A stretch of 64,000 bases of DNA from Hyphomonas jannaschiana VP2. GTDB lineage: Bacteria > Pseudomonadota > Alphaproteobacteria > Caulobacterales > Hyphomonadaceae. Positions 1 through 64,000 of this stretch are shown here, in pieces (within the stretch, counting starts at the first letter, position 1; every line of letters begins with the position of its first letter). The translations under genes were made by a program, and so were the position numbers. Location of the stretch: contig NZ_ARYJ01000006.1 in the NCBI RefSeq assembly GCF_000685215.1, forward strand, positions 124,001 to 188,000, written 5' to 3'. The notes under the pieces were generated by a model. The model ran no database searches. It was given only the letters and a program-made list of their open reading frames with translations, and had not been told where the DNA came from.

Positions 1-193
1 GCGCTTTGTCGGTCGTCGGCACGACAACTTCCAGGAACTGGTCGCCGATGGCAAATACGGCATTCACAAGACCGAACTCTCCCACGCCGGGATCCGGAAA
101 CGGCTCCCCCAACCCAAGAACGCTCTGCAATATGTCGGCGGTGTCTAGGCTGTTTGCGGCAATCACAAGCTGGCGCAGGCGCGGTGGGCTCAT
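1..193 (-). CDS. VOC (glyoxalase-like) family protein, N-terminal part
   Basis: Reading the minus strand from the ATG at 191-193 gives 64 codons that run off the left edge. The translation starts MSPPRLRQLVIAAN and continues with VLGLGEPFPDPGVGEFGLVN. This is the pattern of the first beta-alpha-beta module of VOC-fold proteins of the glyoxalase/dioxygenase superfamily. A GGAGG ribosome site lies 5-9 bases upstream (plus-strand cctcc near 200). The substrate cannot be told because metal ligands and the second module are outside the window. It is divergent from the metal exporter. Confidence 0.7.
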   Translation of the reverse strand, partial: MSPPRLRQLVIAANSLDTADILQSVLGLGEPFPDPGVGEFGLVNAVFAIGDQFLEVVVPTTDKA

Positions 194-339
194 GGGTGTC
201 CTCCGGGTTTATTCTGTTATGTTTTCCGGGCAATTTAGCACACATGCCGCAAGGGCAGAGCGGAAAATCGGCGCCGCCCCCAACGAAACGCTATTACAGC
301 CGAATTGACGTGGCCCGGAAAGGATTCCACCTCAGGCTC

Positions 340-1317
340 ATGAGTTGCGACCTGACAACGAAAACGCCGGACGCGTCCCGCAGTCATGCCCATGAGCACG
401 GGCATGATCACGCGCATGGGCACGACCACGGACACGGCCATGGGCATTCCCATGACCATGCCGATATGACGACAGCCGATTCCCGCAAGCGGGTGGCCAT
501 CGCGGCGGTCCTGACGGCCAGCTTCATGCTCGCGGAGGTAACCGGCGGCCTGATCTCAGGCTCGCTCGCCCTGCTGGCAGACGCTGCGCATATGCTGACT
601 GATGCAGCCTCACTCATCCTGGCCTGGGTTGGCTACAAGCTGGCGGACCGGCCCGCTGACCCTGCCCGGTCCTATGGCTTCGGCCGGATGAAAGTCCTCG
701 CCGCCTTCACGAACGGTATCGCGCTGGTGGCCCTCGCCTGCTGGATTGTCTGGGAAGCCATTCATCGCCTGCTGGATCCGGCCCCCGTTCTGGGCGGAAT
801 CATGCTCTGGGTGGCTATTGGCGGCCTCGTCGTGAACGTGCTCGCAGCCTGGGTGCTGCACGGCGGCGACAAGCATGACCTGAACCTTCAGGGTGCGCTG
901 TGGCACGTCATCGGGGACCTGCTCGGCTCCGTTGCCGCCATCGCCGCAGCCATTGTCATCCTGACCACAGGCTGGACACCGGCCGACCCGATTCTGTCCG
1001 TGCTTGTGGCCCTGCTCGTCCTCGTCGCCGGCGTCCGGATCGCCCGCCAGTCTGGTCACATCCTGCTGGAAGGCACGCCGGATGGCCTGTCGCCCGAAGA
1101 CATCCGGAGAGACCTGATCGATCATGTCGGCAACGTCGCCAGCGTCTCGCACATCCACGCTTGGGCCCTGACCGAATCGAAGCCGCTCATCACGCTGGAA
1201 GTGACCGCCAAGCAAGGCGCCTGCATTGAAACCCTGCGCAGGGACGTCAAAGCCCGCCTCGCGGACCGGTTTGACGTCTCCCACGCCACTGTGGAAGTGG
1301 TTTCCGAGCCCTGCTGA
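340..1317 (+). CDS. Cation diffusion facilitator (CzcD/ZitB-like metal exporter)
   Basis: This is a 325-residue proton-driven divalent metal exporter of the inner membrane, probably for zinc, cobalt or cadmium. A long His/Asp/Gly-rich N-terminal tail (HAHEHGHDHAHGH and onward) precedes about six membrane segments. The family metal site is visible as DAAHMLTD in the second helix and HVIGD in the fifth, and a cytoplasmic ferredoxin-like domain ends the protein. The ATG at 340 puts the His-rich tail at the N-terminus. An in-frame start at 154 would add 62 residues without family character and was rejected. The ribosome site before 340 is weak (AAGG about 16 bases upstream). Confidence 0.9.
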   Translation: MSCDLTTKTPDASRSHAHEHGHDHAHGHDHGHGHGHSHDHADMTTADSRKRVAIAAVLTASFMLAEVTGGLISGSLALLADAAHMLTDAASLILAWVGYKLADRPADPARSYGFGRMKVLAAFTNGIALVALACWIVWEAIHRLLDPAPVLGGIMLWVAIGGLVVNVLAAWVLHGGDKHDLNLQGALWHVIGDLLGSVAAIAAAIVILTTGWTPADPILSVLVALLVLVAGVRIARQSGHILLEGTPDGLSPEDIRRDLIDHVGNVASVSHIHAWALTESKPLITLEVTAKQGACIETLRRDVKARLADRFDVSHATVEVVSEPC

Positions 1318-1425
1318 GCTTTCCGGCTTACGTCACATTGATATGAGCGGCCGGGGCCTTTAAGCCTCGATAGACCCGCCCTATGTGCAAAAGCCGATTC
1401 CATCAGGCACATCCGGAGTACCGAC

Positions 1426-2394
1426 ATGGCCGAGACCAAACACGCTGAAATCCTCATCCTCGGCTCCGGCCCTGCCGGCTGGACGGCTGCCGTCTATGGC
1501 GCCCGCGCCCTGCGCGATGTGCTGGTCGTCACCGGCATCCAGCCCGGCGGCCAGCTGACCATCACCACGGAAGTCGAAAACTATCCCGGCTTTACAGAGA
1601 TCCAGGGCCCGGACCTGATGGTGAAGATGCAGGAACATGCCGAAGCCATGGGCGCGAAGGTCGAGAACGACCACATCGCCGAAGTCGACTTCGACAGCCG
1701 CCCCTTCAAGGCAATCGGTGAGAGCGGCACGGTCTACACCGCAGATTCTGTCGTCATCTGCACAGGCGCCCAAGCCAAATGGCTGGGCCTGCCGACGGAA
1801 GAGAAGTTCAAGGGCTTCGGCGTCTCCGCCTGCGCCACGTGCGACGGCTTCTTCTATCGCGGCCGTGAGGTCCTGGTCGTTGGCGGCGGTAACACCGCCG
1901 TTGAAGAAGCGCTGTTCCTGACGAATTTCGCCTCCAAGGTCACCGTCGTGCACCGCCGCGACAGCTTCCGCGCCGAGAAGATCCTGCAGGAACGGCTGGT
2001 GAAGAATCCGAAGGTCGAAGTGATCTGGGATCACGTGCTCGAAGAAGTCATCGGCGACGAAAACCCGCTCGGCGTGACCGGCGCGAAGATCAAGAATGTA
2101 AAGACCGGCGAGGAAAAACTCATCCCTGTCCATGGCGTCTTCATCGCCATCGGCCACGCCCCATCGACGGAGTTGTTCAAAGGCAAGCTGGCCATGAAGG
2201 ACAATGGCTATCTCATCACAAAGCCCGGCACGCCGCAGACGGAAATCCCAGGCGTGTTCGCCGCGGGCGACGTCACCGACGAGACCTATCGCCAGGCCGT
2301 GACAGCGGCGGGCATGGGCTGCATGGCGGCGCTGGACGCCGAACGCTTCCTGTCAGAACAGGAAGCCACCACCGAAACAGTCGCGGCGGAATAG
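1426..2394 (+). CDS. trxB: Thioredoxin-disulfide reductase
   Basis: This FAD- and NADPH-dependent flavoprotein keeps thioredoxin reduced in the cytoplasm. The 322-residue length is typical. An N-terminal FAD-binding GSGPAGWTAA stretch, the redox-active CATC motif inside SACATCDGFF, the NADPH-binding VGGGNTAVEEA loop and the C-terminal FAAGDVTDETYRQ motif appear in the expected order. A GGAG ribosome site precedes the ATG. It converges with the TPR gene at 2414. Confidence 0.97.
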   Translation: MAETKHAEILILGSGPAGWTAAVYGARALRDVLVVTGIQPGGQLTITTEVENYPGFTEIQGPDLMVKMQEHAEAMGAKVENDHIAEVDFDSRPFKAIGESGTVYTADSVVICTGAQAKWLGLPTEEKFKGFGVSACATCDGFFYRGREVLVVGGGNTAVEEALFLTNFASKVTVVHRRDSFRAEKILQERLVKNPKVEVIWDHVLEEVIGDENPLGVTGAKIKNVKTGEEKLIPVHGVFIAIGHAPSTELFKGKLAMKDNGYLITKPGTPQTEIPGVFAAGDVTDETYRQAVTAAGMGCMAALDAERFLSEQEATTETVAAE

Positions 2395-2413
2395 GCCTGC
2401 GAACCAGCTCCGC

Positions 2414-3181
2414 TTACAGCATATCCAACGCGCGCGCCTCGGCGGCGCGGGGGCCGTCAGCGTCCAACACAGCCTTGAGCGTGCCTGCGCGGGCCTGCAT
2501 GACTCGCTCAAGCTCGCTGTCGCCCGGCGCCGCCAGGGCCGCATCAAGGGCGTCCTCGATCTCCGCCCCGTATTTTCTCGCATTCAACGCCGCCAGCGCG
2601 CGAGCCCATTGCCAGCGGATCGCCGCATCGCCGGGCGCAAGCGCCGCCGCTGCTCGGTAGTGGCTGCGGGCATTGTCGAGGCTGGCGCCCATCATCATCG
2701 CCCCCAGCGTGCCCCCGCGACGGACGACTTCCACATTCCAGACCGCCAGAAAACCATGCGCATAGACATTGCCGGGCTCCTCAGCCAGCACGCCTTCGGC
2801 CAGGTCGCGCGCTTCACCGCCGATCCCTGTGCGACGTATCTCTCCGGTGCTCATCGGACGGCTGATAAGGGACAGGGTGATCGCCTTCTGCAGCCGGCCC
2901 TCGATATGGCCAGGCTGGAGAGTGAGAGCCTGGTTGGCTTCGGCCAGCGCATTCTGCAGCAATGCCTGCGACGGCTGGCCGTCCTGGCAAATCGCCTCGG
3001 CCAGCAGGATCCGCGCTGCGAACGCCCGGGAATCGGCATCCGGCGCTTTCGCCGTCCTGGCCAGCGCAGCCGCGTAATTGCCCGACAAATAGGCGTCGAT
3101 CGCCTCCGCCTCCTGCCCCTCGGCAGGCAGGGACAGACCGATCAGTATGGCGGCGGGCAACGCGATCAGAATGCGCTTCAT
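2414..3181 (-). CDS. Secreted TPR-like repeat protein
   Basis: The protein has 255 residues and begins with a cleavable-type signal peptide (MKRILIALPAAILIGLSLPAEG), so it should be periplasmic. The mature part is Ala-rich with helical TPR-like repeats (for example DAYLSGNYAAALARTAKA and SLDNARSHYRAAAALAPGD). Such proteins usually act as scaffolds; no partner is suggested here. The start at 3181 was chosen because the 51-residue extension to 3334 would bury the signal peptide. Only 20 bp separate its stop from the convergent trxB stop. Confidence 0.75.
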   Translation of the reverse strand: MKRILIALPAAILIGLSLPAEGQEAEAIDAYLSGNYAAALARTAKAPDADSRAFAARILLAEAICQDGQPSQALLQNALAEANQALTLQPGHIEGRLQKAITLSLISRPMSTGEIRRTGIGGEARDLAEGVLAEEPGNVYAHGFLAVWNVEVVRRGGTLGAMMMGASLDNARSHYRAAAALAPGDAAIRWQWARALAALNARKYGAEIEDALDAALAAPGDSELERVMQARAGTLKAVLDADGPRAAEARALDML

Positions 3182-3375
3182 GCCGGCAAGTCTATGGGGA
3201 TGGCTGCCAACTTGCCAAGAGGTGTCCCGGAGGCGCCGGAAGCATCCCGGCGCGCAGCCTTGATTCGAAGCAACATTCTGCCTGAAACCATTGCCGCAGG
3301 GGCCGTTGGCAGCCTGCTGGCACCTTCGCTGCAATCATTGGGATGCGGCGATGCAACGAGGTGCATATCGCCCGC

Positions 3376-3404
3376 TTGCAGGCAGGCGCGCCCGCGTGTA
3401 TTAG
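3376..3404 (+). promoter_or_regulatory. Predicted sigma-70-type promoter of the tRNA gene
   Basis: TTGCAG (3376-3381) and TATTAG (3399-3404) are separated by exactly 17 bases and end 21 bases before the tRNA 5' end. That is correct geometry for a housekeeping promoter. It is a motif prediction only. Confidence 0.45.
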
Positions 3405-3425
3405 GCCCCCTTCGCACCAGCGAAC

Positions 3426-3502
3426 GGTTCGGTAGCTCAGCTGGTTAGAGCGCGCGACTCATAATCGCGAGGTCGGGAGTTCAAGTCTCCCCCGAACCAC
3501 CA
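3426..3502 (+). tRNA. tRNA with CAT anticodon (elongator Met, or Ile2)
   Basis: A complete 77-base cloverleaf including encoded CCA can be folded by eye. Acceptor stem GGTTCGG pairs with CCGAACC (3492-3498); D stem GCTC/GAGC; anticodon stem CGCGA/TCGCG with loop CTCATAA, giving anticodon CAT at 3460-3462; T stem GGGAG/CTCCC. CAT anticodons serve elongator Met, initiator Met, or lysidine-modified Ile2. The paired first base argues against initiator. Met and Ile2 cannot be separated with confidence by eye. Its 3' half is the integration site of the downstream island. Confidence 0.95.
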
Positions 3503-3504
3503 TT
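3458..3504 (+). repeat. attL-like direct repeat (3' end of the tRNA)
   Basis: These 47 bases, from the anticodon loop to two bases beyond CCA, are repeated without mismatch at 10172-10218. This is the normal signature of tyrosine-recombinase integration into a tRNA 3' end, where the intact gene is restored on one side and a 3' fragment is left on the other. Confidence 0.92.
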
Positions 3505-3860
3505 GACCCTCCTGAGAACATTGATTTTTCAGACTTTCTGTCAAAAAAAACACACAACTCACCCTCAAAACGAAAAGTTTGCTCTTGGGTGTGCAATAGC
3601 ATCTGCATATTCAAATCTGATCGAATTTAGTGATTTCGGCGGAAAGATTGATCAAGCTAAATTGGATCAGGGTATTTCAGATCTTGCTCTAACAAGTTCA
3701 GATACCGTGGAAGCAATCGCCCGAAAAACCTGCTCTGCCCCCCCCAAAAAATGGTCCGTTATTTGAGTTAGTTCCGGCTTCGACTATGGAGCTGAGGAAT
3801 GGGCAAGAGAGCCAAACCTGAAGATACTCGGCTTTTTTCAGCGGTTTCATCCGAAACGGT
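3505..3860. other. Remnant short unit of the island, no convincing gene
   Basis: This stretch of about 355 bp lies between the tRNA and the degenerate att copy. A plus-strand frame from a TTG at 3503 to 3766 stays open for 87 codons but matches nothing I recognise and may be the tail of a destroyed gene. Its first 40 bases resemble 3893-3935 and its last 40 resemble 10131-10171. It therefore has the same two ends as the long unit with almost everything between them missing. Confidence 0.5.
3507..3546 (+). repeat. Left-end repeat of the island units, copy 1
   Basis: The sequence CCTCCTGAG, then a short divergent stretch, then TTTTC.G.CTTTCTGTCAAA follows the tRNA CCA directly. A related copy follows the degenerate att site at 3893-3935. 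The shared order is expected if two related elements integrated at the same tRNA end. Confidence 0.6.
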
Positions 3861-3895
3861 CTCATATTGCGAGATCGGCAGCCCCCTACTCCCAC
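3861..3895 (+). repeat. Degenerate third att copy
   Basis: CTCATATTGCGAGATCGGCA and the following CCCCCTACTCCCACC align with the tRNA 3' half (CTCATAATCGCGAGGTCGGG ... CTCCCCCGAACCACC) with several substitutions and a deletion in the T arm. The 40 bases before it (3821-3860) match the bases before the right att copy (10131-10171). This marks it as an old junction between tandem elements. Confidence 0.65.
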
Positions 3896-3935
3896 CTCCT
3901 GAGGTAACTGAATTTTCGGGCTTTCTGTCAAACAG
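3893..3935 (+). repeat. Left-end repeat of the island units, copy 2
   Basis: This diverged copy of 3507-3546 keeps CCTCCTGAG and CTTTCTGTCAAA and lies directly after the degenerate att copy. The remaining bases up to the methyltransferase start at 4100 hold no gene that I can support; a frame at 3799-4059 crosses the att remnant and looks fortuitous. Confidence 0.6.
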
Positions 3936-4099
3936 GACACATTGGGTGGCGCGTAGACCTTCATCATGCTGGCGTCGGTCATCTTGTGGACTGACTGGGC
4001 ATCAACTTTCAAGCTACGTTATTCTACTCGAAGTCTGCCTACGAGTATTCTATTGGTAGAATGAACCACCTGCGCCCCCATCCAAGGCGGAAAACCGAA

Positions 4100-4915
4100 A
4101 TGAGTACGATGATGAATATACGCAACCTCTACACAACGTGGCGGATGTACCAGCGAAATCTATCCGGCCGAAAGTTCGAGCCGGAAGCGCCATATATGCG
4201 ATACCTTTGCAAGTCAGGCGACACGTGCTTGCATTTTGGCGCCAGTGATGGTCGGCACTCGTATCTCATGTCGCAGATCGTTGGCCCTGAAGGAACCATC
4301 CACGCTTTCGAGCCCTCACGGTATTCATACGAAATAATGTGCCGCCTTATTAAGTGGCACAAACTCTCCAATGTCTTTCCCCACAACTACGCCATTGGCG
4401 AAAAGGATGGCGAGACAACCCTGAATGTTCCGCTGAAGAAAAGCGGGCATCTGGGGCGTGCTTACGCTGTGATCGGGGACGATGCCCGGGGATCCGAGGA
4501 AATTCTTGCAACATCAAACAACACTCAGTTTGAGCGGCAGAAGACTCCCGTAATCTCGCTGGATTCCATCGTCTCGAAGATGAAACTTGATACTGTTGAT
4601 TTCATCCGCTGCGATATTGAGGGCGCTGAGTGCCTGATGATCGAGGGTGGAAAGAAGACGATCGAACAGCACCTTCCTGCCTTCCTTATTGAAATCCATC
4701 CCTTCTCTCTACGGAACAATTTTAATCGGGATCCGGAAACAGTGCTGAATTACTTTCTGGATAACGGTTACGAAGCATGGCGCCTGAGTGATGACGACTC
4801 CGAACTTATCCGCACAAATGAGTTGGATCAACAAAGACGCTGGCGCGATTATTTCCTAGTGCACCCTTCGCAGGCAGATGACATACCAACCGGACCGTTT
4901 TCGAACGATCAATAG
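4100..4915 (+). CDS. FkbM-family SAM-dependent methyltransferase
   Basis: The protein has 271 residues with a class I methyltransferase fold. CLHFGASDGRHSYLMS is the SAM-binding glycine-rich loop (canonical D/G-x-G-x replaced by GASDG). HAFEPSRYSYEIM is the acidic strand end. VDFIRCDIEGAECLMIEGG is the FkbM signature D-x-E-G-x-E. FkbM proteins O-methylate sugars or natural products; the substrate here is unknown. The ATG at 4100 was preferred over 4061 because AAGGCGG lies about 11 bases upstream. It converges with the RTX gene and shares a terminator palindrome with it. Confidence 0.85.
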   Translation: MSTMMNIRNLYTTWRMYQRNLSGRKFEPEAPYMRYLCKSGDTCLHFGASDGRHSYLMSQIVGPEGTIHAFEPSRYSYEIMCRLIKWHKLSNVFPHNYAIGEKDGETTLNVPLKKSGHLGRAYAVIGDDARGSEEILATSNNTQFERQKTPVISLDSIVSKMKLDTVDFIRCDIEGAECLMIEGGKKTIEQHLPAFLIEIHPFSLRNNFNRDPETVLNYFLDNGYEAWRLSDDDSELIRTNELDQQRRWRDYFLVHPSQADDIPTGPFSNDQ

Positions 4916-4933
4916 GGGGGGACAATCTATAAA

Positions 4934-4961
4934 TTGCTGGGGAGAATTTTCTCCCCAGCAA
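4934..4961. terminator. Bidirectional terminator palindrome
   Basis: A 28-base perfect inverted repeat (TTGCTGGGGAGAA, then TT, then TTCTCCCCAGCAA) lies between the convergent stops at 4915 and 4986. Its GC-rich stem and central A/T bases suit a terminator serving both the methyltransferase and the RTX gene. Confidence 0.7.
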
Positions 4962-4985
4962 ATGCCGATCTGACCTTAGAAACGA

Positions 4986-5843
4986 TCATCCGTGACCATA
5001 GTCTGTTCCGTCTCCGTTTGGACCGCCACCATGGGTGTTATACGGATCATCGGCGCTTCCCGCGACGTAGAGAGTGACACCAAAGCTCAAGGCGTTTGCA
5101 CCCGGACCATACACAGATATCTCACCTTGACCGCCACCAAGCGTAATCACTGCATAGCCATCATTTGGAATACTGTCTGTAATCGTGTAGGACATCCGGC
5201 TGTCAATGTATATTGTGTCATTCGCATAGAAATCATAGACGACATCCCCTAGGAGCGAATCACCCATTTCAAAATAGATGTGGTCTGCAGAGCTATCGTT
5301 ACCACCTGTATAGATCGCGTCTGTACCAGCTCCGCCTATCAGCCGGTCGTTTCCGTTACCGCCGCGAAGGATATCGGCCCCATCTCCTCCAAAAAGCCAG
5401 TCATTGTTGTTATCGCCGATGAGTTCATCGTTACCGGCTTCTCCGTACAGCCAGTCATCAGCTGAACCACCTCGGAGATAATCATCTCCCGTGCCGCCAT
5501 ACGCGACGTCACTCCCGTTGCCCCCTTGCAAGCTATCGGCTCCAGCCCCGCCACTGAGATAGTCGTTCCCGTCATCGCCGATCAGGGAATCGTTTCCATC
5601 TTCGCCATAAATCCAGTCATTTCCGCCGCCGCCGCGCAGGTATGGATCGTTGCCGTTTCCGCCGTAAAGCGTGTCCTGGCCATCACCGCCTTGCAGCGTG
5701 TCATCTCCATCTTCCCCATACAGGATATCGTTACCGCCATACCCGCGCAGCGTGTCGTTACCAGCACGCCCATACATGATGTCTACAGCGCCATTTCCGT
5801 TATGGGTGTCGTTCCCGCTTGTTCCATAATAGTAGTTTGGCAT
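4986..5843 (-). CDS. RTX beta-roll protein, likely type I secretion substrate
   Basis: The product of 285 residues consists of about nineteen consecutive nonapeptides of the GGxGxDxLx kind from near residue 6 to 185 (GRAGNDTLR, GYGGNDILY, GGNGNDRLI and so on). A non-repetitive tail of about 100 residues follows (NDTIYIDSRMSY ... GEISVYGPG ... ending GTDYGHG). RTX repeats bind calcium and fold outside the cell, and substrates carry an uncleaved C-terminal secretion signal. There is no N-terminal signal peptide and no enzymatic or adhesin domain. Two ATGs are adjacent; the one at 5843 lies 5 bases from a GGAGG site, the one at 5846 only 2. Confidence 0.88.
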   Translation of the reverse strand: MPNYYYGTSGNDTHNGNGAVDIMYGRAGNDTLRGYGGNDILYGEDGDDTLQGGDGQDTLYGGNGNDPYLRGGGGNDWIYGEDGNDSLIGDDGNDYLSGGAGADSLQGGNGSDVAYGGTGDDYLRGGSADDWLYGEAGNDELIGDNNNDWLFGGDGADILRGGNGNDRLIGGAGTDAIYTGGNDSSADHIYFEMGDSLLGDVVYDFYANDTIYIDSRMSYTITDSIPNDGYAVITLGGGQGEISVYGPGANALSFGVTLYVAGSADDPYNTHGGGPNGDGTDYGHG

Positions 5844-5846
5844 CAT

Positions 5847-6013
5847 TGCCTCCGATTGATTTGCCCCTTCGGGATTGAAGGAGCACTCGGAGGGTAGTGA
5901 AAAAAACTCGCCTTAAAAGTGAAACCTTAGAGAGAAATAAAAAATTATTTTTTAAACTTAAGAAATTTATCTATATCCGAATTTTATTTCACTAAGAGAA
6001 TGAAACAAGGATC
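5847..6013. promoter_or_regulatory. AT-rich leader region upstream of the RTX gene
   Basis: This 167-bp gap between the methyltransferase stop and the RTX start is strongly AT-rich, with runs such as AAAAAATTATTTTTTAAA near 5940. It contains no ORF and ends at the RTX ribosome site (plus-strand cctcc, 5849-5853). It probably holds the RTX promoter and may attract H-NS-like silencers (inference). Confidence 0.4.
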
Positions 6014-6760
6014 TCAGACAGCAAGGAAAAGCGTATTTTTTTCAAGCTCACTGGCCTTCAGAATTTCTCCTGTTTCGAGACTGTGTGGAATATAACCAAG
6101 CTCTGCAAGGAAATCGGACAGCTCCTGAGAGCTGGATCCAAACCGGTGCTCACGTCCATCAATCTCACAAAGAATGGCAGGCTTCTGGGACGTAATGAGG
6201 TCTAAAGCCCCCTTCAATACGTTCAGCTCCCCTCCTTCGACATCAACCTTGATGAGGCTGACCGGCCCGAAATCCATGCGGGCCATCACATCGTCTAGGC
6301 GAACAATTGATACGAGCTCTTTCTTGACTTCGAAACGATCGCGCAGGTCAGTATCATCACCAACATGCGCCAGGCCAATTCCCACACCACCTTTCTTCTT
6401 AATCGGTATGCTGAGCTCAATAAGACCCGCCTCTTCACCAAGCGCGAAAGGCATAATCAATATATTTTTAGCTGAACGAAAAAAACCGGCGAGACCAAAA
6501 ACTGAGCGCGGCAAAGATTGCGGCTCGAATGACAATACAACGCAGTCAGGAGCCAACTGCGCGAGGCGTCTGGAGAAGATCCCGACGTGGGCCCCCACGT
6601 CGATAATCACCGAGTTGCTCTTGAGGTAAGGGCGCACAACCTCCAGCTCGACTCTCCCGTCATTCATGGTCGCTTTCTGGTTCAAAAACAGACTCTTGAA
6701 GAAATTCTCCTGCGCCGTCTGGCGACGACCCAGAAAAAAAGCATTTGCGCGCGTGATCAT
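6014..6760 (-). CDS. FkbM-family SAM-dependent methyltransferase (second copy)
   Basis: The protein has 248 residues. VIIDVGAHVGIFSRRLA is a good SAM-binding motif I, LSFEPQS is the acidic loop, and SLIKVDVEGGELNVLKGA is the FkbM signature. NAFFLGRRQTAQENFF forms an N-terminal extension. It shares family but little detailed identity with the product at 4100, so the two are probably not a recent duplication. It lies 83 bp downstream of the HlyD-like gene and upstream of the RTX gene on the same strand, so it may be co-expressed with the exporter. The target is unknown. Confidence 0.85.
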   Translation of the reverse strand: MITRANAFFLGRRQTAQENFFKSLFLNQKATMNDGRVELEVVRPYLKSNSVIIDVGAHVGIFSRRLAQLAPDCVVLSFEPQSLPRSVFGLAGFFRSAKNILIMPFALGEEAGLIELSIPIKKKGGVGIGLAHVGDDTDLRDRFEVKKELVSIVRLDDVMARMDFGPVSLIKVDVEGGELNVLKGALDLITSQKPAILCEIDGREHRFGSSSQELSDFLAELGYIPHSLETGEILKASELEKNTLFLAV

Positions 6761-6843
6761 TGAGGAAGCGACCTATATTGGATCCTGAGACTGAAGCGCA
6801 ATACCGTGTTCCGGGCCTGCATTCCACGAAGATTTGCCGTTGT

Positions 6844-8190
6844 TCAGTTGCTCACAAAAGCCTTCGAATAGGACTCAGCAATTGGCTCAATGAGGTATTC
6901 CGCAAGAGTCCTTGATTTCGTCACAAGCGTTACCTCTACGGGCATACCCGGGCGCACCAGCTCGAGAGCATGGCTCACGTGCTCGTCTTCAAAAGGCACT
7001 TCGACACGCGCAAGATAGTAGGGCTTTCCTGCATTCGGGTCGACGATCACGTCGTCACTAAGAGACGTGAGCCGTCCAGTAATCCGTGGCATTTCCCGGC
7101 GACTGAGGCCCGGGAAGCTCAGAACCGCCGTATTACCGGCACGAAGGTTTTCTACATCCTTTGGGGCGACATGAGCCTCAATGACCACTTTAGGGTCAGG
7201 AGGGACAATCTCCATCAGCTGCCCGCCGGAAGGTATGATGCTGCCGGGAGCATCATAAGCAACATTGATCACCTGTCCGGCAATCGGTGATTTGATTTCT
7301 GAACGCTCAAACGCGTCTTCCAGATAAGAGAGCTCTTCAACCGCTTGGGTAATCCTGGATTTTGTATCCGTCAGCTCACTTGCAATCCTTTGATTTTTTT
7401 CCGCCATCTTCGCAGCCCGGTTCGAGGAAATCTCCTGAAGCGCTGCTTCAAGCCGAGTGATTTCACTCTCAGTGAACTTGCGTTGCCCTTTTGATGCTGC
7501 GAACTGACGCTCATATTGTCGATAGGCGGGAAGACGGGTCAGTCCCTTTTCCAACAGCGTTCTTTGAGCCTCCATGTCATCTTGGAGAGATGTGATTTGC
7601 TCATCAAGACTTTGGAGTTGTGCCAAAAGACCAGCAAGTTGAGATCTTGTCTGGGCTTCCTGCGCTGAAAGCGTATCCATCTGGGTTTCGAACAGACCGT
7701 TATTCTTCTGCAGCAGGTCCTTTGCTTCGCGGATGGTATCCTGGGCTCTTCCGCGCAGGTCCTCATCAATATGGTCTGCTGAAATGGCAATATTCTGCTC
7801 GCCGTCGCGCTCTGCAATCAAACGCGCCTCGGTCACCTGTAGTGAAAACAAATTCAGAGTTGCTGCATTCCTCTTGGCCGTCAGCGCCTTGGATTTGACA
7901 ACTGCGAGAACTTGTCCCTGCTCTACAAAATCACCCTCGCGCACGGAGATCTTGTCGAGCAGCCCACCTTCCTGATGCTGGATCGGGATACGCTCCCCAT
8001 CGATCACCACTTGTCCGGAGGCGATTGCCCCACCCGCTAGGGGGGCAAAAATCGTCCACAGCAAGAAACCCGCAAGCATCACAACCAGAACAATCATTGT
8101 ACGTCCAAACAAGATACGCTTGAGACGGAACTGCAAGTCCCCTTCAGCATCTGCCGGGCTGTCTGAGAGACTAAGAGGCACGCTGCGCAT
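6844..8190 (-). CDS. Type I secretion membrane fusion protein (HlyD/PrtE family)
   Basis: This 448-residue periplasmic adaptor links an inner-membrane ABC exporter to an outer-membrane TolC-like channel. It has a short cytoplasmic N-terminus, one membrane helix near residues 33-53 (MIVLVVMLAGFLLWTIFAPL), a lipoyl half-motif (GERIPIQHQEGGLLDKISVREGD), a long coiled-coil hairpin (about residues 110-285) and the C-terminal beta-barrel of the HlyD family (RSEIKSPIAGQVINVAYDAPG). Its start overlaps the ABC gene by 20 bp, indicating translational coupling. Confidence 0.93.
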   Translation of the reverse strand: MRSVPLSLSDSPADAEGDLQFRLKRILFGRTMIVLVVMLAGFLLWTIFAPLAGGAIASGQVVIDGERIPIQHQEGGLLDKISVREGDFVEQGQVLAVVKSKALTAKRNAATLNLFSLQVTEARLIAERDGEQNIAISADHIDEDLRGRAQDTIREAKDLLQKNNGLFETQMDTLSAQEAQTRSQLAGLLAQLQSLDEQITSLQDDMEAQRTLLEKGLTRLPAYRQYERQFAASKGQRKFTESEITRLEAALQEISSNRAAKMAEKNQRIASELTDTKSRITQAVEELSYLEDAFERSEIKSPIAGQVINVAYDAPGSIIPSGGQLMEIVPPDPKVVIEAHVAPKDVENLRAGNTAVLSFPGLSRREMPRITGRLTSLSDDVIVDPNAGKPYYLARVEVPFEDEHVSHALELVRPGMPVEVTLVTKSRTLAEYLIEPIAESYSKAFVSN

Positions 8191-9904
8191 TAAGCTCCTC
8201 CCCTTTGGCGAGCTTTGAAAGAGACATGGATTCGTTTCTTTTCAGCTCGAAGCGCCCTTCTGGCTGAAGGACAAGCGCCACATCGCAAGCCTGGGCAAGT
8301 TGGCGGTCGTGCGTTACGAGAACGACTGTCTTTTTCATCAGTACGCAGCGCTTGAGAAAGGCGCCGAAATGCTGCTTGGAAACGTGATCGAGATGGGCCG
8401 TTGGCTCATCCAGAACCAGCACAGTCGGATTCAGAACGAGTGCACGAGCTAAGCCAACCAGTTGGGTCTGCCCGCCTGAAAGCTGTGTTCCGTTAGCCCC
8501 GATCATAGTCGAGTAGTTCTTCGGTAGTTGCGCGATCATCCCGTGAGCGCCACTCAGTTGCGCAGCCGCTACAATTTGCTCGTCTGTGACTGTTTCATCA
8601 AAACTCGCGATATTCTGTGCGATTGTACCGCGGAGCAGCTTCACGGATTGCGGCAGATAGCCGAGCATCCTCTGTACCTGCTGATTGCTCCAGTTTTGCA
8701 AGTCGACGCCATCAATCGTCACCTTGCCGGCTACCGGTTGCATCAAGCCGGTCAACAAACGACAAAGCGTCGACTTACCTGTTCCGCTTTCCCCCACAAC
8801 GGCAACAAGCTGACCTGGCTGAATATCCATGCTGATACCCGCAAAGAGCGGCTGTGGCGAATTAGGGAGCCGACACGTAAGGCGCTCCAATCGAACGCGG
8901 CCTCTCGGCGAAGGTAACTCGAAATCCGGGCGGACATCTGATCGAAACGTCTCCAGACGCCCCAAAATGGACAAAGCTTGCCGAGCGGATTGAATTTGAT
9001 TCCAAGCGCCAATTGACTGTTCAATCGGGGCCAGAGCGCGCCCGGAAATAATGCTGCACGCGATCATTGCCCCAGCGCTGATTTCACTTTGAATAACAAG
9101 GATCGCACCGACGCTCAGAATTGAAACCTGAATGAGCAAGCGAATGAATTTGGAAGAACTACTGGCTACCGTTTGAACTTGGTGCGTTTTCAACTGTTCC
9201 GAAAGTTGCTTGTAAACGATCTGACCAAACGTTTCGCCGATAGCCCCCAGACGGCCCGTTGCCGCGAAGAAGTCAGCCGATCCGACAGCCTGTTCAGCGA
9301 ATTCGAACGAGCGAATCTCATCCGAATGAGATTGTCCTGCCGCGCGGCGCGTCAGTGCATCCGACAAGATGGCAATTGAAAAAAGAGCTATCCCGCCAAT
9401 CAAGACAACGATGCCCAACTGAAAACTCGCCCCGAAAATGGCAAAGAGAAACAGAGGCACCACTGGCGCATCCAGAATCGTGCTGACTGCGAAACCAGAT
9501 GCCACATTTCGAATGGTATCTATTTCTCGTAACCCCACAATCGTTGCCTGAGATGACCTGGCAGCTTGCGCTGCGCTCATCTCGAGAACTCGCGGTGCAA
9601 ATTTCTGGTACATAGCGGCAGCCAAATGAGACAGGGCACGCGCTCGCAAATAGTCAAATACGGCCATGCAGCCGAGGCAGAATATGGCAATCGCTGCAAG
9701 GAAAGCCAATGTTCCGAGATTGCCGGATCCCAGAACCCTGTCATAGACCTGAAGCATGAAAATCGGAGATGCGAGAAACAAAATTCCCATCACCGTGGAG
9801 ACAGCAAACAGAGGGAACGCATACCGGACAAAATAGTTCAGCACCTCTCGGCTAAAAGTCGCCTCGAGTCCAATCCGCTGCATGATCTTTTGATTATTGA
9901 GCAT
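8171..9904 (-). CDS. Type I secretion ABC transporter, permease and ATPase (PrtD/HlyB class)
   Basis: This 577-residue half-transporter has about six N-terminal membrane helices (residues 25-310) followed by a nucleotide-binding domain. Walker A GESGTGKST, signature LSGGQ, Walker B VLVLDEP and the switch histidine in VLVTHD are all present. There is no N-terminal C39 peptidase domain, so cleavage of a double-glycine leader is not expected; this fits the PrtD/AprD subgroup that exports RTX proteins. It is the first gene of the minus-strand cassette. No outer-membrane factor is encoded in the island. Confidence 0.95.
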   Translation of the reverse strand: MLNNQKIMQRIGLEATFSREVLNYFVRYAFPLFAVSTVMGILFLASPIFMLQVYDRVLGSGNLGTLAFLAAIAIFCLGCMAVFDYLRARALSHLAAAMYQKFAPRVLEMSAAQAARSSQATIVGLREIDTIRNVASGFAVSTILDAPVVPLFLFAIFGASFQLGIVVLIGGIALFSIAILSDALTRRAAGQSHSDEIRSFEFAEQAVGSADFFAATGRLGAIGETFGQIVYKQLSEQLKTHQVQTVASSSSKFIRLLIQVSILSVGAILVIQSEISAGAMIACSIISGRALAPIEQSIGAWNQIQSARQALSILGRLETFRSDVRPDFELPSPRGRVRLERLTCRLPNSPQPLFAGISMDIQPGQLVAVVGESGTGKSTLCRLLTGLMQPVAGKVTIDGVDLQNWSNQQVQRMLGYLPQSVKLLRGTIAQNIASFDETVTDEQIVAAAQLSGAHGMIAQLPKNYSTMIGANGTQLSGGQTQLVGLARALVLNPTVLVLDEPTAHLDHVSKQHFGAFLKRCVLMKKTVVLVTHDRQLAQACDVALVLQPEGRFELKRNESMSLSKLAKGEELNAQRAS

Positions 9905-10171
9905 GTCTCTCGCTTGCCCTCACTACACCCAAAATGTCAATTTAAAGGAGCGGACCTTGTCCCCTAATTATAGAAATTTAATGCTTGCACCCAACCTCGC
10001 TATATGCCGTGGCTGAAGCCCTTATATGGTTATTTGTGGAATTCCAGCTGGCATGCAAATGACACGCAAACTGGAGTTTTGAGCCCAATTTTGGGTCCAG
10101 CTAGTCCTCTAGGAATCGCTCTTAACACTGAAGATATTCAGTTTTTTCTCAGTCGCTTCACCTGAAACGGT
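9905..10171. promoter_or_regulatory. AT-rich intergenic region with clustered inverted repeats
   Basis: No gene is seen between the ABC start and the right att copy. The stretch holds several short palindromes: TGGAATTCCA (10037-10046), CCAGCTGG (10044-10051) and a nested hairpin CTGGA ... CCCAA-TT-TTGGG-TCCAG (10071-10100). The final 40 bases match the bases before the degenerate att copy. It presumably contains the cassette promoter and possibly recombinase arm sites. Confidence 0.4.
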
Positions 10172-10218
10172 CTCATAATCGCGAGGTCGGGAGTTCAAGT
10201 CTCCCCCGAACCACCATT
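10172..10218 (+). repeat. attR-like direct repeat (tRNA 3' fragment)
   Basis: This is the exact 47-base repeat of 3458-3504. It contains the anticodon arm 3' half, variable loop, T arm and acceptor 3' strand with CCA but lacks the 5' half of the tRNA. It is therefore an integration scar and not a gene. Confidence 0.92.
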
Positions 10219-10229
10219 TTCCCGCTAAA

Positions 10230-10601
10230 CTATTCCTGGCTTGCCCCCACCTTGCCCATTGACCAGAGCACGGCGATCCAGCCAGCTTTGACGCGTGGCA
10301 GGGCCAGCATGACCAGTCCTGTGACGGCAAGGGCCGCGCCCGGCAGACTGATCCAGAGCGGCAGGCTCGACATGGACACGAAGAACGTCACGGCCACCAG
10401 AAAAGGCGCCAGCATCAACACGGTCAGCCATGCCGGACCATCCTCGGATGGCACCTGGCCCAGAGGCGCGCCGCAGCACGCACAGGTATCCACAGGTTTC
10501 AGGTAGGCCCGGTAAAGGGCGCCCTGCCCGCATGACGGACATTTCAGGGCGAGCCCGCGAACAAGCGCGGTCCGGGATGAGGGGCGAGCAATCTCAGGCA
10601 T
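10230..10601 (-). CDS. DUF983 family membrane protein
   Basis: The protein has 123 residues. The N-terminal zinc-ribbon-like CPSCGQGALYRAYLKP and CACCGAPLG motifs are followed by two membrane helices (LTVLMLAPFLVAVTFFV and WISLPGAALAVTGLVML). This is the standard DUF983 layout of alphaproteobacteria, often found near cytochrome oxidase genes. The molecular role is not established. It is the first chromosomal gene after the island. Confidence 0.85.
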   Translation of the reverse strand: MPEIARPSSRTALVRGLALKCPSCGQGALYRAYLKPVDTCACCGAPLGQVPSEDGPAWLTVLMLAPFLVAVTFFVSMSSLPLWISLPGAALAVTGLVMLALPRVKAGWIAVLWSMGKVGASQE

Positions 10602-10714
10602 GGCAGTCGCTGCACGCTAACGGGTCAACCGGGGGCCGGTCCAGCCGGGAGGCGATGGGCCGCAGTCAGGCGCTCGTTCTTACCGCCTGCTCATGCCTTC
10701 GGATCCGCCCTGCC

Positions 10715-12343
10715 TCAGCCCGCCCGGGCCCAGGCGTCGGGGCTGTCGCCCAGCATCAGAATATCGGCCAGGGTCGCGACCAGCGCGCGCGGCCGGATCG
10801 GCTTCTCGATCATCGCAACGAAGCCGGCTGCCCGGCAGGTAGTGCGCCGGCGGTCGGTCAGATCTGCCGTTACCGCCAGGACCGGTGTATCCCGGTTTGG
10901 TCCGGCATCTGTGCGCAGGGTACGGAGGATCATGTCCCCGCTTTCATCCGGCAGATGGATGTCGGTGAGGACAGCCTGGTAAGGCACATCGAACAAATGC
11001 TCGCGGGCAATGGCCGCGCTCGGCGCATGATCCACCTCCCAGCCTGCGGCGCGCAGGGCTTCGGTAATCACCAGCGCACTGGCGGCATGGTCTTCGATGA
11101 CCAGAATGCGGCCCAGTTCGAACTTGCCCATTTGCGGCCGCACGGATTTTTCCTTCGTAGCCGTGCTGACCAGACGCGGACCGGCTTTGCGCACCGGTAG
11201 GTCGACCGTGAAAATGCTGCCCCCATCCGGATTATCGGCAAGAACGATCTCGCCGCCCATGGCCTTCACCAGCGACTTGGCAATCGCGAGGCCAAGGCCT
11301 GAGCCACCATGTGTGTGGACGGTACTGGCGCTGGCCTGTTCAAACGCTTCAAACAGGCGAGCCTTGTCTTCCTCCGAGATGCCGCAACCGGTGTCTGAGA
11401 CGCTCATGCGCAGGCGCAGGGAGGACTCGTCCCGCCAGGTGGCGAGCGAGACATCGACATGTCCCTGTTCAGTGAACTTCAGGGCATTGCTGAGCAGGTT
11501 GAACAGGACCTGCCGCAGGCGCAGAGCGTCCGCCTCGATGCGCGGCGTGCCTTCCTCGACATGGATACGCAGGGCAACCCGTTTGCCGTCCGTGCGCGGC
11601 TGCCAGACATCCCGGGCCTCGGCAGCGAACTCGTCGAGATCGAACGGCGCGGCATGCAGCGGCATCTTGCCCGCTTCGAGGCGTGACAGATCCAGCAGGT
11701 CGTTCAGCAAACGCTCCAGATGATGGCCGCTATCGGAGATGGTCCGCGCGAGGCGTTTCGGTTCACCGCCGGAGACGCTGTCCTGCAACAGGTCGGCGAC
11801 CCCCAGGATACCGGTCAGCGGCGTACGGATCTCGTGCCCCAGGAAGGCGAGGAAATCCGCCTTCTCCCTTGCGGCAGAATTCAGCCTTGCCTTGGCGGCC
11901 TCCATACGGCGGGCGGCCTGGCCAAGCGTGCGGGCACGCGCGGCATTCTCTTTTGCAATCGCGACGGTGAGGTCAGCCGGGCTGACCAGACCGCAATAGA
12001 CATCTTCCCGGGTGACAATGAGACCTTCAGAGAGCGCGGCCGGGCACTTCATCGCTGCATTGTTCGCGGCAAGGCCGACCGGCGTCGCCGCATCCACAAT
12101 CTGTGGATCTGCCGAGGCGAGGATCGAAACGGGCTGAGCGGCCCAGATCGTCCGGGCTTCAGGGCCCGCCATGGCTTCGGTGACGGCTGCACGCGTCACA
12201 AGGGTCAGCGCACCGCCCTCAGCCCGCAAGGGTATGGCGAACAGCGAAACATCTGACAGGAAAAGGCTGAGCGCAGCTGCGCAATTGGTGTCCGCCGCAA
12301 CGGGCGAAATCGGCAAAGAAATGTCTTCGACGCGCGCGAGCAT
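10715..12343 (-). CDS. Hybrid histidine kinase with CBS-like N-terminus and receiver domain
   Basis: The protein has 542 residues with no membrane segment. The N-terminal region (about 1-130) looks like a degenerate CBS-pair or similar ligand module (PVSILASADPQIVDAATPVG, GLVSPADLTVAI). A coiled coil leads into the HisKA domain with H-box FLGHEIRTPLTG, then the HATPase with N-box LLSNALKF and G-boxes DTGCGI and GGSGLGLAI. The C-terminal receiver has phosphoacceptor Asp in AVLTDIHLP and Lys in IEKP. It should signal from the cytoplasm to an unlinked phosphotransferase. Confidence 0.9.
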   Translation of the reverse strand: MLARVEDISLPISPVAADTNCAAALSLFLSDVSLFAIPLRAEGGALTLVTRAAVTEAMAGPEARTIWAAQPVSILASADPQIVDAATPVGLAANNAAMKCPAALSEGLIVTREDVYCGLVSPADLTVAIAKENAARARTLGQAARRMEAAKARLNSAAREKADFLAFLGHEIRTPLTGILGVADLLQDSVSGGEPKRLARTISDSGHHLERLLNDLLDLSRLEAGKMPLHAAPFDLDEFAAEARDVWQPRTDGKRVALRIHVEEGTPRIEADALRLRQVLFNLLSNALKFTEQGHVDVSLATWRDESSLRLRMSVSDTGCGISEEDKARLFEAFEQASASTVHTHGGSGLGLAIAKSLVKAMGGEIVLADNPDGGSIFTVDLPVRKAGPRLVSTATKEKSVRPQMGKFELGRILVIEDHAASALVITEALRAAGWEVDHAPSAAIAREHLFDVPYQAVLTDIHLPDESGDMILRTLRTDAGPNRDTPVLAVTADLTDRRRTTCRAAGFVAMIEKPIRPRALVATLADILMLGDSPDAWARAG

Positions 12344-12416
12344 CCGGGCGGTCTCTCTTCAGTCAAACAGAAGAGAGATATTCGCCGGGAATGATTGAGA
12401 GGCCGCTAACTTTTGG

Positions 12417-12431
12417 TTACCGGCGAGTTAA
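12417..12431. promoter_or_regulatory. Possible CtrA-like box (one mismatch)
   Basis: On the minus strand this reads TTAA-CTCGCCG-GTAA, one base from the CtrA consensus TTAA-N7-TTAA, and lies about 75-90 bases upstream of the hybrid kinase start. Alphaproteobacterial cell-cycle kinases are often CtrA targets. A near match of this kind also occurs by chance. Confidence 0.2.
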
Positions 12432-12451
12432 CCGTCTAGGCCCGAGAAGGG

Positions 12452-13060
12452 TCAGACGATCTCGCTGTGGTGGCTCACGATCTTGTGGACAAGACCATAT
12501 TCGACGGCTTCCTTGGCGCTCATCCAGAAGTCGCGATCGGTGTCTTCCTTGATCTTCTCGTAGGACTTGCCGGTGGCTTCCGCGAAAATGCGGTTCAGGC
12601 GCTCGCGCATCTTGATGATCTCGCGGGCCTGGATTTCCACGTCCGTCGCCTGGCCGCCAACGCCGCCGCGCGGTTCATGAAGCAGGAAGCGGGTGTTCGG
12701 CAGGGCGTAACGGTTTTCCTTCTTCGCCGCGGCATAGATCAGCGCGCCTGCAGAGGCGCACCAGCCCGTGCCGAGGATCTTCACAGGCGCCGGGACGAAT
12801 TTGATCATGTCGTGGATCATGTCGCCGGATTCGACATGGCCGCCCGGCGAGGACAGGACCAGCAGGATCGGCTTGTCATTCTCGGACGACAGGGCCAGCA
12901 GGCGCTCGCACACGCGGCGGGCCTGCAGGAAGTCGATGCCGCCGGTCAGCAGGATCGTGCGGGCCTTGAACAGCGCTTCCTCAAGGAAGGCATTCGGCTC
13001 GGAAGCCTTTTTCTCGTCATTCTCGTCGTCGAGGCGCGGCTCGCGGGAAGAATAGTCCAT
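12452..13060 (-). CDS. ClpP-like ATP-dependent protease proteolytic subunit
   Basis: The product is a serine peptidase of 202 residues with the ClpP fold. The triad is Ser103 in GWCASAGALI, His128 in FLLHEPRGG and Asp177 in DRDFWMSAKEA. The oxyanion region SSPGGHVESGD is intact. The charged N-terminus (RLDDENDEKK) differs from housekeeping ClpP1, and no clpX follows. It is therefore more likely a second ClpP paralogue than the main clpP of a clpP-clpX operon. A CGGAG ribosome site precedes the ATG. Confidence 0.9.
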   Translation of the reverse strand: MDYSSREPRLDDENDEKKASEPNAFLEEALFKARTILLTGGIDFLQARRVCERLLALSSENDKPILLVLSSPGGHVESGDMIHDMIKFVPAPVKILGTGWCASAGALIYAAAKKENRYALPNTRFLLHEPRGGVGGQATDVEIQAREIIKMRERLNRIFAEATGKSYEKIKEDTDRDFWMSAKEAVEYGLVHKIVSHHSEIV

Positions 13061-13153
13061 GATGTCTCCGGTTCGCGGGGATTCTTACGGAGTCATAGGT
13101 GCGGTGCCCCGGCGCCCGGGTCAAGGGCGGGGATGCGCTGTTCCACAGGGGGA

Positions 13154-14986
13154 TCAGGCGGCTTCCGCGACGATCCTTGCCACATCTTCGGCGTAGCGCT
13201 GGGCTTTTTTCTCGCCGACGCCGCTGATGTCGCGCAGGGCATCCGGGTTTTCGGGGCGCTCGCGGGCGATTTCAGCGAGCGTCCGGTCGTGGAAAATCAC
13301 GTAAGGCGGTACGCCGCGGGCCTTGGCGGTTTCCGTCCGCCAGAGGCGCAGGGCATCGAACAGGGCCTGATCGCGCTCTGACAGGTCATCCTGCACGCCT
13401 GCCCGCGCCACCCGGCCCGTCTTGCGGCGGCGGGCAGCGGCAGGGTCGGCCCGCAGGAAGAGCGTCCGCTCGCCCTTGAACAGCGCCCGCGCCGCATCTG
13501 CATCCGGCACCATGACGATGGGGCGCATCGCATCGCCGCCTTCGGCCAGCATGCCGTCATAGAGCAGCGCATCGAAAATCCGGTTCCAGCCCTGCTTGGG
13601 CAGCTCCGCGCCAATGCCGAAGGTGGACTGCGCCGACAGCTCCTCATCAAGCGCATCCTTCGCCTGCCCCATCAGATGCTGGACGAGGCGCCCGCGCCCG
13701 ACGCGCTGGCCACAGCGGAGCACGGCGGAGACGGCCATCTGTGCCCAGCGGGTCGCATCATGGCTCTCCACGCCCTCGCCCCGGCAAATGTCGCACGTGC
13801 CGCAGGTCTCGGACGTCTCCTCGCCAAAGTAACGGCGGACGGCCAGGCGGCGGCATTCGTCGCCATCGAAGAAGGCGAACAGCTGGCGCGTCTTGGTGAT
13901 CTGGACGCGCTTCACTTCGTCCGGTGCATCGCTGTCATAGGTCCAGCTGAGGGAACGGCGCATGTCCGCCGGGCCATAAAGGGCGATGCCCTCTGCGGGT
14001 TCACCGTCGCGCCCTGCCCGGCCGACTTCCTGCCAGTAGGCTTCCATCGTTTTCGGCGGATCGGCATGGATTACGAAGCGCACATCCGGCTTGTCGACGC
14101 CCATGCCAAAGGCGACCGTGGCGCACATGGTGAGGCCATCTTCCAACAGGAAGCGCCGCTGGCGCTCGGCTCGCAGATTTGCCTCAAGCCCCGCATGATA
14201 AGCCAGCGCCGGAATGCCTGCTTTCTCAAGCGCATCGGCCAGGTCTTCGGTGGCGTTGCGTGTGGCGCAGTAGACAATGCCGGAAAGGCCGGGCCGCGCT
14301 TTCACGAGGGAAACAACGCGCTGCGTGCGGTTGCCCTCTTTCGGCTCGGCGGCGAGGGCGAGATTCGGCCGGTCGAAACTTGCGACGTGGACGGACGGCT
14401 TCGTCAGGTTGAGCTGGGCGAGGATGTCATCCCGCGTGCGGGCATCTGCCGTCGCGGTGACGGCAAGGCGCGGCACGCCGGGGAAGAGATCCTTCAGCCG
14501 GCCAAGCGCGCGGTAATCGGGGCGGAAGTCATGCCCCCACTGGCTGACACAGTGCGTCTCGTCCACGGCGATGAGGGAGATGCTCATCTTCGCCAGCCGG
14601 TCGGCCAAGCCGGTGCCAAGTGCTTCGGGCGAGACATAGAGCAAATCCATCTCGCCGCGTTGGGCCGCGTCCAACGCATCGGCGCGGGCGGTGAAGTCCA
14701 TCGAGCTGTCGAGCCGTTCGGCGCGCACGCCTGCCTGTTTCAGCGCGTCTACCTGATCGGCCATCAGCGCGATCAGCGGCGAGACGACGAGGCCGACGCC
14801 GGGGCGCAGCAGTGCCGGGATCTGGTAGCAGAGCGACTTGCCGCCGCCGGTCGGCAGTACGGCCAGCGCGTCCCGCCCCGCCAGCGCATCGGCGATCACA
14901 TCCTCCTGCAGGCCCCGGAACGCCTCATAGCCATAAACCCGCTTCAGCAGGTCACGGGCATCGTCGAGAGTCGGGGTCGCAGGCAT
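13154..14986 (-). CDS. recQ: ATP-dependent DNA helicase RecQ
   Basis: This 610-residue 3'-5' helicase serves recombination and replication repair. The order is helicase domain 1 with Walker [10 protein letters not shown] and the DEAH-type box [14 protein letters not shown]; domain 2 with [15 protein letters not shown] and [13 protein letters not shown] zinc site with Cys in [13 protein letters not shown] and CGTCDIC; and a C-terminal HRDC domain ([18 protein letters not shown] ... GVGEKK). The ATG at 14986 ([14 protein letters not shown]) was chosen because the upstream extension to 15202 is unlike the family and overlaps the divergent gene. Confidence 0.95.
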
Positions 14987-15098
14987 GCCCCATCTTGTGG
15001 CGGCGCCGGTGAGTCGGGGCAAGTGGGTGGGTGCGGACCGATTTGCTCTTGCAGGTTGTGCCGCACTTCCCATGTCTATTCTGGAGGATGAAAAAGAT

Positions 15099-15569
15099 AT
15101 GGCGGGGGACCCGCACAGACACACAAAATCCGAGAGCCTGAAAAGGCTGCTGAGGCGCCGGGGCCGCCGCACGAAGACGGGCGCGAATTCCGGCCGGATC
15201 ATCCAGATGAACGTCTGGCACGGGAAGGCTCAGTTCAAGCCAAGCGGTGCCGGGACAATGCGCTGGGTCGGCATTTTCATCTCCGGCATGCTGGGAATCC
15301 TAATTGCGGTATATGCTGGGCTGTTGCTCTGGCTTATCGCCTGGGTCATTTTTAGTGACCAACAGAGCCTATTTATAAAGTTTGTTGCACTGCCGCTGAT
15401 CATCATCACCCTTCTGGCGCCTTTCTGGGGGACCGCCCTGATTGGCTGGATTTATGTCCGACTCGACGGCAACGGGGAAAAAAACCGTGAGCGCCTGATT
15501 GCGGCGGCAGACAAGCTGCGTGCAAAGAAGGCCGACGCACAGGACGCGGGCGCGAATCGCGCCAGATAG
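15099..15569 (+). CDS. Hypothetical membrane protein
   Basis: The product of 156 residues has a basic N-terminus ([14 protein letters not shown]) and two predicted membrane helices ([24 protein letters not shown] and [23 protein letters not shown]), then a charged C-terminal tail. I do not recognise the family. GGAGG lies 11 bases before the ATG at 15099; an in-frame ATG at 15072 is possible. It is followed 6 bp later by the uracil-DNA glycosylase gene and is probably co-transcribed with it. Confidence 0.65.
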
Positions 15570-15575
15570 TCTCCC

Positions 15576-16232
15576 ATGACAAACACGCCCTACCCGCCCG
15601 AAGCGCCAAAGGATTGCGCGCTGTGTCCGCGCCTTGTGGAGTATCGCCGCGCCGTCGCCGCGAAGGAGCCGGACTGGTTCAACGGCGCGGTACCGAGCTT
15701 TGGCGATGAGACGGCAGAACTCCTGATCATCGGCCTCGCGCCGGGCGTCACCGGGGCGAACCGGACGGGGCGGCCTTTTACCGGCGACTGGGCGGGCGAC
15801 CTGCTCTACGCGACCATCGACAAGTTCGGCTTCTCCAAAGGCAAGTTCGCCGCAAGCCCGGATGACGGCCTGAAACTGACCGGCGCCATGATCACCAATG
15901 CCGTGCGCTGCGTACCGCCGGAGAACAAGCCCGTCGGCGCGGAGATCAATGCCTGCCGACCGTTCCTGCTTTCACGCATCGAGGCGCTGCCGAAACTGAA
16001 AGTCATGCTCTGCCTCGGCAAGATTTCGCATGACTCGACCGTGCGCGCCCTCGGCCTGAAGCTGAAAGATCATCCGTTCGGGCACGGAACAAGGTATGAG
16101 GTGAACGCAGGCGGGCGCGATTACCTGCTGGTCTCCAGCTACCACTGCTCCCGCTACAACACGAACACCGGCCGGCTGACGGCCGAGATGTTCGAAGACG
16201 TGTTCGCCATGGCGCGGGAAGCGATCGGGTAA
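15576..16232 (+). CDS. Family 5 uracil-DNA glycosylase (UdgB type)
   Basis: The 218-residue repair enzyme removes uracil and other deaminated bases from DNA. IIGLAPGVTGANRTGRPFTGDWAG matches family 5 motif 1, where Ala replaces the acidic residue used by family 1. LVSSYHCSRYNTNTG is motif 2 with catalytic His. Four Cys (CALC near residue 14, RCVPPE, INACRP) are placed for the 4Fe-4S cluster of this family. Family 4 is less likely because of the motif 1 residues. Confidence 0.9.
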   Translation: MTNTPYPPEAPKDCALCPRLVEYRRAVAAKEPDWFNGAVPSFGDETAELLIIGLAPGVTGANRTGRPFTGDWAGDLLYATIDKFGFSKGKFAASPDDGLKLTGAMITNAVRCVPPENKPVGAEINACRPFLLSRIEALPKLKVMLCLGKISHDSTVRALGLKLKDHPFGHGTRYEVNAGGRDYLLVSSYHCSRYNTNTGRLTAEMFEDVFAMAREAIG

Positions 16233-16344
16233 AACTCGCGCGAATACCGTCGCCCACTCCAACACTCCGCAGCACAAATGAGTGGTTGCGGATGCGTCAC
16301 ATCCCAATATAGTAGCCTTCGCTACCTTATCAGGATGTCTCATC

Positions 16345-17652
16345 ATGACCGACAGCGGGGATATGCAAGCTGGCTCGCTTCAGGAAATTTCGTCTCTGAC
16401 GTCTGTCGAATCCCTCGGATTTACAGGCGGACGGAACAGTTTCCGGTCCTTCTGCGATGTCGCCTTCGCTCCCGGCATGCCGCGCCTCCTGCGCACAGAG
16501 GCCAATGAACTAGCGGTTTACCGCCACGAAGACCTGCGGGCTTTCGGTGCAATGCCGGACCTTGGCGCCGTGCCGCCGGACGCAATGTTTCCGGGGCTTC
16601 ACAGTCGCGCCCATGACGGGACCACCCTGCCCGGCGACGGCATCGGGCGCGTCATCTCCAACCAGGTTTTCACGGCGAACCCGCCGGTTCATGGGCCTGT
16701 GCGGATGGCGCTCTGGCGCGAGCTGAACCCCAGGCAGGCCGCGCAGATGAATGAGACCGCGCAGGAAGTTGTCCGGGAAATCCTGAACGACGTCAAAGCG
16801 AGGGACGCAATCGATTTCGTCGGAGATGTTGCCGAACAGCTGACCCTGCGCTTCTGGGGGCGCCTGATCGGCCTGACACAGGACGAGTTGGGGCAACTGG
16901 CCATTGCCGTCCACAATATGAGCAACATGTTCCTTGTAAGGATGACGATGGACGCCGTGCAGCTGGCCGATGAGGCGATGCTGGCATACGGGCAGATCAT
17001 CGAGACGGCGGCGATGCGCAGCCGCGCCGACGGAACGCATCCGTTTGTGGACAGTCTGGCGGCCAGCTTGACGGACATCGACATCACGGGCGATCCCACA
17101 CTTGCCGGCATTGTTCCGGAGAATGTCGGGAAGCTGCTGGCGGGCAATCTGGTTGATGGCTTCCATACAGCCGCAGTCGGCGCCGCGAACATGGTCTTCA
17201 CGCTGCTGAGGCAGCCGAAAGCCATGGAGGAACTGAGGGCAAACCCTGAAAAGATGGGCACTGCCGTGATGGAAGCCCTGCGGTGCGAGCCGCCGGTCAT
17301 TGCGCTGAAACGCTATGCCCTCGCAGATATGGAATATCTGGGCGTTGCGATCCCGAAGGGCACGCAGGTGCTGATGATGTGGGCGGCCGGCAATCACGAT
17401 CCCGCCGTGTTTGAAGCGCCGCAGGAATTCCGGCTCGACCGTAACCTGCGGGGCGTCACGACATTCGGCGGCGGGGCGCACATCTGCGTCGGGCGGATCG
17501 TCGCCACCATGCTTGCGCAGGTACTTCTCGAAGAACTCGGCAAGCAGGAGTTTGAATTGGTCCTGGTGGACGCGGACTACCCCTGGTTCGAAAACCTTCT
17601 GATGTCCCAGATGATCCGGATGCCGTTGAAACTGCTTCCGCGCGACAAATAG
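16345..17652 (+). CDS. Cytochrome P450
   Basis: This is a soluble bacterial-type P450 monooxygenase of 435 residues. The heme-thiolate loop FGGGAHICVGRIVA supplies the Cys ligand, and EALRCEPPV contains the K-helix ExxR. In the I helix the usual acid-alcohol pair is DGFHTAAVGA, with His where Asp or Glu is expected. An ATG at 16345 with AGGATG about 10 bases upstream was chosen over 16282. No ferredoxin or ferredoxin reductase gene is adjacent, so redox partners must be elsewhere. It converges with smpB, 3 bp apart. Confidence 0.92.
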   Translation: MTDSGDMQAGSLQEISSLTSVESLGFTGGRNSFRSFCDVAFAPGMPRLLRTEANELAVYRHEDLRAFGAMPDLGAVPPDAMFPGLHSRAHDGTTLPGDGIGRVISNQVFTANPPVHGPVRMALWRELNPRQAAQMNETAQEVVREILNDVKARDAIDFVGDVAEQLTLRFWGRLIGLTQDELGQLAIAVHNMSNMFLVRMTMDAVQLADEAMLAYGQIIETAAMRSRADGTHPFVDSLAASLTDIDITGDPTLAGIVPENVGKLLAGNLVDGFHTAAVGAANMVFTLLRQPKAMEELRANPEKMGTAVMEALRCEPPVIALKRYALADMEYLGVAIPKGTQVLMMWAAGNHDPAVFEAPQEFRLDRNLRGVTTFGGGAHICVGRIVATMLAQVLLEELGKQEFELVLVDADYPWFENLLMSQMIRMPLKLLPRDK

Positions 17653-17655
17653 GGC

Positions 17656-18135
17656 TCACCCCTCCTTCAGGATGCGCGCCTTCTGCCGCTGCCAGTCGCG
17701 TTTCGCTTCGACGTTCCGTTTGTCGTAATTCTTGCGGCCGGTCGCTGTGCCGATCAGGAGTTTCGCAAGGCCGCGGTCGTTGAAATAGAATTTCAGCGGC
17801 ACGATGGTGCGGCCGGCCCGTTCGACTTCCTGGGACAGTTTCGCCAGTTCCCGCTTCGAGACGAGGAGTTTCCGCTTGCGGCGCGGCTCGTGATTGAAGC
17901 GGTTGGCGCCCTTATAGGTCTGGATCTCGCAATTGATCAGCCACAGCTCGCCGCCCTCGGGACTAACATAGGCCTCGGCGATATTGGCCTTGCCTTCGCG
18001 CAGGGATTTCACCTCGGAGCCAGTCAGCATGATGCCGGCTTCGAGCGTGTCTTCCACTTCATAGTCGCGTCGGGACCGGCGGTTCTCCGCGATCATCCCG
18101 TCGGAGCGGCCCTTGGTTTGAGAATTCTTAGACAT
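17656..18135 (-). CDS. smpB: SsrA-binding protein SmpB
   Basis: SmpB binds tmRNA and delivers it to stalled ribosomes (trans-translation). The 159-residue length and motifs are standard: [18 protein letters not shown] at the N-terminus, [31 protein letters not shown], and a basic C-terminal tail ([20 protein letters not shown]). It is 9 bp downstream of dapA on the same strand, a common alphaproteobacterial pairing. Confidence 0.97.
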
Positions 18136-18144
18136 GGGCCCTAT

Positions 18145-19026
18145 TTAGGCATGAAGCCCGGCGAGTGCCATGGCCGCATCGATCTGCTCGCGTGCGGCGG
18201 CGTCTGGCGGGGTCAGCGGCAGGCGCACGTCCGGCTCGCAGAGGCCGAGGCGGTGGAGCACATATTTGGCCGGCCCCGGCGAGGGCGAGCAGAACATGGC
18301 CTTGTGCAGCGCGATCAGGCGCCGCTCGATCGTCTGGGCGGTTTCGATGTCTCCGGCTGCAAACGCCTTGTGCATGGCAGCGCAGGCTTCCGGCATGACG
18401 TTCGCGGTCACCGAGATGCAGCCCGCCCCGCCCATGGAGAGGTGGCCGAGGGCCGAGGGGTCATCCCCGGAGAGCTGTACGAACTGTTCCCCTTCGCCGA
18501 TCAGGGCTGCGTGCTGGGACACGCGATCCATGTCGCCGGTTGCGTCCTTGATGCCGACGACGTTCGGCAGGCGCGCGAGCTGGGCAACGGTAGACGGCTG
18601 CAAGTCCACTATAGTCCGGCCTGGCACGTTATAGAGCACCACAGGCATGGTGACGGCATCGTTGATCGCCTTGAAGTGGGCGAAGAGGCCGTCCTGATTG
18701 GGATTGTTGTAGTACGGGCAGACGACCAGCGCGGCGTCGGCGCCGACGGCTTTGGCATGGCCGACAAAGTCAATCGCCTCATCCGTGGAGTTCGATCCGG
18801 CGCCCGCGATCACGGGCACGCGGCCTGCAGCAACCTCTACACAAAGCGAGACAACCTGCTTGTGCTCATCCGTGCTGAGCGTGGAGGTTTCGCCCGTCGT
18901 TCCCACAGGCACCAGTGCAGCAGAGCCCCCGGCGATCTGGCGCTCGACCAGCTCGGCAAACGCCTTCTTGTCCACGGCGCCGTTCTTGAATGGGGTGACC
19001 AGCGCTGGGATTGAGCCATGAAACAT
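18145..19026 (-). CDS. dapA: 4-hydroxy-tetrahydrodipicolinate synthase
   Basis: DapA condenses pyruvate with aspartate semialdehyde, the first committed step of lysine and meso-diaminopimelate synthesis. The product has 293 residues. The GTTGE motif near residue 45, the Tyr in VVLYNVPGRT and the Schiff-base Lys in NVVGIKDATGDM are in the correct order. The ATG at 19026 (MFHGSIPALVTPF) fits the family; an ATG at 19068 would add 14 residues. It is probably co-transcribed with smpB. Confidence 0.95.
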   Translation of the reverse strand: MFHGSIPALVTPFKNGAVDKKAFAELVERQIAGGSAALVPVGTTGETSTLSTDEHKQVVSLCVEVAAGRVPVIAGAGSNSTDEAIDFVGHAKAVGADAALVVCPYYNNPNQDGLFAHFKAINDAVTMPVVLYNVPGRTIVDLQPSTVAQLARLPNVVGIKDATGDMDRVSQHAALIGEGEQFVQLSGDDPSALGHLSMGGAGCISVTANVMPEACAAMHKAFAAGDIETAQTIERRLIALHKAMFCSPSPGPAKYVLHRLGLCEPDVRLPLTPPDAAAREQIDAAMALAGLHA

Positions 19027-19130
19027 CGTATTCTTGCCGCGATTCAGGTGTTGTTTGGAATGATCCATATATGAATTGCCTCTGCCTTCCCACGCTTTGG
19101 CTCAGAAATAAACACCCGGTGACAACTCAC

Positions 19131-21152
19131 ATGATCCGACCCTTCGCGCTTTCCCTGTTTGCAGCCGTTGCCGTCTCCGGCGCCGCCGCGGCCGGTTTGC
19201 CTGAATCCCCCAGCCTGAAACCCGACAGGCCCTATGTGTCGACGGCGACGGATTCCCGGAACGCCGAGATTCTCCACAAGGCGCTGGAAGCGGCTGGCCG
19301 GTATGACTGGAGTGCGGTTGCCCGCTACCAGGCAGAGGCCACGGACCCGGCGGTCCGCGACCTCATCATGTGGAAGCGCGCCAGCGAAGGAGTGCCGGGC
19401 ATGGGGTTTGATGAAGTCAATGACGCCCTCACCCGTCTGCACGACTGGCCGAAAGCCGGAAACATGCGCGCCCGGGCCGAAGAGATCATCGAACTCTCTA
19501 CCCTCTCGGCGACGCAGCGGATCGAATGGCTGAAAGCCTCCGGCCCGCGCACCGGTGAAGGCAAAGTGGCCCTGGCGAATGCCCTTCGCGAAGTAGGCAT
19601 GATGGACGAAGCCGTCGAGGCCGTCAGAGATGCCTGGCACAATCATTCCATGGACCGCGCACTGGAGCGTCAGGTCCTGGCCCGCTTTGGAAGCAAGCTG
19701 ACACAGGCCGATCACCAGGCCCGCGTCGAGTTCCTGCTCTGGACCAACCAGCGTACTGCAGCGTCGAACCTGAAATCCCTGCTCAGCTCGGATTATCGCA
19801 AACTGGTGGATGCCCGTATCGCGCTGGCCAGCCGGGGCCGGAATGTCGATGCGCTGGTCAATGCCGTGCCGGAGAGTCTGAAAGACAATCCGGGCCTGCT
19901 CTATGATCGCGCCCGCTGGCGCCGGACACATGGCAATCAGGAAGGCGCAATCCCGCTGCTGACACAGATCGACGGCAAGGACGTCCCTGCCGCGGGCCGG
20001 TCAAAGCTCTGGAAAGAACGCGCCATCGCGATGCGGACCGACCTGAAAGACGGCAACTGGAACCGCGCCTATCAGCTCGCCTCTCCGCATGGACTGACAT
20101 CCGGCGGGGATTTCGCCGAGGCCGAGTGGGTGTCCGGCTGGATCGCCCTGCGGCTGAAAGGTGAACCGGAACGCGCGCTGCAGCATTTCGAAACGATGGC
20201 GGACGGCGTATCGACGCCGATCAGTCTGTCCCGCGGCGAGTACTGGGCCGGCCGGGCGCAGGACGCCCTTGGCGAAGACACCGAGGCCCAGCTGGCCTAT
20301 CTCGATGCGGCAGAACACAAGTTTACCTATTATGGGCAGCTCGCGGCAGAACGCGTGGGAGACCGGCAGGTTTACTTTGAGCCAGCTGCTCCGCCTACAG
20401 AGGAAGAGACAGCCGCCTTCGAGGCGCGCCCGATGGTCAAGGCCCTGCGCCTGCTGGGCGAGACCGGCGAAACGCAACTCTTCCGCACCTTCGCCTACCA
20501 TCTGGATGACCTTCTGGAGACTGAGGCGGACTATATCCAGCTCTCGAACCTTGCCAGCGAATATCATGTGCCGGACATCGGCGTGCGCGGCGCCAAGGCC
20601 GGCCTCGCCAAAGGCATCGTCGCAACGGATGCTGCCTACCCGGTCGTCTCCTATCCGCTGCTGAAGGAGCCTCAGGTCGAGCGCTCGCTGATGCTGGCCC
20701 TGTCGCGTCAGGAAAGTGAGATGAACCCGAACGCGATCTCCTATGTCGGTGCGCGGGGCCTGATGCAATTCATGCCGTCCACCGCGTCACGTGAGGCACG
20801 GATGAGCGGATTGCCTTATCGACAGTCATGGCTGACGGATGACCCGGGCTACAACATGACGCTTGGCGGCCAGCACCTCGATTACCTGCTGAACCGGTTC
20901 AATGGCAGCTACATCATGACGGCGGCCGCCTATAATGCCGGCCCGACACGGCCTAACCAATGGATCGCCGACTATGGCGACCCGCGCACCGGGCAGGTCG
21001 ACCCGATCGATTGGGTGGAGTTCATTCCGTTCAGCGAGACGCGCAACTACGTCCAGCGCATCCTGGAAAATACGCAGGTCTACCGCTCGCGTCTCTCGGG
21101 CAAGCCGGAAGAAATCAGGATCCAGGAAGACCTGGAGCGCGGGAAGGAGTAA
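19131..21152 (+). CDS. Soluble lytic murein transglycosylase
   Basis: This is a periplasmic enzyme of 673 residues that cleaves peptidoglycan with formation of 1,6-anhydro products. A signal peptide (MIRPFALSLFAAVAVSGAAAAG) leads into a long helical superhelix (residues 60-480). The C-terminal SLT domain has catalytic Glu in ALSRQESEMNPNAIS, then GARGLMQFMPSTA and AAYNAGPTRPNQW. The layout matches Slt70-type enzymes. The ATG at 19131 restores the signal peptide; the extension to 19011 lies in the dapA promoter region. Confidence 0.93.
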   Translation: MIRPFALSLFAAVAVSGAAAAGLPESPSLKPDRPYVSTATDSRNAEILHKALEAAGRYDWSAVARYQAEATDPAVRDLIMWKRASEGVPGMGFDEVNDALTRLHDWPKAGNMRARAEEIIELSTLSATQRIEWLKASGPRTGEGKVALANALREVGMMDEAVEAVRDAWHNHSMDRALERQVLARFGSKLTQADHQARVEFLLWTNQRTAASNLKSLLSSDYRKLVDARIALASRGRNVDALVNAVPESLKDNPGLLYDRARWRRTHGNQEGAIPLLTQIDGKDVPAAGRSKLWKERAIAMRTDLKDGNWNRAYQLASPHGLTSGGDFAEAEWVSGWIALRLKGEPERALQHFETMADGVSTPISLSRGEYWAGRAQDALGEDTEAQLAYLDAAEHKFTYYGQLAAERVGDRQVYFEPAAPPTEEETAAFEARPMVKALRLLGETGETQLFRTFAYHLDDLLETEADYIQLSNLASEYHVPDIGVRGAKAGLAKGIVATDAAYPVVSYPLLKEPQVERSLMLALSRQESEMNPNAISYVGARGLMQFMPSTASREARMSGLPYRQSWLTDDPGYNMTLGGQHLDYLLNRFNGSYIMTAAAYNAGPTRPNQWIADYGDPRTGQVDPIDWVEFIPFSETRNYVQRILENTQVYRSRLSGKPEEIRIQEDLERGKE

Positions 21153-21158
21153 ACCGCC

Positions 21159-22730
21159 TTACCTCGCCGGTACGTGCGCTGCGATCAGCTGCGGACCATC
21201 GGCAGCAAAGGCACGTTCCAGCGCCGCGTCAAACTCTTCCGCCGTGAAGGCATCCTGCGCTTCGACGCCCTGCGCCTCGGCCAGCTTGACCCAGTCGATT
21301 TCCGGCTCGCCGAGTTCGAGCATCGACTTTGCCGTCGGACCGGGATTGCCGGCGCCGGTGCGGGCGAGCTCGATATTCAGGATACGGTAGGAATGGTTGA
21401 CGAACACGACGTTGACCACATTCGCATTCTCACGCGACATGCTCCACAGCGCCTGGTTCGTATACATGCCGGCACCGTCGCCAGAGATGCAGAGTACCTT
21501 GCGGTCAGGCGCGGCGACCGCTGCGCCGAGCGCGAGCGGCATGCCCTGCCCGATGGCACCGCCCGTCAGCATCATCCAGTCATGCGGCTGCGCCTTCTGG
21601 GTCATCAGGAAACATGGCAGGCCGTTCGACACGCCATCATCGGAAACGAAGGTGCCCTCCGGCATCTGGCGCGCGAGGGCCATGCCGACTGTCATGGCAT
21701 TCAGGTCGCCCGTCGGCTGGCCGGGAATGTCGAGTTCGGCGAACCCGGCGGCATCCTTTGCGCCGATGGCGTCTGCCAGCGCACCAAGGACCGCGGCGCT
21801 GTCGGTTTCCGGCCCGCCAATGATGTACGGCTCACAGCCTTCCGGCACGAGGACGGATGGTTTGCCCGGATAGGAGAAGAAGGCCACCGGCACCTGCGTG
21901 CCAGCGACAAGCATCAGGTCAGCACCTTCGAGGTCTGCGATCGCGCCTTCGGCGAAATACTGCATCCGGTCCGGTATAAACGTGCCGGCGCCCCGCGCCT
22001 GACGCGGGAAGAAGGTGTCGGTGATAACGCGGAGGCCAGCCGCTTTCAGGCGCGCGCCTTGGGCGAGGCCTTCCTTCGTGAGCGCCGTGCCGTTAATCAG
22101 GATCACCGGCTTCTTCGCGTCTTTCAGTTTCCGGGCAGCATCCTCAATACGGGCAGCATCCGGCTTGCGAAGCGATGGGCGCGCGCGGGTCTTGCCCGGT
22201 TTGCCGCCTTCATTCCAGGCCGTGTCTGCCGGCAACAGCAAGCTGACCGGACCGGACACGGGGCCAAAGCTCGCCTCCCATGCCTCAGCCGCAAGTTCTC
22301 CGGCATCGGCCACCTTGTCGGCGGATTTAATCCAGTTCGAGTTCGGCCCGGCAAGACCGAGAATGTTTGACGTCAGCGGTGCGTCATAGCGCAGGTGCGG
22401 CACGGCATGGTCCCCGATGACATTGATCATCGGCGTCCAGGCGCGCTTGGCATTGTGGATGTTAGCGCCGCCATTCATGTAGCCAGCGCCAAGGTGCAGC
22501 AGCGTCATCGCCGGATTGCCGGTGACGCGGGCATGGCCGTCCGCTGCGCCCGTGGCAACACCTTCGAACAGGCAAAGGACAGACTTGATCCGCGGCTCAT
22601 GGTCGAGTGCGGTGACGAGGTGCATCTCGGATGTGCCGGGATTGGCGAAACAGGCGGTGACGCCATGATCGGCCAGAGTGGAGACGAGCGCTTCGGCGCC
22701 GGTCATTGTTTGAACCTGCGTATCGGCCAT
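21159..22730 (-). CDS. Thiamine-diphosphate-dependent decarboxylase or ligase (acetolactate synthase/benzoylformate decarboxylase superfamily)
   Basis: The protein has 523 residues. The N-terminal pyrimidine-binding domain has the catalytic Glu in LCLFEGVATGAADGHARVT. The C-terminal pyrophosphate-binding domain has GDGAGMYTNQALWSMSREN ... VVFVNHSYRIL. No FAD-loop features typical of true biosynthetic AHAS are obvious and no small subunit follows, so a catabolic 2-oxoacid decarboxylase or carboligase is more likely than valine/isoleucine synthesis. It sits 55 bp downstream of an acyl-CoA ligase gene. AGGAAGGA precedes the ATG. Confidence 0.85.
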   Translation of the reverse strand: MADTQVQTMTGAEALVSTLADHGVTACFANPGTSEMHLVTALDHEPRIKSVLCLFEGVATGAADGHARVTGNPAMTLLHLGAGYMNGGANIHNAKRAWTPMINVIGDHAVPHLRYDAPLTSNILGLAGPNSNWIKSADKVADAGELAAEAWEASFGPVSGPVSLLLPADTAWNEGGKPGKTRARPSLRKPDAARIEDAARKLKDAKKPVILINGTALTKEGLAQGARLKAAGLRVITDTFFPRQARGAGTFIPDRMQYFAEGAIADLEGADLMLVAGTQVPVAFFSYPGKPSVLVPEGCEPYIIGGPETDSAAVLGALADAIGAKDAAGFAELDIPGQPTGDLNAMTVGMALARQMPEGTFVSDDGVSNGLPCFLMTQKAQPHDWMMLTGGAIGQGMPLALGAAVAAPDRKVLCISGDGAGMYTNQALWSMSRENANVVNVVFVNHSYRILNIELARTGAGNPGPTAKSMLELGEPEIDWVKLAEAQGVEAQDAFTAEEFDAALERAFAADGPQLIAAHVPAR

Positions 22731-22785
22731 GGTGTTTCCTTCCTGTCGTCTCTGTTGCCCGTGTTTAGCCTGTCGGCATTTCCGA

Positions 22786-24654
22786 TCAACGCCTGAGGTC
22801 TATGATTTCGGGTACGGGCTCTGCGGCATAAAGCTTGTCGACATCCGCGCGGCGCAGATCCTGCGTGCGGGACTGGTTGATATAGCCCTTCTCTGTGATC
22901 TCACCGGCATCGGCGCGCGGCGGCACCGGTTGCAGCAGGACACGGGCGATCCGCGCCGCCGGGTTCGGATGGTGGCGGTTGTGATCCTGGAGGCCCAGCG
23001 TGACATGCTCGATCACCTTGGGGTGACGGGCAAGGTCTTCCAGCGGCAGCGGCTCTCCGATGAGGCGCTGGCACCAAGCTTCGTTGAGGAAGCCGAGCAG
23101 TGTGATGTCGGCCTGGTTCAGGCCGCAGACGACGGCGTCGGACAACGCGCCACCCGTAGCGGCAACCGCCTGCACGCGCACCGTACCGGCGGAAACCCAG
23201 GTGCCGTTGGAGAGTTTGAACTCCTCCGCCGTACGGCCGTCAAAGGCGAGGCCACGCTCGGGATTGTCGGGATCGACGAAACGCACGGCGTCGCCGAGCT
23301 TGTAATAGCCTTCTTCATCGAAGGCTTCGGCCGTCTTGTCAGGATTGCGGTAGTAGCCCGGCGTGATGTTCACGCCTTTGACGCGCAGTTCCATTTTCTC
23401 GCCGTTCGGTACCATCTTGAACGTGTTACCCGGCAGCGGCAGCCCGATCAGACCCATCCGGTCGTTCGGCCAGTGGACGTTGGACGCCGTCGGTGCGGTC
23501 TCGGTCGCGCCATAACCTGCGGATAGCGAAATGCGCTCACCCGTTGTGCGGACAGCGACGGCCTGAATGCGCTCATAGATGTCCTGCCCCATCGAGGCGC
23601 CGCCATAAGCCATGCAGACGAGGCGAGAAAAGAAAGCGTCCGCCAGTTCCTGGTCGCGCTCCAGTTCCGTCGCCAGCGCCGCCCAGGCGGCGGGCACGGT
23701 TGTGTGCTGGGTCGTCGGCACATCTTTCAGATTGCGGATCATGGCCGGCAGGCGCGCCGGTGTCGGGGCACCTTCGTCGATATAGAGCGTGCCGCCCCAA
23801 TCCAGCATGTTGTGCAGGATGGAGTGAGCCCCATACGTATGGCTCCACGGCAGGAAGTTACACATGACCTGCGGCCCGCCTGTGATCTCATCAAGGCGTG
23901 CTTCATCCCACACAGACCGGATCATACGGGCATTACAGGCGACCATGGAGTGCAGATTGATGACTGCCTTGGGCTCACCGGTTGATCCCGACGTCATCAT
24001 GTAGCTGGCAACCGTGTCCGGCGTGAGCCGGTCATAGGCCGCGTCGGTTTCCGGCCCGGGCGCGCGTCCGAACTGTTCGATCCGGACGGCATCGCAGCCC
24101 TCCGGGGCCTCGCCGCCATGGATGACCAGCCGGCCCTCCATGCCCATCCCGTCCAGTCCGCGCTGATAGGCGGCGCCATCCTCGACATAGATGAATTTCG
24201 GCTCGATCAGATGGTCGATATATTTGAGGCGCCCGAGGTCTTCCGACAGCAGGGCATAAGCCGGTGTCACGGGGACGACCGGGCAGCCGGCCCACATCGC
24301 AGCATATTTGATCAGCGCATTGTCCACGGCATTGGCCGACAGGATCATCAGCGGCGCGTTCGGGCCGCCGCCAGCGTCGAGGAAGCCCTGCGCCAGGCGC
24401 TTCACCGTTGCCAGGCCCTGCGCATAGGTGACTTCCCGCCAGCCATCGCTACCGTCCTTCGGCCGTTCGGCCAGCCAGACTGTGTCAGGCCTCTCCGCAG
24501 CCCACTTCACCAGCGGCGCCAGCATGTGCGGCGGGCAGGCCTTCAGCGGATTGCCATTGTCCAGATAGATCGTGCCGTCATCCCGGCTGTCCACCTTCAG
24601 CTTCAGCGGAAGGTAGGGCACTTCGCGGAATGGAATATGTGCTGTGTCGGCCAC
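22786..24654 (-). CDS. Feruloyl-CoA synthase-like AMP-forming acyl-CoA ligase
   Basis: The ligase has 622 residues. Adenylation motif A3 is SYMMTSGSTGEPKAVIN, A5 is GYGATETAPT, and the hinge A8 region is FDGRTAEEFKLSNGTWVSAGTVR. This last motif, with EEFKLSNGTWV, is characteristic of the feruloyl-CoA synthase/carboxylic ligase branch that activates hydroxycinnamates or similar aryl acids. No enoyl-CoA hydratase-lyase or vanillin dehydrogenase is adjacent, so the substrate is not fixed. A GGGAGAG ribosome site is 8 bases before the ATG. It is likely co-transcribed with the TPP enzyme. Confidence 0.85.
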   Translation of the reverse strand: MADTAHIPFREVPYLPLKLKVDSRDDGTIYLDNGNPLKACPPHMLAPLVKWAAERPDTVWLAERPKDGSDGWREVTYAQGLATVKRLAQGFLDAGGGPNAPLMILSANAVDNALIKYAAMWAGCPVVPVTPAYALLSEDLGRLKYIDHLIEPKFIYVEDGAAYQRGLDGMGMEGRLVIHGGEAPEGCDAVRIEQFGRAPGPETDAAYDRLTPDTVASYMMTSGSTGEPKAVINLHSMVACNARMIRSVWDEARLDEITGGPQVMCNFLPWSHTYGAHSILHNMLDWGGTLYIDEGAPTPARLPAMIRNLKDVPTTQHTTVPAAWAALATELERDQELADAFFSRLVCMAYGGASMGQDIYERIQAVAVRTTGERISLSAGYGATETAPTASNVHWPNDRMGLIGLPLPGNTFKMVPNGEKMELRVKGVNITPGYYRNPDKTAEAFDEEGYYKLGDAVRFVDPDNPERGLAFDGRTAEEFKLSNGTWVSAGTVRVQAVAATGGALSDAVVCGLNQADITLLGFLNEAWCQRLIGEPLPLEDLARHPKVIEHVTLGLQDHNRHHPNPAARIARVLLQPVPPRADAGEITEKGYINQSRTQDLRRADVDKLYAAEPVPEIIDLRR

Positions 24655-24688
24655 GCTGTGGCTCTCCCTGATTTATTGTTTTTCCGGC

Positions 24689-25474
24689 TCAGACGAGGCC
24701 GCGTGTGGGAATGTGGACCACATGGCCGCAATGCTTGCAATGCACCGCATCCCGGTCGTGCATCATCAGGCCGCATTCCGGGCACTCGTACTCCACCTTG
24801 TCATTGGGCTCGATGATCGCTTTCAGCAGCTGCAGGAACAGGGTCAGGCCGAGGGCCATGATGATGATGGACAGGATCCGGCCCCAACGCCCGATCATCA
24901 GCACATCGCCATAGCCCGTCGTCGTCAGGCTTGTGACGGTGAAATAGAGCGCGTCCAGATAGGAATGAATGTTCGGATTGATCCCTACCTGCGTCGCATA
25001 GACCAGAGCCGACATGATGAAGACGAACACGATCAGGTTCGTCACCTTGTCGATGACCTGCTCATGCCGCTGGAAGAAGGGCGTCAGGATTTTCACACGC
25101 CGAACGAAGGTGAAGGCGCGGATGGCCCGCATCGCCCGAAGGACCCTGAGGAACGCAAAGTTCGACACCAGCAGCGGCGCCAGCATGGTCACCACGACCA
25201 CGAGGTCTGCCAGATTGACCGGCCGAAAGAAGAAATTGACCTTGTGCCGGGCGATGTAGAGCCGGGCCATGTAATCGAACGCGATGACGATCCCGATCAC
25301 ATAGTCCAGCAGGACATGATGATAGCCGCGCTGCTCGAACGGCGCCCATAGGAAGTAGGCGATCGTCACAAAATCGAAGGTCAGCATCAGCCAGCGGAAC
25401 CGGAATGGCCAGGGCCCATGGCCTTCATACAGCCAGAAAAGGGCGCGGTTCAGCCCTTTGCGTTCGTGCTTCAT
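24689..25474 (-). CDS. Voltage-gated-type potassium channel with C-terminal zinc ribbon
   Basis: The product has 261 residues and six membrane helices. An S4-like helix has regularly spaced Arg (LRVLRAMRAIRAFTFVRRVK). The pore has the selectivity filter SLTTTGYGDV. After the last helix a short linker leads to CPECGLMMHDRDAVHCKHCG, a four-Cys zinc ribbon, in place of the usual RCK/TrkA-N or cyclic-nucleotide domain. The ATG at 25474 overlaps the stop of the HD gene as ATGA, so translation is coupled. The extension to 25534 was rejected. Confidence 0.88.
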   Translation of the reverse strand: MKHERKGLNRALFWLYEGHGPWPFRFRWLMLTFDFVTIAYFLWAPFEQRGYHHVLLDYVIGIVIAFDYMARLYIARHKVNFFFRPVNLADLVVVVTMLAPLLVSNFAFLRVLRAMRAIRAFTFVRRVKILTPFFQRHEQVIDKVTNLIVFVFIMSALVYATQVGINPNIHSYLDALYFTVTSLTTTGYGDVLMIGRWGRILSIIIMALGLTLFLQLLKAIIEPNDKVEYECPECGLMMHDRDAVHCKHCGHVVHIPTRGLV

Positions 25475-26061
25475 GGCCCCTGCTCCAACACCCGCACGGC
25501 GCGCGTCAGATTCGCCCGCGCCGCAGCGTCCCATTCTGCATGGGCGATGTCGGTGAAGTAAAGGCGCGGACGGGAGAGGAAGCCTGTCAGGATTGCGCCG
25601 CGCCCGGCGCGATAGGCCTCGTCCGGAACGAAGGCATATTCGGCGCGGATGTCCTGTTCGTACCGGTCATAGACGGCCTCCGGCGCACCGAGGATCGACA
25701 GGTCCATGTCCAGGAACAGGGCGAGGTCTTCAGCATCCTGCGCGGGCAGCCCTTCCGGCACGGTATGGGTTGCGGTGGCACGGATAATCGTGGCGGCAAA
25801 GTCTATGTCATGGGGTGAGAGATGGCCGGCCGCTTCCCGTTCCAGCATTCGCGCGCTCTGTTCCTCATTGTCTTTCGCCCGCGGGTCGTACACCGCATCA
25901 TGCCAATAGAGCGCCCAAAGCACCGGACCCGGCCGGTTCAGATAGCGTACCCACCGTCGGTAATGCCCGAGCAGCGCGTCGACATGCGCCCATGTGTGAT
26001 AGTGGCGCTGCGGCTCGCCATGGCGCTGGCGCAGGGCTTCCATCAGGGCGGCTGGGATCAA
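25471..26061 (-). CDS. HD-superfamily phosphohydrolase
   Basis: The protein has 196 residues and resembles the predicted metal-dependent HD hydrolases of the COG4339 type. RHYHTWAHVDALL supplies His ligands, LYWHDAVYDPRAKDNEEQSA is the HD motif, and ATATHTVPE and LFLDMDLSILG supply later ligands. The substrate is unknown. The start is a TTG that overlaps the stop of the dihydroorotase-like gene (TTGA at 26058-26061), and its own stop overlaps the channel start, so three genes are coupled. Confidence 0.8.
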   Translation of the reverse strand: MIPAALMEALRQRHGEPQRHYHTWAHVDALLGHYRRWVRYLNRPGPVLWALYWHDAVYDPRAKDNEEQSARMLEREAAGHLSPHDIDFAATIIRATATHTVPEGLPAQDAEDLALFLDMDLSILGAPEAVYDRYEQDIRAEYAFVPDEAYRAGRGAILTGFLSRPRLYFTDIAHAEWDAAARANLTRAVRVLEQGP

Positions 26062-27398
26062 GTGGCAGGCTCCAGCGTCTCATTGAAACGCACCGGCTTG
26101 CCGCCGCCTTTTTTGACGATCTCGCCGTCACGCATGACGAAGCCACCACGGATGATCGTTGCGACCGGCCAGCCGGTTGCCTCGAAGCCGTCGAACGGTG
26201 TCCAGCCACATTTCGATTTCGACCAGTCAGTCGTGATCGTTTCCTTCCGCTTAAGGTCAACGACGGTGAAGTCGGCGTGATAGCCCTCGGCAATCCGGCC
26301 TTTATCAGCGAGGCCGAACACGCGCTGGGGCCCTGCGCTGGTCAGTTCCACGAACCGCTGCAGGCTGAGCTTCCCATTGTTCACATGGGTCAGCATGATC
26401 GGCACGGTGGTCTGCACACCGGGCATGCCGGAGGGGCTGGCCGGATAAGGCCGTGCCTTCTCTTCCTTCGTGTGCGGAGCATGGTCGGAGCCCATGACAT
26501 CGACGATACCGGCGTTCAGCGCGCGCCACAGGGCATCCTGATGGCGCTGCTCGCGGATCGGCGGGTTCATCTGGGCATAGCCCTTGAGCCGCTCATAGCA
26601 TTCGGGCGCCGCGAGGGTCAGGTGCTGCGGCAGGCACTCCACGCTGGCGATGTCTTTGGCATCGCGCAGCAATTCCATTTCCTCGGCCGTGGAGATGTGC
26701 AGCACATGGATACGCTTGCCCACTTTGCGGGCGAGGCGCAGCAGGCGCGTGGTAGAAGAGACGGCCGCCTCGACATCGCGCACAACCGGATGGCTGCGCC
26801 AATCCCCCTCCACCGCGAGGTTGCGGCGCATTTCGAGCCGGTATTCGTCTTCGGAGTGGAAGGCCGCCCGGCGCTTGATAGCGCGCAGCACGGCTTCGAC
26901 ACCTTCATCATCGGCAATCAGCAGGTCGCCCGTCGAAGCGCCCATGAAGACCTTCACCCCGCAACAGCCGAGCATGCGCTCCATCTCGGGCAGCAGGTCG
27001 ACATTCTCGTGCGTGGCGCCGGCATAGAAGGCGTGGTCGACATCCATGCGGCCGGCCGCGCGGTCCAGCTTGTCCTGCAGAGCAGCCGGGGTCGTCGTGG
27101 CCGGATTGGTGTTCGGCATCTCGAACACGGCAACAACGCCGCCAAGCGCGGCGGAGCGCGCCTCGCTTTCAAGGTCGGCCTTGTACTCCATGCCCGGCTC
27201 ACGGAAGTGCACCTGGCTGTCGATGACACCCGGCAGGATGTGCAGGCCGGTGGCGCCGTAGATCTCACCGGCAGACGCGCCGGACAGGTCGCCGATACGG
27301 GCAATGCGCTCACCGCGCACGCCGATGTCAGCCTCCATTTCACCACCGGGAGTGACGACAGTGCCGCCGCGAAGGATCAGGTCGTAAGTCTCGCTCAT
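26058..27398 (-). CDS. Dihydroorotase-like amidohydrolase
   Basis: The protein has 446 residues in the class I dihydroorotase/allantoinase group of the amidohydrolase superfamily, which hydrolyse cyclic amides (dihydroorotase makes or opens dihydroorotate in pyrimidine synthesis). The carboxylated-Lys motif GVKVFMGAS (Lys149), ligand His in HVLHIS (231/234) and Asp305 in GSDHAPHT are present. The first metal motif, normally HxH, reads Gln62-Val-His64 in DSQVHFREPG. No pyrB precedes it, and it heads a minus-strand gene train. Dihydroorotase activity is plausible but not certain. Confidence 0.8.
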   Translation of the reverse strand: MSETYDLILRGGTVVTPGGEMEADIGVRGERIARIGDLSGASAGEIYGATGLHILPGVIDSQVHFREPGMEYKADLESEARSAALGGVVAVFEMPNTNPATTTPAALQDKLDRAAGRMDVDHAFYAGATHENVDLLPEMERMLGCCGVKVFMGASTGDLLIADDEGVEAVLRAIKRRAAFHSEDEYRLEMRRNLAVEGDWRSHPVVRDVEAAVSSTTRLLRLARKVGKRIHVLHISTAEEMELLRDAKDIASVECLPQHLTLAAPECYERLKGYAQMNPPIREQRHQDALWRALNAGIVDVMGSDHAPHTKEEKARPYPASPSGMPGVQTTVPIMLTHVNNGKLSLQRFVELTSAGPQRVFGLADKGRIAEGYHADFTVVDLKRKETITTDWSKSKCGWTPFDGFEATGWPVATIIRGGFVMRDGEIVKKGGGKPVRFNETLEPAT

Positions 27399-27541
27399 AA
27401 GGCCCTATATGCGCCTGCCTGCCCGTCATGTCACCCGCCCCGTCTGCACGTAAGATGACGCGGCGTGACACTTGCCCTTTGCGCCCCTGCGCATAGGCTG
27501 AATGCAGACTGCGGGACAAAACCGCGGCAGGAGGAAATGGA

Positions 27542-28183
27542 ATGCCCAGGTTGAAACAGGCCGGGCGCGAGGCCGGCAACCCGTATGCCAACCGTCTCTT
27601 CGACATTTTGTTCGGAGACCGCGACCCGCTCACAGAGCCCGGCACCGCAACCGGAACGCCCGGAAACTGGTGGACGGTGTTCAACATCGTACCGGACGCC
27701 TTCGAGCATACGACAGAAGGCTTCCGCTTCTATCGATCGCCGAACCGCAAGCTGAGCGCGAAACATCGCGAGTTCGGGCAGATCCGGGCAGGCTATGCCG
27801 TTGGCAGCCAGTTTGTCTTTTCGCAGCACTGCAAGGCCGCCCGCGATGCCGGTTTCACCGAAGAACAGATACAGGCCATTCCGCACTGGCAGGTGGCGAA
27901 TTGCTATGACGAGACAGAAAGGGCACTTCTCGCCTACACTGACGCGCTGGTGCTGGATCGCGGACGTGTGCCGGATGGGGTTTTCGAAACGCTGAAGAAG
28001 CACCTCAGCGACGAGGAAATCCTCGAATTCACCTACATCACCTGCACCTACATGATGCACGCGGTGATGAGCCGGGCGCTGCGCCTTGAATATGACGATG
28101 TGGATGAACGGGTGGTCGAAGTGCCCGCACCCACCGGCGATAGCGCCGATGTCATGAACATGGTCGATACGGAGGAGAACTGA
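27542..28183 (+). CDS. Carboxymuconolactone decarboxylase (AhpD-like) family protein
   Basis: The protein has 213 residues. The helical core SAKHREFGQIRAGYAVGS and SQHCKAARDAGFTEEQIQAI matches the CMD fold, in which AhpD members have CxxC-xxx-H. Here only one Cys remains (SQHCKAA), so a disulfide reductase role is unlikely and a decarboxylase or lactone-type activity, or a different one, is possible. A strong AGGAGG site is 7 bases before the ATG. It is 2 bp upstream of a VOC gene, so the two form an operon. Confidence 0.8.
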   Translation: MPRLKQAGREAGNPYANRLFDILFGDRDPLTEPGTATGTPGNWWTVFNIVPDAFEHTTEGFRFYRSPNRKLSAKHREFGQIRAGYAVGSQFVFSQHCKAARDAGFTEEQIQAIPHWQVANCYDETERALLAYTDALVLDRGRVPDGVFETLKKHLSDEEILEFTYITCTYMMHAVMSRALRLEYDDVDERVVEVPAPTGDSADVMNMVDTEEN

Positions 28184-28185
28184 TC

Positions 28186-28725
28186 ATGGGATACCATCAC
28201 CTCGCCCTCGCCGCGAAGGACATGAAGGCGACGCACGATTTCTACGAGCGGATCATGGGCTTCGAACTGGTAAAGGTCGAAGTCGCACCGATTCCCGGCG
28301 GCGGCTGGGGCAAGCACTTCTTCTACCGCATGGATGGCGACGACAAGCGTTTCATCGCCTTTTGGGAACTGCACGATACTGCCGGGCAGGAAGGCTACAA
28401 ATACGATCTCAACGAAGCCGCCGGCCTGCCGCCGGGCACGAACCACTATTCCTTCACCGTGGATACGGTCGAGGAGTTGCTGGCGTGGAAGGACCGCTGG
28501 AACGCCGCCGGGCTGGACGTGCTGGAGATCGACCACAACTGGTGCCACTCGGTCTACACCCGCGATCCGAACGGCAACATGGTGGAGTTCTGTGCCACGA
28601 CGGGCAGCTTTACACCGGCCGACCGGGAACGCGCCCTCGCCGCGCTGGACGAGACCGAGTTCAAACCGTCTCCACCACCGGCGAAGATGCAGCCCTGGCC
28701 TGCCGCGGAAAAGGCAGACGCCTGA
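28186..28725 (+). CDS. VOC (glyoxalase/dioxygenase) family protein
   Basis: The protein has 179 residues with two VOC half-modules. The first starts MGYHHLALAAKDMKATHDFYE with His at the metal position. The second has NHYSFTVDTVEELL and DPNGNMVEFCATTG with a C-terminal Glu ligand. The motif arrangement suits metal-dependent ring-cleaving dioxygenases or glyoxalase-like isomerases. A GGAGGAG site precedes the ATG. Coupling to the CMD-family gene points to a small catabolic pair of unknown substrate. Confidence 0.82.
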   Translation: MGYHHLALAAKDMKATHDFYERIMGFELVKVEVAPIPGGGWGKHFFYRMDGDDKRFIAFWELHDTAGQEGYKYDLNEAAGLPPGTNHYSFTVDTVEELLAWKDRWNAAGLDVLEIDHNWCHSVYTRDPNGNMVEFCATTGSFTPADRERALAALDETEFKPSPPPAKMQPWPAAEKADA

Positions 28726-28796
28726 CCGCAGGGGGATGTTAGGGATTCGCGTATAGGATCGCCCGGTCTGAAGCCAGCACGGGCACACGCGTGACC

Positions 28797-29216
28797 ATGA
28801 CATTCGATAGCGCAGCAGTGAAGCGGCTCCGGCAAAGCCCCGGCGCCCGCTATTTCACGGCCAGTCTTGCGGCGCTGGCCATCGACTATGTTGTGACGCT
28901 GGCGCTCTACTATTTTGCCCATCTGGACCTGTCGGTATCCGCCGCAATTGCGTTTATCGCCGTCGGGGCCGTGTTTTACCTCGTCCATGAATTCTGGACC
29001 TTCCGGCAGGAATCCTCCCGCTTTTCAACGCGCCGGATGGCCGCGAACATGGGCGTTCTGATCCTGTCCGGCGCCGTGCGGGTCGGGGTGATCGCAGCGC
29101 TGGAATGGGCGCGGGCACCTGCCGGCATCTGGGTGAGTCTGTATTTCGCAGCCGGGGTCGGCGCGTCTTTCAGCACCAATTACCTGCTCAATCGCTATTT
29201 CGTGTTCCGCCGCTGA
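28797..29216 (+). CDS. GtrA-like membrane protein
   Basis: The protein has 139 residues and four membrane helices. The ending STNYLLNRYFVFRR is typical of the GtrA/DPMS family, which flips or helps flip polyprenyl-linked sugars for surface glycosylation. The conserved EFWTFR motif lies after the second helix. An in-frame GTG at 28791 is also possible. No glycosyltransferase is adjacent, so the partner is unknown. Confidence 0.85.
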   Translation: MTFDSAAVKRLRQSPGARYFTASLAALAIDYVVTLALYYFAHLDLSVSAAIAFIAVGAVFYLVHEFWTFRQESSRFSTRRMAANMGVLILSGAVRVGVIAALEWARAPAGIWVSLYFAAGVGASFSTNYLLNRYFVFRR

Positions 29217-29230
29217 CAAGAGCTGTCAGC
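29212..29230 (+). terminator. Hairpin at the end of the GtrA-like gene
   Basis: GCTGACA (29212-29218) and TGTCAGC (29224-29230) form a perfect 7-bp stem with a 5-base loop and overlap the stop codon. No U-tract follows, so it may be an attenuating or Rho-assisted structure and not an intrinsic terminator. Confidence 0.3.
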
Positions 29231-29303
29231 AGGGCTGCTTGACCCGTCGCCGGTGGCATCCCACAACTCGGCCTCCTTTCCCACCGGATACGAGGCCCTC
29301 CCC

Positions 29304-29849
29304 ATGAAGCTCGCCCAGACCCGCCCCAACATCCAGACCCTGCTGCGCCCGCTGCTGATCGGCCTTGCCGGTGTTGCGGCCCTGTCGGCCTCCTCGCACA
29401 TCTCTGTGCCGATGTACCCGGTGCCGATGACGATGCAGACGCTGGTTGTGCTGATGCTGGGCGCCCTGATGGGGCCGCGGGCAGGTGCTGCCACTGTGCT
29501 CGCATGGCTCGCCCTGTCGGTTACGGGCGCTCCGGTCCTCTCCGGCGGCAAGCCGGGCCTTGTGGCCCTTGCCGGCCCGACTGCGGGGTATCTGATTTCC
29601 TTCCCGCTCGTGGCGTTCGCGGCCGGGTACCTGCCGAAGGGCGACCAGCTTGGCGCGCATGGCGCCCGCCTCGCCGGCTTCCTGGCCCTGCACGGCGTGA
29701 TCCTGTTTGCCGGCTGGAGCTGGCTGTCCGCGCTGACCGGGCCGGAGATTGCCTTCGCGACCGGCGTGGCGCCGTTCCTGCTGGGCGCGCTGATCAAGAG
29801 CGGTCTGGCCACGGCGCTGCTGGCCGCCTTCCCGCGCCGGTCGGCCTGA
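29304..29849 (+). CDS. bioY: Biotin transporter BioY (ECF S component)
   Basis: BioY is the membrane-embedded biotin-binding subunit of an energy-coupling-factor transporter. The 181-residue product has six helices. The family motif PVPMTMQTLVVLMLGALMGPR is followed by WLALSVTGAPV and AGPTAGYLISFPLVAF. The ATG at 29304 fits the family N-terminus better than 29253. No ecfA or ecfT is adjacent; solitary BioY proteins are known to transport biotin. No BioR-like TTATMKATAA box was seen upstream. Confidence 0.92.
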   Translation: MKLAQTRPNIQTLLRPLLIGLAGVAALSASSHISVPMYPVPMTMQTLVVLMLGALMGPRAGAATVLAWLALSVTGAPVLSGGKPGLVALAGPTAGYLISFPLVAFAAGYLPKGDQLGAHGARLAGFLALHGVILFAGWSWLSALTGPEIAFATGVAPFLLGALIKSGLATALLAAFPRRSA

Positions 29850-29865
29850 GCCGGGGACACCGAGC

Positions 29866-30672
29866 ATGCGCTTTCCGCACCGCAGCCTGATCCGCCTTTC
29901 CGGGCCTGACACAATCGCTCTTCTGGAGCGGACCGTGACCAATTCCGTGAAGGACTGGGCGGCGGGCGAGGTGCGCTACGGCGCACTTCTGACCCCCCAG
30001 GGCAAGATCATATCGGACTATACCGTGCTTAGGACGGACGACGGCGTGCTTCTGGATGTGCATGAAGACGCCGCCGAAGACCTGATGAAGCGCCTCAAGA
30101 TGTTCCGCCTGCGCGCTGCGGTCGAGATCGCGCTCGACGACACATTCGCCGCCGTTCGCGACCCGGATGGCAGCGACCCTCGGTCACCCACCCTCTGGGG
30201 CCGCAAATGGGTCCCGCTGGCCGAGGCCGGAGACCTGATCCCGGACGCCGACTGGACCGCTAACCGTATCGCGGCAGGCGTGCCTGAATGGGGCAGCGAC
30301 TACCGCGCGGCGGAAGTCTTCCCGACCGACATCAACATGGATGTGATGGGTGGCATCGATTACAAGAAGGGCTGCTTTGTCGGGCAGGAAGTGGCCAGCC
30401 GGATGAAGCGGCGCGGCAAGATACGGAAGCGTACGCTGATCGTGCACGGCGCCGGCCTGACAGCCGGGGCCGACATTCTGGCAGGCGCGCCCATCGGCAC
30501 CGTGACCAGCGCTGCCGGAGACACGGGCCTCGCCCTCGTCCGCACCGACCGGCTTCAGAAAGCCCTGACCGGCAGCGCAGACCTGACCTGCAATGAAGCG
30601 CCCGCCCGGTTCGAACTGCAGGACTGGGCCGAGGCGGAACTGGCTGCGCTGACGGAGACGGATGATGAGTGA
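29866..30672 (+). CDS. ygfZ: Folate-binding YgfZ-like protein
   Basis: The protein has 268 residues and is related to the glycine-cleavage T protein. It helps assemble or repair certain iron-sulfur enzymes with tetrahydrofolate. The family hallmark DYKKGCFVGQEVASRMKRRG contains the conserved Cys (KGCxxGQE). The N-terminal half starts RSLIRLSGPDTIALLERTVTN. Its end overlaps the tag gene by 11 bp, indicating co-translation. Confidence 0.92.
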   Translation: MRFPHRSLIRLSGPDTIALLERTVTNSVKDWAAGEVRYGALLTPQGKIISDYTVLRTDDGVLLDVHEDAAEDLMKRLKMFRLRAAVEIALDDTFAAVRDPDGSDPRSPTLWGRKWVPLAEAGDLIPDADWTANRIAAGVPEWGSDYRAAEVFPTDINMDVMGGIDYKKGCFVGQEVASRMKRRGKIRKRTLIVHGAGLTAGADILAGAPIGTVTSAAGDTGLALVRTDRLQKALTGSADLTCNEAPARFELQDWAEAELAALTETDDE

Positions 30673-31243
30673 CGACTTCCCCTGCGCCTGGGCCCCGCTG
30701 ACGGACGACCTTTACCGCACTTATCACGACACCGAATGGGGCGTGCCGGAATATGATGGCCGGGCGCTGTGGGAGAAGCTGCAGCTGGACGGCATGCAGG
30801 CCGGCCTTTCCTGGATCACCATCCTGCGCAAGCGCGAGTCCATCCGCGAGGAGTTCGACCAGTTCGACCCGGAGAAACTCGCCCGGTGGACACCAAAGCG
30901 CGCCGAGAAAGCGCTGAAAAATCCGGGCATCATCCGCAGCCCCAAGAAGATCGACGCCGTGATCGGCAATGCGCAGGCCTTCCTCGCCATGGAAGAAGCC
31001 GGTGAGGGCTTTGCCGACTATTGCTGGGGTTTTGTCGGCGGCGCGCCCATCGTGAACAAGTGGAAGCATTTCCGGCAGGCGCCCACCTCCACTGACTGGT
31101 CGGCGGCGATGTCGAAGGACCTCAAGAAGCGCGGCTTCAAATTCGTTGGCCCGACCATCGTCTATGCCTGGGCGCAGGCAGTTGGCATGGTGAATGACCA
31201 TGACGTAACTTGCCCCCGTCACCGCGAAGTGCAGGAGATGTAA
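30662..31243 (+). CDS. tag: DNA-3-methyladenine glycosylase I
   Basis: Tag excises 3-methyladenine from alkylated DNA in the cytoplasm. The product has 193 residues. CAWAPLTDDLYRTYHDTEWGVPEYDGRALWE is the expected N-terminus with the conserved zinc-ligand Cys and His. LDGMQAGLSWITILRKRE and KRGFKFVGPTIVYAWAQAVGMVNDH are the helix-hairpin-helix and catalytic regions, with the zinc-binding CPRH near the end. The ATG-ATG start at 30662 lies inside the ygfZ 3' end. Confidence 0.95.
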   Translation: MMSDDFPCAWAPLTDDLYRTYHDTEWGVPEYDGRALWEKLQLDGMQAGLSWITILRKRESIREEFDQFDPEKLARWTPKRAEKALKNPGIIRSPKKIDAVIGNAQAFLAMEEAGEGFADYCWGFVGGAPIVNKWKHFRQAPTSTDWSAAMSKDLKKRGFKFVGPTIVYAWAQAVGMVNDHDVTCPRHREVQEM

Positions 31244-31244
31244 A

Positions 31245-31553
31245 ATGCGCATCCTGTTCCTGCCTCTGATTTTGTTCGCCTCCGCGTGCGCCTCTGGCAG
31301 TGAACCTGCAACAAAGGCGCCCGAGACTGCGAGCGTATGCGATACGCTCGAACCTGGTTCCGACCGGCAGATGTGCCGCCAGACCGAAGACGATGCGAAC
31401 CGTGACAATCGCCTGATCTATGAAAGCCGTTCCCGCGGCCTGCCGCTGGACCTTTGCGACCAGGTTCCGGACGGTTGCCAGATCCTCCCGACTGCCGAAG
31501 AATGCGCGCTGCACCCTGACCGCTGCAAAACGAGACCTACGGAGCCGCTATGA
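31245..31553 (+). CDS. Small Cys-rich lipoprotein, hypothetical
   Basis: The product of 102 residues has a lipoprotein signal (LFLPLILFASAC, Cys at 15) and a mature part with seven further Cys (VCDTLE, QMCRQT, LCDQVPDGC, EECAL, RCKTR), suggesting disulfides in the periplasm. I do not recognise a family. It starts one base after the tag stop and overlaps the next gene as ATGA, so the three may be one transcript. Confidence 0.6.
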   Translation: MRILFLPLILFASACASGSEPATKAPETASVCDTLEPGSDRQMCRQTEDDANRDNRLIYESRSRGLPLDLCDQVPDGCQILPTAEECALHPDRCKTRPTEPL

Positions 31554-31858
31554 AATACGTTGCCATGACCGCCATGCTGGCCCTGCCGCTGATGGCTGGC
31601 TGTGTGTCTGCCAACAGTGCCGAAGGCGCGAAAGCCGAGGCCTATGCCAAATGCCGCTATGCCCCCGGGCCGGAAGAGCGCGAGAAATGCATGAAGACCG
31701 AACTGGCGCTGATCCAGGCGCGTGAGCGCAACGAGGCCCAGCGCATCCAGACCAACCGTGAAGACGCGGAGCAGCGCCAGGCCATTCTGGAAGCTTCCGG
31801 CGTCTCCCGCGAAGATGCGAAACAGACCATCGAGTCCGGCCTGCACCTGCCTGATTGA
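31550..31858 (+). CDS. Small lipoprotein, hypothetical
   Basis: The product of 102 residues has a lipobox LPLMAGC and a charged helical mature part (EAYAKCRYAPGPEEREKCMKTE, then a long Glu/Arg/Gln-rich helix). The pair of Cys spaced by about ten residues could form a disulfide. The family is not recognised. Overlap with the previous lipoprotein (ATGA) suggests they work together in the envelope. Confidence 0.6.
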   Translation: MKYVAMTAMLALPLMAGCVSANSAEGAKAEAYAKCRYAPGPEEREKCMKTELALIQARERNEAQRIQTNREDAEQRQAILEASGVSREDAKQTIESGLHLPD

Positions 31859-31975
31859 TCCGGCAGGGACTGAACGGGCAACTCGACCCGGCCCCAAAGC
31901 CGCGCTACAGAAAATCAGCTAACGATTCAGCATCTTGCCGCGTGACCTGCATGCGGCTCGCATCAAGAGGGCACA

Positions 31976-33097
31976 ATGAAGAACGCCGTCATCTCGTCCA
32001 CGGGCCTGTGGACGCCGCCGCATTCCATTTCAAATGAAGAACTGGTCGAAGCCTACAATGCCTGGGCGGACAACTGGAACCGCGAGCGGGACGCCGATAT
32101 TGCGTCCGGCCTGATCGAGCCGAAGACCCATTCCTCCGTCGAATTCATCGAGAAAGCCTCCGGCATCAAGGCGCGTTACGTAATGGACAAATCCGGCGTG
32201 CTGGACCCGGACATTATGGCCCCGCGCATTCCGGAACGCCCGAACGAGCAGATCTCGGTCCTCGCCGAAATCGCGGTGAACGCGGCGCGTCAGGCGCTGG
32301 AGCGGGCTGGCCGCAAGCCGGAAGACGTGGACGCTGTGATCTGCGCCGCCTCCAACATGCAGCGCGCCTACCCGGCCATGGCCATCGAAGTGCAGCAGGC
32401 CCTCGGCATTGGCGGCTTTGCCTTTGACATGAATGTCGCCTGTTCCTCAGCGACCTTCGGCATCCAGACCGCCGCCGATTTCGTGCGCACGGGGTCTGCG
32501 AAATCCGTGCTGATGGTGAACCCGGAAATCTGTTCCGGCCACCTGAACTTCACCGACCGCGACAGCCACTTCATCTTCGGCGATGTCGCCACCGCCGTTC
32601 TGGTGGAAGAGGAGAGCATCGCGCCGGCTGGTCACTGGAAGATTCTCGGCACGAAGCTGAAGACCGAATTCTCGAACAATATCCGCAACAATTTCGGCTT
32701 CCTGAACCGCGCGGCGCCGGAAGGCATCGGCGCGCCGGACAAGCTGTTCAAGCAGGAAGGCCGCAAAGTGTTCAAGGAAGTCGTGCCCATGGTGGCGACG
32801 ATGATCGGCGAACATCTTGATGAACTAAACCTTCAGGGCACGGACCTGCGCCGCCTGTGGCTGCACCAGGCGAATGCCAACATGAACCGGCTGATCTCCA
32901 CCAAGGTGCTGGGCCACGAGGCCAGCGCTGATGAAAGCCCGACCGTGCTGGACACCTATGCCAACACCTCATCGGCCGGATCGATCATCGCCTTCCACAA
33001 GCATTCGGAAGACTTCAAACCCGGCGAGAAGGGGCTAATCTGCTCCTTCGGCGCGGGCTACTCCGCCGGCACGGTGTTTGTCGAGAAAACGGCGTAA
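31976..33097 (+). CDS. 3-oxoacyl-ACP synthase III-like (KAS III) enzyme
   Basis: This 373-residue condensing enzyme of the thiolase fold would start fatty acid or related chain synthesis by condensing an acyl-CoA with malonyl-ACP. The triad is complete: Cys156 in FDMNVACSSATFG, His in LWLHQANANMN and Asn in DTYANTSSAGS. It is longer than FabH (about 320) because of an N-terminal insert (NAWADNWNRERDADIASGL). It therefore belongs to a FabH-like branch and not to classical FabH. AAGAGGG precedes the ATG. Confidence 0.87.
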   Translation: MKNAVISSTGLWTPPHSISNEELVEAYNAWADNWNRERDADIASGLIEPKTHSSVEFIEKASGIKARYVMDKSGVLDPDIMAPRIPERPNEQISVLAEIAVNAARQALERAGRKPEDVDAVICAASNMQRAYPAMAIEVQQALGIGGFAFDMNVACSSATFGIQTAADFVRTGSAKSVLMVNPEICSGHLNFTDRDSHFIFGDVATAVLVEEESIAPAGHWKILGTKLKTEFSNNIRNNFGFLNRAAPEGIGAPDKLFKQEGRKVFKEVVPMVATMIGEHLDELNLQGTDLRRLWLHQANANMNRLISTKVLGHEASADESPTVLDTYANTSSAGSIIAFHKHSEDFKPGEKGLICSFGAGYSAGTVFVEKTA

Positions 33098-33117
33098 GAC
33101 GAGCGGCCCCTGCGGGC

Positions 33118-33270
33118 TCAGTCGTACTCGTCGTCGCTGAACAGGTCGCCCCAGAAGACTTCGCGGCTGGACTTGGCAGCCTCGACGACAACGATGATTC
33201 CGCCCATCAGAAGCACGCAGAACGCCATAACCTGCCAGGGAGCCGTCTGTGCCACTGCTTCAAACATCAT
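33118..33270 (-). CDS. Small single-pass membrane protein (50 residues)
   Basis: Reading the minus strand from ATG-ATG at 33265-33270 gives a 50-codon frame ending in TGA at 33118. A hydrophobic helix (MAFCVLLMGGIIVVV) is followed by a charged tail ending FWGDLFSDDEYD. AAAGG is about 5 bases before the first ATG. The clear helix, ribosome site and placement in a free gap support a real gene. The family is not recognised. Confidence 0.55.
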   Translation of the reverse strand: MMFEAVAQTAPWQVMAFCVLLMGGIIVVVEAAKSSREVFWGDLFSDDEYD

Positions 33271-33449
33271 CACCGCCTTTTATTGAGCCGGGTAAACGGA
33301 GCTGATTCCGTTCCCTGTTGTCAGTGCAGCAGTTTTCGCGCAAAGCCCTTAACAGCGCATTTGGAAATAGGGGCGATCGCAGGGCGGGTTTGTAACCAGA
33401 ATGCCCCCCTTTCTTTACCCTTGTTACTGATGCTTTAAAGAAGGCCTCC

Positions 33450-34067
33450 ATGAGCGTTCGCAAGAAGCAATCCGTTAAGGCTCCGAGGGTCTGGCAGCGC
33501 ATGCTGTCCGGCCGGCGGCTGGACCTTGCCCACCCCTCGCCCATGGATGTGGAAATCGAGGACATCGCCCACGGCCTGGCGCGGGTGGCCCGGTGGAACG
33601 GACAGACAAAAGGCGAGAATGCCTTCTCCGTTGCCGAACATTCTGTCATCGTGGAACGGATCTGCCGCAAGCTGGACCCGACCATGAGCGCAAAGCACAG
33701 CCTGATGGCCCTGCTGCATGACAGCCCGGAATATGTGATCGGCGACATGATCTCGCCGTTCAAGGCACTGCTGGGCGAAGGCTACAAGGATATTGAAGGC
33801 CGGCTGCAGGAAGCGATCCATATCCGCTTCGGCCTGCCGCCGGTCACCCCTGCGCGTTTGAAGAAGAAGATCAAGAAAGCGGACCTGATCTGCGCCTGGT
33901 TCGAGGCGACGCAGCTGGCCGGGTTTGACGAGGCCGAGGCCAACCGCTTCTTCGTGGTGCCGCCCGAAGGCGTGCGCCTGCGCCTCGCCCCGAAATCCGT
34001 GACCGACGCACAGAACGCCTTTCTGGCCCGGTTCCGCGAAATCATGACGGAGATCGGCACGCCATGA
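33450..34067 (+). CDS. HD-domain hydrolase (YfbR-like)
   Basis: The product has 205 residues. FSVAEHSVIVERIC supplies the first His, LMALLHDSPEYVIGDM is the HD motif, and KADLICAWFEATQL ends the ligand set. The order is that of YfbR-type HD phosphohydrolases, some of which are 5'-deoxynucleotidases. It overlaps the following Nudix-type regulator gene as ATGA, which suggests a link to nucleotide or NAD metabolism (inference). Confidence 0.8.
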   Translation: MSVRKKQSVKAPRVWQRMLSGRRLDLAHPSPMDVEIEDIAHGLARVARWNGQTKGENAFSVAEHSVIVERICRKLDPTMSAKHSLMALLHDSPEYVIGDMISPFKALLGEGYKDIEGRLQEAIHIRFGLPPVTPARLKKKIKKADLICAWFEATQLAGFDEAEANRFFVVPPEGVRLRLAPKSVTDAQNAFLARFREIMTEIGTP

Positions 34068-35014
34068 TGAGCTCCGCATCTCCGCTGCTGATTGGCCTCT
34101 CCGCCGTGATGGTGGCCATCGAGGACGACATGCCGCTGGTGCTGGTCACGCGCCGCGGCAGCGAGGATGCGCTACCCTTCGGCCCGTTCCACCCGGACAA
34201 GCACCGCACGTTCGACCTGTCGCTGCGCGGCTGGGTGCGGGAACAGACGGGCTTTGAACTCGGCTATGTCGAACAGCTCTACACATTCGGCGACCGCGAC
34301 CGGGAAACGCCGGAAGCGACACTGGCCGGCGCTCCGCCGGATTCCCGCGTCATCTCTGTCGGTTATCTTGCACTGACCCCCGATGCCCGACCGGCCGGAG
34401 CCGGTTTCGAAGCCCGCTGGCAGAACTGGTACCGCTATTTCCCCTGGGAAGATCACCGCAACGGCCGCCCGCAGCTGATCGACAACCAGATCGCGCCGCG
34501 CCTGTTCACCTGGGCGGCCGGCAAGGAGCTGCGGCTGGAGCGGGCAAAGATCGCGTTCGGCCTGGATGGCGCGCGCTGGGCAGAGGAGCGCGTGCTGGAC
34601 CGCTACGAGCTGCTCTATGAAGCTGGCCTCGTGGCTGAGTGCGCACGCGATGCGAACCTCGCCGAGCCGGACATTGCACTGGGCGAGGCGATGGCCTCCG
34701 ACCACCGGCGCATTCTCGCCACCGCCATCTCCCGCCTGCGCGGCAAGATCAAATACCGTCCGGTCGTGTTCGAGCTGATGCCGGAGCGGTTCACCCTGTC
34801 GGCGCTACAGCGGACGGTCGAGGGCATTCTCGGCCTCAGCCTGCACACGCAGAACTTCCGCCGCGCGCTGGACAAGACGGGGCTGGTGACGGGCACGGGC
34901 GCCATGGAGACCGGAACGGGCGGGCGCCCGGCCGAGCTTTACCGCTTCTGCCGGGACCAGGCCATCTCGACCGGCGCGCCGGGCCTGTCGACCCCGCGCC
35001 GGTCAGCAGACTGA
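34064..35014 (+). CDS. Nudix-domain transcriptional regulator (NrtR-like)
   Basis: The product has 316 residues. The N-terminal Nudix-like domain (LLIGLSAVMVAIEDDMPLVLVTRRG) has a degenerate Nudix box: RGWVREQTGFELG lacks the catalytic acidic residues, as expected for a sensor. The C-terminal KYRPVVFELMPERFTLSALQ ... NFRRALDKTGLV matches the winged-helix part of NrtR regulators, which repress NAD synthesis genes in response to ADP-ribose. No NAD gene is next to it. It converges with an M16 gene one base away. Confidence 0.8.
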   Translation: MMSSASPLLIGLSAVMVAIEDDMPLVLVTRRGSEDALPFGPFHPDKHRTFDLSLRGWVREQTGFELGYVEQLYTFGDRDRETPEATLAGAPPDSRVISVGYLALTPDARPAGAGFEARWQNWYRYFPWEDHRNGRPQLIDNQIAPRLFTWAAGKELRLERAKIAFGLDGARWAEERVLDRYELLYEAGLVAECARDANLAEPDIALGEAMASDHRRILATAISRLRGKIKYRPVVFELMPERFTLSALQRTVEGILGLSLHTQNFRRALDKTGLVTGTGAMETGTGGRPAELYRFCRDQAISTGAPGLSTPRRSAD

Positions 35015-35015
35015 C

Positions 35016-36455
35016 TTATTCTTCCGCTTCGGTTTCGAACTCTTCCTCGGCGATGCCTTCCGGCTGGCCCACGGCGATGAAGAGATACTGCTGCGGATCG
35101 AGATATTCCTTCGCCACGCGGTTCACATCTTCCAGCGTAACTGCGCGCACCATGTCGTTGCGCGTGTCGAAATAGTCGATGCCGAGTTCTTCCTGACGAA
35201 CGCCCATCATCTGGCTGGCGATCTTGGCATTTGAATCAAAGCCCAGCGGGTAGGAGCCGGTGAGGTAGGCCTTGGCATCCGCCAGCTCTTCCTCGGTGAC
35301 ACCGTTCTGGGCGAAGTCTTCCATCTCGGCCTTGATGCCTTCGATGAATTCACCGGCGCTTTCATTCTTGGTCTGGCCGCCGCCACCCCAGGTCTGCAGG
35401 TGTTCGCCTGCCGACAGGCTCGTATAGATGCCGTAGGTCAGGCCTTTCTCGATACGGAGGGTTTTCATCAGCCGGCTCTCGAAGCCGCCACCGCCATAGG
35501 TATAGTTCAGGACATAGGCGGTGAAGAAATCCGGATCGTCCCGCTCAAGGCCCGGGCCGGTGAACTGTACCAGAGATTGCGGCTGCGGCAGGTCGACGAC
35601 AATCGGATCAGCAGGCTCCAGTTCCGGCAGGACGATGTCCGGCGTTTCCGGCAGTGTCGACGTCTCGGGAAGCTCGGCAATAACCTCGTCGATCATCGGT
35701 GCCAATTCTTCCGGCGTGACCGCACCAACTGCGGTGACCAGCAGGCGGTCTTTCACCATCAGCTTGCGCATCTGTTCTTTCGCCAGTTCCGGCGTCAGCG
35801 CTGCGACACTTTCCTCTGATTTCGTCCGTGCATAGGGGTGGTCGGGATAAAGCGCCTGCGACGTGGCTTTCCAGGCGAGATAGCCGGGGCTCGTCTCACG
35901 GGTCTTGAGACCGACCTGCTGCTCACGGCGGAAACGTTCGAACGGGCCTTCGTCGAACCGCGGATCGGCAAAGGCCGTCGCGATCAGGTCCATGGCATCA
36001 CCGGCATTGTCGGTCAGCATGGAAGCCGAGCAGGAGGTCCAGTCATTCGAGGCCGAACAGGCGAAGCTCATGTTCAGGTCTTCCATCCGCGTCTGGAAGC
36101 CAAGGGAGTCGAGATCGCCGGCGCCTTCATTCATGTGATAGGTGACGGCATCGGTCAGGCCCTCCAGCCCCTCCGGGTCGCTCGCCTCGCCGCCTTTCCA
36201 CGCCATGTTCAGCGACAGGATCGGGATCGAGGGTTCCGACACCAGCCAGACCGAAGCGCCACCCGGCGTCGTGAATTGCTGGATCTCGGCGAAGTCGCCG
36301 GAGTGAACCGCGACTTCAAGCGGTGCCGGTTCCTCGACGGTCTCCACCTCGACTTCGACAATTGTTTCCGGCTCCACCGGCGGCGGATTGAAATAGGCGC
36401 AGGCGGACAGGCTGGTCGCGGCAAGCAGGCCGGCGGTAAAAGTCAGGAGTCTCAT
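35016..36455 (-). CDS. M16 family peptidase-like lipoprotein, non-catalytic partner
   Basis: The product has 479 residues with lipoprotein signal MRLLTFTAGLLAATSLSAC. It has two M16 repeats. The catalytic HxxEH is replaced by TYHMNEGAG, which lacks the second His. Later motifs such as GGGGFESRLMKTLRIEKGLTYG are kept, as in the non-catalytic chain of heterodimeric bacterial processing peptidases. Its ATG is one base after the stop of the catalytic gene upstream. The start at 36455 restores the signal sequence. Confidence 0.88.
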   Translation of the reverse strand: MRLLTFTAGLLAATSLSACAYFNPPPVEPETIVEVEVETVEEPAPLEVAVHSGDFAEIQQFTTPGGASVWLVSEPSIPILSLNMAWKGGEASDPEGLEGLTDAVTYHMNEGAGDLDSLGFQTRMEDLNMSFACSASNDWTSCSASMLTDNAGDAMDLIATAFADPRFDEGPFERFRREQQVGLKTRETSPGYLAWKATSQALYPDHPYARTKSEESVAALTPELAKEQMRKLMVKDRLLVTAVGAVTPEELAPMIDEVIAELPETSTLPETPDIVLPELEPADPIVVDLPQPQSLVQFTGPGLERDDPDFFTAYVLNYTYGGGGFESRLMKTLRIEKGLTYGIYTSLSAGEHLQTWGGGGQTKNESAGEFIEGIKAEMEDFAQNGVTEEELADAKAYLTGSYPLGFDSNAKIASQMMGVRQEELGIDYFDTRNDMVRAVTLEDVNRVAKEYLDPQQYLFIAVGQPEGIAEEEFETEAEE

Positions 36456-36456
36456 A

Positions 36457-37827
36457 TCAGTTTCCTTCCTCGGACGGCAGCAGCTGTGCCTCGATGTAAT
36501 GACGGTCGGGGCCAAACACGGTGCGCACGGCGGCGATGGCCTCTTCCGGCGTAACCGCGCGGACATCATCCGGATAGGAAAGGACGCTCTCAATCGTCCC
36601 GCCGATGGCGAGGGTCGAACCGAAGACATTCGCCATGGTCGACTGGCTGTCACGCGCATAGATCGCGCTTGCGGCCAACTTGTTCCGGGCCCGGATGACT
36701 TCCTCTTCCGTGAAGCCCTCTTCCAGCGCCTTGCCGACTTCCGCCATCACGGCCGTTTCCAGCTCATCCATGCTGACGCCTGGGGCCGGGCTGGCCGAGA
36801 TCACGGCCGGTCCCTGATCGTGCAGATCGGTCCAGGCATAGGTGGAGGCGCTGATCGCCAGTTGCTGTTGCTCCACAAGCGACTGGTAGAGGCGGCTGGT
36901 CATGCCGCCGCCCAGTACTTCCAGGCCAACCTCGAGCGCATAAGCCTCTTCCGGGGAGCGGATCTTCGATACGCCATTGTAGTAGCGGCTCCAGACCGGC
37001 TGACGGACTTTCGGGTCGGAATGGATGAGCAGGTCGTTCTCGGTCAGCAGCGGCACGTCGCGCCATTTGCGCTGGCCATGTGCCGTGCCGGTCGGAACGA
37101 TCTGGCCATAGGTCGCCTCGGCAAGCGTGCGCACTTCGTCTTCGGTCACATCGCCGGCGACGACCAGGATGGCGTTCTCCGGGCTGTAGTATTCATGATA
37201 GAAGTTCAGGCCGTCTTCCGGCGTCAGCGCGGCCACTTCATCCATGTTGCCGATGACAGTGATCTCGTAGGGATGGCCCTTCCACAGTTCGGACAGGACC
37301 TGTTCCTGCAGGATAACACCGGGATTGTTGTCAATCCGCTGGCGGCGTTCTTCCTTCACAACATCCCGTTCGGAGATGAAGGCGCCTTCCGGGTCGTCAT
37401 CGATAACCAGGTTTACCATGCGGTCCGCTTCCAGCTCCATCATCGTGCCGAGCTGTTCCTTGGCCACGCGCTCGAAATAGGCAGTGTAGTCCCAGCTGGT
37501 GAAGGCGTTGGACTGGCCGCCATTGCGCGACACGATGGAGTCGAACTCACCCGGCGCCAGCGTATCGGTCTGCTGGAACATGACGTGTTCGAAGAGGTGG
37601 GCGATCCCGCTCTTGCCGGGCGCCTCATCGACGGCACCAACCTTGTACCAGACCATATGGGTCACGACCGGCGCGCGGTGATCGGGGATCACGACCACTT
37701 CCATGCCATTGTCGAGTTCGAAGGTTTTGGGGGTCCATGCCTCTGCCGGGGCGGTGGCATTGTCAGCCAGGGCCGGCAGGGCAAAGACGGCAAGGGCCAC
37801 AAGCCCTCCGGTCAGTGTCCGTTTCAT
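36457..37827 (-). CDS. M16 family zinc metallopeptidase, catalytic chain
   Basis: The product has 456 residues with signal peptide MKRTLTGGLVALAVFALPALA, so it is periplasmic. The inverted zincin motif is intact (GIAHLFEHVMFQQT; His77, Glu80, His81). The C-terminal part has GGGMTSRLYQSLVEQQQLA. It should work with the non-catalytic M16 lipoprotein encoded next to it. The ileS-lspA-DUF3035-M16-M16 order is a conserved alphaproteobacterial arrangement. Confidence 0.92.
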   Translation of the reverse strand: MKRTLTGGLVALAVFALPALADNATAPAEAWTPKTFELDNGMEVVVIPDHRAPVVTHMVWYKVGAVDEAPGKSGIAHLFEHVMFQQTDTLAPGEFDSIVSRNGGQSNAFTSWDYTAYFERVAKEQLGTMMELEADRMVNLVIDDDPEGAFISERDVVKEERRQRIDNNPGVILQEQVLSELWKGHPYEITVIGNMDEVAALTPEDGLNFYHEYYSPENAILVVAGDVTEDEVRTLAEATYGQIVPTGTAHGQRKWRDVPLLTENDLLIHSDPKVRQPVWSRYYNGVSKIRSPEEAYALEVGLEVLGGGMTSRLYQSLVEQQQLAISASTYAWTDLHDQGPAVISASPAPGVSMDELETAVMAEVGKALEEGFTEEEVIRARNKLAASAIYARDSQSTMANVFGSTLAIGGTIESVLSYPDDVRAVTPEEAIAAVRTVFGPDRHYIEAQLLPSEEGN

Positions 37828-37872
37828 GGGCTTGTTCCCTTGCAAGAGTTGGAGGTCCGACACCGGGCTGGA

Positions 37873-38364
37873 TCAGGTTCCCGGCAGCTTGACGCGCGGC
37901 TTGGCCGACGTGCTTTCGATTATCACCGGTTCATTGCCGGTAGCGTTGTCCGTCGCCGCCGATTCAGCGTCTTCCGGATTGTCCTTCCGCCAGAACAGGA
38001 TGCGGTCGGTGATCGTGGTCGGCTTCCGGATCGACTTGAACTCTTCATAGTCGAGGCGGGTGCGGATCATCGGGCTGACGGCATTTGCGTTCGCTGCGGC
38101 CACGAGCGCCCGTTCCGAGGCGCTGGCATTGACGCCGAGCGTCGCGCCGAAGGCGGCTGCATTGTCATTCTGGGCGGCCTCCACTTCAGGCGGGAGCGAC
38201 TCGCCAGCCCCCGGCGGGCGCAAAGAATAGTCCGGCGGCACAGTCAGCGGCGCTTTGGTGACAACCCGGAACTCGTCCGGCGTACGGGAACCGGCTCCGC
38301 TGGAGCAGGCCGCCGTCGCCAGGCAAACGGCGCCCAGGGCCAGAAGGGAAAGCTGCGTCTTCAT
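37873..38364 (-). CDS. DUF3035 lipoprotein
   Basis: The product has 163 residues with lipobox ATAACSS. The conserved core SRTPDEFRVVTKAPLTVPPDYSLRPP identifies DUF3035, known from alphaproteobacterial ileS-lspA loci. The C-terminal part is low complexity. The function is unknown; an envelope role is likely from the lipid anchor and its position beside lspA and the M16 pair. Confidence 0.85.
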   Translation of the reverse strand: MKTQLSLLALGAVCLATAACSSGAGSRTPDEFRVVTKAPLTVPPDYSLRPPGAGESLPPEVEAAQNDNAAAFGATLGVNASASERALVAAANANAVSPMIRTRLDYEEFKSIRKPTTITDRILFWRKDNPEDAESAATDNATGNEPVIIESTSAKPRVKLPGT

Positions 38365-38379
38365 GTGGCGTCCTCGCCT

Positions 38380-38916
38380 CTAAGTTTTGGATGGCCGGTC
38401 CGGTTTCCCGGACGGCTTTCTACCCGACAGTACGAATTGATCGACAAACAGCAAGACCGCGCCAACACTGATCGCAGCATCGGCGACATTGAAGACCCAC
38501 GGAAAGTGAAGGGCGCCGGCGTTGATGAAGTCCACCACGGCACCGAAACGCACGCGGTCGATCAGATTGCCGAACGCCCCGCCGATCACCAGTGCCAGCG
38601 ACAGTTTCAGCAGCCGTCCTTCGGCCACCAGCAGCCAGCGCAGGAAGCCCAGCGCGATGGCCAGCATGATGCCGGCCAGGATCCACCGGCCGATGCCCTC
38701 GGACTGGAACATGCCGTAGCTCATGCCCCGGTTCCAAACCATGGACAGGTTGACCGGGCCGGGCAGTTCGACCGTTCCGCAGGCAAAGCTGTTATGGAAG
38801 CATTCCATCGCACGGAACCGCTCATTCGCCAGAACCATCGATTTGGTCACCTGGTCTGCAATCAGCGTGACCGGAATGATGGCCAGCGGCCAGACCTGAG
38901 CAGGTTTCATTTGCAT
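38380..38916 (-). CDS. lspA: Lipoprotein signal peptidase
   Basis: LspA is the inner-membrane aspartyl peptidase that removes lipoprotein signal peptides after lipidation. The product of about 178 residues has four helices. The catalytic Asp motifs are GGAFGNLIDRVRFGAVVDFI and WVFNVADAAISVG. DQVTKSMV is the usual N-terminal motif. The start is uncertain: a GTG at 38931 and an ATG at 38910 are also in frame and none has a clear ribosome site. It lies 58 bp or less downstream of ileS. Confidence 0.93.
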   Translation of the reverse strand: MQMKPAQVWPLAIIPVTLIADQVTKSMVLANERFRAMECFHNSFACGTVELPGPVNLSMVWNRGMSYGMFQSEGIGRWILAGIMLAIALGFLRWLLVAEGRLLKLSLALVIGGAFGNLIDRVRFGAVVDFINAGALHFPWVFNVADAAISVGAVLLFVDQFVLSGRKPSGKPDRPSKT

Positions 38917-38974
38917 GCGGGGAGATTGCACCCCGTCCCCGTCAGATCAAGCGATTCCGTGCAGGTTTGTCCGC

Positions 38975-41900
38975 TCACTCGCCGTGCGTCGCATCCCAGG
39001 CCTTCACGGCCAGCGCATCACGCGGGGTGATGTCCGGAAATTCCGGATCGGCGATGGCCGGGTCGAAATACTTCCAGCTGCGCCGGCATTTGATGCCCTC
39101 GGCTTTTTGCGGGTAGACGACCACACCGGGCGTGTCGTCCAGCGTGAAGCCGCCACCCTTGCCTTCCAGCGTATTCACCAGCTCGACGCCCGACGTGATG
39201 AACAGGTCGGCTGCGTCTTCGCCTTCGAAGGCTTTCACCAGGTCCTCATCCGCAATGTGCACCACCGGCGCCGCCTCCAGCGAAGCCCCGATACGCTTCT
39301 CGCGGCGTTCCACTTCCAGCGCACCGGTCACGACACGGCGCACGGTGAAGATCTTCGCCCAGCGCTCTGCCAGCTTCTCGTCTTTCCAGTCTTCCGGCGT
39401 GTCCGGGAAAAGGAGCAGGTGGACCGAGTCCGCCTTGCCGCTGAGATGGCTTTCGAGGAAGGCCTCTTCCATCGTGAACGGCATTACCGGCGCAAGCCAG
39501 GTGAGCAGGCGCTCAAGGACGGCGGCCATGACCGTGCGCGCGGCGCGGCGGCGGTTGCCATAGACGGTCGTGAGATCATCCCAGGCTTCCATCGTGCTGA
39601 AACGCGGGTCGCAATAGAGGCTGTCTTTGCGGATGTCGAAATAGACGGCCGACAGGTCCACGCCCGCGAAATTGATGAGCAGGCTCATCACACGCTTGAA
39701 GTCGTAGACCGTGTAGGCGGCCTTCACCTGCGCATCGAGCTCGGCGAGTCGGTGCAGGACCCAGCGTTCGAGACCCGGCATTTTCGCCGCTTCGATCGCC
39801 TCGTCTTCCGTCCAGCCGTCGAGCGCGCCCAGCAGGTAGCGCACCGTGTTGCGCAGTTTGCGGTAGGTTTCGACCGAGCCCTTGATGATCTCGTCGGAGA
39901 TGCGGAGGTCTTCGGTATAGTCGCCGGACGCGGTCCAGATGCGCAGGATCTCGATCCCGTACTGTTTCTGGATCTGTTCCGGCTCGATCGTGTTGCCGAT
40001 CGATTTGGACATCTTCTTGCCTTCGGCATCGACGATGAAACCGTGCGTCAGCACCTGTTTGTAGGGCGCCATGCCGCGCGTGGCGCAGCATTCCAGCAGG
40101 GACGACTGGAACCAGCCGCGATGCTGGTCGGAGCCTTCCATGTAGAGGTCCGCCTGCCCGGTTTCGGGATCGATGATGCCGCGTTCGCGCAGGGCGAAGG
40201 CGTGCGTGGTTCCCGAGTCGAACCAGACGTCGAGCACGTCCGTGACCTTGTCCCATTCATTGGCCGACAGGCCGAGGGGGCTCAGGAAGTCTTCCGCCGG
40301 CGTATCGAACCAGGCTTCGACGCCGCCCTTTGAGATGGCGGTGCGGATGGCTGCGTTGAGCGCGTCCGCCTGCTCTTTCGCCAGCGCGGCCGTGTGCGGC
40401 TCACCCGACTTGTTGACGAAGATGGTGATCGGCACGCCCCAGTTGCGCTGGCGCGAGATCAGCCAGTCCGGACGGCCCTCGACCATGGACCGCAGCCGGT
40501 TGCGGCCGACGGCCGGGAAGAATTCGGTCTCGTCGATGGCTTTCAGCGCGTTCTCGCGCAGCGTCTTGCCGTTCGGGCCGGGCTTGTCCATCGAGATGAA
40601 CCATTGCGGCGTAGCGCGGCGGATGACCGGCGCTTTCGAGCGCCAGGAGTGCGCATCGCGGATCGTCGTCATGCCGCGTGCGAGCAGATTGCCGCTCTCG
40701 GCGAGGGCCGCGATCACTTCATTGTTCGCCTTGCCCGGCTCGCCGCGCTTCTTGCCGCTGGTGCGGATGATGTCCATGCCGCCGAAGCGCGGCACATCCG
40801 GCGTGTAGCAGCCGTCCGGATCGACGATCTGGCGGATTTCCTGCGTCGTGTGGCCGGACTCGACCCAGACATTGAAGTCGTCCTCGCCATGTGCCGGTGC
40901 GGTGTGCACGAAACCGGTACCGGCATCGTCGGTGACGTGCTCACCGGCGAGGAGCGGACGCAACTCCGACCAGAATTCCTTAGCCCAATGGTCATCGAAC
41001 CGCCCGTCCGGGCCGCTCCGGACAAAGGGGTGATGCAATTTGATATGATTGAGGTTTTCCTCAGCGGTCAGTTCAATCACTTTTCGGAATGATTTGACCT
41101 TCGCTGCGGCCATCACCTCATCAACAAGCTTATCCGCAACGATGAGGAGATCACCCGGCAGCGCATAAGGTTCGAAGCCCAGTTCTTCAGAGGAATAAAC
41201 CTCCTCCACGCGATACAGTGAATAATCGACATTCGGATTAAATGCGACGGCCTGGTTTGCGGGAATGGTCCACGGAGTCGTTGTCCAGATGACAACACTC
41301 GCGTGTTCCAACTCGTCGAAATGGCCGCTCGGGTCCCCGGTATATTCCGCAACAGGAAACTTCACCCAGATCACCGGCACCTTGCGGTCGTGGTATTCGA
41401 CTTCCGCTTCGGCGAGCGCTGTGCGCTCCACCGGGCTCCACATGATCGGCTTGGCGCCGCGGACCAGCGAGCCGGTCATCGCCATCCGCAGGAATTCGCC
41501 GACGATAGAGGCTTCACTCTCGAACTTCATCGTCAGGTACGGATTGTCCCACTCGCCCTCGATGCCGAGGTTGCGGAATTCCTTGCCCTGCACCTCGACC
41601 CATTTCTCGGCATAGGCGCGGCAGGCGGCGCGGAATTCTCCGGGCGGCACATCGTCCTTCGTCTTGCCCTTGGCGCGGAACTCTTCTTCCACCTTCCATT
41701 CGATGGGCAGGCCGTGGCAGTCCCAACCCGGCAGGTAGGACGCGTCGAAACCCGCCATCTGGTGCGAGCGGACGATGATGTCCTTGACGATCTTGTTCAT
41801 CGCCGTGCCGAGGTGGATGTGGCCGTTGGCGTAGGGCGGGCCATCATGGAGAATCCACGGCTTCGCACCGCGTTCCTTCGCATCGGCGCGCAGGCGGTCG

Positions 41901-42031
41901 TACAGGTTCAGATCGTCCCAGCGCCTGATCCAGTCAGGCTCACGCTTGGGCAGGCCGCCACGCATGGGGAATTCGGTCGCGGGCAGGAACAGGGTGTCGC
42001 GATAATCTCGGTCGGTCAGGGAATCGGTCAT
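38975..42031 (-). CDS. ileS: Isoleucyl-tRNA synthetase
   Basis: This is a class I aminoacyl-tRNA synthetase of 1018 residues. The HIGH motif appears as HIHLG in GPPYANGHIHLGTAMNK, the editing domain contains WTTTPWTIPANQA, and the KMSKS loop is GKKMSKSIGN. The C-terminal anticodon-binding region follows. The extended length (1018 versus about 940) is usual in alphaproteobacteria, and the C-terminal Cys zinc site of the E. coli type is not evident. It leads the lspA operon. Confidence 0.98.
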   Translation of the reverse strand: MTDSLTDRDYRDTLFLPATEFPMRGGLPKREPDWIRRWDDLNLYDRLRADAKERGAKPWILHDGPPYANGHIHLGTAMNKIVKDIIVRSHQMAGFDASYLPGWDCHGLPIEWKVEEEFRAKGKTKDDVPPGEFRAACRAYAEKWVEVQGKEFRNLGIEGEWDNPYLTMKFESEASIVGEFLRMAMTGSLVRGAKPIMWSPVERTALAEAEVEYHDRKVPVIWVKFPVAEYTGDPSGHFDELEHASVVIWTTTPWTIPANQAVAFNPNVDYSLYRVEEVYSSEELGFEPYALPGDLLIVADKLVDEVMAAAKVKSFRKVIELTAEENLNHIKLHHPFVRSGPDGRFDDHWAKEFWSELRPLLAGEHVTDDAGTGFVHTAPAHGEDDFNVWVESGHTTQEIRQIVDPDGCYTPDVPRFGGMDIIRTSGKKRGEPGKANNEVIAALAESGNLLARGMTTIRDAHSWRSKAPVIRRATPQWFISMDKPGPNGKTLRENALKAIDETEFFPAVGRNRLRSMVEGRPDWLISRQRNWGVPITIFVNKSGEPHTAALAKEQADALNAAIRTAISKGGVEAWFDTPAEDFLSPLGLSANEWDKVTDVLDVWFDSGTTHAFALRERGIIDPETGQADLYMEGSDQHRGWFQSSLLECCATRGMAPYKQVLTHGFIVDAEGKKMSKSIGNTIEPEQIQKQYGIEILRIWTASGDYTEDLRISDEIIKGSVETYRKLRNTVRYLLGALDGWTEDEAIEAAKMPGLERWVLHRLAELDAQVKAAYTVYDFKRVMSLLINFAGVDLSAVYFDIRKDSLYCDPRFSTMEAWDDLTTVYGNRRRAARTVMAAVLERLLTWLAPVMPFTMEEAFLESHLSGKADSVHLLLFPDTPEDWKDEKLAERWAKIFTVRRVVTGALEVERREKRIGASLEAAPVVHIADEDLVKAFEGEDAADLFITSGVELVNTLEGKGGGFTLDDTPGVVVYPQKAEGIKCRRSWKYFDPAIADPEFPDITPRDALAVKAWDATHGE

Positions 42032-42211
42032 GGATCTTCAGTGTGAACGGATTGGAAGAGGAATGCAGGGCTCGAAAAGCAAATCCCGGCCTCGCCCAGA
42101 CCCTTCGGTGGGGTCAGCGCGCAGCCGGGCGGCTAATTCGAATTGTGAATATCCGGTCCATCGGCAAGCGCCTTAACAGGCAGAGGTTAACCTGTCACTA
42201 GGGCGGATGCC
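42032..42211. promoter_or_regulatory. ileS upstream region
   Basis: This 180-bp non-coding gap upstream of ileS contains a perfect 10-bp palindrome AGGTTAACCT (42184-42193) and a longer imperfect repeat ACAGG ... CCTGT around it (42176-42195). It may combine an end structure for the YbjN-like gene with the ileS promoter. No riboswitch fold was recognised. Confidence 0.3.
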
Positions 42212-42775
42212 TCAGCGCGGTGCCGTGACCGCGGCCTGTGGCGGGCCATAGGCCAGGCGGCTGGCCACTTTGGCGCACAGGGCATCGAAAACGGCCGCAT
42301 TCTCGATCAGATTGCCCCAGGTGATGCCCTGATCGAGGATCACATAGCGGGATACATGCACCGTATCCCGGTCCTCCTTGTAGATGGAGACAGCGCTGAA
42401 GGACCGGTCAATGGCCGTGACCTCCTCATAGGACATGGCCGAGCCGAAAGCCGCCATGAACTCGACGCCCCGGCAATCGGTCGCCGCCTCATCCGCACAA
42501 ACCGAATAGATCCCGAGCGTCAGGCCATCCGGCAAGCGGGCGAATACGAACGGGGCACCCGTCTCATTCTGTCCGGCTGCCAGGAATGCACCGCCGAGAT
42601 CGTCGACGAGCAGGCGAAGGTCATCGAGCTGGACATTGCGGATCAGGACATCCGGAGACCGGCTGACACGCGGCACGTCTTCCAGTGTCTCTGGCGGCGC
42701 CACAGATACCGGTTGAGCCAGCGCCTCACTGCCTGCGAGTGCCCAAAGAAAAAATGCTGCGAAAACAGTCCGCAA
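42212..42775 (-). CDS. YbjN-like secreted protein (copy 1)
   Basis: The product has 187 residues with a signal peptide (start, then RTVFAAFFLWALAGSEALAQ). The mature part has IRNVQLDDLRLLVDDLG and HVSRYVILDQGITWGNLIENAAVF, which align with the neighbouring copy (VRSVNLEDLKAIAVSEG and RYIILDGGQRMENLKINL). YbjN domains resemble type III secretion chaperones; the role is unknown. The start is a TTG, forced by an in-frame stop just upstream and supported by AAGGGGTGAGG beside it. Confidence 0.7.
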   Translation of the reverse strand: MRTVFAAFFLWALAGSEALAQPVSVAPPETLEDVPRVSRSPDVLIRNVQLDDLRLLVDDLGGAFLAAGQNETGAPFVFARLPDGLTLGIYSVCADEAATDCRGVEFMAAFGSAMSYEEVTAIDRSFSAVSIYKEDRDTVHVSRYVILDQGITWGNLIENAAVFDALCAKVASRLAYGPPQAAVTAPR

Positions 42776-42859
42776 ACCTCACCCCTTGCCTGCCAATTCC
42801 CCGCCAGACATATCTCATGCCCGGCTTCGATGTCAGTAATATGGCAGACCCGAGGCGGG

Positions 42860-43420
42860 TTACTCGCTGTCCTCGTCTTCTTCGTCCCACAGCCAGTCGT
42901 AGTCGTCCTCATAGGGCCAGATGACATCTGCCACGAGCGGGCCCAGGGCGAGTGCATTCTGGAGATTGATTTTCAAATTCTCCATCCGCTGACCGCCGTC
43001 TAGGATGATGTAGCGGGTGACGCCAAGCGTCTCGCCCTCCTTGTCCCACCAGGTGGAAACCGCGGCGTAGGCGAGGTTGGCCTCATTGATCTTTTCCGCC
43101 GTGACGTCCTCGTCGCTGTCGTAACGGACCTGCACCATCATGCCGAGGCAATCCTCGGAGTATTCGGAGCCACATGCCGTGCCAATCAGGTGGAAGATCA
43201 GACCGTCGGCATTTGTTGCCCGGACCGAGACATCGCCCTCGCCGCCAACTTCGGTGATTGTATGGCCTTCGGAAACCGCGATAGCCTTCAGGTCTTCCAG
43301 GTTGACGCTGCGCACGATCCGGTCGTCATTCGCCAGAGACGTGTCGGCGCTGAACTCCTGTGCGAAAGCCGGGAAGGATATGGCCGCCGCCAAGGCTGCC
43401 GTGGTGAGCAAAGTGCGCAT
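42860..43420 (-). CDS. YbjN-like secreted protein (copy 2)
   Basis: The product has 186 residues with signal peptide MRTLLTTAALAAAISFPAFAQ and a very acidic C-terminal tail (DDYDWLWDEEDEDSE). The YbjN core includes a Cys pair (GTACGSEYSEDCLGM) also present in copy 1 (VCADEAATDCRG), so a conserved periplasmic disulfide is likely. The ATG at 43420 restores the signal peptide. The pair of paralogues separates ribF from ileS, which are often close to each other. Confidence 0.75.
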   Translation of the reverse strand: MRTLLTTAALAAAISFPAFAQEFSADTSLANDDRIVRSVNLEDLKAIAVSEGHTITEVGGEGDVSVRATNADGLIFHLIGTACGSEYSEDCLGMMVQVRYDSDEDVTAEKINEANLAYAAVSTWWDKEGETLGVTRYIILDGGQRMENLKINLQNALALGPLVADVIWPYEDDYDWLWDEEDEDSE

Positions 43421-43502
43421 GGGAAACTCCCTGTTGCTGTCCCCAGATGGGCGCAGCATGGCGGGGTACGGCGGTAATGAAAAGAGAAAAGTCTAACGAA
43501 AT

Positions 43503-44426
43503 TTACAGATTCGCGAGGCGTTTGCGGGCTTCTGCAGCGTCTGCGTGCATGGCTTCAACCAGAGCATCCAGATCGGCAAACTTCAGTTCGGGCCGGATGA
43601 AGGAGATCAGCTGGACCTCCAGCCACTTGCCATAGAGGTCACCGTCGAAATCGAAGATGTGGGTCTCCAGCAGCGGATCGCGGATACCGGTCGTGGGCGT
43701 GCGGCCGAAATTGGCAACACCGTCCAGCCAGTCGCCCTGCCGGTCGATCCGCGCCCGCACCGCATAGATGCCGTGGCGCGGATGGATCAGGTCGCCGAGG
43801 TGCAGGTTTGCCGTCGGGAAGCCGAGGGTACGGCCATTCTTCTCGCCGCTCTCGACGACGCCATCGGCGATCCACCAAGTGCCAAGCAGCTCAGCAGCCG
43901 TTTCGGGTTCGCCGGCATGGAGCGCCTGCCGGATGGCCGTGGACGACGCCTTGCCTTCCAGCTCAATCACTTCGTCAACGATCGTTACCCCGAATCCGAG
44001 GGCCCGTCCGAGACTGGCCAGCCGCTGGGCATGGCCCATCCGGCCGCGCCCGAACCGGAAGTCGAAACCGACAGACACATGGCTGACTGACAGCCCCTCG
44101 ACAAGAACTTCGCGAACGAAGGCTTCATCGGTCATCGACGCCATTTCGCCATTGAACGGCAATTCGAACACCGTATCGGCGCCAGCTGCCAGAATGGCGT
44201 TATTGCGCCGCTCAGGCCGGAAAATACGGAAAGGCGGGTCGCTTGGCCGGAAATAGGCGCGCGGCGGCGGTTCGAAGGTGGCGACGGAGAACTTGCCGCC
44301 GCCCGCCTGCTTTGCCGCCTCCATCACCGCCCGGTGGCCGGCATGGAGCCCGTCAAAATTGCCGAGCGCAATCGAAGCGCCCCGCGCGACGGCGGGCAGG
44401 TCCCGGTAGCCGGCATAGACAGCCAA
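43503..44426 (-). CDS. ribF: Bifunctional riboflavin kinase / FAD synthetase
   Basis: RibF makes FMN and FAD from riboflavin. The product has 307 residues. The FAD synthetase nucleotidyl-transfer motif GNFDGLHAGHRAVM and the SSTAIRQALHAG motif lie in the N-terminal half. The kinase half has GRTLGFPTANLHL and GIYAVRA. The start is a TTG placed directly after the TGA of the upstream MaoC gene (TGATTG), so translation may be coupled. Confidence 0.95.
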   Translation of the reverse strand: MAVYAGYRDLPAVARGASIALGNFDGLHAGHRAVMEAAKQAGGGKFSVATFEPPPRAYFRPSDPPFRIFRPERRNNAILAAGADTVFELPFNGEMASMTDEAFVREVLVEGLSVSHVSVGFDFRFGRGRMGHAQRLASLGRALGFGVTIVDEVIELEGKASSTAIRQALHAGEPETAAELLGTWWIADGVVESGEKNGRTLGFPTANLHLGDLIHPRHGIYAVRARIDRQGDWLDGVANFGRTPTTGIRDPLLETHIFDFDGDLYGKWLEVQLISFIRPELKFADLDALVEAMHADAAEARKRLANL

Positions 44427-44858
44427 TCAGGCCCCCCGGCTCGGTGCGACCACTTCCGCGTCACCGGCGATGACACGCTTGCCATCCACGATGCACTCGA
44501 TCTTGAGGACAACCCGGTTGCCGCGGTCGATCTTCTCGGCGACCGTCGCCCTCGCCGTGACCGTGTCGCCGATATAGACCGGACGCCGGAACCGCATGTT
44601 CAGCCCGACAAAGACCGCCCCCGGTCCCGGCAGGTTGTTGCCGAGGATGCCGGAGATATAGCTGGCCGTCAGCGCGCCATGGGCGATGCGCTTCTCGAAC
44701 ATGGTCGTGGCGGCATATTCGTCGGACATGTGCAGCGGATTGAAATCGCCCGACACTTCAGCAAAGCGCTGGATGTCGTCTGCAGTGATCTTGTGCACGG
44801 TTTCGTGCGACTGCCCGATTTCGAGGTCTTCGTATTTGAAGCCGGTAAATTCAGTCAT
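44427..44858 (-). CDS. MaoC-like dehydratase ((R)-specific enoyl-CoA hydratase)
   Basis: The product is a hot-dog fold protein of 143 residues. The hydratase-2 motif is FAEVSGDFNPLHMSDEYAATTMFEKRIAHG, with the catalytic Asp-x-Asn-Pro-x-His set. These enzymes hydrate trans-2-enoyl-CoA to (R)-3-hydroxyacyl-CoA. It sits immediately upstream of ribF and 55 bp downstream of the HAD gene. Confidence 0.9.
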   Translation of the reverse strand: MTEFTGFKYEDLEIGQSHETVHKITADDIQRFAEVSGDFNPLHMSDEYAATTMFEKRIAHGALTASYISGILGNNLPGPGAVFVGLNMRFRRPVYIGDTVTARATVAEKIDRGNRVVLKIECIVDGKRVIAGDAEVVAPSRGA

Positions 44859-44913
44859 TCCGGGATGCTCCGATTCTTTCGACGGGCTTCGTTACACGCC
44901 TGAGGGCGATGCG

Positions 44914-45777
44914 TCACCATCTTAAGCCTGTCATGGCCCAGGTTGCCTGCTCGCCATAGGCTGCCAGCAATTCGGCGACTTCCTCTTCGAAATCCTCGCC
45001 ATGCTCCTTGAGACCGGTGCCGACATAGAGGCTGTCAAAGCCCTGCACGCCTGCGCCGCGTACATCCGTGCCGGGGCTGTCGCCGATGCAGAGGATGCGT
45101 GACCGGTCGAGCGGCTTGCCGCCGGTCAGCGCCTCGACCCGCTCAATAGCGAGATGATAGATCGGCGGGTGCGGCTTGCCGGGATAAATCACTTTGCCGC
45201 CAAGGTCTTCGTAGACATCGGCCAGAGCGCCTGCGCACCAGTAGAGCTGGCCGCCGACACGCACCTGCTTGTCCGGATTGGCGCAGATCATGGGAAGGTT
45301 CCGGGCGATGCCGGCGGAGAGTTCCTCGCGATAGTCTTCCGGATGCTCGCCGACATGATCGCGCAGGCCGATGCACAGCAGCAGGTCGGCTTCGTCGGCC
45401 TCGGTGAATTTGAGGTCCAGCCCCTCATAGAGGTGGCGGTCGTGCTCCCAGCCTTCATCAGCGCCGAGACGCCAGACGGCCTGCCCCTTGCGCCGGACCA
45501 GTTCCGCGCGGGTGGCATCGCCGGAGGAGACACAATCGTCGAACGCGGCGTCCGGCACACCCAGCGGCTGGAAATAGCGCGTCACCTGCGCTTTGGGCAC
45601 TGGCGCATTGGTGATCAGGCAGACATGCCCGCCGCCCTCGCGAAAGCGCACCAGCGCCTCGCACGCCTCGGTAAATGCGCTGCGGCCATTGTGGATCACG
45701 CCCCAGACGTCACACAGGATCGTGTCGTAGCGGCTGGCGATTTCGGAAAGCCCTTGCGGGAATTGCGGTGCGGTCAT
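44914..45777 (-). CDS. HAD-superfamily hydrolase (TIGR01459-like, NagD/class IIA type)
   Basis: The product has 287 residues. The nucleophile motif ILCDVWGVIHNG, motif II Thr in LITNAP, motif III Lys in GKPHPPIY and motif IV GDSPGTDVRGA are all present, and a large class IIA cap lies between motifs II and III. This clade is typical of alphaproteobacteria; the substrate is unknown. The ATG at 45777 was preferred because the extension to 45858 overlaps the upstream gene and lacks family features. Confidence 0.88.
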   Translation of the reverse strand: MTAPQFPQGLSEIASRYDTILCDVWGVIHNGRSAFTEACEALVRFREGGGHVCLITNAPVPKAQVTRYFQPLGVPDAAFDDCVSSGDATRAELVRRKGQAVWRLGADEGWEHDRHLYEGLDLKFTEADEADLLLCIGLRDHVGEHPEDYREELSAGIARNLPMICANPDKQVRVGGQLYWCAGALADVYEDLGGKVIYPGKPHPPIYHLAIERVEALTGGKPLDRSRILCIGDSPGTDVRGAGVQGFDSLYVGTGLKEHGEDFEEEVAELLAAYGEQATWAMTGLRW

Positions 45778-45809
45778 GCGCGGCGAGGTAAGCTGCGCAG
45801 GCGCTTCGG

Positions 45810-46295
45810 TCAATCGCGGGATTGGCAGGCGCTGGCGGGCAGCGGGTTCAGGATCCACTGATTGGCCGTCGGGATGGAGACCGAATTGGCGAAATAGCAG
45901 CCCTTGATACGGATCACATGGCCGAGGCTTGTCTCGTCTGAATATTGGGGCGCGTAGTTGCAGGAGACCATGTTTGCGGCGTGCTGCTCCGGCGTGCCGG
46001 GTCGGACTTCCAGCAGCAAATGGTTGGACCCGGTGGGGACTGAGACCGACTTCGCGCTGACCTCGCCATGACTATCGCAGACTATAACGGACCATGAGCC
46101 GTCTTCCTGCTGCCCTGCCGGATCAAGCGGCGGCGCAATCGAGAGGTCCAGCCAGACCGGGCCTTCTTCCAGTGCCTGGAGCGACTCGGGCGCCTCGAAT
46201 TCCACAGGCCCCGGCAGGTCCGCGACGACCGTCCGGACCTCTCCGGCCGCGGCACCGGCGGGCAAGGCAGCAAGCGCCAGGATTATCGCACGCAT
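45810..46295 (-). CDS. Secreted protein, hypothetical
   Basis: The product has 161 residues with signal peptide MRAIILALAALPAGAAAGE. The mature part is beta-rich, with Cys in VIVCDSHGE, MVSCNYAP, IKGCYF and SACQSRD, consistent with two disulfides. I do not recognise a family. The ATG at 46295 restores the signal peptide. Confidence 0.6.
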   Translation of the reverse strand: MRAIILALAALPAGAAAGEVRTVVADLPGPVEFEAPESLQALEEGPVWLDLSIAPPLDPAGQQEDGSWSVIVCDSHGEVSAKSVSVPTGSNHLLLEVRPGTPEQHAANMVSCNYAPQYSDETSLGHVIRIKGCYFANSVSIPTANQWILNPLPASACQSRD

Positions 46296-46365
46296 GAAAA
46301 CACCTCCGCTTTGAAACGGAGGCCAGCACACACCGGGATTGGGGCGATTTGAGGGAGACCGGCGC

Positions 46366-47595
46366 CTAGCCGAAATTGGTCAGGCGCTGGACCATTTCCC
46401 GCGGCGGGGCGGTTTCTTCCATCAGCGAGGCCTTGATCGGGCGCGGCGCGCCGAAGACATGGCCCTGACCATACGGGATCTCGTATTCGAGAATTTCGAC
46501 GACGCTCGCCTCGTCTTCCATCTTCTCGGCCACCATGGTGATGCCATAGCGGGAGAACACGGCGGAGACTTCCTCGCCATCGACGCGGCGGTTGATGGAG
46601 GACACCGGACGCGGGCCAGCCGGGTCACGCAGCTGGTCGATCAGGGCGCCGCCATTCATCTTCACGAAGCGCACGCCGGCCGACTGAAGACGCGGCAGGT
46701 CGAGACCGAGGTCCGGGGCGTGGTCGATGGAGAAGCGGAAGCCGAGCGCGGTCAGCTTGTCCATATTGTCCCGCATGGTGCGCGAGCGGGTTTCGAACCG
46801 GTCGGCGCGGATCTCGAAAATGACGGCGCCGGAGAGGTCCCGGTTTTCCGTCATGAATTCAAGGAACATCGGGAAGAAGGTCGAATCTTCCAGCGAGCTT
46901 GCGGCGATGTTGCAGAAGACACCAACGCGGCGGTCACGCTCTGCCAGGCGGCGCACGATCTGCACGCAGCGGAACAGGGTGAAATTGTCGATCTGCCCCA
47001 TCAGGTTCGCGCGGCGGCCGGCGTCGAGGAATTCCGCCGGCAGGATCAGAGAGCCATCCGGGCGGCGCAGCCGCGTGAAGCCTTCATAGAAAGAGACGCG
47101 GCGCTGCGGCAGTGACACGATCGGCTGCAGGTGCAGATCCACCCGGCCATCCTTCAGCGCGTCACGCACATCGCGGAGAATCGCATCTTCCTGCGGGGCG
47201 ACGATCTTGTTGGTGGAGGTTTCCGCCAGACGGGTTTCAAAGCTGTGGGACAGCCGGTCGATCAGGCTTTCCAGCTGCTTCATTTCCGAGACCAGCGCAT
47301 CGCGCCGTTCGGTCAACTCATGCTTGACCGTTTCCTCGACCACGTCAGTGCGCGCTTCGATCACGTCCATCCGGCGTTCGGCGTCACGGTTCTCTTTCTC
47401 AATTGCCTGCATGCGCGCATCGATTTCGCGCTTCGAACTGCCATTGGAAACAAGGACGTGGATCTGGCTGAGAACGGCGGTCGTCAGCACGCCAGCGCCG
47501 ATGGAGATCGGCAGGCCGAGTTCCAGCACCGTCGCGCCGGCGTATCCGGCGGCACCGCCGGCTGCCATGTACAGCAGGAACAAGATAAACGTCAT
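46366..47595 (-). CDS. TipF-like membrane protein with degenerate EAL domain
   Basis: The product has 409 residues. Two N-terminal membrane helices (TFILFLLYMAAGGAAGYAG and ISIGAGVLTTAVLSQIHVLV) are followed by a coiled coil (residues 52-135) and an EAL domain. Catalytic signatures are lost: EAL reads EGF (SFYEGFTRLR), DDFG reads DHAPDLG and KIDG reads KMNG. This architecture matches Caulobacter TipF, a c-di-GMP receptor for flagellar placement and assembly. Binding without hydrolysis is the expected role. No flagellar genes are in the window. Confidence 0.82.
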   Translation of the reverse strand: MTFILFLLYMAAGGAAGYAGATVLELGLPISIGAGVLTTAVLSQIHVLVSNGSSKREIDARMQAIEKENRDAERRMDVIEARTDVVEETVKHELTERRDALVSEMKQLESLIDRLSHSFETRLAETSTNKIVAPQEDAILRDVRDALKDGRVDLHLQPIVSLPQRRVSFYEGFTRLRRPDGSLILPAEFLDAGRRANLMGQIDNFTLFRCVQIVRRLAERDRRVGVFCNIAASSLEDSTFFPMFLEFMTENRDLSGAVIFEIRADRFETRSRTMRDNMDKLTALGFRFSIDHAPDLGLDLPRLQSAGVRFVKMNGGALIDQLRDPAGPRPVSSINRRVDGEEVSAVFSRYGITMVAEKMEDEASVVEILEYEIPYGQGHVFGAPRPIKASLMEETAPPREMVQRLTNFG

Positions 47596-47919
47596 CAGCT
47601 CAGCACCCGAAACAATTCGTCAATCTTAACAGATAAGGTCCAGAAGTTAACGAATTGCTTGGATGTGGCGCAATTTGGGTGGTCCGGCAATCCCGCCGAA
47701 CATTGTTGCGGAGAGGTCACAGACACGGCGCGTGTCACAATCGGATACAAACCGTAACTGGACAGGACGCGGAACGCCCGATAGCCAAGAGTCAGAGACC
47801 CGGCACCACCGGTCCGCGGCCATCTTATTGGCCGGAGCGGGGGCAGTCTCGGGGGAGACACGGGGCGCGCAGAAATGTGCGCCCCGGTCCTTTCTCAGGG
47901 CTCTGTTTTCAGACAAAAA
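47596..47919. other. Non-coding gap with a GC-rich hairpin
   Basis: This 324-bp gap separates the TipF-like start from the stop of the next minus-strand gene. It holds a hairpin at 47862-47885 (GGGGCGCGC, loop AGAAAT, GTGCGCCCC) placed just after that stop, which is probably its terminator, although no U-tract follows. The rest presumably carries the TipF-like promoter. No gene or known RNA was recognised. Confidence 0.35.
47862..47885 (-). terminator. Possible terminator hairpin
   Basis: A 9-bp stem with one G-U pair and a 6-base loop lies 35-58 bp downstream of the minus-strand stop at 47920. A strong stem without a clear U-tract gives only moderate support. Confidence 0.4.
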
Positions 47920-48654
47920 TCAAGGCTCTGCGCTGGCCCCTTCAACAAGGTAATGGACCTTGCCGAGCGGCCATGCATTCGGCGAATCTGCGCCGCAGGA
48001 CAGGGCAAACGCCTCCTGTTGATTGAACTTCACCGCGAGGGTCATGCCGCAGGGCTGCAACACGGCCCGCTGGCCGCCATAGTCCACCCAGTACCCAGCC
48101 TGGCCATCTGCCGACTCGATCTTGGTGACGACCAGATCTCCGGTATTGAAGACTTCCGTCTTCGCATCGCCTTCGCCCGGCAGGACACCCAGAAGCGCGG
48201 CGCCAAAACCGCCCTTCGGCGAATCCTTCACGAATATCTCCGCATCAGAAAGTTCGAACGCCTTGTTCAGCGCCGCGACGACATCCCGCGTTCCGGACGG
48301 GCCACCGACCGCCAGTGGCGTCTCACGCCCGGCCGTCCAGCCCGCATTGCGCACCTCGTCCAGCCCTTCGAGATTCGCCCCCTGCAGGGAGAACAACAGG
48401 ACGGCATCGAGGCTGGCCAGTACAGGCCCGTCCATCGCCGCTCGAAGCCCCGGCGGCGTGCCGAACAGCACCCGCTTGCCGCCGGCCACAACCAGAAGGC
48501 ACGGTGCCGTGGCGGTCGAGGCGGCACAGGGCAACAGGGCATAGTCGGCGCTGCGGATGTCATCCGGGCCGATGGCAGACACGGCGCCCTGCCCGTTTCC
48601 ACACGCAGACAGGATGACAGAAAACAGGAAGGCGATAACGCCGGATCGGGGCAC
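47920..48654 (-). CDS. Lipoprotein resembling a metallo-beta-lactamase fold without metal site
   Basis: The product has 244 residues with a lipoprotein signal (FLFSVILSAC, Cys18). The order LLVVAGGKRVLFGTPPGL, LDAVLLFSLQGANLEGLDEV, GRETPLAVGGPSGTRDVVAALNKAF follows RNase Z-type metallo-beta-lactamase proteins (HxHxDH, then a conserved GP-x-GT segment). The HxHxDH motif is absent here, replaced by SLQGAN. The start is a GTG at 48654 with GAGG 8 bases upstream. The resemblance is a by-eye reading; the role is unknown. Confidence 0.5.
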   Translation of the reverse strand: MPRSGVIAFLFSVILSACGNGQGAVSAIGPDDIRSADYALLPCAASTATAPCLLVVAGGKRVLFGTPPGLRAAMDGPVLASLDAVLLFSLQGANLEGLDEVRNAGWTAGRETPLAVGGPSGTRDVVAALNKAFELSDAEIFVKDSPKGGFGAALLGVLPGEGDAKTEVFNTGDLVVTKIESADGQAGYWVDYGGQRAVLQPCGMTLAVKFNQQEAFALSCGADSPNAWPLGKVHYLVEGASAEP

Positions 48655-48670
48655 AGGACTACCTCGCGGT

Positions 48671-49504
48671 TCAGCCGATCACCGTACGTCCCGGCTCTGT
48701 CACGATTTGCTGTTCGATGTAACCCAGCGCGTCGATCTCGACCCGGACACGGTCTCCGGCCTTCAGCCATTTCGGCGGATTGAAGCCTGCGCCGACACCT
48801 GCCGGCGTGCCGGTGAAGATCAGGTCGCCGGGTTCCAGCGTGAAGGCTGCCGTCAGGTGCGCAATCTGTGCGGGAATGTCGTGAACCATGTCCCGCACAT
48901 GGCCGGACTGGCGCTGTTCGCCGTTCACGAAGGTGCGCACTTCCAGCGCGGACAGGTCTTCGATCTCATCCAGCGTGACAATGGCCGGGCCGACCGGGGC
49001 ATGCGTGTCGAACCCCTTGCCCATGATCATGGTCTGGCTGGCGCGCTGCCAGTCGCGCACCGAATAGTCGCAGCCAATGGTCACGCCCGCCACGATTTCG
49101 AACGCCCGCTCGCGCGGCACATGCCGCCCGCGCTTGCCGATCACGACCACCAATTCCCCTTCATAATCAAGTTGTTCCGACACTTTCGGAAGGTCGACAT
49201 CAGCATACGGATCGTTGATTGCTGTGGCCTGCTTGTTGAACCATTTCTGGATTTCCGGTTTTTTCGTATCGACAAAACTGACACTCTCTGCGGCGTGCGC
49301 TGCATAGTTCACACCGATGCCGAGAATTTTTCCCGGCCGGGCAACAGGCGACAGGATGTCGATTTCAGCGAGCGGCACAGGCGCGCCGTCCGCCTCGCCT
49401 TTCATGGCCTCTTCCAGGCTCGTCCCCCGAATCGGGGTTACGGACTGTGCAGACAGTCTTCCATATCGGATAGAATTTCCTTGGCGGTACCTGATCACAT
49501 GCAT
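48671..49504 (-). CDS. Fumarylacetoacetate hydrolase (FAH) family protein
   Basis: The product has 277 residues. ILGIGVNYAAHAAES, the metal-binding Glu in LDYEGELVVVIGK, the Asp in GVTIGCDYSVRDWQ, KGFDTHAPVGPAIV and LIFTGTPAGVGAG are the FAH-fold signature. Members cleave or decarboxylate acylpyruvates and related dioxo acids from aromatic degradation. The precise substrate is unknown. It is 16 bp upstream of the lipoprotein gene on the same strand. Confidence 0.9.
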   Translation of the reverse strand: MHVIRYRQGNSIRYGRLSAQSVTPIRGTSLEEAMKGEADGAPVPLAEIDILSPVARPGKILGIGVNYAAHAAESVSFVDTKKPEIQKWFNKQATAINDPYADVDLPKVSEQLDYEGELVVVIGKRGRHVPRERAFEIVAGVTIGCDYSVRDWQRASQTMIMGKGFDTHAPVGPAIVTLDEIEDLSALEVRTFVNGEQRQSGHVRDMVHDIPAQIAHLTAAFTLEPGDLIFTGTPAGVGAGFNPPKWLKAGDRVRVEIDALGYIEQQIVTEPGRTVIG

Positions 49505-49539
49505 ATCGTTACCCTCTCGTCACACTTCAGCCAGAAACA

Positions 49540-49572
49540 CACGTCACGCGGTTCATCTCGCGTTGTGACGTG
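49540..49572. promoter_or_regulatory. Inverted repeat between divergent genes, possible operator
   Basis: CACGTCAC (49540-49547) and GTGACGTG (49565-49572) are perfect inverted arms. They extend inward as GCG/CGC with a small bulge. They lie in the 111-bp gap between the FAH gene and the DUF262 gene. The position suits a repressor site or hairpin affecting the DUF262 gene, which starts 44 bp further on. Confidence 0.45.
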
Positions 49573-49615
49573 GGTTGGCAAGAGCTAGTCAGAAGACAGT
49601 TACGAGGGCGCCAGA

Positions 49616-51295
49616 ATGGACACTGCCATGGACCAGAATATCGACCTCGGAGTCCGGGCGCAGGAAAGCTCCGTGCGGGCGATTTTTGCGCCGGGCGAAC
49701 GGCTGCAGATGCCCCCCTATCAGCGCAGCTATTCCTGGGAGACGAGGGAAGCCAACGAACTGCTCGGCGATCTCATCGATTCCGTCAAAACGGGCACACC
49801 GCACTTTGTCGGTGCGATCGTCCTGATCCACGGTGCGGAAAGCGGCGTGCTGGAGATTGTCGATGGCCAGCAGCGGCTGACCACGCTGACCATCCTGCTG
49901 GCCGTGCTGCGCGACCTGGAACCGGACAAGGCGCGCGCGGCCATGCTGCATGCGCTGATCGCCGACGAGGCGCGGCCGATGCTGGGAGAAGGCGCCAACT
50001 GGCGGCTGACGCTGAACCATATGGACGGGCCGTTCTTCCGCGCCTCGATCCAGACGCCGGGCGCCACGCGGAACCTGGACAAGGAACCCGGCGAAAGCGA
50101 AAGCCAGGCGCGCATGGTGCGCAACGCCGCCGCCTTTGCCAAACGGATCGAGAGCATGAGTGACGACACACGGCGCGCGCTCGCCGATGTCGTGATGAAC
50201 CGCTGCGCGCTGGTGCGGGTTGTCGTTGGCGAAAAGGATCAGGGCTTCAAGGTGTTCCGCGTGCTCAACACGCGCGGCAAGGAGCCGGACGCGCACGACA
50301 TCATCAAGACCGAGCTGTTCCAGCGGGCCAAATTCACCGATGAGGAAGCCAGCGCCTATGCCGAACGCTGGTCGGAACATGAGGCGGCGCTCGGCGGATC
50401 CGCCTTTGACGACCTGCTGCGCCAGATCCGCTCGATCTATGACAAGTCCGGGCGCGGGGAACTGGTCTCGGCCTTCCCGAAAGCGGTGCTGTCCAAGGTC
50501 GACCCGCGCACCTTCCTGGACGAAGTGCTGCCGCGCTATGTCGACGCCTACCGGCTGATCACGACGGGCGAAGTGCAGGACGGGCCGAATGCGAAAATCG
50601 TCAGCGACAAGCTGAACCAGATGCGCGCCCTCGATCAGTCCAGCTGGCGCGCACCGGCCCTGAAATTCCTGGTCGAACGGGGCGTGGCAGACCCGAAAGC
50701 GCCGGAATTCTTCACACGCCTGGAACGCCAGGCCTTCATCATCATGCTGGTGGTCACCGACCGCGACCAGCGCAACCGGCGCTTCAACAAGGTGATGGAC
50801 GCGATCACCAATGACCGCACCCTGTTCGCCAAGAACGGCCCGCTGTCGGTCGACCGCTCGGACGCCCGCAAGGCCCGCGAACGGATGCTCGGCCGGTTCG
50901 CCACCTTCGCCCAGCGCCGGGCGATGGCCCTCCGGCTGAACGCGGCCCTGGAAGATGGCCTGACCATCCCGCCGGAATCCGACGCGACGGTGGAGCATGT
51001 TCTGCCGCGCAATATCCATGAGGACAGCCACTGGCTGACGGTCTGGCCGGACCCGGCGAAACGCCGCGAACAGTGCGACACGCTCGGCAATTTCGTGCTG
51101 CTGACACACAAGGTGAACCAGAAGGCCGACCGGCAGGACTATCGCGCCAAGAAGGACGTCTACTTCAATGGCGGCGGCGGGATGGACTTCGCCCTCACCC
51201 GCGACCTGCAGGACCAGCATGCCTGGACGGCGGACGTGGTGCGCAAGCGGACCGAGATGCTGGTCAACATCCTCTGCGAAGCCTGGGACATCTGA
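49616..51295 (+). CDS. DUF262-DUF1524 protein (GmrSD-like, candidate type IV restriction factor)
   Basis: The product has 559 residues. The N-terminal DUF262 (ParB/sulfiredoxin-like) domain has MPPYQRSYSWE and the hallmark DGQQRLTTL. The C-terminal DUF1524 domain is HNH-like, with EHVLPRN ... DTLGNFVLLTHKVNQKADRQDY. In GmrSD enzymes these two parts use NTP to sense and cut modified phage DNA. Here they are fused in one chain, as in many single-gene homologues. GAGGG is 7 bases before the ATG. No other known defence gene is adjacent, so defence is inferred from family alone. Confidence 0.85.
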   Translation: MDTAMDQNIDLGVRAQESSVRAIFAPGERLQMPPYQRSYSWETREANELLGDLIDSVKTGTPHFVGAIVLIHGAESGVLEIVDGQQRLTTLTILLAVLRDLEPDKARAAMLHALIADEARPMLGEGANWRLTLNHMDGPFFRASIQTPGATRNLDKEPGESESQARMVRNAAAFAKRIESMSDDTRRALADVVMNRCALVRVVVGEKDQGFKVFRVLNTRGKEPDAHDIIKTELFQRAKFTDEEASAYAERWSEHEAALGGSAFDDLLRQIRSIYDKSGRGELVSAFPKAVLSKVDPRTFLDEVLPRYVDAYRLITTGEVQDGPNAKIVSDKLNQMRALDQSSWRAPALKFLVERGVADPKAPEFFTRLERQAFIIMLVVTDRDQRNRRFNKVMDAITNDRTLFAKNGPLSVDRSDARKARERMLGRFATFAQRRAMALRLNAALEDGLTIPPESDATVEHVLPRNIHEDSHWLTVWPDPAKRREQCDTLGNFVLLTHKVNQKADRQDYRAKKDVYFNGGGGMDFALTRDLQDQHAWTADVVRKRTEMLVNILCEAWDI

Positions 51296-51393
51296 CAGCG
51301 CTGAGACCGTTGCTTTCCTTGGGGAACCCCTAGCGGCAACCCGCCGGAGGGCCTAGCCTGTGCGGGATAACACAGCATGCAGGGAGCCCCGCC

Positions 51394-52161
51394 ATGAGCC
51401 TGTTCGACCTTACCGGCAAAGTTGCCGTCATCACCGGATCTTCCCGCGGCATCGGCAAGGCCATCGCCGAAGCCATGGCCGATGCCGGCGCCAAAGTGAC
51501 GATCTCGTCCCGCAAGCCCGGCCCGTGCCAGGAAGTGGCGGATGCGATCAACGCCAAACACGGCGAGGGCACAGCCATCGCGGTGCCGGCCAACATCTCG
51601 TCCAAGGAAGACCTGCAGGCCATGGTGGATGCCACCAACAAGGCGTTCGGCAAGATCGACACCTGCGTCTGCAACGCCGCCTCGAACCCCTATTACGGCC
51701 CGATGAGCGGGATTGAAGACGATGCCTTCGCCAAGATCCTGCAGAACAACATCATTTCCAATAACTGGCTGATCCAGATGTGCGTGCCGCAAATGCGCGA
51801 GCGCAAGGATGGCGCGGTGATCATCGTCTCGTCCATCGGCGGCCTGCGCGGCTCGCCTGTGATCGGGGCCTACAACATCTCCAAGGCGGCGGACTTCCAG
51901 CTCGCCCGCAACCTCGCGACCGAACTCGGCGTCGACAATATCCGCGTGAACTGCATCGCTCCGGGCCTGATCAAGACCGACTTCGCCAAAGCGCTGTGGG
52001 ACAATCCCGACACGCTGAAGCGCAGCCTGTCCGGCACGCCGCTGAAGCGGATCGGCGAACCGGAAGAGATCGCCGGCGCCGCCGTCTATCTCGCCTCGAA
52101 AGCTGGCGCCTACATGACCGGCCAGATGATGGTGGTCGATGGCGGGGCGACGTCGACCTGA
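51394..52161 (+). CDS. Short-chain dehydrogenase/reductase
   Basis: This classical SDR has 255 residues. The cofactor loop is TGSSRGIGKAIAEAM, and Arg in ISSRK after strand 2 suggests NADP preference. NAAS lies on strand 4, catalytic Ser is in IIVSSIGG, and Tyr and Lys are in AYNISKAAD. The oxidised substrate is unknown. Its TGA shares a base with the ATG of the csaA-like gene. Confidence 0.92.
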   Translation: MSLFDLTGKVAVITGSSRGIGKAIAEAMADAGAKVTISSRKPGPCQEVADAINAKHGEGTAIAVPANISSKEDLQAMVDATNKAFGKIDTCVCNAASNPYYGPMSGIEDDAFAKILQNNIISNNWLIQMCVPQMRERKDGAVIIVSSIGGLRGSPVIGAYNISKAADFQLARNLATELGVDNIRVNCIAPGLIKTDFAKALWDNPDTLKRSLSGTPLKRIGEPEEIAGAAVYLASKAGAYMTGQMMVVDGGATST

Positions 52162-52532
52162 TGCATCTGGTCGACGCGCCTGAAAACGCCGCTGCGGACG
52201 AAATCAGCTTTGACGACTTCCGCAAGGTGGACATTCGCATGGGCACGGTGCTGGAAGCCGCGCCGCTGGAAGGCGCGCGCAAGCCCGCCATTCGCATGCA
52301 GATCGATTTTGGCCCTGGCGTCGGTGTGAAGAAAAGCTCCGCCCAGGTCACGGCGCACTATTCGCCGGACGAACTGGTCGGCAAACAGGTCGCCGCCGTC
52401 GTCAATTTCCCGCCGCGCCAGATCGGCAAGTTCATGTCGGAAGTGCTGACACTCGGCTTTGCCGATGCCGAAGGCGCCATCGTCATGTTTTCCCCTGACA
52501 AACCCGTCCCGAACGGAGCACGCCTCGCATGA
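52161..52532 (+). CDS. csaA: CsaA-like tRNA-binding domain protein
   Basis: The product has 123 residues and is an OB-fold of the EMAP/CsaA type (FDDFRKVDIRMGTVLEAAPL, FGPGVGVKKSSAQVTAHYS, VVNFPPRQIGKFMSEVLTLGF, ending PVPNGARL). CsaA homodimers bind tRNA and have been reported as export-related chaperones. Here it is translationally coupled to an SDR on one side (TGATG) and a thioesterase on the other (ATGA), so the three form an operon. Confidence 0.9.
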   Translation: MHLVDAPENAAADEISFDDFRKVDIRMGTVLEAAPLEGARKPAIRMQIDFGPGVGVKKSSAQVTAHYSPDELVGKQVAAVVNFPPRQIGKFMSEVLTLGFADAEGAIVMFSPDKPVPNGARLA

Positions 52533-53017
52533 GCCGGACAGATTTATCCGAACAACAGAAAGCCTTTTTCGACCGGCTGAAAAGCGGCGAATGGGAGCTG
52601 CCCCCGGGCATCCGCAATCTCGGTATCCGGCCGGACCTCTGGCTGAAAGAAGTCAGCTATGGCCGCACACTGTATGAGTGGCCGAACGAGGGTGACCGCG
52701 ACATCAATGATGGCCGCGTATTTGGCGGCTGGGTTGCGGGCCTGTCGGACCACATCGTCTCCATGACCATGGCCAGTGCGCTGGAAAATGGCGAATGGTT
52801 CACCACGATGGAACTGCAGACGCGCATCCTGCGCCCGGTGCCGCACGGCATCATCACGATTGAAGGCCGCCTTGTCAGCCGGGGCCGGACCACAGGTCTT
52901 GTCGAAGCCGACTGGCGCGATGAGAAAGGCCGTCATCTCGCCCGCATCACGGCTGCCAAAGCCATCCGTGAAATGACGGAACTCCGCCCGGACGTCGCCT
53001 CCCAGCTAGGGAAGTAG
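52529..53017 (+). CDS. PaaI-type thioesterase (hot-dog fold)
   Basis: The product has 162 residues. INDGRVFGGWVAGLSDHIVSMTMAS is the hot-dog core with Asp at the usual catalytic place, followed by the strand TMELQTRILRPVPHG and GRTTGLVEADWRDEKGRHLARITAAK. Members hydrolyse aryl- or acyl-CoA thioesters. It overlaps csaA by ATGA at its start and queA by 12 bp at its end (convergent). Confidence 0.83.
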   Translation: MSRTDLSEQQKAFFDRLKSGEWELPPGIRNLGIRPDLWLKEVSYGRTLYEWPNEGDRDINDGRVFGGWVAGLSDHIVSMTMASALENGEWFTTMELQTRILRPVPHGIITIEGRLVSRGRTTGLVEADWRDEKGRHLARITAAKAIREMTELRPDVASQLGK

Positions 53018-54061
53018 CAGGCAGGCGTCGCCGTAGGAGTAGAAGCGGTATTCGTTCGCGATGGCGTGGGCGTAGGCTGCGCGCATCACCTCCGTTCCCA
53101 TCAGGGCCGAAACCAGCATGAACAGGCTGGAGCCCGGCAGGTGGAAGTTCGTCACCAGGGCATCGGTGCCGCGCACCGCATCGCCCGGCTTCAGGAAGAT
53201 GTCCGTCGGGCCCGTGGCCGGGTGAAGAACACCCTCCGTATCCACACAGCTTTCCAGCGTACGCATGGCCGTCGTACCGACCGGCACCACCCGGCGGCCT
53301 GAGGCCCGAGCCGCATTCAGGCGCGTAGCGGTTTCAGGCGTCAGGCGGCGCCACTCCTGGTGCAGCCGGTTCTCTTCCAGCTGTTTCTCTTCGAGCGGCT
53401 TGAACGTTCCGAGGCCGACATGCAGGCGCACAGTCTCCCGTACGAGCCCTGCCGCGTCACACTCAGCCAACAAGCGCGGCGTGAAGTGAAGGCCCGCTGT
53501 CGGCGCAGCGACGGAGGCGGCGTCTTCGCCCGCAAATTCGGTCTGGTAGGTTTCCCGGTCTTTCGCATCGGCCGGGCGGCGGCGCGCGATATAGGGGGGC
53601 AGCGGCATCGCGCCGTGTTTGTCGAGCGCCGCGGTCAGCGCCTCGCCTTCCAGGGAAAAGCGAAGCCCGATTTCGCCACCCTCATGGTGGCCGGTGATCT
53701 CTGCGGTGAAGCCTTCGGCGAAGACGATCGTATCGCCGTCTTTCAGCCGCCTGCCCGGCCGGGCCAGCGCACGCCAGTTGCGGCCGTCCACCCGTTCGGT
53801 GAGGTTCACGTCGCAGGCAACGTCCTGCCCCGCCTCGTCCCGCGCGGGGCGTATGCCCTTCAGCGCAGCGGGCAGGACACGCGTGTCGTTGAAGACCAGA
53901 ACATCGCCCTTGTTCAGGTAACGCGGCAGATCCCGCACACCGGCATCTTCCAGCCGGCCATCGCCATGCACGACCAGAAGGCGCGCGGAATCCTGCGGCT
54001 CCGCCGGGCGAAGCGCGATCAGCCGTTCGGGCAGGTCAAACTGGAATTGGCTCAGGTCCAT
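53006..54061 (-). CDS. queA: S-adenosylmethionine:tRNA ribosyltransferase-isomerase
   Basis: QueA transfers and rearranges the ribosyl of SAM onto 7-aminomethyl-7-deazaguanine in tRNA to form epoxyqueuosine. The product has 351 residues. FDLPERLIALRPAEPQDSARLL, FNDTRVLPAAL, SVAAPTAGLHFT and VGTTAMRTLESC are the family blocks. It lies downstream of a cyclophilin gene in an order common in alphaproteobacteria; tgt is not in the window. Confidence 0.97.
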   Translation of the reverse strand: MDLSQFQFDLPERLIALRPAEPQDSARLLVVHGDGRLEDAGVRDLPRYLNKGDVLVFNDTRVLPAALKGIRPARDEAGQDVACDVNLTERVDGRNWRALARPGRRLKDGDTIVFAEGFTAEITGHHEGGEIGLRFSLEGEALTAALDKHGAMPLPPYIARRRPADAKDRETYQTEFAGEDAASVAAPTAGLHFTPRLLAECDAAGLVRETVRLHVGLGTFKPLEEKQLEENRLHQEWRRLTPETATRLNAARASGRRVVPVGTTAMRTLESCVDTEGVLHPATGPTDIFLKPGDAVRGTDALVTNFHLPGSSLFMLVSALMGTEVMRAAYAHAIANEYRFYSYGDACLLLP

Positions 54062-54115
54062 GGGGCGCCCGTCTCGCAGAAAGCCGCGCGCCGCGCAACA
54101 AGACCTGTGCAGGCC

Positions 54116-55018
54116 TTACTCGCCGACAACCGCAGGCACGGACGGCAGCGAGCAGACGTCGATGTCGTCCTTGTCGGCCATTTCGGCAAGGAACAGCGGC
54201 CCATCGGTCCGCTCAACCCAGACTTCGGGGCGTTCGCCCTCCGGCAGGTCGGCGGCAACCTTGGCCGATTTCAGGATGTCCGGATTGTCGACATGGCCAT
54301 CCCGGGCATCGGGGCCATGCTTGATAGCCATGACCACATCCTCCCCCACGACCACACGGCCCCAGGCCGTGTATTTACGGTCAAGGTGTTCGGCCTGGCC
54401 GCGCATCAGGAAGAATTGCGAATTGGCCGAGTTCGGATCATCGGTCCGGGCGGTGGAGACCATGCCCTTGCAGTGCGGAATGTAGCTTTCGACCATGCCG
54501 TCGACCGACATTTCCGCAAAGAAGCTGGCCTGCGTCCCGATCGGAAAGCCCTTGATATAACCGAACTTCGCCGTGTCTTCCGGGCCAATCGTGGCTTCCA
54601 GCGGCATCGCCGCCGGATCGCGCCGGAAGGTGAATTCGCCTTCAAGATCCGGCAGACCGGAATCCCGGCCCTTGAGCGCAAAAATGTCACCGCCCTGCGC
54701 CATGAAGTCAGCGATCACGCGGTGGAAACTGGTGCCGTCGAAATCGCCGGACCGGATGATGGTTGAAAACTGCTCATAGTGTTTCGGCGCGACCTCCGGG
54801 AAGGCCTCGATCAGGACGCGGCCCTTGGTCGTATCGAAGATGAAGAGGTTCTCCGGATCGACCGGACGCCAGTTGTCCGGGTCTGCCTTCGCCTGCGCCA
54901 GCGTCATTTCAACCGGAGGCGCCGCCTCCGCAGCATCTTCGGCGTTTGCCGCAAAGGACAGGGCCACGGCGGAGGCCGCAAAGGCCAGGGACGCAAATTT
55001 CAGGGGGGCCAGATTCAT
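54116..55018 (-). CDS. Cyclophilin-type peptidyl-prolyl isomerase, secreted
   Basis: The product has 300 residues with signal peptide MNLAPLKFASLAFAASAVALS, so it should fold proteins in the periplasm. The cyclophilin core has FHRVIADFMAQGGDIF (catalytic Arg), QFFLMRGQAEHLDRKYTAWGRVV and GEDVVMAIKHG. Extra sequence lies between core strands and at the C-terminus. The ATG at 55018 restores the signal. It is upstream of queA by 54 bp. Confidence 0.92.
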   Translation of the reverse strand: MNLAPLKFASLAFAASAVALSFAANAEDAAEAAPPVEMTLAQAKADPDNWRPVDPENLFIFDTTKGRVLIEAFPEVAPKHYEQFSTIIRSGDFDGTSFHRVIADFMAQGGDIFALKGRDSGLPDLEGEFTFRRDPAAMPLEATIGPEDTAKFGYIKGFPIGTQASFFAEMSVDGMVESYIPHCKGMVSTARTDDPNSANSQFFLMRGQAEHLDRKYTAWGRVVVGEDVVMAIKHGPDARDGHVDNPDILKSAKVAADLPEGERPEVWVERTDGPLFLAEMADKDDIDVCSLPSVPAVVGE

Positions 55019-55130
55019 GATAGGCAACGTCTCCATCCGGGCGCACGCACGGCGCCATGTGTTGCCCGTAATGTCAGGCATCACCTGTCAGGTTTCAACG
55101 GTCTGAGACAGTTGATCCGTCGCGCAGGAA

Positions 55131-55628
55131 TTACTTCCCGTACTTTTCCATCAGCGCGCGCTTCACATCCGGCGTCAGGAAGGGCGTGATGTCGCCGCCA
55201 AGGCTGGCGATTTCCTTGACGAGACGCGATGCCACAGCCTGATGGCGCACATCGGCCATCAGAAACACCGTCTCAATGTCCGGATTGAGCTGCTCGTTCA
55301 TCGCGGTCATCTGGAATTCGTATTCGAAGTCCTGCACAGCCCGCAGGCCACGCACGATGATCTGCGCGCCGCACGCTTCAGCGAATTTCATGAGCAGGCC
55401 GTGCATCGGCATGACCTTGATGTCCGCCAGGCCCGGCCCGTTCAGTTTCTCACATTCCGAGCGCACCATGGCGACGCGTTCTTCCAGTGAAAACAAGGGC
55501 TTCTTGGCTTCATTGATCGCCACGCCAATGATGAGCGTGTCGACCAGTTTGCGTGCCCGGCCAATGATGTCGATATGGCCAATGGTCGGGGGGTCGAATG
55601 TTCCCGGATACAATCCAACGCGGTGCAT
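55131..55628 (-). CDS. coaD: Phosphopantetheine adenylyltransferase
   Basis: CoaD makes dephospho-CoA from 4'-phosphopantetheine and ATP. The product has 165 residues with nucleotidyltransferase motif GLYPGTFDPPTIGHIDII, VRGLRAVQDFEYEFQMTAMNEQL and the C-terminal SRLVKEIASLGGD. It is 41 bp downstream of gyrA on the same strand, a common arrangement in alphaproteobacteria. Confidence 0.98.
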   Translation of the reverse strand: MHRVGLYPGTFDPPTIGHIDIIGRARKLVDTLIIGVAINEAKKPLFSLEERVAMVRSECEKLNGPGLADIKVMPMHGLLMKFAEACGAQIIVRGLRAVQDFEYEFQMTAMNEQLNPDIETVFLMADVRHQAVASRLVKEIASLGGDITPFLTPDVKRALMEKYGK

Positions 55629-55669
55629 GGCGGCCCTCCCCGGCCCTGTTATTCGTACAACAGCGGCGC

Positions 55670-58462
55670 TTACTCAGCGCCGCCGCCCTCCTCAATAACG
55701 GTTTCAGCGTCTTCCACAAGGCGAGCAACGGAAACAACGCGCTCTCCTTCCGCCGTGCGAAGCACCCAGACACCGCCCGTCGAGCGGCCGGCAATACGGA
55801 TCTGGTCCACCGGCGTGCGGATCAGCTGTCCGCCATCGGTGACAAGCATGACCTGATCCCCATCATCGACCGGGAAGGACTGGGCCACTTTCTTGACCGG
55901 GCCTTTTTTCTTGTCGCGGCCCCAGATGTTCTGGGCGACAAGGCCTTTGCCGCCCCGTCCGGTGACGCGATAATCGTAAGCGGAAGAGCGCTTGCCCATA
56001 CCGTCATCGGCAATGGTCAGGACGAACTCCTCTGCCGCGCCGAGCTCGGCCAGGCGCTCGGTCGACAGGGACGCCTCTTCCGTGACCTCCTCGTCATCGT
56101 CGGACACTTCTTCTTCCTCGCCCGTCGCCGCACGGCGCATTGCCGCTGCGTGCTTGAGATAGGCGCGCGCCTCTTCCGAGGTGACATCCACATGGCGCAG
56201 GATGCCCATGGAGATGACTTCGTCGCCATCGGCGAGGCGGATACCGCGGACACCGGTGGAGTTACGGCCTGCAAAGACGCGCACGTCCGTGACCTGGAAG
56301 CGGATACACTGGCCGAGTGCCGTGGTCAGCAGGATGTCGTCCTTCTCGGAACAGATCTTCACGCTGACAATGCCGTCATCGGCATCTTCCTCCAGCTTCA
56401 TCGCGATCTTGCCGTTGCGGTTGACGCGGATGAACTCTGACAGCTTGTTGCGGCGGACATTGCCCGTCTTGGTGGCGAACATGACGTCCAGTTCGTTGCG
56501 GGACTCTTCATCGTCCGGCAGCGGCATGACGCTCTCGATACGTTCGTCAGCAGCCAGCGGGAAGATGTTGACCAGCGCCTTGCCGCGTGAGGTCGGCCCA
56601 CCGACCGGCAGGCGCCACACCTTCTCCTTGTAGACCATGCCCGCAGACGAGAAGAACAACATCTCCGTATGCGTCGTGGCCGAGAAGAGCTGGACGACGA
56701 AATCGTCTTCCTTCATCGACACGCCGGAGCGGCCCTTGCCGCCGCGATGCTGCGTCCGGTAGGTCGAGAGCGGCGTCCGCTTGACGTAGCCGCCATGCGT
56801 GACCGTGACGACCATGTCTTCGACCTCAATGAGGTCCTCGTCTTCCATGTCGATGCCGCCGGCGGTGAACTCGGACCGGCGCGGCACAGCGAACTTTTCT
56901 TTCACCTCGGTCAGCTCGCCCTTGATGATGTCGCGGATGCGAGGACGGGACCTGAGAATGTCGAGATAGTCGGCGATCTTCTCGGACAAGCCCTTGGCTT
57001 CATTGCCGATTTCGTCCCGGCCAAGGCCGGTGAGGCGCGACAGCTGCAGCGCGAGAATGGCGCGGGCCTGCTCGTCCGACAGGTAGATCGTATCGCCTTC
57101 GCCCTTGCGCGTGCGGCGGTCTGCAATGAGGTCCAGCAGCGGTCCCATGTCCATGACCGGCCAGGCTTTCGCAAGCAGCTGTTCGCGGGCCGTGTTCGGA
57201 TCGGGCGAGTGGCGGATGATGCGGATGACTTCGTCAATATTGGCGACGGCCATGGCAAGGCCAACGAGGACGTGTGCCCGGTCCCGTGCCTTGTTGAGAT
57301 CGTGCTTGGTGCGGCGGACAACGACTTCCTGGCGGAAGGCGATGAAGCAATCGAGCACCTTGCGCAAATTCATCAGTTCCGGCCGGCCGCCATTCAGCGC
57401 CAGCATGTTCACCGGGAACGAGTTCTGCATCTGGCTGAAGCGGTAAAGCTGGTTCAGCACGACTTCGGCGCTGGCGTCCTTCTTCACCTCGATCACGACG
57501 CGGATGCCGTGCCGGTCGGATTCGTCACGCAGGTCAGCAATGCCTTCGATCCGCTTCTCGCGGACGAGTTCGGCAATCTTGGTGATCATCGCAGCCTTGT
57601 TCACCTGATAGGGAATCTCGGTGACGATGATGGCCTGACGCCCATTGCGGGCTTCTTCAATATCCGTCTTGGCACGGACAATCACGCTGCCACGTCCTGT
57701 CAGCAGCGCCTTGCGGGACCCGGACATGCCCATGATCAGGCCGCCGGTCGGGAAATCCGGTCCGGGGACGATTTCACACAGCGCATCGTCATCGATTTCC
57801 GGATCATCGATCACGGCAATCGTCGCATCGACCACTTCGCCCAGATTGTGCGGCGGGATGTTCGTCGCCATGCCGACCGCGATGCCGCCGCCGCCATTGA
57901 CCAGGAGGTTCGGGAACTGGGCCGGCAGGACCATCGGCTCCTGCTGGGAGCCGTCATAGGTATCCTGAAAATCGACCGTATCCTTGTCGATGTCGGCTAG
58001 GAGGTGCGTCGCCGCCTTCATCATCCGGGATTCGGTGTAACGCATGGCGGCCGGCGGATCATTGTCGATCGAGCCGAAATTGCCCTGCCCGTCGACCAGG
58101 GGCAGGCCCATCGAGAAAGGCTGCGCCATCCGCACCAGCGCGTCATAGATCGCGCTGTCGCCATGGGGGTGGTAGTTACCCATCACGGCGCCGACGATGT
58201 TGGCGGATTTCTTGTAGGGCTTGTCCGGCGTGTTGCCGTTCACCTGCATGGCATACAGGATACGCCGGTGCACCGGCTTCAGGCCGTCGCGCACATCCGG
58301 CAGCGCCCGGCTGACGATCACGCTCATCGCGTAGTCGAGATAGGAGCTTCTCAGCTCGGATTCGATGGAAACGGGCTCAATCCCGTCAGGCAGGCCGGCG
58401 CCGCCCCCACCGCCATTTTCGGGGGTTTCCGGGTCTTCCGGAGGGGTCGTCTGGTCGCTCAT
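55670..58462 (-). CDS. gyrA: DNA gyrase subunit A
   Basis: GyrA is the breakage-reunion subunit of gyrase. The product has 930 residues. The active Tyr is in [12 protein letters not shown]. The quinolone region [18 protein letters not shown] has Ser and Asp at the positions where resistance changes usually occur, so it is wild type there. The C-terminal beta-pinwheel includes the GyrA box in [14 protein letters not shown] Glu/Asp-rich insert ([17 protein letters not shown]) lies within the C-terminal domain. It leads coaD. Confidence 0.98.
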
Positions 58463-58610
58463 GAGAAACTCGTGTCAGCTGCAGAGGGCGCGCGGGAATC
58501 GCGCTTCTATATCTTGCCTGTTTGTCTAGCATTTCAGGGCGCCAAAACAAACCTGAAAGCCCCGAAAATTGCAGTGATTCCGGGGTAAAAAAACGGTTTT
58601 ACAACAAGGC
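58463..58610. other. Intergenic region with short inverted repeats
   Basis: This gap between the beta-lactamase stop and the gyrA start contains GTAAAA/TTTTAC and CCCCG/CGGGG inverted arms near 58560-58600. They could end beta-lactamase transcription. The remainder should carry the gyrA promoter. No gene is seen. Confidence 0.3.
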
Positions 58611-59450
58611 TCAGGGCGCGGGCAGCGCCCCGATTTCCACAAGCGCCTCACGGACAACCTCCGGACGCTTCGGAATGTCCGTTTCCGGGGCCTCAATATC
58701 CATATTGAAGGCGAAGACATAGGTGTCCTGTGCGGCACCGCTGCGCTGCTCCAGCCATCCGACATACCAGCCGATGTCCTGCGCTTCATCGCTGCTGTAC
58801 CAGCCGGTTTTGGCATAGAGGCGCCAATCCTCGCCCTCGTCCGCCAGCATGACCGGCACGGCAAGATCGTAAGTACGTGCCGAAAGGGGCAGCTCACGCC
58901 GCACCAGCCGCGTCAGGAAGCCCACCTGCTCGCGCGCAGAGATGCGCAGCGGCCCGCGCAGCCAATAGGTCGTCACATCTTGAGGGGCGCCTGTGTCGGC
59001 GTTTCCGTAGCCGAATGCCTCAAGCCAGCCATGCAGGGCCTCGCTTCCGATGCGCGGCGTGATCGTCTGGTAGATCCAGACGGTCGAGTTGCGAAAAGCA
59101 TCGGCCAGCGTCTGGCTCTTGTTCCAGGCCGGCAGGAAGCGCGCCTGCCCGTCCCATTCGAACCATTCGTCCGGTCCGGACACCGCACCCGTCTCAATGG
59201 CGATCAGCGTGTGCGGGATCTTGGACGTGGAGGCGGCAACAAACCGCTCGTCCACCCGGGCGCCGCCGCTGGACCAGCTTGCCCCATCTTCCAGACGCAC
59301 GATAAGCATTGCAGACCGCGAGGGATCCACACCGGCCTTTTCGACAGAGGATTCAACGCTCTGCGGCGCATTACCGGACACCGGAAGCGTGCATGCGACC
59401 AGAAGGCAGGCCGACGCCGCCAGAAACGGCCAGAGCAACGCCCTGACCAT
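58611..59450 (-). CDS. Class D (OXA-type) beta-lactamase, lipoprotein-like
   Basis: The product has 279 residues. All class D landmarks are visible: nucleophile Ser74-Thr-Ser-Lys77 in FVAASTSKIPHTLIA, Ser122-Thr-Val124 in FRNSTVWIYQ, Tyr148-Gly-Asn150 in FGYGNAD, WLRGPLRISAREQVGFL and Lys214-Thr-Gly216 in YAKTGWYS. The N-terminus is a lipoprotein signal (LLVACT, Cys20), so it may be membrane-anchored in the periplasm. It starts 11 bp after the ssb stop on the same strand with only a weak ribosome site (AAGG). Spectrum cannot be inferred. Confidence 0.9.
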   Translation of the reverse strand: MVRALLWPFLAASACLLVACTLPVSGNAPQSVESSVEKAGVDPSRSAMLIVRLEDGASWSSGGARVDERFVAASTSKIPHTLIAIETGAVSGPDEWFEWDGQARFLPAWNKSQTLADAFRNSTVWIYQTITPRIGSEALHGWLEAFGYGNADTGAPQDVTTYWLRGPLRISAREQVGFLTRLVRRELPLSARTYDLAVPVMLADEGEDWRLYAKTGWYSSDEAQDIGWYVGWLEQRSGAAQDTYVFAFNMDIEAPETDIPKRPEVVREALVEIGALPAP

Positions 59451-59461
59451 ACTGGTGAGCC

Positions 59462-59944
59462 TTAGAACGGGATCTCGTCGTCGAGATCGTGGCTGGCAAA
59501 GCTTTCCTGCGGGCCGCTCATCTGGCGGGCACCGCCGCCACCTTGCGAGTAACCGCCGAAATCGCCACCGGCAGACCGGCCGCCGCCTTCACCGCGGCTG
59601 TCGAGCATGGTCAGCGTGGAATTGAAGCCACGCAGCACAACCTCGGTCGTGTAGCGGTCCTGGCCATCCTTGTCCTGCCACTTGCGGGTCTCAAGCTGGC
59701 CTTCGATGTACAGTTTCGAACCTTTTTTCACATAGTTCTGAACCACGCGGACGAGACCTTCGCTGAACACGGCGATACGGTGCCATTCGGTCTTTTCGCG
59801 GCGCTCGCCGGTGTTCTTGTCTTTCCAGGTTTCAGACGTCGCGAGCGAGAAGCTGGCCACCTGTCCGCCGTTCTGGAACTGGCGAACCTCAGGATCCTGC
59901 CCGACATTCCCGACGAGGATGACTTTGTTCACTGATCCTGCCAT
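59462..59944 (-). CDS. ssb: Single-stranded DNA-binding protein
   Basis: The product has 160 residues. The OB-fold starts [20 protein letters not shown] and includes [14 protein letters not shown] and [16 protein letters not shown] Gly/Ser-rich linker leads to the acidic tip [10 protein letters not shown] that recruits repair partners. The ATG at 59944 fits the family; the extension to 60100 does not. A LexA box lies upstream, between it and uvrA. Confidence 0.97.
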
Positions 59945-60094
59945 GGTTGAAACTCCGCTCCGATCTGATCCGTTTCGTATTCGATTCGACCCTTGTACCC
60001 CGACTGGGCGCCTCTGTCGCCTGCCGGGCAGCGGCCGCAGGCCCTCTGTCCACAAGAGATCGCTGCTGACACATTTTTGCAGCAGCCCAAAGAT

Positions 60095-60109
60095 GTTCAT
60101 ACTTTGTTC
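60095..60109. promoter_or_regulatory. LexA (SOS) box, alphaproteobacterial type
   Basis: GTTC (60095-60098), seven bases ATACTTT, then GTTC (60106-60109) exactly match the direct-repeat LexA site GTTC-N7-GTTC of alphaproteobacteria. It lies in the 262-bp gap between the divergent ssb and uvrA starts, so one site could repress both. ssb and uvrA are classical SOS genes. Confidence 0.8.
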
Positions 60110-60206
60110 TTGTCGTCAAGCTGGACTCGCGACACACATAAGCACTAGCACCAATCCAATTCCCGTTTTGCAGACGTAACGAGCAAAAAGCCCGAAAGTC
60201 CCCACC

Positions 60207-63239
<3,033 letters not shown>

Positions 63240-63255
63240 CGGCTGGCCGGGCGCT

Positions 63256-64000
63256 CTATTCGAAGGCGCCGAGTGTACCTTCGCTGATCCATTCCGGATC
63301 TGTTCGCGCCGCCAGGGCGGCCGGGCCGCTGAAAATATGCATCAGCATGGATTGCGCGACCGCGAATCCCAGCACCAGAAACAGCATAGGCCCCCAGAAG
63401 ACCGGGGACATCACCGCCGCCATGATCTCATCGTCAGGCGCACGGCCATCCATGAGGTCCGGCACCTGCACCGACAAGATGCCGGCGCCGAGTGCGAAAA
63501 GAAGCAGGTAGAAGGCGATCATTACCAGCGTCGCGATCAGACCCAGAACGATCCACGCGCCGAGAATCGTCCAGCCTTTTCCGCGGGTGACCCGCCAGGA
63601 TTCGAAAAAGCGGATCTGTTTGTCCCGCACCGTCAGCGCGGCCGCTGCGGAGAGACGTGCCGATAACCACAGCACCAGCAACATATATCCCAGCACCAGG
63701 ACGATACCGAGCAGGACCGCCAGCATCGCCGCATCCGAGCCCATAGCAAGCCCGACAGCAACCGGGATTGCGATCATGATGGCAAAGCCGATATACATGC
63801 CAATGAACAGCGCGATCCAGATCAGTCCGACCAGCAGCAGACGGCCTTCATCAGCCCCGATACGCACACCAAAGCCTGCCCCGTGCATGTAGCGGCGCTG
63901 GTTTGCCCCTTCGAACATTACCCAGAGCAGGATGCCCAATGGCATGGTCAGCAGGCCGGCAAACGTGGTCGCCATGGACATGTTCTCCATGTCCTCGGCA
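63256..64000 (-). CDS. Multi-pass membrane protein, hypothetical, reaches right edge
   Basis: The frame is open to the window edge on the minus strand. An ATG at 63990 and further ATGs at 63981 and 63975 are possible starts, so the N-terminus may be complete or may lie outside. The protein has about six membrane helices (LLLVGLIWIALFIGMYIGFAI, AVLLGIVLVLGYMLLVLWLS, WTILGAWIVLGLIATLVMIAFYLL and others) and an NQRRYMHGAGFGVRIGADEGRL segment. I do not recognise the family with confidence. It converges with uvrA. Confidence 0.65.
   Translation of the reverse strand, partial: AEDMENMSMATTFAGLLTMPLGILLWVMFEGANQRRYMHGAGFGVRIGADEGRLLLVGLIWIALFIGMYIGFAIMIAIPVAVGLAMGSDAAMLAVLLGIVLVLGYMLLVLWLSARLSAAAALTVRDKQIRFFESWRVTRGKGWTILGAWIVLGLIATLVMIAFYLLLFALGAGILSVQVPDLMDGRAPDDEIMAAVMSPVFWGPMLFLVLGFAVAQSMLMHIFSGPAALAARTDPEWISEGTLGAFE

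Follow-up and report, generated by a model that had tools for sequence, protein, structure and literature searches.

The window analysed here is a stretch of 64,000 nucleotides, corresponding to positions 124001-188000 of contig 6 in a genome of 3.64 Mb and 30 contigs (G000). The only tRNA gene found in it by ARAGORN is a tRNA-Met(CAT), and the question raised by this locus is whether the 6.7 kb of DNA at the 3' end of this gene is a mobile element, of which kind, and whether it can still move. A sequence-only reading had described the block as an island bounded by a perfect 47-bp repeat and had regarded it either as a relic or as a satellite for which an outside element provides the recombinase. 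The coordinates of all features are collected in Table 1.

Table 1. Features of the island at the tRNA-Met(CAT) gene and of its borders, with positions in the window and the evidence for each.
Feature	Position	Strand	Evidence
tRNA-Met(CAT), target gene	3426..3502	+	ARAGORN
attL core, 47 bp, 3' part of the tRNA gene	3458..3504	+	exact repeat
Mini-unit, 0.36 kb, putative remnant of a further element with ends of the same kind	3505..3866		repeats; absent from G040
Mini-unit left end, resembles final integrase codons	3508..3554	-	79% to 3895-3941; translation by eye; tblastn E 0.026 only
Insertion-sequence end and first transposase codons (OrfA, from 3799)	3731..3824	+	up to 95% to multi-copy family sequences; alignment of 9 copies
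Mini-unit right end	3818..3866		85% and 82% to cargo-unit right end
Putative decayed middle att site	about 3861..3896	+	alignment to core; score equalled by 1 of 2000 shuffles
Putative integrase stub, C-terminal segment including the tyrosine, at cargo-unit left end	3895..4018	-	tblastn, profile searches
FkbM-family methyltransferase	4061..4915	+	PF05050, TIGR01444
RTX-repeat protein, 286 aa	4986..5846	-	PF00353
Second FkbM-family methyltransferase	6014..6760	-	PF05050, TIGR01444
HlyD-type adaptor, type I secretion system	6844..8190	-	TIGR01843 above cut-off
ABC exporter, PrtD-like	8171..9904	-	TIGR01842, 478 bits against a cut-off of 510; PF00005
Cargo-unit right end	10128..10171		repeats; same place in G040
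attR core, 47 bp	10172..10218	+	exact repeat; unchanged in G040
DUF983 gene, right flank, outside the island	10230..10601	-	PF06170; adjoins the tRNA in G041 and G024

The boundaries proposed from the sequence could be confirmed. The two copies of the 47-bp core are identical over their whole length with a spacing of 6714 bp, and the core starts two bases 5' of the anticodon and ends two bases beyond the CCA. A search of the 3.64-Mb genome gave six matches to the core, and a third full copy was not found, the remaining four matches being 74-83% identical. The DNA between the repeats is indeed AT-richer, with a GC content of 0.49-0.55 in 1-kb windows lying wholly inside the block as opposed to 0.58-0.69 in those wholly outside. 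In addition, the predicted empty site, in which the tRNA is joined directly to the DUF983 gene, is present in the relatives G041 and G024, where about 16 bp and 24 bp, respectively, separate the tRNA 3' end from the DUF983 match. The junction in G041 reads the same as the right junction of the island in G000. The exact repeat, the base composition and the empty sites in relatives thus support that the 6.7-kb block is an island integrated at the 3' end of the tRNA gene.

Each of the 42 genomes of the genus has a match to the tRNA query as well as to the DUF983 protein, and the arrangement of the site varies among them. G019 and G020 are without the island and have a gap of about 102 bp of different sequence between the tRNA and DUF983. 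Other genes fill the interval in G001 and G039 (12 kb), G011 (6.6 kb) and G013 (6.1 kb). Those of G001, G039 and G011 (L051, L052, L054) resemble cobalamin genes when judged by eye, and these three intervals are without a second copy of the core, as only a single copy was found in the stretches read. In several genomes, e.g. G012, G017, G027, G008 and G002, the DUF983 gene is found 5' of the tRNA.

The island contains a type I secretion set consisting of the ABC exporter, the HlyD adaptor and an RTX-type substrate; no outer-membrane partner is encoded within it. The frames of the adaptor and the exporter overlap by 20 bp in an operon-like manner. Seven NCBIfam models matched the RTX protein, all of them far under their cut-offs, Pfam assigns it to the repeat family only, and a toxin domain was not seen with either collection. 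Most likely, the cargo serves to export the small RTX protein, either to the cell surface or into the medium; the FkbM enzymes perhaps methylate a surface glycan, which is a guess. The RTX protein (4986-5846) and its counterpart in a related species that also carries the cargo, G040 (L040:3761-4585), are 65% identical. The first approximately 100 and the last approximately 20 residues are nearly identical, and the middle is poorly alignable with a dS of about 2, as if this stretch had been replaced or diversified.

According to the sequence-only reading, neither an integrase nor a transposase could be read in the island. This holds insofar as there is no intact integrase among the eight island ORFs scanned, but what appears to be an integrase stub can be read, as can the beginning of a transposase gene. 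The stub resembles the C-terminus of an integrase in G030, in which the same tRNA is directly followed by the gene of a 404-aa tyrosine integrase (PF00589), the integrase frame extends into the tRNA gene, and an exact core is found 28.7 kb away from the tRNA. This 28.7-kb island (contig 59, about 24841-53730; L043/L044) carries, besides the intact integrase, a DUF3363 protein and, as judged by eye, two RND efflux gene sets and a two-component system. Intact relatives of this integrase also adjoin tRNA-Met(CAT) in G063 and G060, which belong to another genus, and the integrase neighbours in G063 are a ribbon-helix-helix protein, a T4SS coupling protein and a DUF3363/relaxase protein.

The left end of the cargo unit reads VHKMTDASMMKVYAPPNVSCLTES on the reverse strand, and the counterpart in the G030 integrase is GHKTPDVSTTEIYAPFDPSYLFKS. 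When the composition correction was switched off and the subject was limited to 185 bp, tblastn with the G030 integrase gave an E-value of 7e-5 for the stub, 0.002 for G040 and 0.026 for the left end at position 3508, and all three left ends terminate by eye in residues like those of the integrase tail. A profile of 20 members of the integrase family, from which the tRNA-derived tail had been removed, ranked the stub first among 1753 six-frame fragments (10.5 bits, E 0.018; runner-up 2.7 bits). It counts against the stub that one of ten shuffled windows scored 9.8 bits, near the 10.5 bits of the stub, and that the G040 stub was not found when frames were split at stops. With stops written as X and 166-bp windows, the stub scored 13.2 bits and the same place in G040 4.8 bits, and none of 300 controls reached either value (maximum 4.2); in longer stretches with stops as X the scores were 9.4 bits in G000 and 4.1 in G040. 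The likeness to the integrase was noticed first and the statistical tests were made afterwards, which is a further point against it. The stub peptide alone matched no Pfam family. On balance, we accept the stub as genuine; it is supported, though not beyond doubt, that the left end encodes a C-terminal stub of about 30 codons of a tyrosine integrase, on the expected strand and in the expected place.

A plain tblastn search at E 1e-3 of the 1.5 kb beside the tRNA revealed no integrase in G000 or G040, which also counts against the stub. Over the 40 genomes of the genus read in this way (G025 and G036 left out), the full-length integrase was detected in G030, and only its C-terminal part in G005, G038 and G026 (L124, L125, L126). 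Each of these fragments contains a stop, and repeated loss of the integrase has taken place at the tRNA-Met site.

Two further repeats are present within the block, 3508-3554 with 3895-3941 (79%) and 3833-3866 with 10144-10177 (82%), which we interpret as the left and the right termini of a single element type. On this reading the block is not a single unit but comprises, from left to right, the mini-unit (3505-3866), the decayed att site in the middle and the cargo unit of 6.3 kb (3895-10171). The putative mini-unit contains a sequence at about 3731-3824 that occurs in many genomes of the family, often in several copies each and with an identity of up to 95%; the mini-unit query matched 46 of 105 family genomes at E 0.01, a count that includes G000 as well as G040, the latter via the left end. 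The alignment of nine copies revealed the end of an insertion sequence with the start of its transposase gene, and the full-length ORF of this insertion sequence in G011 matches HTH_Tnp_1. We presume that it is of the IS3 type. The piece ends at CTGAAGA, which is also the first letters of the element right end, and because the insertion sequence stops where the right end begins, this point is likely a deletion junction.

Among the 42 genomes of the genus, the exporter was found only in G000 and G040 at E 1e-100, and the same was true among the 105 family genomes at E 1e-130. In 398 genomes of the order, the ABC protein was found at E 1e-115 in G000, in G040 and as a relative with 40% identity in G065. 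Beyond G000 and G040, no relative found shares more than 40% identity with the island exporter. The ABC gene of G065 is adjoined by a HlyD gene (35%), but the 19.9 kb read there gave no FkbM or RTX match at E 1e-3.

In G040, the cargo unit is located at the same tRNA and the mini-unit is missing. Between the two genomes, identity is 84% and 90% in the two large aligned parts of the unit and 90% and 89% in the flanks. The dS values are 0.16 for HlyD and 0.29 for ABC, with 0.29 for TrxB, 0.30 for DUF983 and 0.51 for the histidine kinase in the flanks, and dN/dS is 0.15 for HlyD and 0.12 for ABC. From these values the exporter looks to be under purifying selection and roughly as old at this site as its flanks. 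The two FkbM genes of G040 look broken, since the longest frames at their places comprise 117 and 156 aa. The island was presumably inherited vertically. However, in a tree of three flanking genes from 10 genomes (G013 was left out owing to too few columns), G040 groups with G019/G020 with a support of 84 and not with G000, and as G019 and G020 are without the island, it was either lost there or moved between lineages.

In our view, the island is probably a decayed, accreted integrative element, CIME-like, at the 3' end of tRNA-Met(CAT) that has kept its type I exporter. An element with a tyrosine integrase beside attL would have entered the tRNA gene and thereby placed the 47-bp core on both sides. 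A later deletion would have removed the integrase except for its last codons, leaving the cargo unit with two FkbM methyltransferases, the RTX protein, the HlyD adaptor and the ABC exporter. Between the tRNA and the cargo unit, another element, sharing these ends, would have shrunk to 0.36 kb with the insertion-sequence end at the deletion point, and the att site between the two elements would have decayed. The order of these events and the deletion mechanism are inferred. Of the two possibilities named at the outset, the relic is favoured over a satellite dependent on an outside recombinase, because of the integrase stub, the fragments at the same tRNA in G005, G026 and G038 and the intact gene in G030. 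However, the grouping of G040 with the island-free G019/G020 means that this explanation needs an added loss or lateral movement.

A further finding fits a dead relic poorly and counts against the decayed element. The attR core is unchanged between G000 and G040 (10172-10218 vs L040:8909-8955; 0 of 46 bases differ, plus one gap at the edge), as opposed to 53 differences in the 248 aligned bases to its left, with 20 gap columns set aside; at the rate seen in those 248 bases, the chance of such an unchanged core is about 1e-5. Conversion from the tRNA gene, a role of the copy itself or excision by a helper could each keep it so. Should the island still be mobile without its own integrase, excised and re-inserted by the recombinase of another element, the essential tRNA gene would be restored in part from attR at every excision, and this would preserve the core. 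The decayed middle att site of G000 also agrees with such mobility, as does the presence in G000 of a 378-aa open frame (L132:10119-11246) that is 55% identical to the G030 integrase. Nevertheless, we regard this explanation as unlikely. A third full core was not found in the genome. G000 has three PF00589 proteins, all encoded on other contigs than the island. The 378-aa relative is one of them and was set aside as a helper, as the tRNA-Thr near it is 7.6 kb away and the 3' end of this tRNA is not repeated within the 19.9 kb read. Moreover, conservation extends to the right of attR, where 1 of 12 bases differs; identity amounts to 95% in the 200-bp bin from 10226 and to 80% in the following one. 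Gene conversion from the tRNA would have the same effect as repeated excision. Just beyond the tRNA-Thr, a 30-bp piece (L132 2526-2555, in the region 2412-2555) is 77% like a piece (10143-10172) from the 3' part of the gene of the integrase relative and is perhaps another integrase stub.

Exchange by homologous recombination between species at the shared tRNA locus, without integration of an element in this lineage, would account for the patchy presence of the cargo in G000 and G040 but not in G019/G020, as well as for the dS of HlyD, which is below that of the flanking genes. This is decidedly unlikely, as the dS of ABC equals those of TrxB and DUF983 and the repeats still require an original integration. 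A satellite that is integrase-less by design, for example of a phage, and always used a foreign recombinase would agree with the small size, the tRNA border and the lack of an intact integrase gene. The integrase stub speaks against it, however, and Pfam revealed no phage gene family, including packaging or regulatory genes of the kind expected in a phage satellite, in the eight island ORFs, nor did the island DNA match any of 50,697 phage records, making this the least probable of the explanations and a very improbable one.

The structure of the decayed element fits the definition of a CIME, which in the passages of PMC5704250 on this term is an element that has lost its integration and transfer genes and kept attL and attR; the accretion scenario is described there too. 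Here, both att sites are retained as exact repeats with an empty site in relatives, the eight ORFs scanned include no integrase, of which only the putative stub remains, and neither a relaxase nor a T4SS family was detected in these ORFs by Pfam. By analogy with its relatives, the island may once have had transfer genes. It shares the loss of integrase and transfer genes, the kept att sites and the tandem accretion with the CIMEs of ICESt1 relatives in Streptococcus as outlined in that source (PMC5704250), but differs in host group and target gene and in its decayed middle att site, at which the tandem can hardly split. With the ICE/IME that carry integrases of the G030/G063 type it has in common the same tRNA and the strand and place of the integrase beside attL, the stub being related to their C-terminus. 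The element of G063 has a relaxase and a coupling protein, which the island lacks, and the island does not combine an intact integrase with its own relaxase as an autonomous ICE/IME does. The stub and the deletion linked to the insertion sequence are consistent with an origin from an ICE/IME by deletion; an intact sister was not found among the 105 family and 398 order genomes. A similar case is provided by the Dehalococcoides islands at ssrA, some of which, in the sections of PMC3146451 devoted to them, are bounded by repeats without an integrase and lie beside sister islands with one, the integrase gene overlapping attL. These islands likewise lack the integration module but use a serine recombinase and ssrA (PMC3146451). 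The cargo resembles type I secretion systems with small RTX substrates, in which the ABC, HlyD and RTX genes stand side by side, and differs from them by the two FkbM methyltransferases in the same island.

Searches for a donor gave only distant relatives. A contig scan with the ABC alignment and two uninformative patterns found merely distant ABC proteins (15 loci, 25-34%) and no donor, and neither HlyD nor the right end with the core (26 bases) was found in viral contigs. Island DNA matched 23 plasmid records, each over at most 3% of the query, and the named features listed were mostly calcium-binding or similar proteins. The ABC protein matched 426 plasmid records at E 1e-60, all below 60% identity and with 35-39% in the best 20 of the 426, and the G030-type integrase was not found in plasmids at E 1e-30. 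A published account of the island was not found among the literature matches listed, for which the organism terms of the search were tentative. As far as seen, the kind of element is known and this case is new.

The island illustrates how an element can decay at a tRNA gene into fixed cargo, with an integrase reduced to a stub, a tandem partner deleted at an insertion sequence, a middle att site lost and the exporter genes retained. It also serves as a warning that islands called integrase-less may hold a readable stub. Furthermore, the unchanged attR core raises a testable question on hidden mobility. If the island were still mobile, any attR mutation would damage the essential tRNA gene at each excision, so that selection would preserve a core otherwise expected to drift. 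Looking for conserved cores amid drifting flanks would in that case provide a general test of the hidden mobility of integrase-less islands.
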